Positions 1 through 44,534 of a DNA stretch of 44,534 nucleotides are shown piece after piece. The translations under genes were made by a program, and so were the position numbers. The notes beneath the pieces were generated by a model that saw only the letters and a list, made by a program, of their open reading frames with translations, was not told where the DNA came from and did no database searches. The first letter of the stretch is position 1. The number at the start of each line of letters is the position of its first letter. Origin of the DNA: Flavobacteriales bacterium (GTDB taxonomy: Bacteria; Bacteroidota; Bacteroidia; Flavobacteriales_D; Sanyastnellaceae). The stretch lies in contig CANHWU010000004.1 in the NCBI GenBank assembly GCA_947464415.1, positions 1 through 44,534 of the forward strand, read 5' to 3'.

Positions 1-3000
1 CCAGTAGTATTGGGTATCAACACCCCTCCGCTTTTACCCGTTGCATTTGATGTCAAACGCATTCTTCCGTTGTCAGAAGCGTTGAAGTCATTACCTGCTG
101 TAACGGTACCTGCTGGCAAGGTAGCCGTGCTGAAATCGCTATTAAACACAGTACCTGCACCGGTTGGACTAAATATAATATTACCATTGGTAGAAGCACA
201 GTTGAAAGGACTTTCAAAGCTCACAGTAGCGTTGGGTGACTGATATATACTCACCGCTAAAGTGGTTGGATCGGACCAACATCCCGTGGTAGCGTTATAA
301 GCACGCACCACATAAGTTCCATTGGCAGTTACATTGTATGCCGCCGTAGCAGCGTTTGCTGTAGAAGTTCCTGTAGCATTGGTACCTTGCCAATAGTAAG
401 TAACTCCCGCTGGAGCTGGATCCATGGTCAAGTCTGTATTGACACAAGCAGGGTTAGCCGCCGCAATGATAGCAGTAGGTGCGGTTTCAGGAACGAAAGA
501 AGACACTACTACTGATGCGCTATTGGCCGACCACAAAGCATTGGCCGCATCATAGGCTCTTAAATAATATGTTCCATTGGAGTATACTGTGTAAGAGGCC
601 GTATTATTCGATTGATCAGTGCCATTTGCTGCTGTTTGCCAATAATAAGTAATACCAGCAGGAGGGACGGCCGCGGTGATCACAGAGCCCACTAAACAAT
701 TCGTACTTCCGTCGGCTACTGGAGCAGGAGGGGTAGAAGGCAATGGAATGACAGTAAAACAATAGTCCTCCGTTTCTCCCCATGTATAACTAGTGGTAGC
801 ATAATTGGTAACTGTTGGGAAAGTGGTTTCCACTACAATCACACGCATGCGTGTAGAGCCACCCAATGCAGTTAAAGGAACTGTGAAGGTTCCAGTAGCA
901 GTGCTTGTCGATACCGGTCCAGAAGCTACAGGGGAAGAATACATTTGTTCACCTGCATCTGCAAAGCTTCCATTTTGGTTCCAATCCACGTAAATTTGGA
1001 ATCCAGAATTATAAGTTCCTCCTGTACAAGTCTGCTGACTCAAACTAAAGTTCACTGAAGCACCCGCAGCTACAGTAGGACCCGACACTGAGCTGGTATA
1101 ATTGGAATAACGTTGATTGATTGAACCAACTCCTGGTGCAGTAGTAGCACAAGTACTGGAATTATTCATTGTACCTACGGTGACATTTGTCAATTCCTCA
1201 TCACCCGTGCTTGTAGCGCTGATAATAGGATAAGTAGCGCAAGCACATGCACCGCTCAATAGGTTCACCGTATGCACATTGGATGTGTTGGTGGCTCCGC
1301 TAATGGTACAAGTAGAAAGGACGCGGAACTGACGAGTGGCGTTGATTTGGGTCACCAATGTCGCCGTAGTCGCTCCCCCCACATTATTCCAAGTGTTTCC
1401 ACCATCGGTTGAAGTCTGCCATTGGATGGTGTTACCCAAATCCGTTGTCAATCCTGTTGCTGTCAAAGTAATGTTCACTGCGGCGCAACTGGCAGAAGGT
1501 CCTGACACAGTGCCCGCATTCGGGGTACCCGCACATTGGGGAACTACTGACAAGGATAAGTCATCAAATCCAAGATACCATGGACCTCCCGTCGCACTTG
1601 AGCGTAAGCCAAAATGGTAAGTCCCAGTGGCAGTGCAAGTAAACTGACGGCTGAAAGAAGAGTATGTAGCTGCAGGAGCCACCGCTCCAGAAGTCAAGCT
1701 CGCCCCCAAAACAGTTAATCCGGTTGCACTTGGAGTGGTATTCACCACAATTTCCGTTGAGGTCCAACCGGCAGTATTATCACCCACCCAAAAACCACTG
1801 AAATCGTACACCTGTCCAGCAGTCAAGGCAAAGCCGGGAGTCCATACTGTTGCGGCAGCACCGCTCCATTGTACGGTCAAGTAATTGGAGCCTGTTCTAG
1901 GGTCATTATAGGTATTAGAACCCGCATTGGAAGTAGCCCATTGAGTTCCCGCCGCTTCCACCCAACAAGTGGGGAAAGTAGTAGTTCCCACAGCGCCTGG
2001 CAAAGTCTCGAAACCTTCGTTCCAAGGGAAAGACGCAATCGGGGCAACGGTAGTAACATACACTGAGTTAGAGGGAGTAGTAGTAGCAGATGCTGTACAA
2101 GTAACATTGCAACGATAATAGGTATTGCCCAAGACCGTTTGCGTTCTGGTAGCCAAAGTAGCTCCCGTAATATTGGTCCATGTGATATCGTCAGGTGAAG
2201 ACTGCCACTGATAAGTAACGCCAGAACCAGTTGTTGCGTTCTGCAAACTCAAGTTGGTGGTAGCTCCAATACAAAGACCAGAGGAAACCGAAGCCACGGT
2301 ATTGCCGGGTGCAGGGGTTCCTGTGCAAGGAGGAGCTAAAGTAGTGAAGGTGGCAGAACCTGTCCAAGAACTCTGAGAAGATCCACAATTAGACCTCACC
2401 CAAAAATAATATTGAGTGGTATTGTTCAATCCCGTTAAACTCGCAGTGACCACACCGGCTGCGACACTACCCGTTGGGGTTGTCGTACCTGTTGGCGCCG
2501 TGTTGACAGTAGAAAGAAAATATTGATACCCACTGGATGGGGCCGCAGCGGGCGCTGTCCAGGCGATGTTAGCACTATTAGGGGTAATAGTATTGGAAGT
2601 CAAAGCCGTCGGTGACAAGCAATTCGCTACACGACAAACACTGCGAGTTCTATTGACCGAGGCAGCTCCACAAGTAGCATTTGTGTGCGTATAGAACCTT
2701 ACCACAGCCGTAACAGTAGCGTTCCATGTAATACCATCAGCACCTCCCACATTCGCTACATATACTGCTGTACCCGCAGTATTAGAAATAGTAATGAAAT
2801 CGGTGGCAACTGAACTTCTAAACTTATAAACATCACCCGCTACAACATTCACATTTGAGTACTCCGCGGCATAACCTGAAGTAGTAATATTCGCAAAGGT
2901 ACATGTTGCAGCGGCAGTTGGTGAAAAAGTCGCACTTGGCCACAAACCATTAGCCGCAGCTAAACATCCTCCCCCTGTGGCATTTGAAATCGCACAAATG

Positions 3001-3494
3001 CTTCTGATCCTACTCGTGGTATTACTTCCACATGCAGAAGTGGAGTGAAAATAATACCTCACCACTCCAGTAATGGAGGAAACCCATGACAAACCATCTG
3101 CCCCACTCAAACCCGCACAGAAGGCGCTTGTTCCTGCCGAATTGGATATCGTAATGAAATCCGTGGCAATGGAACTTTTGAATTTGTAAGTGTTTCCTGA
3201 AACAACGTTTACATTCGCATACTCACCTGCATAAGCATCAGTCACGATGTTTGCAAAAGTACAAGTAGCACCCACAGTTGGGGTATAAGTTGTACTTGGA
3301 TACAGGCCGTAGGTGGCAGTTAAACATTGCCCATGGGTTTGCATACTGGTAGCCCACAACAAAGAAAACATGAGTATGGTTGTCAAAAAAGACAACTTTT
3401 TTCTGAACGGCGAGATGTCTGAAATCCGCGTTCGCGTAAGGGGTTCCGTCAATCTCGACGTCCTTCCCATTGGAATAGAATCCAAGTACTTCAT
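1..3494 (-). CDS. Giant secreted modular adhesin-like protein (N-terminal part, runs off the left edge)
   Basis: The frame is open from ATG 3494 to the window edge (about 1164 codons) with no stop; I checked the phase at several points. A hydrophobic signal segment (KKLSFLTTILMFSLLWATS) lies about 35 residues in. Two tandem 111-aa modules follow, then a fibronectin type III-like domain, an Ig-like segment with the YQWQSS motif, a MAM or choice-of-anchor-like beta-sandwich, another Ig-like segment, a GEVED-type domain (the VDWNQNGSFADAGEQ region near 940-1000, ending in WGETEDYCF), and two 84-aa Ig-like repeats with the TYYWQ motif. This make-up is typical of Bacteroidota surface adhesins exported by T9SS; the sorting tail would lie outside the window. 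Function in adhesion or gliding is inferred. ATG 3470 is an alternative start. Confidence 0.85.
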   Translation of the reverse strand, partial: MKYLDSIPMGRTSRLTEPLTRTRISDISPFRKKLSFLTTILMFSLLWATSMQTHGQCLTATYGLYPSTTYTPTVGATCTFANIVTDAYAGEYANVNVVSGNTYKFKSSIATDFITISNSAGTSAFCAGLSGADGLSWVSSITGVVRYYFHSTSACGSNTTSRIRSICAISNATGGGCLAAANGLWPSATFSPTAAATCTFANITTSGYAAEYSNVNVVAGDVYKFRSSVATDFITISNTAGTAVYVANVGGADGITWNATVTAVVRFYTHTNATCGAASVNRTRSVCRVANCLSPTALTSNTITPNSANIAWTAPAAAPSSGYQYFLSTVNTAPTGTTTPTGSVAAGVVTASLTGLNNTTQYYFWVRSNCGSSQSSWTGSATFTTLAPPCTGTPAPGNTVASVSSGLCIGATTNLSLQNATTGSGVTYQWQSSPDDITWTNITGATLATRTQTVLGNTYYRCNVTCTASATTTPSNSVYVTTVAPIASFPWNEGFETLPGAVGTTTFPTCWVEAAGTQWATSNAGSNTYNDPRTGSNYLTVQWSGAAATVWTPGFALTAGQVYDFSGFWVGDNTAGWTSTEIVVNTTPSATGLTVLGASLTSGAVAPAATYSSFSRQFTCTATGTYHFGLRSSATGGPWYLGFDDLSLSVVPQCAGTPNAGTVSGPSASCAAVNITLTATGLTTDLGNTIQWQTSTDGGNTWNNVGGATTATLVTQINATRQFRVLSTCTISGATNTSNVHTVNLLSGACACATYPIISATSTGDEELTNVTVGTMNNSSTCATTAPGVGSINQRYSNYTSSVSGPTVAAGASVNFSLSQQTCTGGTYNSGFQIYVDWNQNGSFADAGEQMYSSPVASGPVSTSTATGTFTVPLTALGGSTRMRVIVVETTFPTVTNYATTSYTWGETEDYCFTVIPLPSTPPAPVADGSTNCLVGSVITAAVPPAGITYYWQTAANGTDQSNNTASYTVYSNGTYYLRAYDAANALWSANSASVVVSSFVPETAPTAIIAAANPACVNTDLTMDPAPAGVTYYWQGTNATGTSTANAATAAYNVTANGTYVVRAYNATTGCWSDPTTLAVSIYQSPNATVSFESPFNCASTNGNIIFSPTGAGTVFNSDFSTATLPAGTVTAGNDFNASDNGRMRLTSNATGKSGGVLIPNTT
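195..698 (-). repeat. Two tandem 84-aa Ig-like repeats in the adhesin
   Basis: Copies at 447-698 and 195-446 each start at a Cys codon (698 and 446) and are 252 nt long. Both carry PAGxTYYWQ, then a GT-rich stretch, then NGTYxxRAYxA followed by WS. They are Ig-like stalk modules of the kind common in long Bacteroidota surface proteins. Confidence 0.75.
2634..2966 (-). repeat. Tandem 111-aa module B of the adhesin
   Basis: Second copy of the 333-nt unit, with the matching motifs TCTFANI, YSNVNVVAGDVYKFRSS and ATDFITISNTAG. The nucleotide sequence has diverged clearly while the protein pattern is kept, which points to an old duplication under selection. Confidence 0.8.
2994..3326 (-). repeat. 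Tandem 111-aa module A of the adhesin
   Basis: This 333-nt unit runs from the Cys codon at 3326 to the Cys codon ending at 2994. It encodes a beta-rich module with the pattern TCTFANI, YANVNVVSGNTYKFKSS and ATDFITISNSAG. The next module (2634-2966) has exactly the same length and clear protein similarity. Confidence 0.8.
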
Positions 3495-3544
3495 AGATGA
3501 TTAATTTAATTAATTTGTTTAGGTTTTGGTCCAATGACCTTTAG

Positions 3545-3574
3545 CGAATATAAAACGAAAGTTAATTAATTCAA
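3545..3574 (-). promoter_or_regulatory. Promoter of the adhesin gene
   Basis: On the minus strand, TTG (3574-3572) is followed after 19 nt by TATATTCG (3552-3545). This fits the Bacteroidota -33/-7 layout with TTCG in place of TTTG. The predicted start near 3540 gives a leader of about 45 nt before ATG 3494. Confidence 0.6.
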
Positions 3575-3594
3575 AATTTTCTGCTTTTTTTTTC

Positions 3595-4548
3595 GTGGGC
3601 TCCTCCATCAAGAATTCTCACCTGGTTTCTCGAGGCGCCATCTCCCCTGACAAATCACCGTATATTCGCCGGGTGAAATTCAGCTTCCTCTCCTTTGTAG
3701 GTCTCACGCTCACCGGGTTTGGACTTGGCATCGCCCTCATGTCCGTTATCTTGTGGATGTGCGGATTTTCTCCTGCCGACCTGTCCGATTTTTCCTCCCT
3801 TCTTACTCCCCAACATGCCCTGGTGTTGGGATGGGCCAATGTGGGACATCAATTGGGGGCTTTTGCCCTTCCTGGTCTTGTTTTTTTTTGGATCAACCAA
3901 GAGCACCCCTCCCTTACCCGCCATCCCACCGCTATGGCCTGGCTATTGGGGGCTTCTGCTCTCCTGATCAGCGCTGGTGTCATAGAGGCGCTGAGCCAAC
4001 TCAACCTGGGCCTCCTATCCTTGTTCCCCAAAATATCCGCTTGGGCCCATCAAGGAGAGGCCTCGGCATGGCAAATGCAATCGGCACTGCTCTCCCAAAC
4101 CGATATTGGAGGGCTCTTACAAGTGGTGATCATCATGTCGGTAGTACCCGCCTTTTGTGAGGAGCTCTTTTTTAGAGGTGCGCTCTTCCAATGGCTACTC
4201 CAATGGATGTCTCCCCTCCATGTCATCATCGTGAGCGGATTTATTTTTTCTCTCTTTCACTTTCAATTTGAGGGATTCTTGCCCCGTTGGGCCATGGGGA
4301 TGGTGTTGGGCTTCCTTACTTATAAGAGCCAATCCCTCTGGCCCGCGATATTGGGGCATTTTTTGAATAACCTCAGCGGCGTTTTCATCTTTTACCAATT
4401 CAGTGGTAAACTCACCCCACCCGAAGATCACTGGATGTCTTCTCCTTTTTGGTGGGGCCTATCGGCATTGATGCTCTTGGGATGGTGTTGGGGAGTGAAC
4501 AAATTGATTTCTCCTAAGATCCCTAACAGCCCAAGAGAACCAAGCTAG
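3595..4548 (+). CDS. CPBP-family intramembrane metalloprotease
   Basis: A 317-aa polytopic membrane protein. It carries the CPBP (CAAX protease and bacteriocin-processing, Abi) motifs: EELFFRG with the paired glutamates and arginine in the middle, a second His motif (FSLFHFQFEG), and a C-terminal HFLNN. These residues form the predicted intramembrane active site; the substrate is unknown. The hydrophobic segments are long and clear, starting after about residue 28. The start is a GTG at 3595 after a T-rich run. It is divergent from the adhesin gene and converges on a glycosyltransferase with only 4 nt between the stops. Roles in membrane-protein processing or self-immunity are known for the family but cannot be assigned here. 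Confidence 0.85.
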   Translation: MGSSIKNSHLVSRGAISPDKSPYIRRVKFSFLSFVGLTLTGFGLGIALMSVILWMCGFSPADLSDFSSLLTPQHALVLGWANVGHQLGAFALPGLVFFWINQEHPSLTRHPTAMAWLLGASALLISAGVIEALSQLNLGLLSLFPKISAWAHQGEASAWQMQSALLSQTDIGGLLQVVIIMSVVPAFCEELFFRGALFQWLLQWMSPLHVIIVSGFIFSLFHFQFEGFLPRWAMGMVLGFLTYKSQSLWPAILGHFLNNLSGVFIFYQFSGKLTPPEDHWMSSPFWWGLSALMLLGWCWGVNKLISPKIPNSPREPS

Positions 4549-4552
4549 TATT

Positions 4553-5746
4553 TCAACCTTTTAGCTTTCTCAAGAAAATCATCAACTCATGGGCCTTACT
4601 ATCATATTCAATGGCCGCCTTGGCCGCCTGCTGCAATCTCCCATGATTGGATCTATCTCCATATCGCTCAGCTACCCAATCAAAAACATCCTTTACTTTG
4701 ATTAAACTCCCACTGTTAGGAATTGAGTAGTTGAACTCTCCCAATAATGGATGCTCCATGCAAGCCGTATCCCGGTACGCCAATAAAACAGGAGTCCCCG
4801 CTTTCCAATACTCACGGACTTTCAATGGGCACGCTTCCTTGATTCCTATTTTATACAAAGCCAACGATCCAATGGCCAAATCATATTCCCACAACTTAGT
4901 TTCCAACTCTTGAGGTTGCAATTTTCCAAGACATTGTATTGTGATTCCATTTTTTTTAAATCCTTGATACTTTTCAGCGGGTTCACCTTGCAACCCGATA
5001 ATATCTATATTCAGGGATCTATGCCCCAATGAGGTGGCCTTTTCCAAGCTTTTCTCCAAACGATCTAATCCATGCCAATCAGCCAAACTCCCTATCACCA
5101 TCACCCATTTTTGATGAACGTTTATATCTCCCAACGGTCTCCTATCTTGGCCATCATTCACCAACACTTTTTCTACCCCATTGGGCAAGACCATTGTAAC
5201 GTAGGCATTGTATCGATATCTTTCAAATTGAGCAATCTCATGGGTGACACAGATACCGCCTAAAACATTCTTCAATATTTGGTGGCCATATCGGGTCTCA
5301 TTGGTGTTATTCAATATCCATGTTTGAAAAAAGTAAATGAAATAGGATTTCCTCCACTGAAAAGGTAAACGATTAAAACTTTTTTTCTGCAACAACAGTA
5401 CTTCTTGCGTTTCGATTGTGTTGTGCTCTAATACAATTTGTTTTCCCCATCTTTGAGTGAGTTGTAAAAAATGTTTGTCCGCAAATGGGTATCTTATCCA
5501 AACGATATCTTTATTGGACACATTCGTCTCCAACCAATGCGCAATCACCTCCCACTTGTTATGCATTTGATAATGAACAAAAGTGACTTGATCATGACCA
5601 TCGCGCGCGATTTTGGAAGAAAAATTGACCACTTGCACATCGCCCTCTCGCCTTCTCAAAGCCTGCGCCACCGCCAGCGTTTTCTCCGTTACACCCGAAC
5701 CTGATGACAACAAAAAATGACTAAAATGAACTATGAAAATTTTCAT
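4553..5746 (-). CDS. Glycosyltransferase, GT-B fold (GT4-like)
   Basis: A 397-aa protein starting MKIFIVHFSHFLLSSGSGVTEKT, with a glycine-rich N-terminal loop. EHNTIETQE and the VLPNGVEKV segment (end of the acceptor domain) match GT4-like sugar transferases, and WVMVIGSLADWHGLDRL opens the nucleotide-sugar domain. The classical EX7E motif is degenerate (IKEACPLKVREYW, with E at both ends). ATG 5746 gives a 4-nt ATGA overlap with the upstream glycosyltransferase gene, so I prefer it to ATG 5755. The pair probably works on the same surface glycan, with hemW further upstream on the same strand. Donor and acceptor cannot be read from the sequence. Confidence 0.8.
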   Translation of the reverse strand: MKIFIVHFSHFLLSSGSGVTEKTLAVAQALRRREGDVQVVNFSSKIARDGHDQVTFVHYQMHNKWEVIAHWLETNVSNKDIVWIRYPFADKHFLQLTQRWGKQIVLEHNTIETQEVLLLQKKSFNRLPFQWRKSYFIYFFQTWILNNTNETRYGHQILKNVLGGICVTHEIAQFERYRYNAYVTMVLPNGVEKVLVNDGQDRRPLGDINVHQKWVMVIGSLADWHGLDRLEKSLEKATSLGHRSLNIDIIGLQGEPAEKYQGFKKNGITIQCLGKLQPQELETKLWEYDLAIGSLALYKIGIKEACPLKVREYWKAGTPVLLAYRDTACMEHPLLGEFNYSIPNSGSLIKVKDVFDWVAERYGDRSNHGRLQQAAKAAIEYDSKAHELMIFLRKLKG

Positions 5747-6861
5747 TTCAAGCAAGATTCAATGAGCTGATTTATTTTTGTAAGGTGATGTTGCACGGTG
5801 TAATTATTTTTTACCCAATCTCTTCCATTGCTTCCCAATTGTTTTGCAAAATCTTGATCTCGCCAAAGCGCTAAGATGGCTTTCGCCATTTCCTTGACAT
5901 CTCCTTCCTCTACTAAAATACCCGTTTTGTCTTCTATTACAACATCCGGAATACCGGCATGCCGGGTGCTTATCACGGCCAATCCCAATCCCTGCGCTTC
6001 CAATATCGCCACCGGAGTGCCTTCTTTATTACCATCTTCTGGCGTAATGGAATGCTGAAGGAAAACCAATGACTTATCGAGAAAACGGAAGGTTTCCTCA
6101 TGACTGAGCGATCCCGTAAAATGGATACTGTCTTGAAGCTGATGATCCAAAACCCATTGCTTACATTCCTTGAGCAATGGACCATCACCTACCATCGTCA
6201 ATTGAGCTTTGCAACCCATTTGAATGGCCATTGCAAAAGATTGAATAGTATAAAGCGGACCTTTTTTGGGAACAAAATTGCCCACCGCGATGAATCCCAC
6301 CCTATCCCCGGGAATAGTAGAATGCACAAATTTCAAATCACACCCACAGGGTGAATACAGAATATTCTTTTCATTCATTCCCCATCCAATGATTTGATTT
6401 CTCATCAGTTGAGAAACGGCAATTACCTTTGAGCCGTCCAATAAAAAAGGAAGGTACGATTTTTTATATTTCTCGAGAGTACTTTTGTGATGTGCATCAA
6501 AACCATGAAAGTGAACAATCAATGGAATCCTTAATTGTTGGGCCAAAGGCTGCAATGCTGCTCCAGAAGGTCCATACTCCGCAAAAATCATTTGGATTTT
6601 ATCCTGTTTAAATTGAAGTAAAAGTTCATACTCCGCCCTGTTCAATCCTCTCCAGGATCGAAAAAACTTAAACACCACTTTTACAAAAAACGGTAATGAA
6701 CGAATAGCTTCCCCCTCCTTCAAGCGGGGTAAGTAACCACCGTGATAATGAACAACTCCGCATATAATTCCAGAAAGATGAGCCCTGATAAAAGAACTGG
6801 AATCCCTTCTTGAGTGGGGAGAGACATGGGCAATTTTCACAGCCTTTAGATCCTTTCCCAT
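5743..6861 (-). CDS. Glycosyltransferase family 4 (WcaL/colanic-acid type)
   Basis: A 372-aa GT-B enzyme. The N-terminal domain has VHFHGFDAH and VIAVSQLMRNQI. The C-terminal domain has FIAVGNFVPKKGP, a phosphate-binding LTMVGDGPL, and EGTPVAILEAQGLGLAVIST, the EX7E donor-site motif. The segment QHSITPEDGNKEGTP is typical of colanic-acid type GT4 enzymes. It probably adds a sugar to a capsule, exopolysaccharide or O-antigen intermediate at the inner face of the membrane. It lies 70 nt downstream of hemW and overlaps the next glycosyltransferase by ATGA, so the two glycosyltransferases are translationally coupled. The sugar specificity is unknown. Confidence 0.9.
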   Translation of the reverse strand: MGKDLKAVKIAHVSPHSRRDSSSFIRAHLSGIICGVVHYHGGYLPRLKEGEAIRSLPFFVKVVFKFFRSWRGLNRAEYELLLQFKQDKIQMIFAEYGPSGAALQPLAQQLRIPLIVHFHGFDAHHKSTLEKYKKSYLPFLLDGSKVIAVSQLMRNQIIGWGMNEKNILYSPCGCDLKFVHSTIPGDRVGFIAVGNFVPKKGPLYTIQSFAMAIQMGCKAQLTMVGDGPLLKECKQWVLDHQLQDSIHFTGSLSHEETFRFLDKSLVFLQHSITPEDGNKEGTPVAILEAQGLGLAVISTRHAGIPDVVIEDKTGILVEEGDVKEMAKAILALWRDQDFAKQLGSNGRDWVKNNYTVQHHLTKINQLIESCLK

Positions 6862-6931
6862 ACGCCCATAACTTTCAATATCCCCTGCATTACTATTCTA
6901 AATAATACCATTTCTTGATAACGATTACTCA

Positions 6932-8068
6932 CTATTCTTCAAAAAACAAATCTACCAAAATCGCATCTAATACCATCCATCCTTTGAGGGTGCAAGTTAT
7001 GGAATGCTCTCCTATGTGAAGATGATCAGTAGCTTCCCATTTCCGCAATGCTTGCCACTGCCTGATGGTAATGGGCTGATCAAAATCTGAGGAGAACTTT
7101 TGGAGATGCACCCCTTGTGCGGTTCTGAGTCCTGTCATCCAATACTCATTGGCCCGATCTCTATTACTGAGCACTTCCGCGGTGGTGATTCCCTCCATTT
7201 CTTTATGCAGAAAATGACGGATATAACTTTGATTATTGGATAAATTCCAGCTCCGTGTTTGGATTCCGTCAAAAGAGTGTGCAGAAGGTCCGATACCGAG
7301 GTAGGGATCACCACTCCAATAACGGCTGTTGTGTTGAGAGGCCTTTCCAGACAAGGCATAATTAGACAACTCATAATGATCCATTCCCGCTTGGATGAGC
7401 ACATCGTGCACCGTGAAAAAATCCTCCACAACCGCCTCCTGAGCGGGGGGAGTATATTGTTTCTTTTTGACCTGAAAATCCAATGCCGTCTTCTGCTCTA
7501 CCGTCAGCGCATAGGCACTTACATGTTGTGGTTGAAGGGTTAATAATTGCTTTAAATCTTCATGGGTATTCCCCGAAGTGTATTGACGATGACCATAGAT
7601 GAAATCCACATTGATATTGTCCCACCCATTCTCTTGTGCCAATCGAATTGCAGATACTGCCTGCTCAGCAGAATGAGCACGGTTCATCCATTTCAGCACC
7701 TCATCGTCCATGCTCTGAACACCCACACTCAATCGATTTACCCCGATGCTCTTCAATACGGAAAGAGCATCTTCAGAAACATCATCAGGATTCACCTCAA
7801 CGGTAAATTCTACCCTCTCGGAAAGATGGAGAAACTGATGAATCGCATTGGCCAGATCATTCCAATGTTTCTCTTGCAATAAACTAGGCGTACCGCCACC
7901 AAAATAAATCGTCTTCACTGATTGACCCTTCCACTCATTGGCTCGATAGGCGAGTTCACGGATCAGCGACTCCACCATTTCATCCCTATTCTTCAACACT
8001 GTAGAAAAGTGAAAATCACAATAATGGCAGGCTTTTTTACAAAAAGGAATATGAAAATAAATACCCAT
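6932..8068 (-). CDS. hemW: Heme chaperone HemW (radical SAM, HemN-like)
   Basis: A 378-aa radical-SAM protein. It starts MGIYFHIPFC and has C10-x3-C14-x2-C17 for the 4Fe-4S cluster, followed by DFHF. IYFGGGTPSLL, EVNPDD and RLSVGVQSMDD are the usual HemN/HemW blocks, and the length matches HemW rather than the longer HemN, which has an extra N-terminal region. HemW is now understood as a heme-binding chaperone rather than a coproporphyrinogen oxidase. The C-terminal HemN-C domain (the EYWMTGLRTAQGV region) is present. The gene is divergent from the biotin carrier gene with 29 nt between the starts, and heads a minus-strand group with two glycosyltransferase genes. Confidence 0.93.
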   Translation of the reverse strand: MGIYFHIPFCKKACHYCDFHFSTVLKNRDEMVESLIRELAYRANEWKGQSVKTIYFGGGTPSLLQEKHWNDLANAIHQFLHLSERVEFTVEVNPDDVSEDALSVLKSIGVNRLSVGVQSMDDEVLKWMNRAHSAEQAVSAIRLAQENGWDNINVDFIYGHRQYTSGNTHEDLKQLLTLQPQHVSAYALTVEQKTALDFQVKKKQYTPPAQEAVVEDFFTVHDVLIQAGMDHYELSNYALSGKASQHNSRYWSGDPYLGIGPSAHSFDGIQTRSWNLSNNQSYIRHFLHKEMEGITTAEVLSNRDRANEYWMTGLRTAQGVHLQKFSSDFDQPITIRQWQALRKWEATDHLHIGEHSITCTLKGWMVLDAILVDLFFEE

Positions 8069-8082
8069 CGAGAGGTTCTGTT

Positions 8083-8090
8083 TAGATTTG
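8083..8090 (+). promoter_or_regulatory. -7 box of the biotin carrier gene
   Basis: TAGATTTG matches TAnnTTTG exactly and ends 7 nt before ATG 8098, so the transcript should begin at or just before the start codon. I see no clear -33 TTG, because that position lies inside hemW. Confidence 0.5.
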
Positions 8091-8097
8091 CGATATT

Positions 8098-8598
8098 ATG
8101 GTAAAAGCCAAGGTAAAAGAAGAAGTATTTGAAATTGTTTGGGACGCTCCCTCCAACAAAATGACCGTTAATGGAAAACCCTGTGATTGGAACATGGTTA
8201 AAAATGGACAGTTGCTCCATATAGTTTCCAACGGAAAATCCTACATTGGCGAATGGATCGATTTCCACCCTGTCCAACAAACTGCGGAAGTGAAAATCAA
8301 CGGTCATCACTACATTTTATCCATTGAGCAACCACTGGATGCCTTATTGAAAAAAATGGGTTTTTCTTCCCAATCAGAAAAAAAAGTAAAAGAACTCAAG
8401 GCACCCATGCCTGGCATGGTATTGAAAGTATTGGTAAAAGAGGGAGACGAAATTTCCAAGGATCAACCTTTGCTCATTCTGGAGGCCATGAAAATGGAAA
8501 ACGTCATCAAAGCCGTTGGGCCGGCTAAAGTGGGGGAAATAAAAATTATTGAAGGACAGGCTGTTGAAAAAGGAGCCATTTTGATAGCATTTACCTAA
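8098..8598 (+). CDS. Biotin carboxyl carrier protein of an acyl-CoA carboxylase
   Basis: A 166-aa protein whose C-terminal half is a biotinyl domain. APMPGMV starts the domain and EAMKMEN carries the biotin attachment Lys132. The N-terminal 95 residues resemble the spacer domain of Bacteroidota acetyl/propionyl-CoA carboxylase biotin subunits (for example HHYILSIEQPLD). It should carry carboxybiotin between the biotin carboxylase and carboxyltransferase subunits, which are not in this window. Divergent from hemW. Whether it serves a propionyl-, methylmalonyl- or other acyl-CoA carboxylase cannot be told from this subunit alone. Confidence 0.88.
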   Translation: MVKAKVKEEVFEIVWDAPSNKMTVNGKPCDWNMVKNGQLLHIVSNGKSYIGEWIDFHPVQQTAEVKINGHHYILSIEQPLDALLKKMGFSSQSEKKVKELKAPMPGMVLKVLVKEGDEISKDQPLLILEAMKMENVIKAVGPAKVGEIKIIEGQAVEKGAILIAFT

Positions 8599-8608
8599 TT
8601 GATTTTCT

Positions 8609-8616
8609 TATCTTTG
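8609..8616 (+). promoter_or_regulatory. -7 box of the gliding-type secreted protein gene
   Basis: TATCTTTG, a perfect TAnnTTTG, ends 5 nt before ATG 8622. It sits in the 23-nt gap after the biotin carrier gene, so the downstream pair can be transcribed on its own with almost no leader. Confidence 0.5.
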
Positions 8617-8621
8617 TTGAG

Positions 8622-9641
8622 ATGCGAATGCGCTTAATGCTCTTCATTGCTTTTTCTTTTTCCATAGCCGATGCTATGCTCGCTCAACAGTGCAGTCAAA
8701 TCGCCTCCCATCCTATTTGTGCCCAGAGTGAGGCCTCTCAAGGGTCTATGGTACCATTCGATTTTAATATAGGGTGTTATGCAGCCACGATGAATTACTG
8801 CTTTTATTTAGAAACCGGTAGTAATGCCGGTAGTGCGGTAATGGCCATTCAAAGAGAAGACTGCGATTATGTGTATATCAATCCAATAACAGGGGTTGCT
8901 CAAACGGCGCAAGATTCGATTTTTATAACCATTGTAGGATTTCCTCAAAACGCAGACCCTTGTGATGCCTCTAATTACACTTATCAGAGTCCTTGTTTTT
9001 TATTACAACAACAAGTAGGGTTTTATGATATCCCTAATCTTCCTACGAACGCTTCATTGATGGTGATTGTCGGCTCTAATCATAACACTAATTTTGGACC
9101 TTGCTCGTTTAAAATTCATTTTTCCGGAGTGCCCTTCGAACTAAATACTACCGTAGATCCTCTTTTTATATTTGCTGGTCAACAAGCTTTTTTAAATGTT
9201 ACAGGCGCTAGTGAAAATGCAGATTATTCGTGGACTCCTGACGAGTTTGTTTCAAATCCCACCTCTCCCAATCCCACTGCGTTTCCAAGAGAAAGCACTG
9301 TTTTCTTTGTCACATCCAACATCGGTCCCTGTGTAGTTGCCGACTCTGTGAGCTTGCCTGTGGGAATTCCCGTATCTTTTTCCAATGCTATTAGCCCTAA
9401 TGGCGACTATATCAATGACGAATGGATCATCAACGGAATCGAAAAATTTGAACAAGCAGAAGTGTCTATATATGATCGTTGGGGACAAAGTGTATTTCAC
9501 TCCATTGGATACGGTACCCCCTGGAATGGAACAAACCGTGGGAAATTCTTACCCACCGGATCTTATTATTATGTCATACAATTGAACTCCCCTGTCGTGT
9601 ATATCGAACCGCTGGTGGGATATTTATCTATCGTGCGTTGA
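8622..9641 (+). CDS. Secreted protein with gliding motility-associated C-terminal domain (T9SS client)
   Basis: A 339-aa exported protein: a signal peptide (MRMRLMLFIAFSFSIADAMLAQ), then a Cys-rich beta domain (about 25-185), a short Ig/PKD-like segment (ADYSWTPDEFVSNPTSPNPTA), and a C-terminal domain with FSNAISPNGDYINDEWIING, VSIYDRWGQ and GSYYYVIQL. The last part is the gliding motility-associated C-terminal domain (the CHU_C/T9SS type B sorting tail family), which directs export and surface attachment by T9SS. It is followed, with overlapping stop and start, by a PorP/SprF-type gene, the usual partner arrangement. A second in-frame ATG lies at 8628. Confidence 0.9.
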   Translation: MRMRLMLFIAFSFSIADAMLAQQCSQIASHPICAQSEASQGSMVPFDFNIGCYAATMNYCFYLETGSNAGSAVMAIQREDCDYVYINPITGVAQTAQDSIFITIVGFPQNADPCDASNYTYQSPCFLLQQQVGFYDIPNLPTNASLMVIVGSNHNTNFGPCSFKIHFSGVPFELNTTVDPLFIFAGQQAFLNVTGASENADYSWTPDEFVSNPTSPNPTAFPRESTVFFVTSNIGPCVVADSVSLPVGIPVSFSNAISPNGDYINDEWIINGIEKFEQAEVSIYDRWGQSVFHSIGYGTPWNGTNRGKFLPTGSYYYVIQLNSPVVYIEPLVGYLSIVR

Positions 9642-10570
9642 GAAAGCTCTGCAAAATATTAATGGTGGTGATGGGTGTTTCCCAAGCATGGTGGGTGGGG
9701 AGCCAACAAACTACTCAATTCACCAATTTTGTTTTCAACTATCAAATGATCAATCCTGCTGCCACGGGATACACCACTTGCACCGAGTTCAAATCTACCC
9801 ACAGAAGTCAATGGGCCGGCATTGAAGGAGCACCGACCAATACTTCGGCCTTGATTCACGCAAGAATGCGCCCCCACAAAAACAGCTTCCAAGGATTAGG
9901 TGCCCAGATTGAGACCGACGCTGCGGGGGCATTTGGGGTAACGAGTTTCACCATGAATTACGCCTATCATACGCGTTTTACGAAAGGATATAATTTAGCG
10001 GCGGGTATTGGGGTGGGATTTACGCAATACAGGATTGACTTTACCAAGTTGAACTTTCGAAATCCCTTAGAAGAAACCGCCATCGGCAACAGCGTCTCAG
10101 ATTATGTCTTGCCCAATATCAACATGGGATTTTGGTTATACAGAGGAGATCGATTCTACGGATTGGCCATCCGATCTGCCGGCAACTCGAAAATAGATGG
10201 AACAACTGCCACTCGCTTACAAAGACATTACGCCCTGACGTATGGTAAATACATAAAAATCAACAAAGAGATTGCTTTCAAGCCGTCTTTCATGTTTCGT
10301 TGGGTCAAAAGCACTCGTCCCGCTATTGATGCACAATTGTTATTATCCTATAAAAAAGCCTTTTCTTTTGGGATTGCGGCTCGCAACGGGCACGGATTTA
10401 GCGCTCTCGTTAAGCTAGAACTGCTCAATCAAATTACCATTTGGTATGCCTATGATGTGACCTTAAACAAACTCAGATATGGATCCTATAGCACCCACGA
10501 AATCAGTATAGGACTCAGAACTTGTTCGGTTCTCGGAAAAGAAAATGGCCTTTGTGCCGCTTATGATTAA
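9638..10570 (+). CDS. PorP/SprF family type IX secretion membrane protein
   Basis: About 310 aa. After a signal peptide it shows QQTTQFTNFVFNYQMINPAATGY, the classic PorP/SprF opening, then alternating beta strands of an outer-membrane barrel and a family-typical C-terminal region (LWYAYD-like IWYAYDVTLNKLRYGSYSTHEISIGL). SprF is needed for surface delivery of SprB, and PorP-like proteins generally pair with type B sorted clients, here the gene just upstream. I chose TTG 9638, which overlaps the preceding TGA as TTGA and gives the basic n-region RKLCK before the hydrophobic core. ATG 9662 would leave only a short signal, and a longer upstream frame reads through the previous gene. Confidence 0.85.
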   Translation: MRKLCKILMVVMGVSQAWWVGSQQTTQFTNFVFNYQMINPAATGYTTCTEFKSTHRSQWAGIEGAPTNTSALIHARMRPHKNSFQGLGAQIETDAAGAFGVTSFTMNYAYHTRFTKGYNLAAGIGVGFTQYRIDFTKLNFRNPLEETAIGNSVSDYVLPNINMGFWLYRGDRFYGLAIRSAGNSKIDGTTATRLQRHYALTYGKYIKINKEIAFKPSFMFRWVKSTRPAIDAQLLLSYKKAFSFGIAARNGHGFSALVKLELLNQITIWYAYDVTLNKLRYGSYSTHEISIGLRTCSVLGKENGLCAAYD

Positions 10571-10934
10571 ATCCGACTTAAGCATCGAATCCATCCGAGA
10601 TTATTGTCTCCAAAAAAAAGGATGTACAGAGTCATTTCCTTTTGATGATCGAAACTTAGTCTTTAAAGTGATGAATAAAATTTTTGCTTTAATAGACATC
10701 GAATCTCAAGATTTTATTTTACTCAAATGCCATCCTGACAATGCTTTGGAATGGAGAGAGCAATATGCCGGAGTAAAGCCCGGCTATCATTCCAATAAGA
10801 GACATTGGAACACCGTAATGCTGAAGGAAGATGTTCCCCCTCAAAAAGTGTATGAATGGATAGACCATAGCTTTGAACAGGTAATTTTGGGATTACCCAA
10901 ATACAAAAGGGAGGAGTGGAATAACTCACTTTGA
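10563..10934 (+). CDS. MmcQ/YjbR family protein
   Basis: A 123-aa protein of the MmcQ/YjbR (DUF419) family. Seen: the N-terminal helix SIESIRDYCLQKKGCTESFPF, a beta strand with VFKVMNKIFALI, LKCHPDNALEWREQY, and HWNTVML followed by VYEWIDHSF. The fold is a double-wing, CyaY-like DNA-binding fold in structures of family members; the cellular role is uncertain. ATG 10563 overlaps the end of the PorP gene and fits the family start better than ATG 10545. It is the third gene of the run beginning at 8622. Confidence 0.85.
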   Translation: MIKSDLSIESIRDYCLQKKGCTESFPFDDRNLVFKVMNKIFALIDIESQDFILLKCHPDNALEWREQYAGVKPGYHSNKRHWNTVMLKEDVPPQKVYEWIDHSFEQVILGLPKYKREEWNNSL

Positions 10935-11009
10935 GTGTTGGATAACTCTTTACCAACCCCCACAAAACTGATTTTCTAAAAACTATTTTTACTCCATTGA
11001 AATAGCACA

Positions 11010-11756
11010 ATGGAAAATCAATTCATCTCCTTGCAAGGACTTGCCGATAAAATCGCGCAGCAGGTCAATCAAATTTATGATGGCCAATCTAAGAAGGATC
11101 ACCTTGAAAACTTAGTACTGAACGCCCGTGATTTATATGAGCGATTGGTGGTACTCCGCCACAAGGCCTATGAACAGGAATCCTTGGCGCCTCAACAACC
11201 AAAAGTGAATTTTGAAATTCCACTGCAGGACTTATTACACTCAGAAAACAACGCAGAAGAATCCAACCCCTTCAGGCAAGTATCATTGATGGAAATCATT
11301 GAGGAAGTAGAAGAGGAGGTTAAGCCAATTGAAGAGACATTTGAAACAGAAACGGAGAATAATTTTCAAGTTTTTCAATTGGAAGAGTCACAACCCAATG
11401 CGGAAGAGAGTCCCGATAAGACGCCCGACAGTAGCGTTGGCGATACACCAATATTTTCCCTGAATGATATCATCGCTCAACAACAGACCTCTGTAAATGT
11501 TGCGAGCAAGCTCGGTGTGGCTGCTATAGACGATTTAAAGAAGGCCATTACCATGAACCAGCGCTTTCAATTTGCAAGAGAATTATTCAATGGAGATACG
11601 GAATTGTATGAAATTACCATCAGTGATTTGAATAATACTTCCTCCCAAATGATAGAGAGCAAGTTATCGGAGCTCACCAAAAGACATGGTTGGGTAGTCG
11701 ATTCAATCGCCTATATCGAATTAAGAGAGTTGATTCAACGCCGTCATGGTGTATGA
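11010..11756 (+). CDS. Conserved Bacteroidota hypothetical protein upstream of rsmI
   Basis: A 248-aa soluble protein with no signal peptide or membrane segment. The N-terminal 55 residues are helical (LADKIAQQVNQIYDG, LVLNARDLYERLVVLRHKAYE). A long acidic, low-complexity linker follows (about 65-150, rich in E, Q and S). The C-terminal helical part is better conserved (LKKAITMNQRFQFARELFNGD, ELYEITISDLN, IESKLSELTKRHGW). Proteins with this layout and the NQRFxFxxELFNGD motif occur widely in Bacteroidota, but I know of no assigned function. It overlaps rsmI by ATGA, so the two are co-translated. The acidic linker suggests a scaffold-like role, but that is speculation. Confidence 0.85.
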   Translation: MENQFISLQGLADKIAQQVNQIYDGQSKKDHLENLVLNARDLYERLVVLRHKAYEQESLAPQQPKVNFEIPLQDLLHSENNAEESNPFRQVSLMEIIEEVEEEVKPIEETFETETENNFQVFQLEESQPNAEESPDKTPDSSVGDTPIFSLNDIIAQQQTSVNVASKLGVAAIDDLKKAITMNQRFQFARELFNGDTELYEITISDLNNTSSQMIESKLSELTKRHGWVVDSIAYIELRELIQRRHGV

Positions 11757-12424
11757 AATTAGCGTTGGTCCCCACTCCCATCGGTAACCTCGAAGATATC
11801 ACATTAAGGAGCTTACGCTACTTGCAGGAATGCGATTGGATCTTTTGCGAGGACACCCGATACAGCTCCAAGCTGCTCGCACATTATAAGATTCAGAAGC
11901 CGCTCTGGAGTTATCATTTGAACAATGAGCACAAGACGCTGGAAAAAGCCGTTGAAAAAATAAAAAGACTAGAATTGACTTGCTTGATTACAGATGCGGG
12001 AACCCCAGGAATTTCAGATCCAGGGTATTTATTAGTCAGAGCTTGCATTCAAGAGGGTATTGCAATTGAATGCTTACCTGGGGCTACGGCATTTGTACCC
12101 GCCTTAGTGATGAGCGGATTCCCTTGTGAAAAATTTTATTTTGAGGGCTTTCTACCGCAAAAAAAAGGACGCGAAACCAGAATCAAGGCACTTCTGCAAG
12201 AAGAGAAAACATCTGTGCTGTATGAATCTCCGCACCGCATTGAAAAAACCCTCGATCAGTTGATACAATGGGGCGGCGCAGAAAGAAATTGTTGTATTGC
12301 CAGAGAACTTTCCAAACTCCATGAAGAAATTTTCAGGGGAACTGTAATGGAAGCTAAGCAATGGGTGGTACAAACCGCACCAAAAGGCGAATTTGTTTTC
12401 ATCTTGTCTGCGTTAAAAGATTAA
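11753..12424 (+). CDS. rsmI: 16S rRNA (cytidine-1402-2'-O)-methyltransferase RsmI
   Basis: A 223-aa SAM-dependent methyltransferase of the tetrapyrrole-methylase fold. The family blocks are present: LVPTPIGNLEDITLRSL, EDTR, DAGTPGISDPGYLL, PGATAFVPALVMSGF, FEGFLPQKKG, YESPHRI and ARELSKLHEE. RsmI modifies C1402 in the decoding centre of 16S rRNA. ATG 11753 forms an ATGA overlap with the preceding gene and begins exactly at the family N-terminus (MKLALVPTPIG). Many homologues have a C-terminal extension of about 50 residues; this one ends right after the core, as is common in Bacteroidota. Confidence 0.95.
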   Translation: MKLALVPTPIGNLEDITLRSLRYLQECDWIFCEDTRYSSKLLAHYKIQKPLWSYHLNNEHKTLEKAVEKIKRLELTCLITDAGTPGISDPGYLLVRACIQEGIAIECLPGATAFVPALVMSGFPCEKFYFEGFLPQKKGRETRIKALLQEEKTSVLYESPHRIEKTLDQLIQWGGAERNCCIARELSKLHEEIFRGTVMEAKQWVVQTAPKGEFVFILSALKD

Positions 12425-12436
12425 ATTCGCGGCATG
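12422..12436 (+). promoter_or_regulatory. -7 box and start element of lysS
   Basis: TAAATTCGCGGCATG: a -7-like TAAATTCG (12422-12429), four nt CGGC, then the lysS ATG. The same 15 nt precede and include the valS start at 42430-42444 on the minus strand. The layout predicts a leaderless transcript. The box overlaps the rsmI stop codon. Confidence 0.5.
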
Positions 12437-14152
12437 AACGCGCATTTATCTCCAGAAGAAATCGTCAGAAGAGAAGCATTGGTTAAAATCCGTGAAAAGG
12501 GTATTGATCCTTTTCCTGCGGCAGAATTTGTCATTAATGACAACGCTGTCAATGCCAAATCCAATTATGAAGAGGGTAAATCGGTTACGTTAGCTGGCCG
12601 AATCATGAATCAAAGGGTAATGGGAAAGGCCATATTTGCTGATCTTCAAGATTCCGTTGGTAAAATTCAATTGTATTTGAATGCAGATGAAATCTGCCCA
12701 GGAGAAGATAAGTCTTTTTACAATGATGTCATCAAACATCTCCTTCACTATGGAGATTTCATTGGAATAACAGGAGTGCTTTTTACTACCAAAATGGGAG
12801 AGATTTCAGTGCGTGTGCAGCATCTTACGTTGCTAGCAAAATCCATCAAACCGCTTCCCGTGGTAAAAAAAGATGCCGAGGGCAATGTATATGACGCCTT
12901 CACGGATCCTGAGAATCGATACCGAATGCGTTATGTGGATCTTGTAGTGAATGATAAAGTGAAAGACACTTTTTTCAAGCGCACCCAGATCATCAATGCG
13001 ATGCGTGAATTTTTCAATACCAGTGGATATTTGGAGGTGGATACCCCCGTTTTACAGAACATTCCTGGCGGCGCAGCGGCCCGGCCATTTATAACCCATC
13101 ACAACGCATTGGACATTCCCATGTACTTAAGAATTGCCAATGAGCTGTATCTAAAAAGATTGATTGTGGGTGGTTTTGAGGGGGTCTATGAGTTTTCTAG
13201 AAACTTCAGAAATGAAGGGATGGACAGAACGCACAATCCGGAATTTACGGTAATGGAAATCTATGTGGCCTACAAAGACTACCATTGGATGATGGATTAT
13301 ACTGAAAAAATGCTGGCACATGTGTGTCAAAAGGCATTGGGAAGTACCACCGTTCAGCTAGGAGACAAAACATTGCATTTCCAACCTCCTTTCAAGCGTA
13401 TCTCCATGACGCAATCCATCCTTGAAAATACGGGATTTGATATCACCGGAAAATCGGAGCATGAATTGTTTGAGTTCTGTAAGAGCATAGGACTAGAAGT
13501 CAATGACACCATGGGAAAAGGCAAGTTGATTGATGAGATTTTCGGCGCAAAATGCGAGAAAACCTATATTCAACCCACATTTATTACAGACTATCCTGTA
13601 GAGATGTCGCCACTTTGTAAAAGGCATAGAGACAACCCATCTCTAACTGAGCGTTTTGAGCTGATGGTCAACGGAAAGGAAATTGCCAATGCCTATAGCG
13701 AGTTGAACGACCCCATTGATCAATTGTCGCGATTTGAAGAACAAATGAAATTGATGGAACGCGGCGATGACGAGGCCATGTTCATCGACCATGACTTTAT
13801 CCGTGCTTTGGAATATGGTATGCCTCCCACCTCTGGAATGGGTATTGGGGTAGATAGACTTGTGATGCTTCTCACCAACAATGAAACCATACAAGAAGTA
13901 TTACTATTCCCTCAAATGCGCCCGGAAAAACCTATCCAAGGCCCCGATCTCAATGCATTCAAAGCCATTGGTGTGCCAGAAGAGTGGTTGGAAATTTTAC
14001 CCAAGGCTGGCTATGTGGATATCGCACATCTAAAGGATGCAAAACCTACTGCTATCCATCAACAACTGAACGGGTATCGTAAAAAGCATAAATTGGAAAT
14101 TGCAGCGATCCAACTTGACGATGTTTTAGGTTGGTTGCAGAAAGTCAACTGA
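12434..14152 (+). CDS. lysS: Lysyl-tRNA synthetase, class II
   Basis: A 572-aa enzyme that charges tRNA-Lys. The N-terminal OB-fold anticodon domain covers about residues 50-150 (VTLAGRIMNQRVMGKAIFAD). The class II core follows: motif 1 around FLEVDTPVLQ-like YLEVDTPVLQ, motif 2 with FRNEGMDRTHNPEFT near residue 257, and motif 3 with GMGIGVDRLVMLLT near residue 467. After the normal end of the core (FPQMRPEKP, near 495) there are about 75 more residues that look helical, like a helix-hairpin-helix module (WLEILPKAGYVDIAHLKDAK). Bacteroidota LysS proteins often have such an extension. Its function is not known to me. Confidence 0.96.
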   Translation: MNAHLSPEEIVRREALVKIREKGIDPFPAAEFVINDNAVNAKSNYEEGKSVTLAGRIMNQRVMGKAIFADLQDSVGKIQLYLNADEICPGEDKSFYNDVIKHLLHYGDFIGITGVLFTTKMGEISVRVQHLTLLAKSIKPLPVVKKDAEGNVYDAFTDPENRYRMRYVDLVVNDKVKDTFFKRTQIINAMREFFNTSGYLEVDTPVLQNIPGGAAARPFITHHNALDIPMYLRIANELYLKRLIVGGFEGVYEFSRNFRNEGMDRTHNPEFTVMEIYVAYKDYHWMMDYTEKMLAHVCQKALGSTTVQLGDKTLHFQPPFKRISMTQSILENTGFDITGKSEHELFEFCKSIGLEVNDTMGKGKLIDEIFGAKCEKTYIQPTFITDYPVEMSPLCKRHRDNPSLTERFELMVNGKEIANAYSELNDPIDQLSRFEEQMKLMERGDDEAMFIDHDFIRALEYGMPPTSGMGIGVDRLVMLLTNNETIQEVLLFPQMRPEKPIQGPDLNAFKAIGVPEEWLEILPKAGYVDIAHLKDAKPTAIHQQLNGYRKKHKLEIAAIQLDDVLGWLQKVN

Positions 14153-14230
14153 CAACAGGAAGTGTATAAAAAATAACGCTCAGCCGTTTTCCTCCTGAAA
14201 GAATCAAGTCCTTTGTACAAAACTTAGGAT

Positions 14231-15157
14231 ATGATGCGCAAAATCGGTTTTCTATTCATGGTTGCATTGGTGTTTGCATCCTGTGTACCCAAAAAGAAAT
14301 TCACGGAATTAACAGAGAAAAAACACGCCGCAGATAATGAAATTGCTTCTCTACGATCTCACAGTGAAAAATTAGAGGCAGAGAAGAAAGAGTGCGATAC
14401 GCAGCTTTCAGTGGCCAAAAAAGATATTCAGCAATTGACTGCAGATACCACCAAGCTCGGTAAAAAGAATAGAGAGATGGCTGATCAAGTGGAAAATTTA
14501 GTTGTATTAAATGACACCTTGACTCAAAAAATGAATACCATCATATCGGCTTCTGATAAAAAGAATAAAATTCTTCTTGAAGAGTTGAGAAAAAAAGAAG
14601 GGGTATTGAATGAAAAAGAAACAGTCATCGTAGAAAGAGAAACGCAACTGAAGCAATTGCAAAATATGTTGGCGGCCAAAGACAGTGCCTCCAATGCGCT
14701 CAAAAATAAACTAACTGATGCTCTAGCGGCTTTCAGAAACAAAGGACTCACAGTAACCGAGCAAGATGGGAAAGTGTATGTGAGCATGGAGGCAAAACTT
14801 TTGTTTGCATCCGGAAGCACTGCAGTAGATGCGAGCGGAAGAAAAGCATTGCAAGAAATTGCTGCGGCCCTTGCAGATGAAAGCAATGTGGAGATCATTG
14901 TGGAGGGACACACCGACACGGATAAATTAAATTCATCTGTGATTCCGAGAGATAATTGGGAATTAAGTGTATTAAGAGCCACAGAAGTAGTTAAGATTCT
15001 AAGCGAGCAATCTCAAGTAAAACCTCAAATATTATCGGCTGCTGGCCGAGGAGAATTTCATCCGGTAGACCCCGATGATAAGGCAAAAAATAGAAGAATC
15101 GAGATCATCATTCAACCCAGTATGAAAGAGATCTATCAATGGATAGAAAAGCACTAA
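14231..15157 (+). CDS. OmpA-family lipoprotein with a long coiled coil
   Basis: A 308-aa protein. The signal ends in a lipobox (LVFASC, Cys19), followed by Val-Pro. Residues about 30-170 are heptad-rich and charged, a predicted coiled coil. The C-terminal OmpA/MotB domain (about 180-300) has LLFASGSTAVD, IIVEGHTDTD, WELSVLRATEVVKIL and the peptidoglycan-contact NRRIEIII motif. It should tether the outer membrane to peptidoglycan across the periplasm. ATG 14234 is an equally possible start. It converges on the 107-aa membrane protein gene with interlocked stop codons (15154-15157). Confidence 0.9.
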   Translation: MMRKIGFLFMVALVFASCVPKKKFTELTEKKHAADNEIASLRSHSEKLEAEKKECDTQLSVAKKDIQQLTADTTKLGKKNREMADQVENLVVLNDTLTQKMNTIISASDKKNKILLEELRKKEGVLNEKETVIVERETQLKQLQNMLAAKDSASNALKNKLTDALAAFRNKGLTVTEQDGKVYVSMEAKLLFASGSTAVDASGRKALQEIAAALADESNVEIIVEGHTDTDKLNSSVIPRDNWELSVLRATEVVKILSEQSQVKPQILSAAGRGEFHPVDPDDKAKNRRIEIIIQPSMKEIYQWIEKH

Positions 15158-15477
15158 AGAGGTTTCGGATAAATCACTTTACGCAATTCCAACTTTTTAG
15201 GATGTGATCGAATTACAATGCGAGTCCCCACTGGATACATAGGATGATCCTCACAAAATTCTGACGCTTTGAATTTTACCAATTGTCCATTGATACGGGC
15301 TTTGATCATCGGATGAAAACGCTCCTGTCCTTTTACTTTTGTTTTTGCCCAATTTTCGATAACCCCTTCAGAATCTAAATATTTAAATTTCATATAGATC
15401 TCATCTCTAAATCTCCAACTGAGATAAAGGAGAATTCCAATACTGATGATAATGGCGGGTAAAAAATCGTTGAGCAT
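15154..15477 (-). CDS. Small membrane-anchored protein of unknown function
   Basis: A 107-aa protein with one N-terminal transmembrane segment (FLPAIIISIGILLYLSWRF, residues 5-23) and a soluble domain of about 80 residues. Seen there: KFKYLDSEGVIENWAKTKVKGQ, RINGQLVKFKASEFCEDHPMYPVGTRIVI. The soluble part looks like a small beta barrel or OB-like fold with a PxGTxV turn, but I recognise no family. It is divergent from recO through an unusual palindromic promoter region, and its stop overlaps the stop of the OmpA lipoprotein gene. The proper start (ATG 15477) and a -7 box support it as a real gene. Confidence 0.75.
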   Translation of the reverse strand: MLNDFLPAIIISIGILLYLSWRFRDEIYMKFKYLDSEGVIENWAKTKVKGQERFHPMIKARINGQLVKFKASEFCEDHPMYPVGTRIVIRSHPKKLELRKVIYPKPL

Positions 15478-15481
15478 CTGT

Positions 15482-15499
15482 TAAATTTGAGCAAATTTA
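15482..15499. promoter_or_regulatory. Back-to-back -7 boxes forming a perfect inverted repeat (recO / 107-aa gene)
   Basis: TAAATTTG AG CAAATTTA. The plus strand offers TAAATTTG (15482-15489) for recO and the minus strand offers TAAATTTG (15499-15492) for the divergent gene. The two boxes are 2 nt apart, so two polymerases could not bind at the same time, and the predicted start points cross. Confidence 0.55.
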
Positions 15500-15519
15500 A
15501 GCACAAAGAGGTTCCGCAT

Positions 15520-16227
15520 ATGAAATCACGCGCTGAGGGCATTGTCATTTATAAGCAAAAAATCCGAGATGCGATGTGGTTGATCAAAGTACTGACCCTT
15601 GACCATGGGTTGCAATCCTTCTGGTATCGCCCTAAAAAGGGCATCCGACCCTTGAATACGTTAGAGGAAATTTCTTTTGTATCAGCAGGAGATCAGAGAG
15701 AGCAGCTGCATTGGATGAAAGAAGTAGAAATATTGGTGCCCCATCATCAGATAGAATCTCACCCGGTAAAGGCGGCCACAGCCCTGTTCATGCAGGAAAT
15801 TTTGTATCGCTTATTACAAGAAAATGACCCCCATCCACCATTATTCTATTTTCTCAAAGAAGTGATTGAGCAATTGGAACAAGAGGGAGATATTGCCTTG
15901 ATCCATTTTGTTTTTCTATTGGGACTCATGCGAAGCATGGGGTGTTGTCCAGTAGCGCCCCATGACCAACCAGATTGGTTTGGTATGCGCCAAGGTGAGT
16001 TTGGCCGAGGTACCCCCCCGATTGAACACATTGGAAAATCCAATCATCAGTTAGAGGCGTGGCTTGCACTGCTAAAAGGAGATTGGGCAAAACTGAAAGA
16101 AAAACCTATCACCAATGCGGATAGGCGAATGTTGTTGAAATCTATGGTAGATTACCTATTCATCCATCAACACAAAGTCAATGCGATTCAATCATTAGAC
16201 ATCTATTATGAGTTATTCCATGCTTAA
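15520..16227 (+). CDS. recO: DNA repair protein RecO
   Basis: About 235 aa. The N-terminal OB fold matches RecO (SRAEGIVIYKQKIRDAMWLIKVLTLDHGLQSFWY), followed by an all-helical domain (ALFMQEILYRLL, FHFVFLL-like IHFVFLLGLMRSMGCCP). RecO helps RecR load RecA onto SSB-coated single-stranded DNA in gap repair. I prefer ATG 15520, which begins directly at the OB fold; TTG 15487 lies inside the -7 box and would add 11 residues. holB follows after 9 nt, giving a small replication and repair pair. No zinc-finger cysteines like those of some RecO proteins are apparent. Confidence 0.85.
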   Translation: MKSRAEGIVIYKQKIRDAMWLIKVLTLDHGLQSFWYRPKKGIRPLNTLEEISFVSAGDQREQLHWMKEVEILVPHHQIESHPVKAATALFMQEILYRLLQENDPHPPLFYFLKEVIEQLEQEGDIALIHFVFLLGLMRSMGCCPVAPHDQPDWFGMRQGEFGRGTPPIEHIGKSNHQLEAWLALLKGDWAKLKEKPITNADRRMLLKSMVDYLFIHQHKVNAIQSLDIYYELFHA

Positions 16228-16236
16228 CTTTACCAC

Positions 16237-17376
16237 ATGAGTTTCGCTTTTCAATCCGTTATTGGACAATCCACTGTAAAGAGTCGATTATTGCATAGTT
16301 ATAAAGAAGGTCGTGTGCCTCACGCAATATTGCTCAATGGCCAAGAAGGAACCGGTGGTTTAGGCCTAGCCCTGGGCTTGGCGAGATATCTCTTATGCGA
16401 AAACAAAGGAGAAGAGGATAGCTGTGGACAATGTAAATCTTGCCGTGCCGTTGATAGTTTGCAACATCCTGACCTTCATTTTTCTTTTCCATTCTTTAAT
16501 CAGACGGGTTCAGAAAAAACCTTTTCGGATGATTTTATGGCAGCATGGAGAAAAATGCTATTGTCTACTACTTATTTCAATACTGAATTTTGGATCAGTC
16601 AGATAACAAAGGACAATAAGCAATTGCTTTTTCCAGTGCATGAAGCCAATAATATTGCCAAAAAGGTATTCTTAAAATCTTTTTACAATGGACCAAAGGT
16701 GATGATCATCTGGATGGCCGATATGATCAAAGAAGACACTTCCAATAAGCTTTTAAAAATTTTAGAAGAGCCCCCTGCCCAAACGATTTTTATTTTGGTC
16801 ACTGAAAGCATGGAGCAAATGCTTCCAACAGTGCTTTCGAGAGTGCAGCAAGTGCATGTGCCTCTGCTGCAACAACAGGAAATAGAAGCCCAATTGATCA
16901 AAGAGGAAGTCAGCCCAGAACGCGCGCAACTCGCCGCTGCTTTTGCCAATGGTAATTGGTGGAAGGCCCAACAATTTGCGGAAAATGATGATTTCAACGA
17001 AGGGTTAGATGAGTTTTTTCAGCAATGGATGAGAATGTGTTATAAAAAAGACTTGTTCCAAATCACAGAGCAGAGCAATACTTTCCAAGGTTGGGGAAGA
17101 GAAATCCAAAAACAATTCTTTGAATACGCTTTAGAACAAGTACGTCAGAATTTGATGAAAAATTATGTGGGAGAAGATTTAGTGCAAATGACCCCTGGAG
17201 AATGGGAATTTGCTACCAAATTTTCAAAATTCATCAACCACTTCAATGTGGAAGATTTAATGAATGCCATCGCCAAGGCGAGTTATTATGTAGCTCGAAA
17301 TGTGAATAGTAAATTGCTTTTTACTCAACTTTCCTTGGATGTTCATCAAATGTTGAGGCGGAATACCTACGCCTAA
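16237..17376 (+). CDS. holB: DNA polymerase III delta' subunit (clamp loader)
   Basis: A 379-aa AAA+ clamp-loader protein. The N-terminus has IGQSTVKSRLLHSYKEGRVPHAILLNGQEGTG, a zinc-binding cluster (DSCGQCKSCRAVDSLQHPDLH), the KVMIIWMADMI Walker-B region, NKLLKILEEPPAQTIFIL, and LSRVQ, where many clamp loaders have SRC. The Walker A loop reads GQEGTGGLGLA with no GK[ST] lysine, so it probably does not hydrolyse ATP, as in E. coli delta'. It would sit in the DnaX complex that loads the beta clamp. It follows recO closely. Confidence 0.9.
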   Translation: MSFAFQSVIGQSTVKSRLLHSYKEGRVPHAILLNGQEGTGGLGLALGLARYLLCENKGEEDSCGQCKSCRAVDSLQHPDLHFSFPFFNQTGSEKTFSDDFMAAWRKMLLSTTYFNTEFWISQITKDNKQLLFPVHEANNIAKKVFLKSFYNGPKVMIIWMADMIKEDTSNKLLKILEEPPAQTIFILVTESMEQMLPTVLSRVQQVHVPLLQQQEIEAQLIKEEVSPERAQLAAAFANGNWWKAQQFAENDDFNEGLDEFFQQWMRMCYKKDLFQITEQSNTFQGWGREIQKQFFEYALEQVRQNLMKNYVGEDLVQMTPGEWEFATKFSKFINHFNVEDLMNAIAKASYYVARNVNSKLLFTQLSLDVHQMLRRNTYA

Positions 17377-17381
17377 GTAAA

Positions 17382-17747
17382 ATGAAGTCAATCTGTTGTA
17401 ACAGAACATCGCTCATCACCTTTCTCCTGTCTTTAGTGAATGTATGTGTGCTTTCGCAGGTAACATCAAAAGAACTCATCTTAGATTCCGTTCAAGTGAT
17501 CAACATTGCAAAAAGTAGAAACGCTTATTGGGTAAACGAGTCGTTTCCTACCCCGATGGTGAAATTTGATGAATCATTACAAGAATGGAAAGTGCTTTCC
17601 ACTCGAACAAAACACATCAATAGAGGGCGCTGTAAATTCACCAACGGCTGTACTGAGATTACCCAATTGATCTTGACAATAGATGCTGAGACGGGCAAAG
17701 TCAAATCAAGAAAAAAACAGAAAAAGCTCTTTTACAATTACGAATAG
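17382..17747 (+). CDS. Small secreted protein, PepSY-like
   Basis: A 121-aa protein with an N-terminal signal-like segment (SLITFLLSLVNVCVLSQ). The mature part is short. It has NAYWVNESFPTPMVKFDESLQEWKV and ends LTIDAETGKVKSRKKQKK. The closing DAETGKV is typical of PepSY-like periplasmic domains (a strand ending in a D-x-x-T-G-x-V turn), so I suggest that fold, with low certainty. It starts 5 nt after holB, between holB and ricT. Confidence 0.7.
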   Translation: MKSICCNRTSLITFLLSLVNVCVLSQVTSKELILDSVQVINIAKSRNAYWVNESFPTPMVKFDESLQEWKVLSTRTKHINRGRCKFTNGCTEITQLILTIDAETGKVKSRKKQKKLFYNYE

Positions 17748-17789
17748 TGGTTCAATGTTAGTTACTACTGCAATTGGTATTTATTTTAT

Positions 17790-17797
17790 TACCTTTG
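17790..17797 (+). promoter_or_regulatory. -7 box upstream of ricT
   Basis: TACCTTTG is a perfect TAnnTTTG. It predicts a start near 17802 and a leader of about 30 nt before ATG 17833. No well-spaced -33 TTG is seen. Confidence 0.4.
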
Positions 17798-17832
17798 AAC
17801 TCCTTCTGATTGGAAGGTATAATGAATAAATT

Positions 17833-19170
17833 ATGGGATGTAGTTCATGTTCAACCGGAAAAGGCGGATTACCCGCAGGTTGTAATAATAATGGAGCGTG
17901 TGGGTCGTGCGGCTGTGGCGATAAAATGAGTGTTTTTGATTGGTTGACGGGAATACCGTTGCCTCCCGGACAGAAGCCGTTTGACATTGTAGAGGTGCGC
18001 TTTAAAAATGGTCGTAAAGCCTTTTTTAGAAATTCTCAACTCAGTGTTTACACTGGTGATGTGGTGGTGGTAGACATGGCCCCCGGGCATGATGTAGGCA
18101 TCATCTCCTTGACGGGAGAGCTGGTGAGAATTCAGCTCAAGAAGAAAGATGTGAAAGACAATTATGAGCTGAAGAAAGTATTGCGCAAGGCAACCGAAGA
18201 GGACATTACCAAGTGGCAGCAAGCCAGATCTTTGGAAAAAGACACCATGATGGGCGCTCGTTCTCTTGCTCAGCAATTAAATCTTCAAATGAAAATCAGT
18301 GATGTGGAGTATCAAGGAGATGGCACCAAAGCCGTCTTTTACTACACGGCTGAAGATAGAGTGGATTTCAGAGAGTTGATCAAGAAGCTAGCGGAGCGGT
18401 TTCGTGTGAAGATTGAGATGAAACAAATTGGCTATCGCGCAGAAGCGGGAAGATTGGGCGGCATTGGCAGTTGCGGAAGAGAATTGTGCTGTAGCACTTG
18501 GCTGACAGACTTCAGAGCTGTATCAACAGGAGCTGCGCGTTATCAGCAGCTTTCATTGAATCCATCCAAATTAGCGGGGCAATGCGGTAAATTAAAATGT
18601 TGTTTAAACTATGAGTTAGATCAGTACGTAGAAGCAGTAAGAGATCTACCTCCAACTCATCTTAAGCTCCGTTTACCCAAAGGAAGTGCCTCTCATTTCA
18701 AAACGGATATTTTTAAGCGAATTGTATACTACACTTTGGATGACGAACCTGGAGGTGCGCCATTTGCCTTACCCGTAGAACAAGTGTTTGAAATTCTGGA
18801 TAAAAATAAAAAAGGAATCAAACTGGAAATCAGTGAAGATATTTACCGATCTGATAAAGAAAAGGAAAAGGAGAAAGTGGAAGTGGGATTTGCTCAAGTA
18901 GTCGGCCAAGATAGCTTAACGCGATTTGATAAGAGCAAGAAAAAAACGGGAAAGAGTGGTCAAAGGAGACCGAGTGGTAACAGACCGAGTGGAGGCCATG
19001 TGCCTGGTGGCCAACCCAATGCGGAAAAGCCCTCTAATCCTGCTGGACAAAAGAATACACCGAGGCCAGAAGGAAATAGAGGACCTCAATCAGGACCCAA
19101 AAAAAACCACCCTCCTCGTCCGCAGCAACCCCCTAAAAAAGGCCCTCAACCTCCTCAGAATCCATCATGA
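17833..19170 (+). CDS. ricT: RicT-like regulatory iron-sulfur protein (PSP1/YaaT family)
   Basis: A 445-aa protein. Residues 1-30 carry six cysteines (C3, C6, C17, C23, C26, C28). The PSP1 domain covers about 45-310, with the hallmark blocks GDVVVVDMAPGHDVGIISLTG, RAEAGRLGGIGSCGRELCC and LAGQCGKLKCCLNYE. In Bacillus, RicT joins RicA and RicF in an Fe-S complex affecting RNase Y-dependent mRNA processing; in Bacteroidota its role is less clear. The last 80 residues (from about 365) are low complexity, rich in Pro, Gly, Asn, Lys and Arg, and likely disordered. It overlaps gldH by ATGA, the gene order seen in many Bacteroidota. Confidence 0.9.
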   Translation: MGCSSCSTGKGGLPAGCNNNGACGSCGCGDKMSVFDWLTGIPLPPGQKPFDIVEVRFKNGRKAFFRNSQLSVYTGDVVVVDMAPGHDVGIISLTGELVRIQLKKKDVKDNYELKKVLRKATEEDITKWQQARSLEKDTMMGARSLAQQLNLQMKISDVEYQGDGTKAVFYYTAEDRVDFRELIKKLAERFRVKIEMKQIGYRAEAGRLGGIGSCGRELCCSTWLTDFRAVSTGAARYQQLSLNPSKLAGQCGKLKCCLNYELDQYVEAVRDLPPTHLKLRLPKGSASHFKTDIFKRIVYYTLDDEPGGAPFALPVEQVFEILDKNKKGIKLEISEDIYRSDKEKEKEKVEVGFAQVVGQDSLTRFDKSKKKTGKSGQRRPSGNRPSGGHVPGGQPNAEKPSNPAGQKNTPRPEGNRGPQSGPKKNHPPRPQQPPKKGPQPPQNPS

Positions 19171-19631
19171 AAAATTGGACCTTCATCTTCCTTTTAAGTT
19201 CCTTATTGCTGGTGGGCTGTGATCAAAATGTTGTATTTGAAAACAACATCATGATTTCTCCTGACGGATGGAAGCAAGATGAGGTTGTTCAATTTGAATG
19301 GGATATTACAGATACCATTTCCTTGCACAATTTTTACGTCAGCATTCGTAATGGTGAAGGTTATCAATACAGCAACATTTTCCTCTTCGTTTCTATGGAA
19401 TTTCCCAACGGAAAAATGAGTGTAGATACTATAGATTGTCCCCTTGCTGATGCAGATGGACACTGGCTCGGCTCAGGATTGGGAGATTTATACGACAACC
19501 GGATTATTTTCAAAGAAAGAAAAAAGTTTCCCATGGCCGGACATTATCGCATCACTATCCAACAAGCCATGCGGGAAGAAAATCTAGAAGAAATCCATGA
19601 CGTCGGATTTCGGTTGAGTACTTTGCCCTGA
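19167..19631 (+). CDS. gldH: Gliding motility lipoprotein GldH
   Basis: A 154-aa lipoprotein: the signal peptide ends in LLVGC (Cys18), followed by Asp-Gln. The mature part shows the GldH pattern (FENNIMISPDGWKQDEVVQFEWDI, FYVSIRNGEGYQYSNIFLFV, DTIDCPLADADGHWLGSG, HYRITIQQAMRE). GldH is required for gliding in Flavobacterium johnsoniae, and homologues also occur in non-gliders. The asparagine/threonine-rich loops fit a periplasm-facing or outer-membrane lipoprotein. The stop codon abuts the rlmN stop on the other strand with no gap. Confidence 0.92.
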   Translation: MKNWTFIFLLSSLLLVGCDQNVVFENNIMISPDGWKQDEVVQFEWDITDTISLHNFYVSIRNGEGYQYSNIFLFVSMEFPNGKMSVDTIDCPLADADGHWLGSGLGDLYDNRIIFKERKKFPMAGHYRITIQQAMREENLEEIHDVGFRLSTLP

Positions 19632-20705
19632 TTATTTGAAAATGGCCTCTGCAGCCGGCTTTAAAGGAGACTGGTTCTTGTTAGCCAATTGACCACAAGC
19701 AGCATCAATGTCTTTCCCTCTGGACCTCCTCAAGTTCACTACCATATTCCGCTGTAATAAGTATTGGGTGAAGGCTTTTAGTCTTTCTTCCGTGGTTTGT
19801 TGATACTCTCCCCCCGCAATCGGATTATACTCAATTACATTGATTTTTACAGGAAGCGCCTTGCAATAGGCCGCCAAAGCTTGAGCATCCGCGATAGAAT
19901 CATTGAAATCCTTAAAGATGATGTATTCAAAAGTCACACGCGAACCTGTCTTTTCATAAAAATACCGCAGCGATTGCCCCAACACTTCCAGATTATTGGT
20001 TTCGTTAATTTCCATAATGTGGTTGCGCTTTTCATCCGTGGCAGCATGTAATGACACAGCGAGGTGAAATTTCACCGCATCGTCACCCAATTTAGCAATC
20101 ATCTTCGCGATTCCTGCCGTGCTCACGGTAATGCGTTGCGCTGACATTCCCAATCCTTCCTGTGAGGTAATGTGATGAATCGATTGAAGTACATTCTTAT
20201 AATTCAACAGGGGCTCACCCATCCCCATGTACACGATATTACTGAGAGGAATTTGATAGCGATGCTCAGCCTCTGTCTTTAAATCAAATACTTGATCAAA
20301 AATTTCTCCTGCTGTCAAGTTACGCATCATTTTCAACCGGCCCGTGGCACAGAACTTACAGGCTAAACTGCATCCCACTTGAGAAGAGATACAAGCCGTC
20401 ATTCGCTTGGGAGTTGGAATCAACACTCCTTCCACCACTTTGTCTTGATCCACACAAAATACACATTTTACGGTACCATCATTACTGATCTGCTCAACAG
20501 ATCGGTGTGCACTTGGGAAATCAAAATGTTGAGAGAGTAAAGACTTCAAATTAGCCGACACATTGGTCATTTGATCCACCTCCTTCACACCCTTCTTCCA
20601 AAGCCAGTCATATACTTGCTGTGCTCTGAACTTTTTCTCTCCCACAGACAAAGCCCACTCAATCAGCTCATCTTTGGATAACGATCTCAAATCTTTCCTT
20701 GCCAC
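19632..20705 (-). CDS. rlmN: Dual-specificity 23S rRNA/tRNA adenine-C2 methyltransferase RlmN
   Basis: A 357-aa radical-SAM methylase that adds a C2 methyl to A2503 of 23S rRNA and A37 of tRNAs. Seen: FRAQQVYDWLWKKGV near the N-terminus, the cluster C112-x3-C116-x2-C119 (GCSLACKFCATG), the methyl-carrier Cys105 seven residues before it, and the second mechanistic Cys337 near the C-terminus (DIDAACGQLA). GMGEPLLNY and EYNPI also match. It sits 7 nt downstream of a small lipoprotein gene on the same strand and ends against gldH. Confidence 0.96.
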   Translation of the reverse strand: MARKDLRSLSKDELIEWALSVGEKKFRAQQVYDWLWKKGVKEVDQMTNVSANLKSLLSQHFDFPSAHRSVEQISNDGTVKCVFCVDQDKVVEGVLIPTPKRMTACISSQVGCSLACKFCATGRLKMMRNLTAGEIFDQVFDLKTEAEHRYQIPLSNIVYMGMGEPLLNYKNVLQSIHHITSQEGLGMSAQRITVSTAGIAKMIAKLGDDAVKFHLAVSLHAATDEKRNHIMEINETNNLEVLGQSLRYFYEKTGSRVTFEYIIFKDFNDSIADAQALAAYCKALPVKINVIEYNPIAGGEYQQTTEERLKAFTQYLLQRNMVVNLRRSRGKDIDAACGQLANKNQSPLKPAAEAIFK

Positions 20706-20712
20706 GCTGCTG

Positions 20713-21114
20713 TTAAGTTTGTTGCTTGAATACGAAACGATATTTCACCACTTGTCCAATGGCCTTGCTCGGAGTTTGTTTTTGATACTCCTTTAATTTG
20801 GACACAACATATTTAGCCAAATCTTCATTGGTTGCTGACAAGTTGACCAATTTCCACTGGCCATCATCGGACACTTTCATGATTACTTCTACCACTCCTT
20901 CTTGGTCGTGAATGATACTCTTGGTGATGGGTTTAGGTTGACCTTGAGGATCTCCAATAACATCACCTCCATGATACAATCCAAATTCAGTAACATGAAA
21001 GACCGAAAAAATTGAAGACACAGAGGGCAAATGAAAATGAAAAAATGAGCATTCCACCCGAGTGCAACTCGAGAGCAAAACGATGATGAACCCACTCATT
21101 ACTATCTTCTTCAT
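20713..21114 (-). CDS. Small lipoprotein with a TonB-C-like domain
   Basis: About 133 aa. The signal peptide ends in a lipobox (VLLSSC), with ATG 21114 preferred over 21129 because MKKIVMSGF makes a standard n-region. The C-terminal 65 residues (GVVEVIMKVSDDGQWKLV, then LAKYVVSKLKEYQ, ending VVKYRFVFKQQ) look like the beta-alpha-beta pattern of a TonB C-terminal domain, found in many small Bacteroidota periplasmic proteins without a transmembrane anchor. The Gly-rich middle has no clear fold. Function unknown. It is probably co-transcribed with rlmN. Confidence 0.65.
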   Translation of the reverse strand: MKKIVMSGFIIVLLSSCTRVECSFFHFHLPSVSSIFSVFHVTEFGLYHGGDVIGDPQGQPKPITKSIIHDQEGVVEVIMKVSDDGQWKLVNLSATNEDLAKYVVSKLKEYQKQTPSKAIGQVVKYRFVFKQQT

Positions 21115-21235
21115 TTCTTCAAATGTCATAACAAGATCTTCAAATTCGTTAATATCTGTTGAAAACCAAGTAAAATTAACGAAAATTACAACATCTATTC
21201 AGCAAAATACTTGCCAATAATTTTTCTTTGTTGCT

Positions 21236-22054
21236 ATGAATAAAATAATCTTCCCCCTCACCACTGCCTTCTTCTTTGCTTTTGGCATCGTCAAGAGTCA
21301 GGATTTATTGATTGAGAAGGACATCAAGATCAATCAAGATCAAGAATCTCATCCAAAAATAGAGCGTTTGTCTCATTGGGATGGTTTTGAGTTAACGGTC
21401 AATTGGTTGGGAAATCGAGAAGGCAATAACGCTCATTTGCCATTATGGATGGAGCAAGATCTCGGAAAATCGATTGGTTTTAGAATCAATGGTGCAGAAA
21501 AAAAGTTTGCTGTTCACAAAAATGGAAGTGGATTCTTAACGGGATTAGGATTGGGAATGGACAGTTATGCGTGGCGTAAAAACATCTCTCTTTCTTTCAA
21601 TAATACTGCGGCTCCCGATAGTTTGGTAGGGGTTTTTCATGAAGATGTCGACTATCATAAAAATGAACTCCATGTCTGGAAATTGTACGCTCCTATTATG
21701 TTCGAGTGGAACATCGGAAAATCAGAAAGAAGACATTTTCACATTGCTGCTGGAGTTCTTGGAAATTGGCGTTTTGCCTCCTCTACTAAGCAAGAATACA
21801 CCAATGCTCAAGGAGATTTCGAAGTAAAAAACACCAACTCATTTGGAATGAAGAGCTTCTCGGCCGATTTGATGGTAAGAGCAGGCATTGGAAGACATAC
21901 TTTTTTTGTTACCATGCCAACGGCACCTTTATTTAAACCCCACGTCACTCAACCGGTGTACTCCTTCACCGCTGGATTCAGTTTGATCCCTTTTGATAGC
22001 GATGAGCATTTTGAGAAAAGAAAAGAAAAAATCAAAGAGCGTTGGAAGATTTAA
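21236..22054 (+). CDS. Outer-membrane beta-barrel-like protein
   Basis: A 272-aa exported protein with a signal peptide (IIFPLTTAFFFAFGIVKSQ). The body has alternating hydrophobic strands with aromatic ends, for example FELTVNWLGN, FLTGLGLGMDSYAW, WKLYAPIMFEWNI, FHIAAGVLGNWRF and FSADLMVRAGIG, as in small Bacteroidota outer-membrane beta-barrels. A charged tail (FEKRKEKIKERWKI) follows the last strand instead of ending in an aromatic residue. I cannot assign a substrate or partner. A weak -7-like TTTCTTTG ends 5 nt before the ATG. Confidence 0.7.
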   Translation: MNKIIFPLTTAFFFAFGIVKSQDLLIEKDIKINQDQESHPKIERLSHWDGFELTVNWLGNREGNNAHLPLWMEQDLGKSIGFRINGAEKKFAVHKNGSGFLTGLGLGMDSYAWRKNISLSFNNTAAPDSLVGVFHEDVDYHKNELHVWKLYAPIMFEWNIGKSERRHFHIAAGVLGNWRFASSTKQEYTNAQGDFEVKNTNSFGMKSFSADLMVRAGIGRHTFFVTMPTAPLFKPHVTQPVYSFTAGFSLIPFDSDEHFEKRKEKIKERWKI

Positions 22055-22099
22055 TAGGATCAACGCCACTGATAATATTTTCTCCACCCTCTTTTTTTC

Positions 22100-22140
22100 T
22101 TGTGAAGGAGTAGAAGGCCATTAAATTTGCGGTATATTTG
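22100..22140 (+). promoter_or_regulatory. Promoter(s) of the TPR protein gene
   Basis: TTG (22100-22102) is followed after 19 nt by TAAATTTG (22122-22129), a full consensus match with a start near 22135. A second perfect box, TATATTTG (22133-22140), ends 6 nt before ATG 22147 and would give a leaderless transcript. Confidence 0.6.
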
Positions 22141-22146
22141 GCTTTC

Positions 22147-23004
22147 ATGAACCGTATTTTCATTTTGTGCCTATTTGTTATGACCTCTGCGAATACATTA
22201 TTCGCTCAGAGTTTATCAGTTTGTCAAAATGAGTACAAAGCCGGAAGATTCGAGTCTCTCGGAAAAAGATTAGACTCCCTTCAGAAATGTTGCCCTAACT
22301 TTAACCAGTCTGATCCCGATGCCTGGACTTTTTTAGCGGCCAACACAAAAATGAAATTGGGAAAGTTTGCAGATGCCAAATTCCTTTATGAAAGCATTGG
22401 TTTCAAAGCAGAGGATTATCCATTGAACTATGGAATTTGCTTAATCAAAAACAATTTGTTTGAAGAAGCATTTAAACAATTGAATGATTACTACAGCGGA
22501 CATGAGGAAGATTATAAAGCCACTTATTGGTTGGGGGAATGTTATTATCATCTACAAAAGCCAAAAGAAGCACTGCGGATATTACAACGAGCAGTAGATG
22601 CTTTTCCAGAAGATCCTGACGCCTATTACCTCATGGGAATTATTTACACAGAAAGAGGAGATTATGAAAAATCTTTCCTGTTCTTTCAGGCTGCCTTTGA
22701 TACCCGTCCAACTCTGTTAGAAGCCAAATTCAACATGGGAATGGCCAAATATTACGCACAACAATTAGACGCGGCAGAAGAAATTTTTTCCGAGTTGGCT
22801 TTAGAAAAAATAAAGAATTTACCCGAAGTGCTCATGATACTTGGAGAAATCCGATATCGGTTACATGACGAAGAAGGGGCTTGTGAATATTGGAAAGAAG
22901 CGGATGGTTATGGACATCCAGAAGCCAAAGAGCAATATAACAGAGTTTGTATCGATAAAAAAGGGAACGCCAAATTCCGTAAAAAGAGTTTTGTCTCTTT
23001 CTAA
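22147..23004 (+). CDS. Secreted TPR-repeat protein
   Basis: About 285 aa with a signal peptide (MNRIFILCLFVMTSANTLFAQ). TPR-like helix pairs run from about residue 55 to 265, clearest at YKATYWLGECYYHLQKPKEALRIL, DAYYLMGIIYTERGDYEKSFLFF and LEAKFNMGMAKYYAQQLDAAEEIF. TPR proteins are protein-protein scaffolds; the partner here is unknown, and the signal peptide puts it in the periplasm. I chose ATG 22147 over TTG 22138, which lies inside a -7 box. The C-terminus (KFRKKSFVSF) is basic. It converges on the lipoprotein gene at 23018 with 13 nt between stops. Confidence 0.8.
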   Translation: MNRIFILCLFVMTSANTLFAQSLSVCQNEYKAGRFESLGKRLDSLQKCCPNFNQSDPDAWTFLAANTKMKLGKFADAKFLYESIGFKAEDYPLNYGICLIKNNLFEEAFKQLNDYYSGHEEDYKATYWLGECYYHLQKPKEALRILQRAVDAFPEDPDAYYLMGIIYTERGDYEKSFLFFQAAFDTRPTLLEAKFNMGMAKYYAQQLDAAEEIFSELALEKIKNLPEVLMILGEIRYRLHDEEGACEYWKEADGYGHPEAKEQYNRVCIDKKGNAKFRKKSFVSF

Positions 23005-23017
23005 TATCCTCTATTCT

Positions 23018-24553
23018 TTAAGGAATTTTCCACTCCACCACCTGAGTCCAGTTGGCTCTCACTTCGATTGGTTTTGAATACAATTCCACTCTTTCAGCAT
23101 GGATACCGTGCCTATAATCACTGGGGTCCCAACGTAGATTTTGGTTGATATCTTCTATCCAACGGAGTTGATACTTGCCCGGAGTCAATACCATTTTTTT
23201 GGGCCATCGTATTGCTGCTACCGATTTATCTTCTTGCAAGGAGGAAAGCACAAAATAACCCATTGAGGGAAAAGGAGTAATATTCCAAAGTACTTCACCC
23301 CGATCTTCCACATCCTCCATTTTACCCGTAAAAACCATCGTGTCGGCCGGCCACAAAATAGAATTCGTCTGAAAACACTTCGGTAACACCCGTATCGAAT
23401 AATCTTCATTCTTTATTTCCCTCGGTTGCACTTTCATTTCAGGCCAATTATAGGTGATTTTTACACTTTGCTTTTGCTTGCCTATCTCCCATTGTATTCG
23501 ATCAGAGTTTATGCTATCAATAGGCAAAAAGCAAGGGATAACCGCGGTTTCAGAGGGAAACAAAACAGCCTTGATATTTCGATTGGGAATAGTAAAATCC
23601 TCAATCGCTCTCGAAAAAAAAGGAATCGCTAAAGAATCCTGCTCCCCATTGCCCCATTGTACTTGAATCGTATGATTTTGATTGTCGGGGATGCCGGAAA
23701 GATAGTAGTGAGCGGTATCATTTAAAAAGAAAAGATTTCCCTTCTGGTTATCATTTACAACCACTTTGGGAATCTCATTGGTGGGCCAATGCCATTGCGC
23801 ATGCCCAAATGAATCTACGGCAGCTCCCAATAAATTAGGAGAATTAACTCGGACGGGAGAAACAATTAAAAGCGTTGTGTCTGGTGTGGCACTCGGTTTA
23901 ACCGGTGTATCCATCCAGTCCATCCACTCCCCCGCGGTGTATTGACCATCTTTATTGTTGTCTTGAAAAGCAACTACATAAAAACGCTGATTCGGCAGGT
24001 GTTGAAAATGACAACTGCCCTGAGACGACTTTCTTTGATAAGAGGACACATTCACAGAATCAGGATGGAAAGGTTTTTTCAATAAGGCAACAACACTATT
24101 TTCCAGTGCCTTTTTGTCCCAACCGTCTACAACAGAAAACTGTAAATGCAATGAGTCCAACGCCTCTCCCGTTGAATAAACTCTTTCCAGGTTGACAACA
24201 TTATTCTCGGTGATGTCGGTGATAGCATTTCCAAATTGGAAAGTATAAGTGGTGTTGGACGCCAACGGAGATTCCCATTGAACATTCATTTTTTTTCCTT
24301 TCACTTGAAAAGTAGGAGCTGGAAAAATAGCCGGACTGATGATGATCTGATTTTGTACATCTTGCAGCTGAATGTACTCATCAAACTCAAAAATGAGTTG
24401 TTGACCGTTCCAAAGAGTCTGACCATCGGGAACGGATTCATCCAATAACTCCGGTGGACGGATATCTTTTGGACCTCCTTCCACTGAGCGAATTTGGGCG
24501 CATCCGGCCATTAATAAAAATAAAAGTAGATAAACTAACGTGCTGCTTTTCAT
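23018..24553 (-). CDS. Ig-like (Big_5/SbsA type) outer-membrane lipoprotein
   Basis: A 511-aa lipoprotein: LMAGC lipobox at Cys18, followed by AQIRSVEGGPKDIRPPELL, the GGPKD-PP motif typical of this Bacteroidota family. Next comes a bacterial Ig-like domain (about 35-125: IFEFDEYIQLQDVQNQIIISP, SNTTYTFQFGNAITDITENN). The rest shows repeated beta segments, including a VVAFQDNNKDGQYTAGEWMDW patch that looks like a prealbumin/CNA-B-type or calcium-binding loop, repeated near the C-terminus as RWIEDINQNLRWDPSDY. Function unknown; probably a periplasmic or surface lipoprotein. The start overlaps the fRMsr stop by ATGA. Confidence 0.85.
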   Translation of the reverse strand: MKSSTLVYLLLFLLMAGCAQIRSVEGGPKDIRPPELLDESVPDGQTLWNGQQLIFEFDEYIQLQDVQNQIIISPAIFPAPTFQVKGKKMNVQWESPLASNTTYTFQFGNAITDITENNVVNLERVYSTGEALDSLHLQFSVVDGWDKKALENSVVALLKKPFHPDSVNVSSYQRKSSQGSCHFQHLPNQRFYVVAFQDNNKDGQYTAGEWMDWMDTPVKPSATPDTTLLIVSPVRVNSPNLLGAAVDSFGHAQWHWPTNEIPKVVVNDNQKGNLFFLNDTAHYYLSGIPDNQNHTIQVQWGNGEQDSLAIPFFSRAIEDFTIPNRNIKAVLFPSETAVIPCFLPIDSINSDRIQWEIGKQKQSVKITYNWPEMKVQPREIKNEDYSIRVLPKCFQTNSILWPADTMVFTGKMEDVEDRGEVLWNITPFPSMGYFVLSSLQEDKSVAAIRWPKKMVLTPGKYQLRWIEDINQNLRWDPSDYRHGIHAERVELYSKPIEVRANWTQVVEWKIP

Positions 24554-25035
24554 GAAATATGTCGCGTTAGAATATCCACCAACTTCTGCATTCCCTGGAC
24601 ATCGTCAAAATCAAAATCATTCAAGAATGCACTATCAATATCTAAAACGCCGATCACCCTTTCTTGCTTTTTAATGGGAACCACCAATTCAGACTGACTG
24701 ATAGGACTGCAGGCAATGTGTCCCGGAAATTCATTCACATTGGGTACTACAATGGGTTCTTCTTGTTCCCATGCTTTTCCACACACTCCTTTTCCTTTGG
24801 CGATGCGAGTACAAGCCACGGGGCCTTGAAAAGCGCCTAATACCAATTCATTTCCTTTGACCCAATAAAATCCCAACCAATGAAAATCAAAAGCATGAAA
24901 AATTAGAGCGGCTGCATTGGCGGTATTGGCGGTAAAGTCTGTTTCACCCGTCAAAAGAGCGGACAGCGATGCGGATAATTGCTCATATCGCTCCGGTTTA
25001 GAGAGATCAAAAGAAGGAACGGAGAGATTTTCCAT
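24550..25035 (-). CDS. msrC: Free methionine-(R)-sulfoxide reductase (GAF domain)
   Basis: A 161-aa GAF-domain enzyme. The three catalytic cysteines of fRMsr are present at 75 (GPVACTRI), 85 (KGVCG) and 109 (HIACS), with the same spacing (10 and 24) as E. coli fRMsr. WLGFYWV and VVPIKKQERVIGVLDIDS are the usual GAF blocks. It reduces free methionine-R-sulfoxide in the cytoplasm. ATG 25035 is preferred over ATG 25056 because it starts the family alignment and follows a -7 box. It is divergent from gcvP and coupled to the downstream lipoprotein. Confidence 0.9.
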   Translation of the reverse strand: MENLSVPSFDLSKPERYEQLSASLSALLTGETDFTANTANAAALIFHAFDFHWLGFYWVKGNELVLGAFQGPVACTRIAKGKGVCGKAWEQEEPIVVPNVNEFPGHIACSPISQSELVVPIKKQERVIGVLDIDSAFLNDFDFDDVQGMQKLVDILTRHIS

Positions 25036-25039
25036 GCAA

Positions 25040-25047
25040 CAAAGGTA
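25040..25047 (-). promoter_or_regulatory. -7 box of the fRMsr gene
   Basis: TACCTTTG on the minus strand (25047 to 25040) ends 4 nt before ATG 25035, which predicts a leaderless transcript. Confidence 0.45.
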
Positions 25048-25080
25048 ATAAGTCATTTCGTGTGTATCGCATTGGCCACT

Positions 25081-25088
25081 TATATTTG
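25081..25088 (+). promoter_or_regulatory. -7 box of gcvP
   Basis: TATATTTG is a perfect TAnnTTTG, 25 nt before ATG 25114, with a weak TTTCG-like -33 about 21 nt upstream. It faces away from the fRMsr -7 box; the two starts are 78 nt apart. Confidence 0.5.
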
Positions 25089-25113
25089 CACATTATCAAT
25101 GAAATAAAGTAAC

Positions 25114-27942
25114 ATGCAAAATTTTGCTTCAAGACATTTAGGGCCTAGAGCGACAGACGTAGCTCACATGCTCAATACCATCGGCGTTTCTTCTATCGAT
25201 GCTTTGATTGAAAAAACGGTACCTGCGGCCATTCGGTTAAACAGGGCACTCAACATCGCTCCAGCCATGTCCGAAGCGGATTACCTGAGACACATTCAGG
25301 ATTTGGCTGCAATGAATGAAGTAAGAAGAAATTTCATTGGATTAGGCTACTCACAAACATTAACTCCCACTGTTATTCTTCGCAATATTTTGGAAAATCC
25401 AGGATGGTACACGGCCTATACGCCATATCAAGCGGAGATTGCACAAGGCAGGTTGGAAGCGCTTTTGAATTTCCAAACTATGGTGAGCGATTTAACAGCA
25501 CTTCCTATTGCCAATGCGAGTTTGCTAGATGAGGCCACTTCTGCCGCCGAGGCGATGATCATGTTCTTCCATTCAAGATCGAGAGAAAAAGAAAGTAACC
25601 AGGCCAACTTATTTTTTGTTGATGCTGAAATATATCCACAAACAATGTCCGTTTTACGAGGCAGAGCCCGGCACTTGGGTATTGAGTTAGTGGTAGGAAA
25701 GTACAATGAACACACTTTTACCAGCGATTATTTTGGTGCGTTGGTGCAATACCCCAATCAAAGCGGAGAAATTCACGAATACAAAGAATTTGCGGCCAAT
25801 GCGCACCAAGTTGGTGCCTATGTAGCCGCCGCTACTGACTTGATGGCGCTCACTTTGATTACCCCTCCAGGAGAATGGGGAGCCGATGTGGCCTTTGGCA
25901 ATTCACAGCGTTTTGGTGTGCCCATGGGCTTCGGTGGTCCGCACGCCGCGTTTTTCTGCGCAACAGAAGAGTTTAAAAGAAACATGCCAGGAAGAATTAT
26001 TGGTGTATCCAAAGATCGTCACGGCAATTTGGGATTGAGAATGAGCTTGCAAACCCGTGAGCAGCATATCCGTCGTGAAAAAGCTACTTCTAACATTTGC
26101 ACAGCACAAGCCTTATTGGCGGTGATGGCGTCTATGTACGGAGTGTACCATGGTCCAAAAGGAGTAAAAGCCATTGCACAAGACATTCATCAAAAAACTA
26201 CCGATTTGGTGGCGACATTGCAAGCGGGGGGTATTTCCACCTTGACGCATTCATTTTTTGATACGGTTAAATTTACCGCTGATGAAAAGGCAGTAGCGCA
26301 AAGAGCGGATGAGAAGCAATTGAATGTTCGTTTTTGGAATGATGGACATGTTTCTGTATCTATCGGTGAAAATACTTCAGCGCAAGACATTGCTGACTTG
26401 GCCTATGTCATTTCTGGACAATCATTAGCGGTTGTAAAAGGAAACAACACGCTCAATTACTTCAGTAGAACTTCTGAATTCATGTCGCATCCTGTATTTA
26501 GTAGTCATCACAGTGAGACCGAGATGCTGCGATACATGAAAAAATTAGAAAATAAAGATTTCAGTTTGGCTCATGGAATGATCGCTTTGGGCTCCTGCAC
26601 AATGAAGTTGAATGCGACGAGTGAGATGATTCCCGTGACTTTTCCGGCTTTTGCTAACATGCATCCTTACGCTCCGGTCAACCAAACCCAAGGATACCGT
26701 CAAATGATCCAAACCCTGCACGATGATTTAGCAGAGTGCACAGGTTTTGCTGGGGTTTCTTTACAGCCCAACAGTGGCGCTCAAGGGGAATTATCAGGGT
26801 TATTAGTGATCATGGCATATCACGCGTCGCGCGGAGATCACCAGCGCAACATTTGTTTGATTCCGTCTTCCGCACATGGTACTAACCCTGCCTCTGCCGT
26901 AATGGCGGGTTTGAAGGTGGTAGTAGTGAAGTGCGATGATAATGGAAATGTCGATGTAAGCGATTTAAAAGCCAAAGCAGAAGAGCACAGTAGTCAATTA
27001 GCAGCATTAATGGTTACTTATCCATCCACCCATGGCGTATTTGAAGAGAGTATCAAAGAGATTACTGGGATTGTGCATGCACATGGAGGACAAGTGTACA
27101 TGGACGGAGCCAATATGAATGCGCAAGTAGGATTGACCAACCCTGGCAATATAGGAGCAGACGTTTGTCATTTGAATTTGCACAAAACCTTTGCCATTCC
27201 TCATGGTGGTGGTGGTCCTGGAATGGGGCCTATCGGAGTAGCACAACACTTGGTGCCATTTTTACCCGGAAATCCACTGGTGAAGACAGGGGGTGATCAA
27301 GCCATCGAATCAGTGAGTGCAGCGCCATTTGGAAGTGCGCTCATCTTATTGATCTCTTACGGTTATATCAAGATGTTAGGAGCGGAGGGAGTTACTGATG
27401 CTACCAAATTTGCTATTTTGAATGCCAACTACATGAAAGCGCTATTAGAAAAACATTATCCGGTATTGTATAAAGGAACAAACGGAAATGTTGCGCACGA
27501 AATGATTTTAGATTGCCGTGCTTTCAAAGCCGCGGGGGTAGAAGTAGAGGATATTGCCAAAAGATTGATGGACTATGGATTCCACGCCCCAACAGTGTCT
27601 TTTCCAGTAGCCGGGACCTTGATGATCGAGCCTACTGAAAGTGAGCCTGTGGAAGAAATGGATCGTTTTTGTGAAGCGATGATTGCTATTCGTAATGAAA
27701 TTGCCGCCATTGAAAATGGGCAGGCCGATAAAACGGATAATGTTTTGAAAATGGCCCCTCACACTGCCCAAGAATTGTGCGCGGATGAATGGAACCATGC
27801 CTATTCAAGAACACAAGCGGCTTACCCTGTAGAGAGGATAAAAGCCAATAAGTTTTGGCCGGCTGTTGGAAGAGTGGACAATGCATTTGGAGATCGTAAT
27901 TTGATCTGTACCTGCCCCTCCATTCATGAGTACAGCGCCTAA
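25114..27942 (+). CDS. gcvP: Glycine dehydrogenase (aminomethyl-transferring), P-protein
   Basis: A 942-aa PLP enzyme, a full-length single-chain P-protein of the glycine cleavage system. It decarboxylates glycine and passes the aminomethyl group to lipoylated GcvH. The PLP lysine lies in the [17 protein letters not shown] motif (Lys691). The N-terminal half has [57 protein letters not shown]; the C-terminal half has [19 protein letters not shown] and [10 protein letters not shown]. No gcvT, gcvH or lpd is nearby. Its end overlaps the next glycosyltransferase start by 17 nt. Confidence 0.98.
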
Positions 27943-29203
27943 ACAAAAACTGAAGCCCGCTTCGGAAAACATCTGTTTTCTGTTTACCAAAAAATATCCT
28001 TTTGGAAAAACGGAAACCTATGTGCATTATGAAATCGACTACTTGATTGATCAATTCAGTAGAATCATCATAATTCCTATAGAGGAGTATGAATATGGTG
28101 AATCGCGTATCCAAGAGAACCACAAGGTTTCCATTTTTCGGGTCAATCAAAACATCCCACGACGAAACTTTTTTCAGAAGATAACCAGTCGATTAAAAAA
28201 TCATGGGTTGTTGCTTCAAATATTATTTCACTCTAGAGAAAAATTAAAGACGCTTCTCCATTGGAATTTATATGCTGTAAGATTGGTTCATCTCAGGGCA
28301 CAATCATCCGCAATTGAACGCTTGTTCAACGAAAACTCTGTAAAAAAAAATGTAGTATTCTATCATTATTGGTTACACAATAGTGTAGTTACACAACATC
28401 TTGCAAAAATTCGTCCCTACCTCTCCGTGGCCCGTGCACACGCCCTCGATTTATATCATAAAGACTGGCCATCAGAGGATAAAGCAAGTTTTCTACAATT
28501 TGAAAAAATAAAAATCCAAACTTGTGATTTAATTTTCAGCATTTCCCAACACGGAATGCACCATTTCAAGAAAACCTTCCCTGCTTTTCAGAATAAATTC
28601 ATCTTGAATCGTTTGGGCATAGAAGATAAAAACACAGAATTCACGCCCAAATCATTGATCAAAGAGTCCGCAAGCGGTTGCTATTTGGTTGTAACCTGCT
28701 CTAATCTTACTCCTCGTAAAAGACTGCCCCTCATGCCGAGCATTCTGTGTCATTTAAAAAACCCGTGCAAATGGATACATATTGGAGGTTCAGAGGGCGC
28801 GGAAATTACATTTTTAAAAGAGGAATGTACACGACTAGGAATTGAATTTGAATTCAAAGCCCAACAACCGAGTGATGCCATCCTTCAATTCTATCGTGAA
28901 ACACCGATTTCCTTGTTTTGCAACTTAAGTTATGCTGAGGGTATTCCCGTCAGCATGATGGAAGCCGCTATGTTTGGGATTCCCTTATTGGCTACTGACA
29001 CTTTTGGCAATCCAGAAATTGCGAATAATGAAAATGGCATTTTAATTCCCATTGATTTCAACCCTCAACAAGTAGCTCTTCAAATAGATCAAATGCTCAA
29101 TGATTCAGCTGGATGGGCTGCAAAATCACTTCAATCGAGAAACATATACTTAGATCGATATCAGTCCGCCGTAAATATGAGAGACTTTATGGATGCTCTT
29201 TGA
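27926..29203 (+). CDS. Glycosyltransferase, GT4-like
   Basis: A 425-aa GT-B type protein. The N-terminus has [23 protein letters not shown], a variant of the usual glycine-rich loop. [14 protein letters not shown] and [12 protein letters not shown] belong to the acceptor domain. The donor domain has [25 protein letters not shown] and [29 protein letters not shown], with the EX7E motif (E-GIPVSMM-E). It most resembles Bacteroidota surface-glycan GT4 enzymes. ATG 27926 overlaps the gcvP end by 17 nt and is in a different frame, so it probably depends on gcvP translation or an internal promoter. It faces the GT2 gene. Confidence 0.88.
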
Positions 29204-29214
29204 TTGTATATTCG

Positions 29215-29943
29215 TTACTTAAACAAATTATATTTCAAAATGCAATAAATCGCTCTGAAGCCATCTTTTGCACCAATTTTCTTACCCTCTTCATAGGTTC
29301 TCCCGTAATAAGAAATACCCACTTCATAAATTCTGATATTGGGAATTCGAGAAATTTTAGCCGTTACTTCTGGTTCAAATCCAAATCGTTTTTCTTTTAG
29401 GGTCAGAGATTGTACTATTTCCCTTCTGAAAACCTTGTAACAGGTTTCCATGTCCGTCAAATTCAAATTGGTCATCGCGTTGGACAAGAAAGTCAAGAAT
29501 TTATTTCCAATGGTGTGCCAAAAGAAGAGGATTCTGTGGGGCCTTCCTCCCATGAATCTGCTTCCATACACCACATCAGCAAATCCCTCCGTAATGGGTC
29601 TAATCAACAGATTATACTCATGGGGATCATACTCCAAATCCGCGTCTTGTATGATCACCACTTCACCAGTGGCCAATTTGATCCCCGTATGCAATGCCGC
29701 TCCTTTTCCTTGGTTTACTTCATGTTTGAAATATTGGATATGAACATCGGGGTTATTTTTTTGATAACGATGGATCGCTTCTTCCGTGTCATCCTTGGAG
29801 CAATCGTTGACAATGATAATTTCTTTGGCTACATCGCCTGCCAAAACTACTGATTTGATTTTATCTAAAATCAAATGAATCGTTTTACCTTCATTGTAGG
29901 CGGGGATAACGATAGAAAGTTTTTGAATTGGATAGGATTCCAT
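29215..29943 (-). CDS. Glycosyltransferase family 2 (dolichol-phosphate mannosyltransferase-like)
   Basis: About 242 aa. The GT2 GT-A signature is complete: [58 protein letters not shown] (the DAD metal site), and [19 protein letters not shown] matches DPM1/GtrB-type enzymes. There is no C-terminal transmembrane pair, so it is a soluble or peripherally bound enzyme that could make a polyprenyl-phosphate sugar. ATG 29943 is preferred over TTG 29961, which lies in the -7 box. Divergent from gmhA. Confidence 0.9.
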
Positions 29944-29958
29944 ACTAACAATTTGCAG

Positions 29959-29966
29959 CAAATATA
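29959..29966 (-). promoter_or_regulatory. -7 box of the GT2 gene
   Basis: TATATTTG on the minus strand (29966 to 29959), a perfect TAnnTTTG, predicts a start near 29954 and a leader of about 10 nt before ATG 29943. Confidence 0.45.
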
Positions 29967-30001
29967 CATACTAGTTACAATTTTGTTTTGATATTCGCGA
30001 C

Positions 30002-30577
30002 ATGACAATCATTGAGCAACATCTGGCGGAGGCCCATTCGCTACTATCCAAAGTAATGCAAGATCATACATTCATTGCATCTGTCGAACACGCAACTCAA
30101 TTGATGATCAAGACTTTACAAAATGATGGCGGCTTGTACAGTTGCGGAAATGGAGGAAGTATGTGTGATGCAATGCACTTTGCGGAAGAACTTTCAGGTC
30201 GATATAGAGATGATCGTCCCGCCCTTCGGGCTGTTAGTATTTCTGACCCATCCCACCTGAGTTGTGTAGGTAATGATTATGGATATGACAGGGTATTTGC
30301 TCGATTCATAGAAGGGGTGGGGAGATCAGGCGATGTGTTGTTAGCCATCAGCACAAGTGGAAATTCTCGAAATGTCATTGAAGCCGCAAAATCGGCCAAG
30401 ATCAAGGGGATTCAGGTTATTGGTCTCACAGGAAAGGACGGTGGTTTGCTCGCCCCATTGTGCGATGTAGAGATCAGAGTGCCTTGGATAGGATATGCCG
30501 ATAGAGTTCAAGAAATACATATAAAAGTAATACATGCATTGATAGCGGGGATTGAAAAAGGTCTTTTTACAGCATAA
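30002..30577 (+). CDS. gmhA: Sedoheptulose-7-phosphate isomerase (GmhA)
   Basis: A 191-aa SIS-domain enzyme that converts sedoheptulose 7-phosphate to D-glycero-manno-heptose 7-phosphate, the first step to the LPS core heptose. Seen: LYSCGNGGSMCDAMHFAEELSGRY (phosphate-binding and catalytic region), AISTSGNSRNVIEAAKSAKIKGIQVIGLTG, and the C-terminal catalytic EIHIKVIHAL (Glu and His of the family). The length matches GmhA. It lies near two glycosyltransferases, which supports a role in lipopolysaccharide or glycan synthesis. The start ATG 30002 is preceded by a -7-like GATATTCG four nt away. Confidence 0.95.
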   Translation: MTIIEQHLAEAHSLLSKVMQDHTFIASVEHATQLMIKTLQNDGGLYSCGNGGSMCDAMHFAEELSGRYRDDRPALRAVSISDPSHLSCVGNDYGYDRVFARFIEGVGRSGDVLLAISTSGNSRNVIEAAKSAKIKGIQVIGLTGKDGGLLAPLCDVEIRVPWIGYADRVQEIHIKVIHALIAGIEKGLFTA

Positions 30578-30661
30578 ATAATTTTGCTTGAACATTTGCA
30601 AAAGAGCTCCCACCTCGGATTGAATTAATAGTGAATTACATCTTTTTTACCTCATTTAGGT

Positions 30662-30669
30662 TATATTCG
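30662..30669 (+). promoter_or_regulatory. -7 box of the caspase-like gene
   Basis: TATATTCG ends 4 nt before the GTG at 30674 (spacer TTCG). The distance matches other starts in this window, which supports GTG 30674 as the true start over ATG 30713. Confidence 0.45.
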
Positions 30670-30673
30670 TTCG

Positions 30674-33600
30674 GTGGTAACAAATTTACTAAGTCAAAAA
30701 AAGAATTGGCTGATGTTGTCAATGCTTTTATTGTTCTTTATAACAACAATTGCCCAAACCACCAAAGGCGTAGTAGAATCTGCGGATGTGCCTCATCCTT
30801 CAGCACATTCTGGAAATGTGTATGCCTTGATTGTGGGGGTCAGCAATTATCCTTACGTCAAACCGTTGAACTTTGCAGAAGAAGATGCTTTGTTGTTTTT
30901 TGAGTTTTTGCGTTCAAAAGCTGGAGGAGAAGTTCCAGAGAATCACATCAAGCTTTTACTCAATGAGCAAGCCACCCACGCCAATGTAACAGCAGGCTTG
31001 GCGTGGTTGAACAATAGTCTGGGTGCCCAGCCACAAGACGGGGACAGGGTATATATTTATTTGAGCGGCCATGGGGACGCGTATGATGCGAGCGAAGCGT
31101 ATTACTTGTGTTATGATAGCAATCCGGCAGGAGATAAAAACAACTATCAATTGGGAGGAGCGCTCAATATTGGGATCATGAAGAACCGCTTGGCGGCAAT
31201 GGTCAAAAAGGGGGTAGAAGTAATATTGGTGGTGGATGCCTGCCGCAGTGGAGATGTGCCGGGAGTGCGTTCTGGAATTGGCAATCCTTATCAAAGCGTA
31301 ATAGAAGAACCGGTGGGTGAAGTGTTGTTGTTGTCAGCAGGGGCTAATCAGTTTGCATTGGAGGACAGGCGCTGGGGCGGAGGACATGGAGGATTTACTT
31401 GGTATTTGATCAAAGGGCTGAGCGGAGAGGCAGATTCTGATCAAGACGGAATGGTATCTTTGATAGAGGTAGAGAGCTATACCAAGATGAAGGTTTTTGG
31501 TGATACCAAGCAAATGGGTGCACCGCAGACACCACATTTTTGTTGTGATAATAAATTTGATTGCGTATTGTCGAAAAAGGATGAGGTGTTCAGTCAGCGG
31601 ATTCGGGCGGAGGAATCGGGCAATACCAAAGTAGGACTCACCGCGTTTGCCGCCAGGGATGCATTGGAGAAAGCAATGTTCGAGAAAGAGGAGTTGAAGC
31701 AAGCGTATTTTGCATTGAAGAAAGCCTGCAAGGAGCAGCGATACTTGGGAAGCAATAGTGCGTGGAGCATTTGGGAAGATTGCAAAGGAAAATATACGGC
31801 GCAAGAAATTGAACCCATCCGCATGTATCTCATGGGCGCACTGGCCGCCGAAGGACAAAAGGCCATCAATGAAGAGATGAATGTGAGTTTTGAAAATTCT
31901 CCCAAATACGAGTATTATGTATCAAGAAGGCAATGGGTGGATGCAGCCATTACATTATTAAAATCTCCAGACGAAATCACGGGAATTCAGGAGATGTGTG
32001 ATTTTATAAAGGCGTTAGAATTAAATACCTCTGTCACGAATGCCTTTCCTTACTTGGATTCAATTGTATATACCTATCAAGGTGAGATGCACAAGGCGAA
32101 GAGCATTCAACCGTATGATGAGGCAGATAGTATTTTGAAAAAATTAGAAAAGTCTTTCAGTAAAAGTGCCGTATATTATTTCATGCTGCAAAGTCATTTG
32201 CAAAATAGACAGAATTACTATTTAGAAGATCATTCACAAGAGCGAAAAAAGCATTTGCAAAAGGCGATGCAATTAGCACCATTTTGGGCAAAACCCATAG
32301 CAATGGCCATTGTGTTTAAGTTATTCAACAAGGAAGAATTGGAAGAGATTATCAATCAACGAAAAAGGGCAGATCCGTCCAATGCTGATCATCTCTATCT
32401 ATCTTTTGTACTCAAGAACTTTCATTTACCGATACAAAGGCAAAGCTCATTAAGTGATTTGGAAAGCGCATTTTTGTTGCGACCCAGTACCGCAATGCTC
32501 TTCAAGTTCATTCAAGAGCGTTACTTGAATTATTTGCTCCCGATGGAGAAGTTTTTATTTACGGAATTTGATCAAATTTATCAGGCTTCGGAGAAGGAAT
32601 GGCAGTCATTTGAGAAGACGATGAATTATTATTACAATAGTCCTTATCATGCGGTGGAATGCGGGAGTGATTCATCCTCGGGAGTTCGAAAGTACATCAA
32701 CATGGTTACGGCTTTTGCGGTGAGGTGTGGTCATCCCGATGTGGCGATGCGATGGCTGGAAAAGGAAGAGAGTGTTTGTCCTAGCTATGATACAAGACAA
32801 TGTATGGCCATATTGGCTAAATATGTGAAGAAGGATGATGGGCTTGCAAAGAAATGGGATGATAAAGCCAGAACAATCAACACGGGACAAGAAGTTTTAC
32901 TGAATTATTACGGGGCAGATAAGGATAAAATACCACTACCTCTTCAGGGCAAGGCGCTTTATCAGAGCGCTAAATACTTTAATCTTGCTTTATACGGCAG
33001 GGATGATTGGATGATGGAGGAAAAAAAGTTTGTAGACACATTGGGAGGATATGGAGAAGAATGTTTTAAGCTCGCATTTGCATTAAGATTTCTTTCGAAT
33101 AAGCACATTAAAAACGGGAAGTCCAATTTCGAAAATTGGAATGATCTACTAGATGAAATACGTAGAGTGGATCGTCCTGATTTGGCTCCATTGGCATTGA
33201 GTTCAGCACGATTTTATGGTATTTTAGATTCCATAACCATTTTTTTACACGATGATCAATTAAGTTCTTATTTAGAGACTTCCCCGATGTTGAAGACTCC
33301 TGTTGTGCTCTTGGACGCTGCGCAAAAGAATGATTCAAATAAATGGAATGAGACTTTATCTCAGGCATATGCAGCGTTGGGTAATAATCAATTAGGACTA
33401 GCGAATTCATTGGTTTTTAGCAAGAAAAATGCGGTATACAGTGAAACCCCTTTCTTCAAGCAAACTTTTCTTAATCCTAAGAGCCAGATGGATCGTTTGG
33501 TATTGCTTCAGATGTATGGCGCTTGGGCAATGTATGAAGAGATGTTCCAGGTTTTTAAAATGTTTGATTGGAACCATTTGAGCGCTATTCAGCCAATGGT

Positions 33601-33823
33601 GTTGGCCTCAATTGTGATAGCTTGTTCCAATGTAGAAGATGCTAAAATTCAAGAAGAAATGATGAACATCTTGATTCCTTTTGCATTTAATTCTCCAGAT
33701 CAGGATTATTCAACTGCTATTTCTAGTGTACAGGCTCATTTCTTTACGAGAACCAAGATAGGAGATGAATTAAGAAATAAACCGGAGTACAAGCGGATTT
33801 ACGAGAAATATGTACAAGACTAG
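30674..33823 (+). CDS. Secreted caspase-like (peptidase C14) protein with large helical C-terminus
   Basis: A 1049-aa protein: a signal peptide (residues about 1-28, KKNWLMLSMLLLFFITTIAQ), then a caspase p20-like domain (about 48-290). Catalytic residues are His133 in YLSGHGD and Cys190 in VVDACRSG; ALIVGVSNYP starts the domain and LLSAGANQFALE follows. The loop DSDQDGMVSLIE (254-265) matches an EF-hand calcium loop. Residues about 310-1049 are mostly helical with TPR-like stretches (YFMLQSHLQNRQNYY, KKHLQKAMQLAPFWAKP) and no recognised enzyme motif. It is probably a periplasmic or surface cysteine protease (Arg/Lys specific in many bacterial homologues) with an interaction scaffold. Its activation and targets are unknown. 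Not in an obvious operon. Confidence 0.88.
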   Translation: MVTNLLSQKKNWLMLSMLLLFFITTIAQTTKGVVESADVPHPSAHSGNVYALIVGVSNYPYVKPLNFAEEDALLFFEFLRSKAGGEVPENHIKLLLNEQATHANVTAGLAWLNNSLGAQPQDGDRVYIYLSGHGDAYDASEAYYLCYDSNPAGDKNNYQLGGALNIGIMKNRLAAMVKKGVEVILVVDACRSGDVPGVRSGIGNPYQSVIEEPVGEVLLLSAGANQFALEDRRWGGGHGGFTWYLIKGLSGEADSDQDGMVSLIEVESYTKMKVFGDTKQMGAPQTPHFCCDNKFDCVLSKKDEVFSQRIRAEESGNTKVGLTAFAARDALEKAMFEKEELKQAYFALKKACKEQRYLGSNSAWSIWEDCKGKYTAQEIEPIRMYLMGALAAEGQKAINEEMNVSFENSPKYEYYVSRRQWVDAAITLLKSPDEITGIQEMCDFIKALELNTSVTNAFPYLDSIVYTYQGEMHKAKSIQPYDEADSILKKLEKSFSKSAVYYFMLQSHLQNRQNYYLEDHSQERKKHLQKAMQLAPFWAKPIAMAIVFKLFNKEELEEIINQRKRADPSNADHLYLSFVLKNFHLPIQRQSSLSDLESAFLLRPSTAMLFKFIQERYLNYLLPMEKFLFTEFDQIYQASEKEWQSFEKTMNYYYNSPYHAVECGSDSSSGVRKYINMVTAFAVRCGHPDVAMRWLEKEESVCPSYDTRQCMAILAKYVKKDDGLAKKWDDKARTINTGQEVLLNYYGADKDKIPLPLQGKALYQSAKYFNLALYGRDDWMMEEKKFVDTLGGYGEECFKLAFALRFLSNKHIKNGKSNFENWNDLLDEIRRVDRPDLAPLALSSARFYGILDSITIFLHDDQLSSYLETSPMLKTPVVLLDAAQKNDSNKWNETLSQAYAALGNNQLGLANSLVFSKKNAVYSETPFFKQTFLNPKSQMDRLVLLQMYGAWAMYEEMFQVFKMFDWNHLSAIQPMVLASIVIACSNVEDAKIQEEMMNILIPFAFNSPDQDYSTAISSVQAHFFTRTKIGDELRNKPEYKRIYEKYVQD

Positions 33824-33911
33824 CTTTAGTGAAAATTCCCAATCGCCAACAATTGAACTAGTTAATAGAACAATGAAAATCAGTAAATTACGATTTTATT
33901 GTTGAAAAGTC

Positions 33912-33942
33912 TTGTGTATTCCAAAAAAAGTTTCTACTTTCG
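33912..33942 (+). promoter_or_regulatory. Promoter of rplM-rpsI
   Basis: TTG (33912-33914), 20 nt, then TACTTTCG (33935-33942), a TTCG form of the -7 box. The start would be near 33947, leaving a leader of about 28 nt before ATG 33975. The leader can form a weak CCC/GGG hairpin (CCCGTTAATAAGGG). Confidence 0.6.
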
Positions 33943-33974
33943 CACCCCCGTTAATAAGGGAAAACTGTAACGTT

Positions 33975-34424
33975 ATGGATACTTTAAGTTATAAAACCGT
34001 CTCTGCCAACAAAGAAACCGCTGATAAAAAGTGGTTAGTGGTAGATGCTGCAGGAATCAATTTGGGACGTTTGGGTTCTGAAGTGGCTTCCTTACTTCGC
34101 GGCAAACACAAGCCTTTATTCACTCCCCATGCGGATTGTGGTGATCATGTGATCGTGATCAATGCAGACAAAGTGGCTTTGTCTGGTAAAAAGTGGGATG
34201 AGAAAGTATATATCCGTTACACAGGATATCCCGGTGGTCAACGTTTTGCTACGCCTAAAGAAATGATGGCTAAGCACCCCACTGCCATGGTAGAAATGGC
34301 CGTTCGCGGAATGTTACCCAAAAATCGTTTGGGCAGTGCTGTATATCGCAATTTGTATGTGTATGCAGGTACTGACCACAAACAACAAGCTCAACAACCA
34401 ACAGAATACAAGATCAAAGGATAA
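33975..34424 (+). CDS. rplM: 50S ribosomal protein L13
   Basis: 149 aa. WLVVDAAGINLGRLGSEVASLLRGKHKP, DHVIVINADKVALSGKKWDEKVYIRYTGYPGG and MLPKNRLGSAVYRNLYVYAGTDH are the standard L13 blocks. L13 is an early 50S assembly protein. ATG 33975 is chosen because the promoter's -33 element overlaps the longer TTG start at 33912, and the shorter form matches L13 lengths. rpsI follows after 5 nt, the usual rplM-rpsI pair. Confidence 0.97.
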   Translation: MDTLSYKTVSANKETADKKWLVVDAAGINLGRLGSEVASLLRGKHKPLFTPHADCGDHVIVINADKVALSGKKWDEKVYIRYTGYPGGQRFATPKEMMAKHPTAMVEMAVRGMLPKNRLGSAVYRNLYVYAGTDHKQQAQQPTEYKIKG

Positions 34425-34429
34425 TCGGT

Positions 34430-34825
34430 ATGGCAACTACCCAATACACCAACACTTCAGGCCGTCGTAAAACTGCGGTAGCTCGTGTTTATTTATCAGA
34501 AGGAACAGGAAAAGTGATGATCAATGATCGTGAACTAGCCAACTATTTCCCTTCTTTGGTATTACAATACAAAGTAAATCAACCATTCAAATTAACCGGC
34601 ACTGAAGGGAAGTATGATTTCAAAGCCAATATCGATGGCGGTGGAATCACTGGACAAGCTGAAGCGGTTCGTTTGGCCATCAGCAAGGCGTTGATTGAAA
34701 TTAATCCTGAGTGGAAGCCTTTGTTGAAAGTAGAAGGTTTGACAACACGCGATCCTCGTATGGTGGAGCGTAAGAAATTTGGACAGAAGAAAGCGCGTAA
34801 ACGCTTCCAGTTCTCTAAGCGTTAA
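34430..34825 (+). CDS. rpsI: 30S ribosomal protein S9
   Basis: A 131-aa S9 protein. TSGRRKTAVARVYLSEGTGKVMINDREL, the GGGITGQAEAVRLAISKALIE core, and the C-terminal GLTTRDPRMVERKKFGQKKARKRFQFSKR tail are all present. The basic C-terminal tail ends in Lys-Arg, which in S9 reaches the P-site tRNA. Co-transcribed with rplM. Confidence 0.98.
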   Translation: MATTQYTNTSGRRKTAVARVYLSEGTGKVMINDRELANYFPSLVLQYKVNQPFKLTGTEGKYDFKANIDGGGITGQAEAVRLAISKALIEINPEWKPLLKVEGLTTRDPRMVERKKFGQKKARKRFQFSKR

Positions 34826-34855
34826 TCGCTGGAGGGCTTGTTTAGCATCCAAATT

Positions 34856-34886
34856 TGCTGGACTCATTGCAAAATGGCTACCAGCA
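34856..34886 (+). promoter_or_regulatory. Candidate structured leader hairpin before rpsB
   Basis: TGCTGG (34856-34861) can pair with CCAGCA (34881-34886). Inside, CATT (34865-34868) pairs with AATG (34873-34876) around the loop GCAA, a GNRA tetraloop. The internal loop is ACT/GCTA. In other bacteria S2 represses rpsB-tsf through its leader; whether this hairpin does so here is inference. Confidence 0.4.
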
Positions 34887-34924
34887 GATTGATAAAGTGA
34901 AAGTAAACAAGAATAAAAAATAAA

Positions 34925-35710
34925 ATGGCAAGAGTTAGTTTTGACGAGCTTTTGGAGGCTGGAGTACATTTCGGTCACTTAAGCAGAAAATGGAATCCCA
35001 ACATGGCTCCATACATCTTTGGAGAAAAAAAGGGAATTCACATCATTGATTTAAACAAGACAGCAGTAAAGTTAGAAGAAGCTGCTAACGCGATGAAACA
35101 AATCGCGAAGTCTGGAAAGAAAATTCTTTTTGTAGCTACCAAGAAGCAAGCGAAAGATCTAGTGGCTGAGCGCATTACCGCTATCGGTATGCCTTTCGTT
35201 ACGGAGCGTTGGCCAGGTGGAATGTTGACGAATTTCGTTACCATCCGCAAAGCAGTGCGTAAAATGGCCTCTATCGAAAAGATGGAAGCCGATGGAACGG
35301 CTGCTACATTGTCTAAGCGTGAGCGTTTGCAATTGAGCCGCACACACATGAAGATGCACAAGGTATTGGGTTCTATCGCAGATATGAATCGCGTTCCAGC
35401 AGCTTTGTTTGTGATTGATGTGATGAAAGAGCATATCGCAGTAGCAGAAGCCAAGCGTTTAGGTATTCCAGTATTTGCCATGGTAGATACTAATAGCGAC
35501 CCTCGTAAAGTGGATTTCGCTATTCCTGCCAACGATGATGCGACAAAATCTATCAGCAAAATTTTGGATGTGGTGATTGAGGCAATTGCAGAAGGATTGA
35601 CCGAGCGTAAGAGTGAGAAGGATAAAAATGAGGATGCGGCTCCAGCTGAAGTTGCCGCTGACGCAAAACCAGAAGCTAAAACACGCAAGCGCACTACCAA
35701 AGCCAACTAA
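34925..35710 (+). CDS. rpsB: 30S ribosomal protein S2
   Basis: A 261-aa S2 protein. [65 protein letters not shown] and [10 protein letters not shown] are the family blocks. The C-terminal 35 residues are an acidic then basic tail ([33 protein letters not shown]), longer than in E. coli. S2 binds the back of the 30S head and joins late in assembly. tsf follows after 19 nt in the standard order. Confidence 0.98.
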
Positions 35711-35729
35711 TTGATTAAAATTTAGAGTT

Positions 35730-36557
35730 ATGAATATTACAGCAGCAGATGTAAATAAGTTGCGTACCATCACCGGAGCCGGTATGATGGATTGCAAAAA
35801 AGCTTTGGTGGAAGCCGAAGGTGATTTTGATGCCGCCATCGATTTGCTTCGTAAGAAAGGCCAAAAGGTAGCCGCTAACAGAAGTGATCGTGATGCTACA
35901 GAAGGTGTGGTTTTGGCTAAATCAAATGGAGACGGAAAGCGCGGAACCATCGTGGTATTGAACTGCGAAACTGATTTCGTTGCTAAAAATGACAACTTCG
36001 TTCAAGTGGCCAATACTATCTTGGACATTGCCATCGCGCATAAGCCTGCTACTCTTGATGAATTGAAAGCATTGCCATTTGGTGATAGCGGAATGAATAT
36101 CAACGACAAAATCACGGAAGAAATTGGTAAGATCGGTGAGAAACTTGATCTTTCATACTACGGAACAGTAGATGCTGAAATGGTATTTTGTTACAACCAC
36201 CCAGGAAACAAATTGGCTTCTGTGGTAGGTTTCAACAAATCAGCTTCTGAAGATGTAGCCAAAGATGTGGCGATGCAAGCGGCGGCTATGGCTCCCGTTG
36301 CGTTGGATGAGTCCTCTGTTTCTGAAGAGATCAAGCAAAAGGAAATAGAAGTAGGAAAAGAGCAAGCCATCAATGAAGGCAAACCAGCGGACATGGCAGA
36401 GAAGATTGCAATGGGCCGTTTGAATAAATTCATGAAAGAGAATACCTTGTTGAACCAAGAGTTTATCAAAGACGGAAAAATGACCGTGAGTCAATACATG
36501 AAGTCTGCTGATAAGGATTTAACCGCTACTGGATTTATCCGATTCTCTTTAAGCTAA
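35730..36557 (+). CDS. tsf: Translation elongation factor Ts
   Basis: A 275-aa EF-Ts, the nucleotide exchange factor of EF-Tu. The N-terminal UBA-like part has VNKLRTITGAGMMDCKKALVEAEGDFDAAIDLLRKKG, the core has the ETDFVAKND motif (the EF-Tu contact) and the C-terminal LLNQEFIKDGKMTVSQYM. It follows rpsB and ends just before a strong terminator. Confidence 0.98.
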   Translation: MNITAADVNKLRTITGAGMMDCKKALVEAEGDFDAAIDLLRKKGQKVAANRSDRDATEGVVLAKSNGDGKRGTIVVLNCETDFVAKNDNFVQVANTILDIAIAHKPATLDELKALPFGDSGMNINDKITEEIGKIGEKLDLSYYGTVDAEMVFCYNHPGNKLASVVGFNKSASEDVAKDVAMQAAAMAPVALDESSVSEEIKQKEIEVGKEQAINEGKPADMAEKIAMGRLNKFMKENTLLNQEFIKDGKMTVSQYMKSADKDLTATGFIRFSLS

Positions 36558-36578
36558 TACTTTTGAATTTCAGTGAAG

Positions 36579-36606
36579 CCCCTCCTCGTGAGGGGTTTTT
36601 TTTTTT
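36579..36606 (+). terminator. Intrinsic terminator after tsf
   Basis: CCCCTC (36579-36584), loop CTCGT, GAGGGG (36590-36595), followed by 11 T (36596-36606). It closes the rplM-rpsI-rpsB-tsf transcript. Confidence 0.9.
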
Positions 36607-36903
36607 CTGTTCAATTTTAAATACATCAAGCCTCATCCAATCAAAAGAACAGCAATGAGCATCCGATACATTATCTGTAATCGCAAAAAACAATCTTTGT
36701 AAGGTGCTATTGACTACTTGCCCGTTGATTTTTAAAGGGATCGAAATTTCCAATCAAAATAAGGAGGCAACATTAAATACTCGTTAGTGTAATTTTGAAA
36801 TACTGCCTTTGATTGGGTATTGTCATACCATAAAGAGAATATACTTTTGATAAGAGCGGCTTCGATCACCTTTATTTTTCCACATAAAAATCAAGAAATA
36901 AAA
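36607..36903. other. Gene-free intergenic stretch with an imperfect inverted repeat
   Basis: No credible coding frame: short frames here either read through the terminators or overlap the protease. The only structure seen is an imperfect inverted repeat, CCAATCAAA (36750-36758) plus GGCA (36766-36769) against TGCCTTTGATTGG (36804-36816), with a 7-nt bulge on the left arm. No T-tract follows on either strand, so it is not an obvious terminator. It could be a decayed repeat or a small RNA. Confidence 0.4.
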
Positions 36904-36931
36904 AAGAGGCTGCCTTTTTGGACAGCCTCTT
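36904..36931 (-). terminator. Terminator of the metalloprotease gene
   Basis: AAGAGGCTG (36904-36912) pairs with CAGCCTCTT (36923-36931), with an inner CC/GG pair around TTTTT. On the minus strand a run of T follows the stem, as expected for the gene ending at 36954; the plus strand has a weaker tract. Confidence 0.8.
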
Positions 36932-36953
36932 ATTCATTAAGTATGCAGCACTA

Positions 36954-39731
36954 CTATTCTGCTCCCTTCATAAATTCTTTAGAAATCACGCCTTCTGAAC
37001 CGACTAGCTCCAACATGTACATTCCAGAAGCAAATGAGCCCGTGGCTACTTGAATTTGAGCGCTTTGTCCTGCTCCATTCAATGATTGAGAAGATACTAT
37101 TCTTCCTGAAATATCGCGAACATTTAACTGTGTGAACGAACCATTGGCTGGAAGTTGAACATTCAATACTTCGCTTACGGGATTAGGAAACAAATGCATT
37201 TGTCTAGCTTTATCAAATTCATCCACGTTTACATTACCCAAGATGTTGATATCATCGATATACAAATGGTTACTCGTGTATGAAGACGTGAAAACAAATT
37301 TAAACCTTACATTATTAGTCTCATAAGTGGTTGGTATGGTTACCTGCTTTTCCACCCAATGTGAAGAACCGTTCGGAACGAAGTCTACAGAATAAGATCC
37401 TGCCGTTACCAACTCCTCCGCATCTAATGATGTTCTGAACTGCCAATCCTCTCCACAAGTACGGCTTGACCAAATCTCTAAGGTTTCTGTTGCGTCCGTC
37501 AACGTTGATGCGCCTGTAGCATAAGCATATCGGAAACTTAACTTTCCTCCAGACAACAAGCTCAAATCCATAGATGGCGTAATCAACTCATCAACATCGT
37601 ATCCTCTGTAACCATTTACACTCGGAAGCACATCGTTATTGTTCAACCAAAGACAACCATTGGGCTCTGTGCCGCTTGGCTTGTATCCTGCAAAATTGGA
37701 GTAGTTCCAATTGGATTCATTTCCACCCATATTGTATGCCTGAAATGCATGTTGTGTAATGGGATTCACATTGCAATTCTCTTGCATCACTCCGGACCAC
37801 TCTGGCCAAGTAGGGGTAACATAAATGGCCATGGTACTGGTAGTGGTGGTGCTTCCCACGGAATTAGTAGCGGTAAGAGTGACAGTTTTCCACCCATGGC
37901 TATTGAAAGTCACGGTTGGGTTCTGGTTGGTACTGGTAGCAGGGGTAGCATCTTGGAAACTCCACTCCCAAGCAGTAGCTTCTGCGTCTGATGAGTAATC
38001 AAAGAAGGTAATATCACTGCCCTGACAAGCGATTTTGGTTTCTGGATAAAAATCAGCTGTAGGAGCGCACAATAAATCATTGATTCCATCAGTACCCGTG
38101 GCCGCTAAATTCTCTGGAGTAGAAAGACTCATTCTGTTGGCGACAGGTGAATTCAAAGCCCCAATCATACGATCCTTTTGTCCGTGAGTAAACATCATAG
38201 AACAATATGAATACTCCATGTAGTTCTGAACATTCTCTATGGTTCCATATGAACCTGTGAAATTTACGTTATCCACTGCAAAGCTTCCTGCCACATTTTC
38301 CGCATTCCATGCATAAATCCGAAAAGTAACACTTCCGTTATTTATGTTATTAAAACCAGGTCCAGAGAGATTTACTTTGCTCCCTACTTGGTTTGTGCTA
38401 ATATCATTCGCAAAGAATAAAACATTGCCACTTTGAACTGTCAAAGCTGGATTAGCAGGGGTAATAACCGCCGCCAAATTGGTAGAAAAATTATTTACAC
38501 TAGAGCGAACGGCAAAACAACGAGGACCGTGCGTACTTCTTTGAACATCAAAAGTTATACCTGTCAAAGAGAGCATTTGAGATAAATCGTTAGACAGGGT
38601 AAATTCATAGTATTGATCTGTATTGATAGAACCTGTCATTGAAGGGAAATTATTGTTCTGATCAGTAGCCCCAGTACCCCATCCAGTGAAACCAAAGGAG
38701 CCTGTGGTAGCGGGTTGATCAGAAACTCCATGGGCCGAAAAAGGAGAAAAAACCAATGCAGGAATCAAGCCATTGGAAGTCAAAACTGAGTCCCCCACAA
38801 AAGGAAGAGTGCTAGGATCTACAGTCCCTGACGCATCATTTACGGCGGAGAACTTGTAAGCTGTTTGTAAGGCATCTGTCATCAATGGTAATACCATGTT
38901 ATCACACTCATAATCATACACATTTCCACAATTATCATGACCTGCTGTAGGAGGAGTATCAGAGACGTTGTCATCACCACATTCTACTTCAGGTTCATTG
39001 GTACCACCCCATGTGTGTGGCAGATCCAGCCAGTGACCAATTTCGTGTGTCAAAGCGCGACTCGCCCATGTGGCTGCCGGAGGCAATGATCCGATGTAGT
39101 CATAACGAATAATAATCCCATCCTGCCAAGCCGAAGAGGCATCGGCCACTCCTGATGGACGATAAGCATACCCCGCTACCCCATCTTCCATATCGTTGAT
39201 GATCCAAACATTTAAATATTTGTGACGAGGCCATGGATTCAATTTAGAAATATCATTTCCCACATAAGTCAAAGTAGAAGCAATGCGGTCTATACCATTG
39301 GTACAATTGCCCAACGGATCAATGGTAGCCAATTTGAATTGGAATTTACAATCCGCAATCAACGGCTGGAAAGGAGGTACTACATCCGCAGTATCCTCGT
39401 TTTGCTTGTTGTAGTCACGGTTTAGAATGGCTATTTGATCGTATATATTCTCATTGGGAATATTCTCAATTCCATACTGATGAATAATGTGAAATACCAC
39501 TGGAATGGTGTACACCACGCTGGAATCGCGAGTTTGTAAATTATTGTTTCTGATATAATCCGCGATGAAAGCGTCTTGGTACGCTTCCCATTGCAATACC
39601 TGAGGATTCTTAGCAATTTGCTTAGCTCTCGCATGATGCTCACCACATCTAAAGTCATGCTGGTGCTGGGCCGTTAAGGTACCGATGGTACCCATTAACA
39701 ACGCCATTAAAAATGAATATCCTTTTTTCAT
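36954..39731 (-). CDS. Secreted M43 (pappalysin-type) zinc metalloprotease with PKD domain and T9SS sorting tail
   Basis: A 925-aa protein. Signal peptide (1-21); propeptide-like region; M43 catalytic domain with zinc motif HEIGHWLDLPH (His229, Glu230, His233, His239; the usual Gly of HExxHxxGxxH is Asp). Residues about 285-497 form an inserted beta-sandwich (GSFGFTGW, YYEFTLS, FAVRSSVNNF, FRIYAW, FAVDNVNF). The Met-turn NYMEYSYCSMM comes only at about 503. A PKD domain follows (about 557-640), then a carbohydrate-binding or MAM-like domain, and a C-terminal T9SS type A sorting domain (MHLFPNPVSEVLNVQL). It is predicted to be exported and anchored or released at the surface. Substrates are unknown. 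Confidence 0.92.
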   Translation of the reverse strand: MKKGYSFLMALLMGTIGTLTAQHQHDFRCGEHHARAKQIAKNPQVLQWEAYQDAFIADYIRNNNLQTRDSSVVYTIPVVFHIIHQYGIENIPNENIYDQIAILNRDYNKQNEDTADVVPPFQPLIADCKFQFKLATIDPLGNCTNGIDRIASTLTYVGNDISKLNPWPRHKYLNVWIINDMEDGVAGYAYRPSGVADASSAWQDGIIIRYDYIGSLPPAATWASRALTHEIGHWLDLPHTWGGTNEPEVECGDDNVSDTPPTAGHDNCGNVYDYECDNMVLPLMTDALQTAYKFSAVNDASGTVDPSTLPFVGDSVLTSNGLIPALVFSPFSAHGVSDQPATTGSFGFTGWGTGATDQNNNFPSMTGSINTDQYYEFTLSNDLSQMLSLTGITFDVQRSTHGPRCFAVRSSVNNFSTNLAAVITPANPALTVQSGNVLFFANDISTNQVGSKVNLSGPGFNNINNGSVTFRIYAWNAENVAGSFAVDNVNFTGSYGTIENVQNYMEYSYCSMMFTHGQKDRMIGALNSPVANRMSLSTPENLAATGTDGINDLLCAPTADFYPETKIACQGSDITFFDYSSDAEATAWEWSFQDATPATSTNQNPTVTFNSHGWKTVTLTATNSVGSTTTTSTMAIYVTPTWPEWSGVMQENCNVNPITQHAFQAYNMGGNESNWNYSNFAGYKPSGTEPNGCLWLNNNDVLPSVNGYRGYDVDELITPSMDLSLLSGGKLSFRYAYATGASTLTDATETLEIWSSRTCGEDWQFRTSLDAEELVTAGSYSVDFVPNGSSHWVEKQVTIPTTYETNNVRFKFVFTSSYTSNHLYIDDINILGNVNVDEFDKARQMHLFPNPVSEVLNVQLPANGSFTQLNVRDISGRIVSSQSLNGAGQSAQIQVATGSFASGMYMLELVGSEGVISKEFMKGAE

Positions 39732-39749
39732 ATTATTTTCTCGTTATCG

Positions 39750-39778
39750 CAAATATAATAGGTGCGGCCGCTTCTCAA
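39750..39778 (-). promoter_or_regulatory. Promoter of the metalloprotease gene
   Basis: On the minus strand, TTG (39778-39776), 18 nt, then TATATTTG (39757-39750). The predicted start is near 39745, with a short leader before ATG 39731. It separates the protease from valS upstream. Confidence 0.6.
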
Positions 39779-39819
39779 AAGAAATTTATTCAAAGACCGA
39801 GTAATTTAGATGTTAAATG

Positions 39820-42429
<2,610 letters not shown>

Positions 42430-42432
<3 letters not shown>

Positions 42433-42444
42433 GCCGCGAATTTA
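42430..42444 (-). promoter_or_regulatory. -7 box and start element of valS
   Basis: TAAATTCGCGGCATG on the minus strand: box 42444-42437, spacer CGGC, ATG 42432. It is identical to the lysS element at 12422-12436. It predicts a leaderless valS transcript starting inside the short gap after paaE. Confidence 0.5.
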
Positions 42445-42470
42445 GGCATGGATGCGCTGGAAAAAACATC

Positions 42471-43541
42471 TTATTGATCAAAGTCCACCACCAACTTTGC
42501 TGATTTCGGAACCGCTTGACAAGTCAATACATATCCATCTTGAACCTCTCCTGGCTCAAGAGCATAATTCACCAACATCTCCGCTTGTCCCTCTAAAACT
42601 TTGGCTCGGCAAGTACAACACATACCCCCCTTGCAGCTAAAAGGAATATCCATGCCCGCTTTCTGCGCAGCATCCAACACAGGCGCACCCATGGGCATTT
42701 TGAAATCCGTTTGTTGGCCATCCATGATCACCGAGACTTCACACAAATCACCAGTTTCCTCATTCTTTTTTACCTCCTCGCGCTTCACCGGCTGAGCCGT
42801 ATTGAACAATTCTGCATGGACGTCTTCCACATTCATTCCCCTCTCCAAAAACAACTGTTTGGCATTCTCGGTCATTTCTTGAGGTCCGCACAAGAAGACA
42901 CTATCAAGGGTGGTATCCGCAAAAAATGTATTTAAAAAACCATTGATTTTCTCATTATTAATTCTGCCATGAAACAAACCAATGTCATTGGGTTCACCGC
43001 TCAACACATGAAATACTCTAAACTTTCCTAAATGGGTATCCTTTAAATCTTCTAACTCATCTCTGAAGATGATCTGCTGAAAATGACGATTTCCGTAAAT
43101 CAAGGACACCTCACTTTTGGGCTCTTCCTGTAGTACGGATTTGGCAATGCTCATCAAAGGGGTGATGCCGCTACCTGCGCCTATCAATAAATAGTGTTTT
43201 TTTTGTTCGGCATTCAATTGCGGACAAAAACTTCCCATAGGCGTCATCACCTGCAACACATCTCCTGTCTTCAAAACTTCATTTGCCCAACTACTGAACA
43301 CTCCGTTTTCCACCTTCTTGATCGCCACCCGACATTCGCCATCGTTGAGCCCGCTGCTGATTGAATAAGATCGTCTGATATCCTGACCATTGACTGTGGC
43401 CCTGAGCGTCAAGTACTGTCCTGGCAGGAATTGGTATTGAGGCTGTAAATCAGAAGGAATATCGAAAGCCACAGAAACGCAATCTGCGGTCTCTTGACGA
43501 ATATTTTTGACTATCAAAGGGTGAAAAATAGGTCTTGCCAT
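42471..43541 (-). CDS. paaE: 1,2-phenylacetyl-CoA epoxidase reductase subunit (PaaE)
   Basis: About 356 aa. The N-terminal FAD-binding barrel has RRSYSISSGLNDGECRVAIKK; the NAD(P)-binding domain has LIGAGSGITPLMSI and FLCGPQEM. The C-terminal plant-type 2Fe-2S ferredoxin domain has DIPFSCKGGMCCTCRAKV, with C-x4-C-x2-C and a fourth Cys in VLTCQAVP. PaaE feeds electrons from NADPH to the PaaABCD di-iron oxygenase. ATG 43541 is preferred over ATG 43556 because it follows a -7-like box and starts at the family N-terminus. paaA is divergent on the other side, so this is very likely the phenylacetate pathway reductase and not another ferredoxin reductase. Confidence 0.9.
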   Translation of the reverse strand: MARPIFHPLIVKNIRQETADCVSVAFDIPSDLQPQYQFLPGQYLTLRATVNGQDIRRSYSISSGLNDGECRVAIKKVENGVFSSWANEVLKTGDVLQVMTPMGSFCPQLNAEQKKHYLLIGAGSGITPLMSIAKSVLQEEPKSEVSLIYGNRHFQQIIFRDELEDLKDTHLGKFRVFHVLSGEPNDIGLFHGRINNEKINGFLNTFFADTTLDSVFLCGPQEMTENAKQLFLERGMNVEDVHAELFNTAQPVKREEVKKNEETGDLCEVSVIMDGQQTDFKMPMGAPVLDAAQKAGMDIPFSCKGGMCCTCRAKVLEGQAEMLVNYALEPGEVQDGYVLTCQAVPKSAKLVVDFDQ

Positions 43542-43545
43542 GCCG

Positions 43546-43553
43546 CGAAAATA
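43546..43553 (-). promoter_or_regulatory. -7 box of paaE
   Basis: TATTTTCG on the minus strand (43553 to 43546), followed by CGGC and ATG 43541. Same TTCGCGGCATG pattern as lysS and valS. Confidence 0.45.
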
Positions 43554-43643
43554 CAAGATTTGAACATTTATTTTGGATGATTTATGACAAATGCTTGATG
43601 GTTTAAGGTTTCCTTTATTAACATTGCCATAAATTTAGAAATC

Positions 43644-44534
43644 ATGGAAGAGCTCGATCGTTTTCAAAATTATGTAAATGCAGAAAATAAGGTAGAAGCC
43701 AAAGACTGGATGCCCGATGCGTATAGAAAAACCTTGATTCGCCAAATCGCGCAACATGCACACAGCGAGATTGTAGGAATGTTGCCAGAAGGCAATTGGA
43801 TTACACGCGCCCCCTCTTTGAGAAGAAAGGCCATTTTGCTGGCAAAGGTTCAGGATGAAGGCGGTCATGGATTGTACCTTTATAGTGCTGCAGAAACACT
43901 TGGAATTGACAGAGATACCATGATCCAAGAGCTCCACAGCGGTAAAGCCAAATACAGTTCTATTTTTAATTATCCCACTTTGAGTTGGGCGGATATTGGG
44001 GCCATTGGTTGGTTGGTAGATGGAGCCGCCATCGTGAATCAGGTATCATTGCAGCGTACAAGTTATGGACCTTACAGCCGCGCGATGATTAGAATTTGTA
44101 AGGAAGAATCTTTTCATCAAAGACAAGGTTATGAAATCATGATTGCTTTGGCCAAGGGGACTCCTGAGCAAAAGCAAATGGCGCAAGACGCCTTGAATCG
44201 TTGGTGGTGGCCCAGTTTGATGATGTTTGGTCCCAGCGATAAAGAGAGCGCACACAGCGCACAAAATATGGCATGGAAAATCAAGCGTCATGGCAATGAT
44301 GAATTGAGACAGAAATTTGTAGATATGTCTGTTCCGCAGACAGAATTTTTAGGCCTCACTTTACCTGATCCACACCTAAAATGGAATGAAGCAAGAGGAC
44401 ACTACGATTTCGGGGAAATTGATTGGACAGAATTCAATGAAGTAGTAAAAGGCAATGGCCCTTGCAACAAACAAAGATTGAATGCCAGAGTGAAGGCCTA
44501 TGAAGACGGAAAATGGGTGAGAGAGGCGGCCATA
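43644..44534 (+). CDS. paaA: 1,2-phenylacetyl-CoA epoxidase catalytic subunit A (partial, runs off the right edge)
   Basis: 297 codons to the window edge with no stop. Seen: [53 protein letters not shown], then [20 protein letters not shown] with the first E-x2-H di-iron motif, and [16 protein letters not shown] with the second. [15 protein letters not shown] and [15 protein letters not shown] also match PaaA. This subunit carries the di-iron centre that epoxidises the ring of phenylacetyl-CoA. It is divergent from paaE, and the other paa genes probably follow to the right. The 102-nt gap between paaE and paaA must hold both promoters. Confidence 0.95.

Follow-up and report, generated by a model that had tools for sequence, protein, structure and literature searches.

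Caspase homologues fused to TPRs in prokaryotes were already on record in 2012, together with 28 caspase homologues in one Bacteroidetes genome and a caspase-CHASE2 fusion in a cyanobacterium (PMC3501461). In the literature searched, no tested function is reported for caspase-TPR proteins, and on function the first-pass annotation was right to call secreted caspase-like proteins of this size little studied. In TPR-CHAT (Craspase), too, a clan CD cysteine protease is joined to a TPR solenoid. The enzymatic activity of the orthocaspase (bacterial metacaspase) MaOC1 from Microcystis has been measured, and in T. brucei MC2 (TbMC2) two aspartates, Asp95 and Asp211, make the pocket for basic residues (PMC6426788).

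Here we describe a caspase-like protein of 1049 aa encoded in a stretch of 44,534 nt (the window) that is one complete contig from a draft assembly. With the caspase-TPR proteins of Bacteroidota (Lacibacter, Terrimonas, Runella, Saprospiraceae) it shares the export signal, the same invariant caspase residues, the linker and a helical tail; however, their tails carry recognisable TPRs and the window tail does not, and several of their genes stand in tandem arrays or beside CHASE2 genes, whereas the window gene stands alone. The window protein resembles MaOC1 in its C14 fold, its His/Cys dyad and its putative acidic pocket residues, but the activity of the window protein is predicted and, unlike MaOC1, it is exported with a long tail. 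In TPR-CHAT the TPRs precede the protease and the protein is cytoplasmic and CRISPR-linked, whereas the window protein has the reversed order and is exported.

The gene occupies positions 30674..33823 (+; the features given below for this gene and its two neighbours are on the same strand), with a GTG start codon and 1049 codons. This start is preferred because starting at a later in-frame ATG would shorten the signal to only ~14 residues. That the frame is real, as the first-pass annotation had it, is supported by a collinear homologue of 1100 aa in the same genus, which argues against chance. A signal peptide, also claimed there, is predicted for residues 1–27 (30674..30754): by simple hydropathy the N-terminus runs from KK through a hydrophobic core (peak 2.92) to TTIA-QTT, with cleavage near TTIA|QTT, and 45 of the 50 aligned family members begin in a similarly hydrophobic way. 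The placement between gmhA and the ribosomal cluster was confirmed. Upstream lies a gmhA-like SIS-domain gene (30002..30577; Pfam SIS_2, E 9e-27) and downstream rplM for ribosomal protein L13 (33975..34424), which is 91–93% identical in congeners. No evidence was found for a functional link between the gmhA-like gene and the caspase gene, and the locus showed neither a partner gene nor an operon. Beside the ribosomal cluster, positions 36954–39731 (−) encode an M43 metalloprotease that is secreted and carries both a PKD domain and a T9SS sorting tail.

The caspase domain spans approximately residues 45–303 (30806..31582). Peptidase_C14 is the sole significant Pfam family in the protein (residues 50–287, E 6e-12, 46.1 bits against a cut-off of 21.4, profile positions 3–221 of 233), and the model of this part aligns as a caspase fold with Arabidopsis metacaspase 4 (Z 24, 2.6 Å over 215 residues) and the bacterial protein GSU0716 (Z 21.4). 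The Pfam match and the model both extend to about residue 287–303, which suggests a small-subunit-like part after the catalytic cysteine; a p10 domain is the feature that sets metacaspases apart from orthocaspases, which lack it. NCBIfam and PADLOC returned generic or sub-cut-off caspase matches only, among them the EACC1-associated caspase model NF047832 (47 bits, below the curated cut-off of 140), and the PDB held no sequence match to any solved protein. Assignment to a defence system was dropped: PADLOC gave its generic caspase model only (residues 48–218), and export and the absence of partner genes argue against it.

The complete dyad proposed earlier, His133 (31070..31072) and Cys190 (31241..31243), stands at the positions then given; both residues are invariant in the 50 aligned members, together with D71, D188, E230 and E265, and in the AlphaFold model both lie at or near predicted strand ends in a caspase-like manner. 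Judging from sequence position, Asp71 (30884..30886) and Asp188 (31235..31237) are putative S1-pocket acids and probably the counterparts of Asp95 and Asp211 of TbMC2, respectively; a preference for Arg/Lys would be consistent with these two invariant aspartates. In the small-subunit region, the EF-hand-like loop D254-x-D-x-D-G-x-V-x-x-x-E265 (31433..31468) is a possible Ca site, with D254 present in 49 and E265 in all 50 members. Because its inner positions and its length vary across the family, a Ca2+ role for this loop is only a guess. A strict EF-hand was rejected as a family feature, as insertions interrupt the loop in several relatives.

The first-pass annotation described everything behind the protease as one large helical C-terminus of an uncharacterised kind. 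Helical and large it is, as residues 303–1049 are almost wholly helical in a full-length AlphaFold model built on the alignment of the 50 members, but it is not uniform. Residues 303–405 (31580..31888) form a distinct conserved linker with pLDDT mostly 83–97. We built linker and TPR-tail profiles from 48 relatives, excluding the window protein and its congener; the linker profile matched residues 303–400 with E 4.5e-9 in the full protein and 5e-11 in the segment alone, compared with E 0.016 for the best shuffled control. The window protein thus has the arrangement of the family, in which the conserved helical linker comes after the caspase domain. Nor is the tail uncharacterised in kind, since 46 of the 50 aligned members hold Pfam TPRs at the same position and such fusions are on record (PMC3501461).

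The window tail itself, residues 411–1049 (31904..33820), is probably a degenerate TPR-type solenoid, to judge from the paired helices in both models. The match to a characterised family that the first-pass annotation would have counted against it therefore exists for the family as TPRs, but not for this tail: the TPR-tail profile of the 48 relatives did not recognise it beyond shuffles, Pfam TPR models found no match, and Pfam and NCBIfam gave nothing significant after residue 290. A claim of proven TPR repeats in this tail was dropped after that profile had missed it. One positional motif is retained, AP.W..P at residues 535–541 (32276..32296), in what would be the first TPR-like unit; it lies at +173 from Ala363, about half of the 50 members have it at +139 to +183, and it arose anywhere in a shuffled tail in 25 of 20000 shuffles. 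Block-averaged pLDDT in the full-length model is mostly 83–98 for residues 51–450, with dips in the loop 191–210 (61–64) and at 321–330 and 401–410 (73–75); beyond residue 450 it is lower, though the chain is still helical, and falls below 50 over most of 717–863. This model may be biased toward TPR by the TPR tails of the relatives in its alignment. A tail-only model also gave paired helices, at low confidence (mean pLDDT 51), and was too uncertain as a fold-search query. As the best VIA-align rows for the model were all caspase-domain matches, support for the tail fold comes from Foldseek matches to TPR proteins that are weak and partial.

Profile searches spanned the order, the class and 84,980 species genomes. 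A single-protein query of genome contigs gave no match, whereas an eight-member alignment as query succeeded. The layout of signal peptide, caspase domain, helical linker of ~100 residues and TPR solenoid proved to be widespread in Bacteroidota: one scan yielded 364 relatives, and the 78 of these that were listed are nearly all Bacteroidota records. Two loci titled Candidatus Competibacteraceae (Pseudomonadota; L151, L154) carry caspase-TPR genes that cluster with Bacteroidota in the tree, probably through contamination or misbinning. No relative was found on viral contigs, and plasmids held two distant caspase-domain matches only. In 10 of the 50 aligned members, matches to the CHAT and C14 profiles overlap. 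In the tree of these 50, the window protein branches apart from the others together with its congener. Membership of the window protein in the family is via the caspase domain, the linker and the one positional TPR motif, and it is a divergent member of an already known caspase-TPR kind.

Two to four family genes each were found at 15 loci, and three or four tandem paralogues were seen at L172, L173, L179, L180, L189 and L199. Ten sampled loci have a CHASE2-domain gene no more than ~320 bases from the family gene (for example L135 4651–5943 and L191 8861–10159), with the CHASE2 identity checked by Pfam on one member of the cluster. These loci belong to Lacibacter, other Chitinophagaceae or further Bacteroidota, Runella and, in one case, Saprospiraceae. 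The CHASE2 gene is often followed by a gene that we take, by eye, to be FecR-like and that has no Pfam match. In about ten loci the caspase-TPR gene adjoins a caspase protein of a second type of ~760 aa (e.g. L207 765–3032, L149 2571–4859 and L143 5974–8250). The genome of the window gave no CHASE2 match. It does encode further caspases, including a large WD40-caspase (G000 C48, L026, 5541–9242) that shares a caspase domain and large size with the window protein, but has its caspase behind an N-terminal WD40-like part and only ~25% identity to it. A second caspase-bearing large frame lies near 12192 on the same contig, the two genes being neighbours, and a Peptidase_C14 match at L223 (G000 C7 37779–38633), inside a frame of ~700 aa, is stronger than that of the window protein.

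Within its genus the gene is accessory. No match to it came from five other congeners, of which three are at least 93% complete; in the congener that has the homologue (G006) the gene sits in a segment of ~4.1 kb that is missing between the same flanking genes in G005, where ~115 bases are found; and a different gene set lies upstream of rplM in the four congeners examined. The two species carry the gene at different loci. A contig misjoin beside rplM is possible, the window being a whole draft contig. In four congeners (L099–L102) the place upstream of rplM is occupied by a protein of ~1110–1120 aa, in which G001 has only 47% identity to the others, compared with 74–79% for its neighbours.

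The homologue in G006, the closest relative and the only near one, differs from the window protein in a strikingly uneven manner. Residues 61–405 are ~77–92% identical, residues 421–540 35–42% and the greater part of what follows residue 540 only 15–26%, with dN about 0.1 in the conserved part and 1.1 in the far tail. Accordingly dN is 0.07–0.19 for residues 61–420, 0.55–1.45 from residue 421 on and 0.96–1.45 for residues 541–1049, while synonymous sites are saturated throughout, in the caspase part and the tail alike. Because the 5′ half shows this saturation as well, we rejected a recent gene conversion there. Other comparable proteins of the two genomes are 77–87% identical, and mature rplM 92%. 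Family pairs with caspase domains 82–91% identical have tails that are 51–78% identical, versus 22% for the window-congener pair.

We consider it reasonably probable that the protein, a member of the caspase-TPR family of Bacteroidota, is exported to the periplasm or the cell surface and acts there as a caspase-like cysteine protease that cuts after Arg/Lys and uses its solenoid to bind a partner that changes fast. The tail would bind a substrate or a partner, the latter a role already put forward in the first-pass annotation and plausible for a helical tail of this kind; the linker would relay this binding to the catalytic domain, and the active enzyme would cleave after Arg/Lys, perhaps only with Ca2+ bound in the EF-hand-like loop. 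The fast divergence of the tail would then reflect a binding partner that differs between strains or species.

The same divergence would follow from relaxed constraint, with the genus losing a once-functional TPR solenoid to decay and keeping conserved a protease that works alone. This is unlikely in our estimate, although the tail is no longer recognisable as TPR by Pfam or the 48-relative profile, is AT-rich (38% GC versus 46% in the caspase part; 34% versus 46% in the congener) and has no associated partner gene, the genome having given no CHASE2 match. Yet it is full-length and open in both species despite saturated synonymous sites, and its far C-terminal part can still be aligned between them (blastp E 5e-7). 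The log10 chance of a frame staying open over 625 tail codons is about −20 if unconstrained, so this is not just a dead tail. The alignable far end is also what favours fast divergence of a single tail over a swap, in which an older recombination would have put two different helical tails behind a common caspase-linker module. The abrupt step near residue 420, the differing base composition of the tail and the different loci of the two genes fit such an exchange, but residues 421–540 are still 35–42% identical, the far C-terminal part is collinear and the saturated dS on both sides excludes a recent event; we regard it as improbable. Least likely of all, we think, is a secreted protease with a housekeeping or nutritional role, whose tail would be a mere spacer or surface anchor: the export signal and the nearby M43 metalloprotease with its T9SS tail agree with secreted proteolysis, but the window protein gave no match to the T9SS C-terminal sorting domain (Por_Secre_tail, PF18962/TIGR04183), its gene distribution is accessory and some relatives adjoin sensor-type genes.

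What makes this member of the caspase-TPR family of particular interest is that conservation steps down from the protease to the tail. A bolder and rather doubtful extension of the partner-binding reading takes the tail for a recognition solenoid in rapid diversification, borne by an exported caspase from an accessory gene. The system would serve recognition and cleavage at the envelope, like receptor-type conflict systems, and in some relatives it may be coupled to a CHASE2 membrane sensor. If this were true, the protease part would be fixed while the recognition part changes between species. Protease and tail evolve at rates about tenfold apart in one reading frame, which would let the idea of the tail as a recognition surface be tested, and the recurrent CHASE2 neighbours of the relatives offer a concrete partner candidate.
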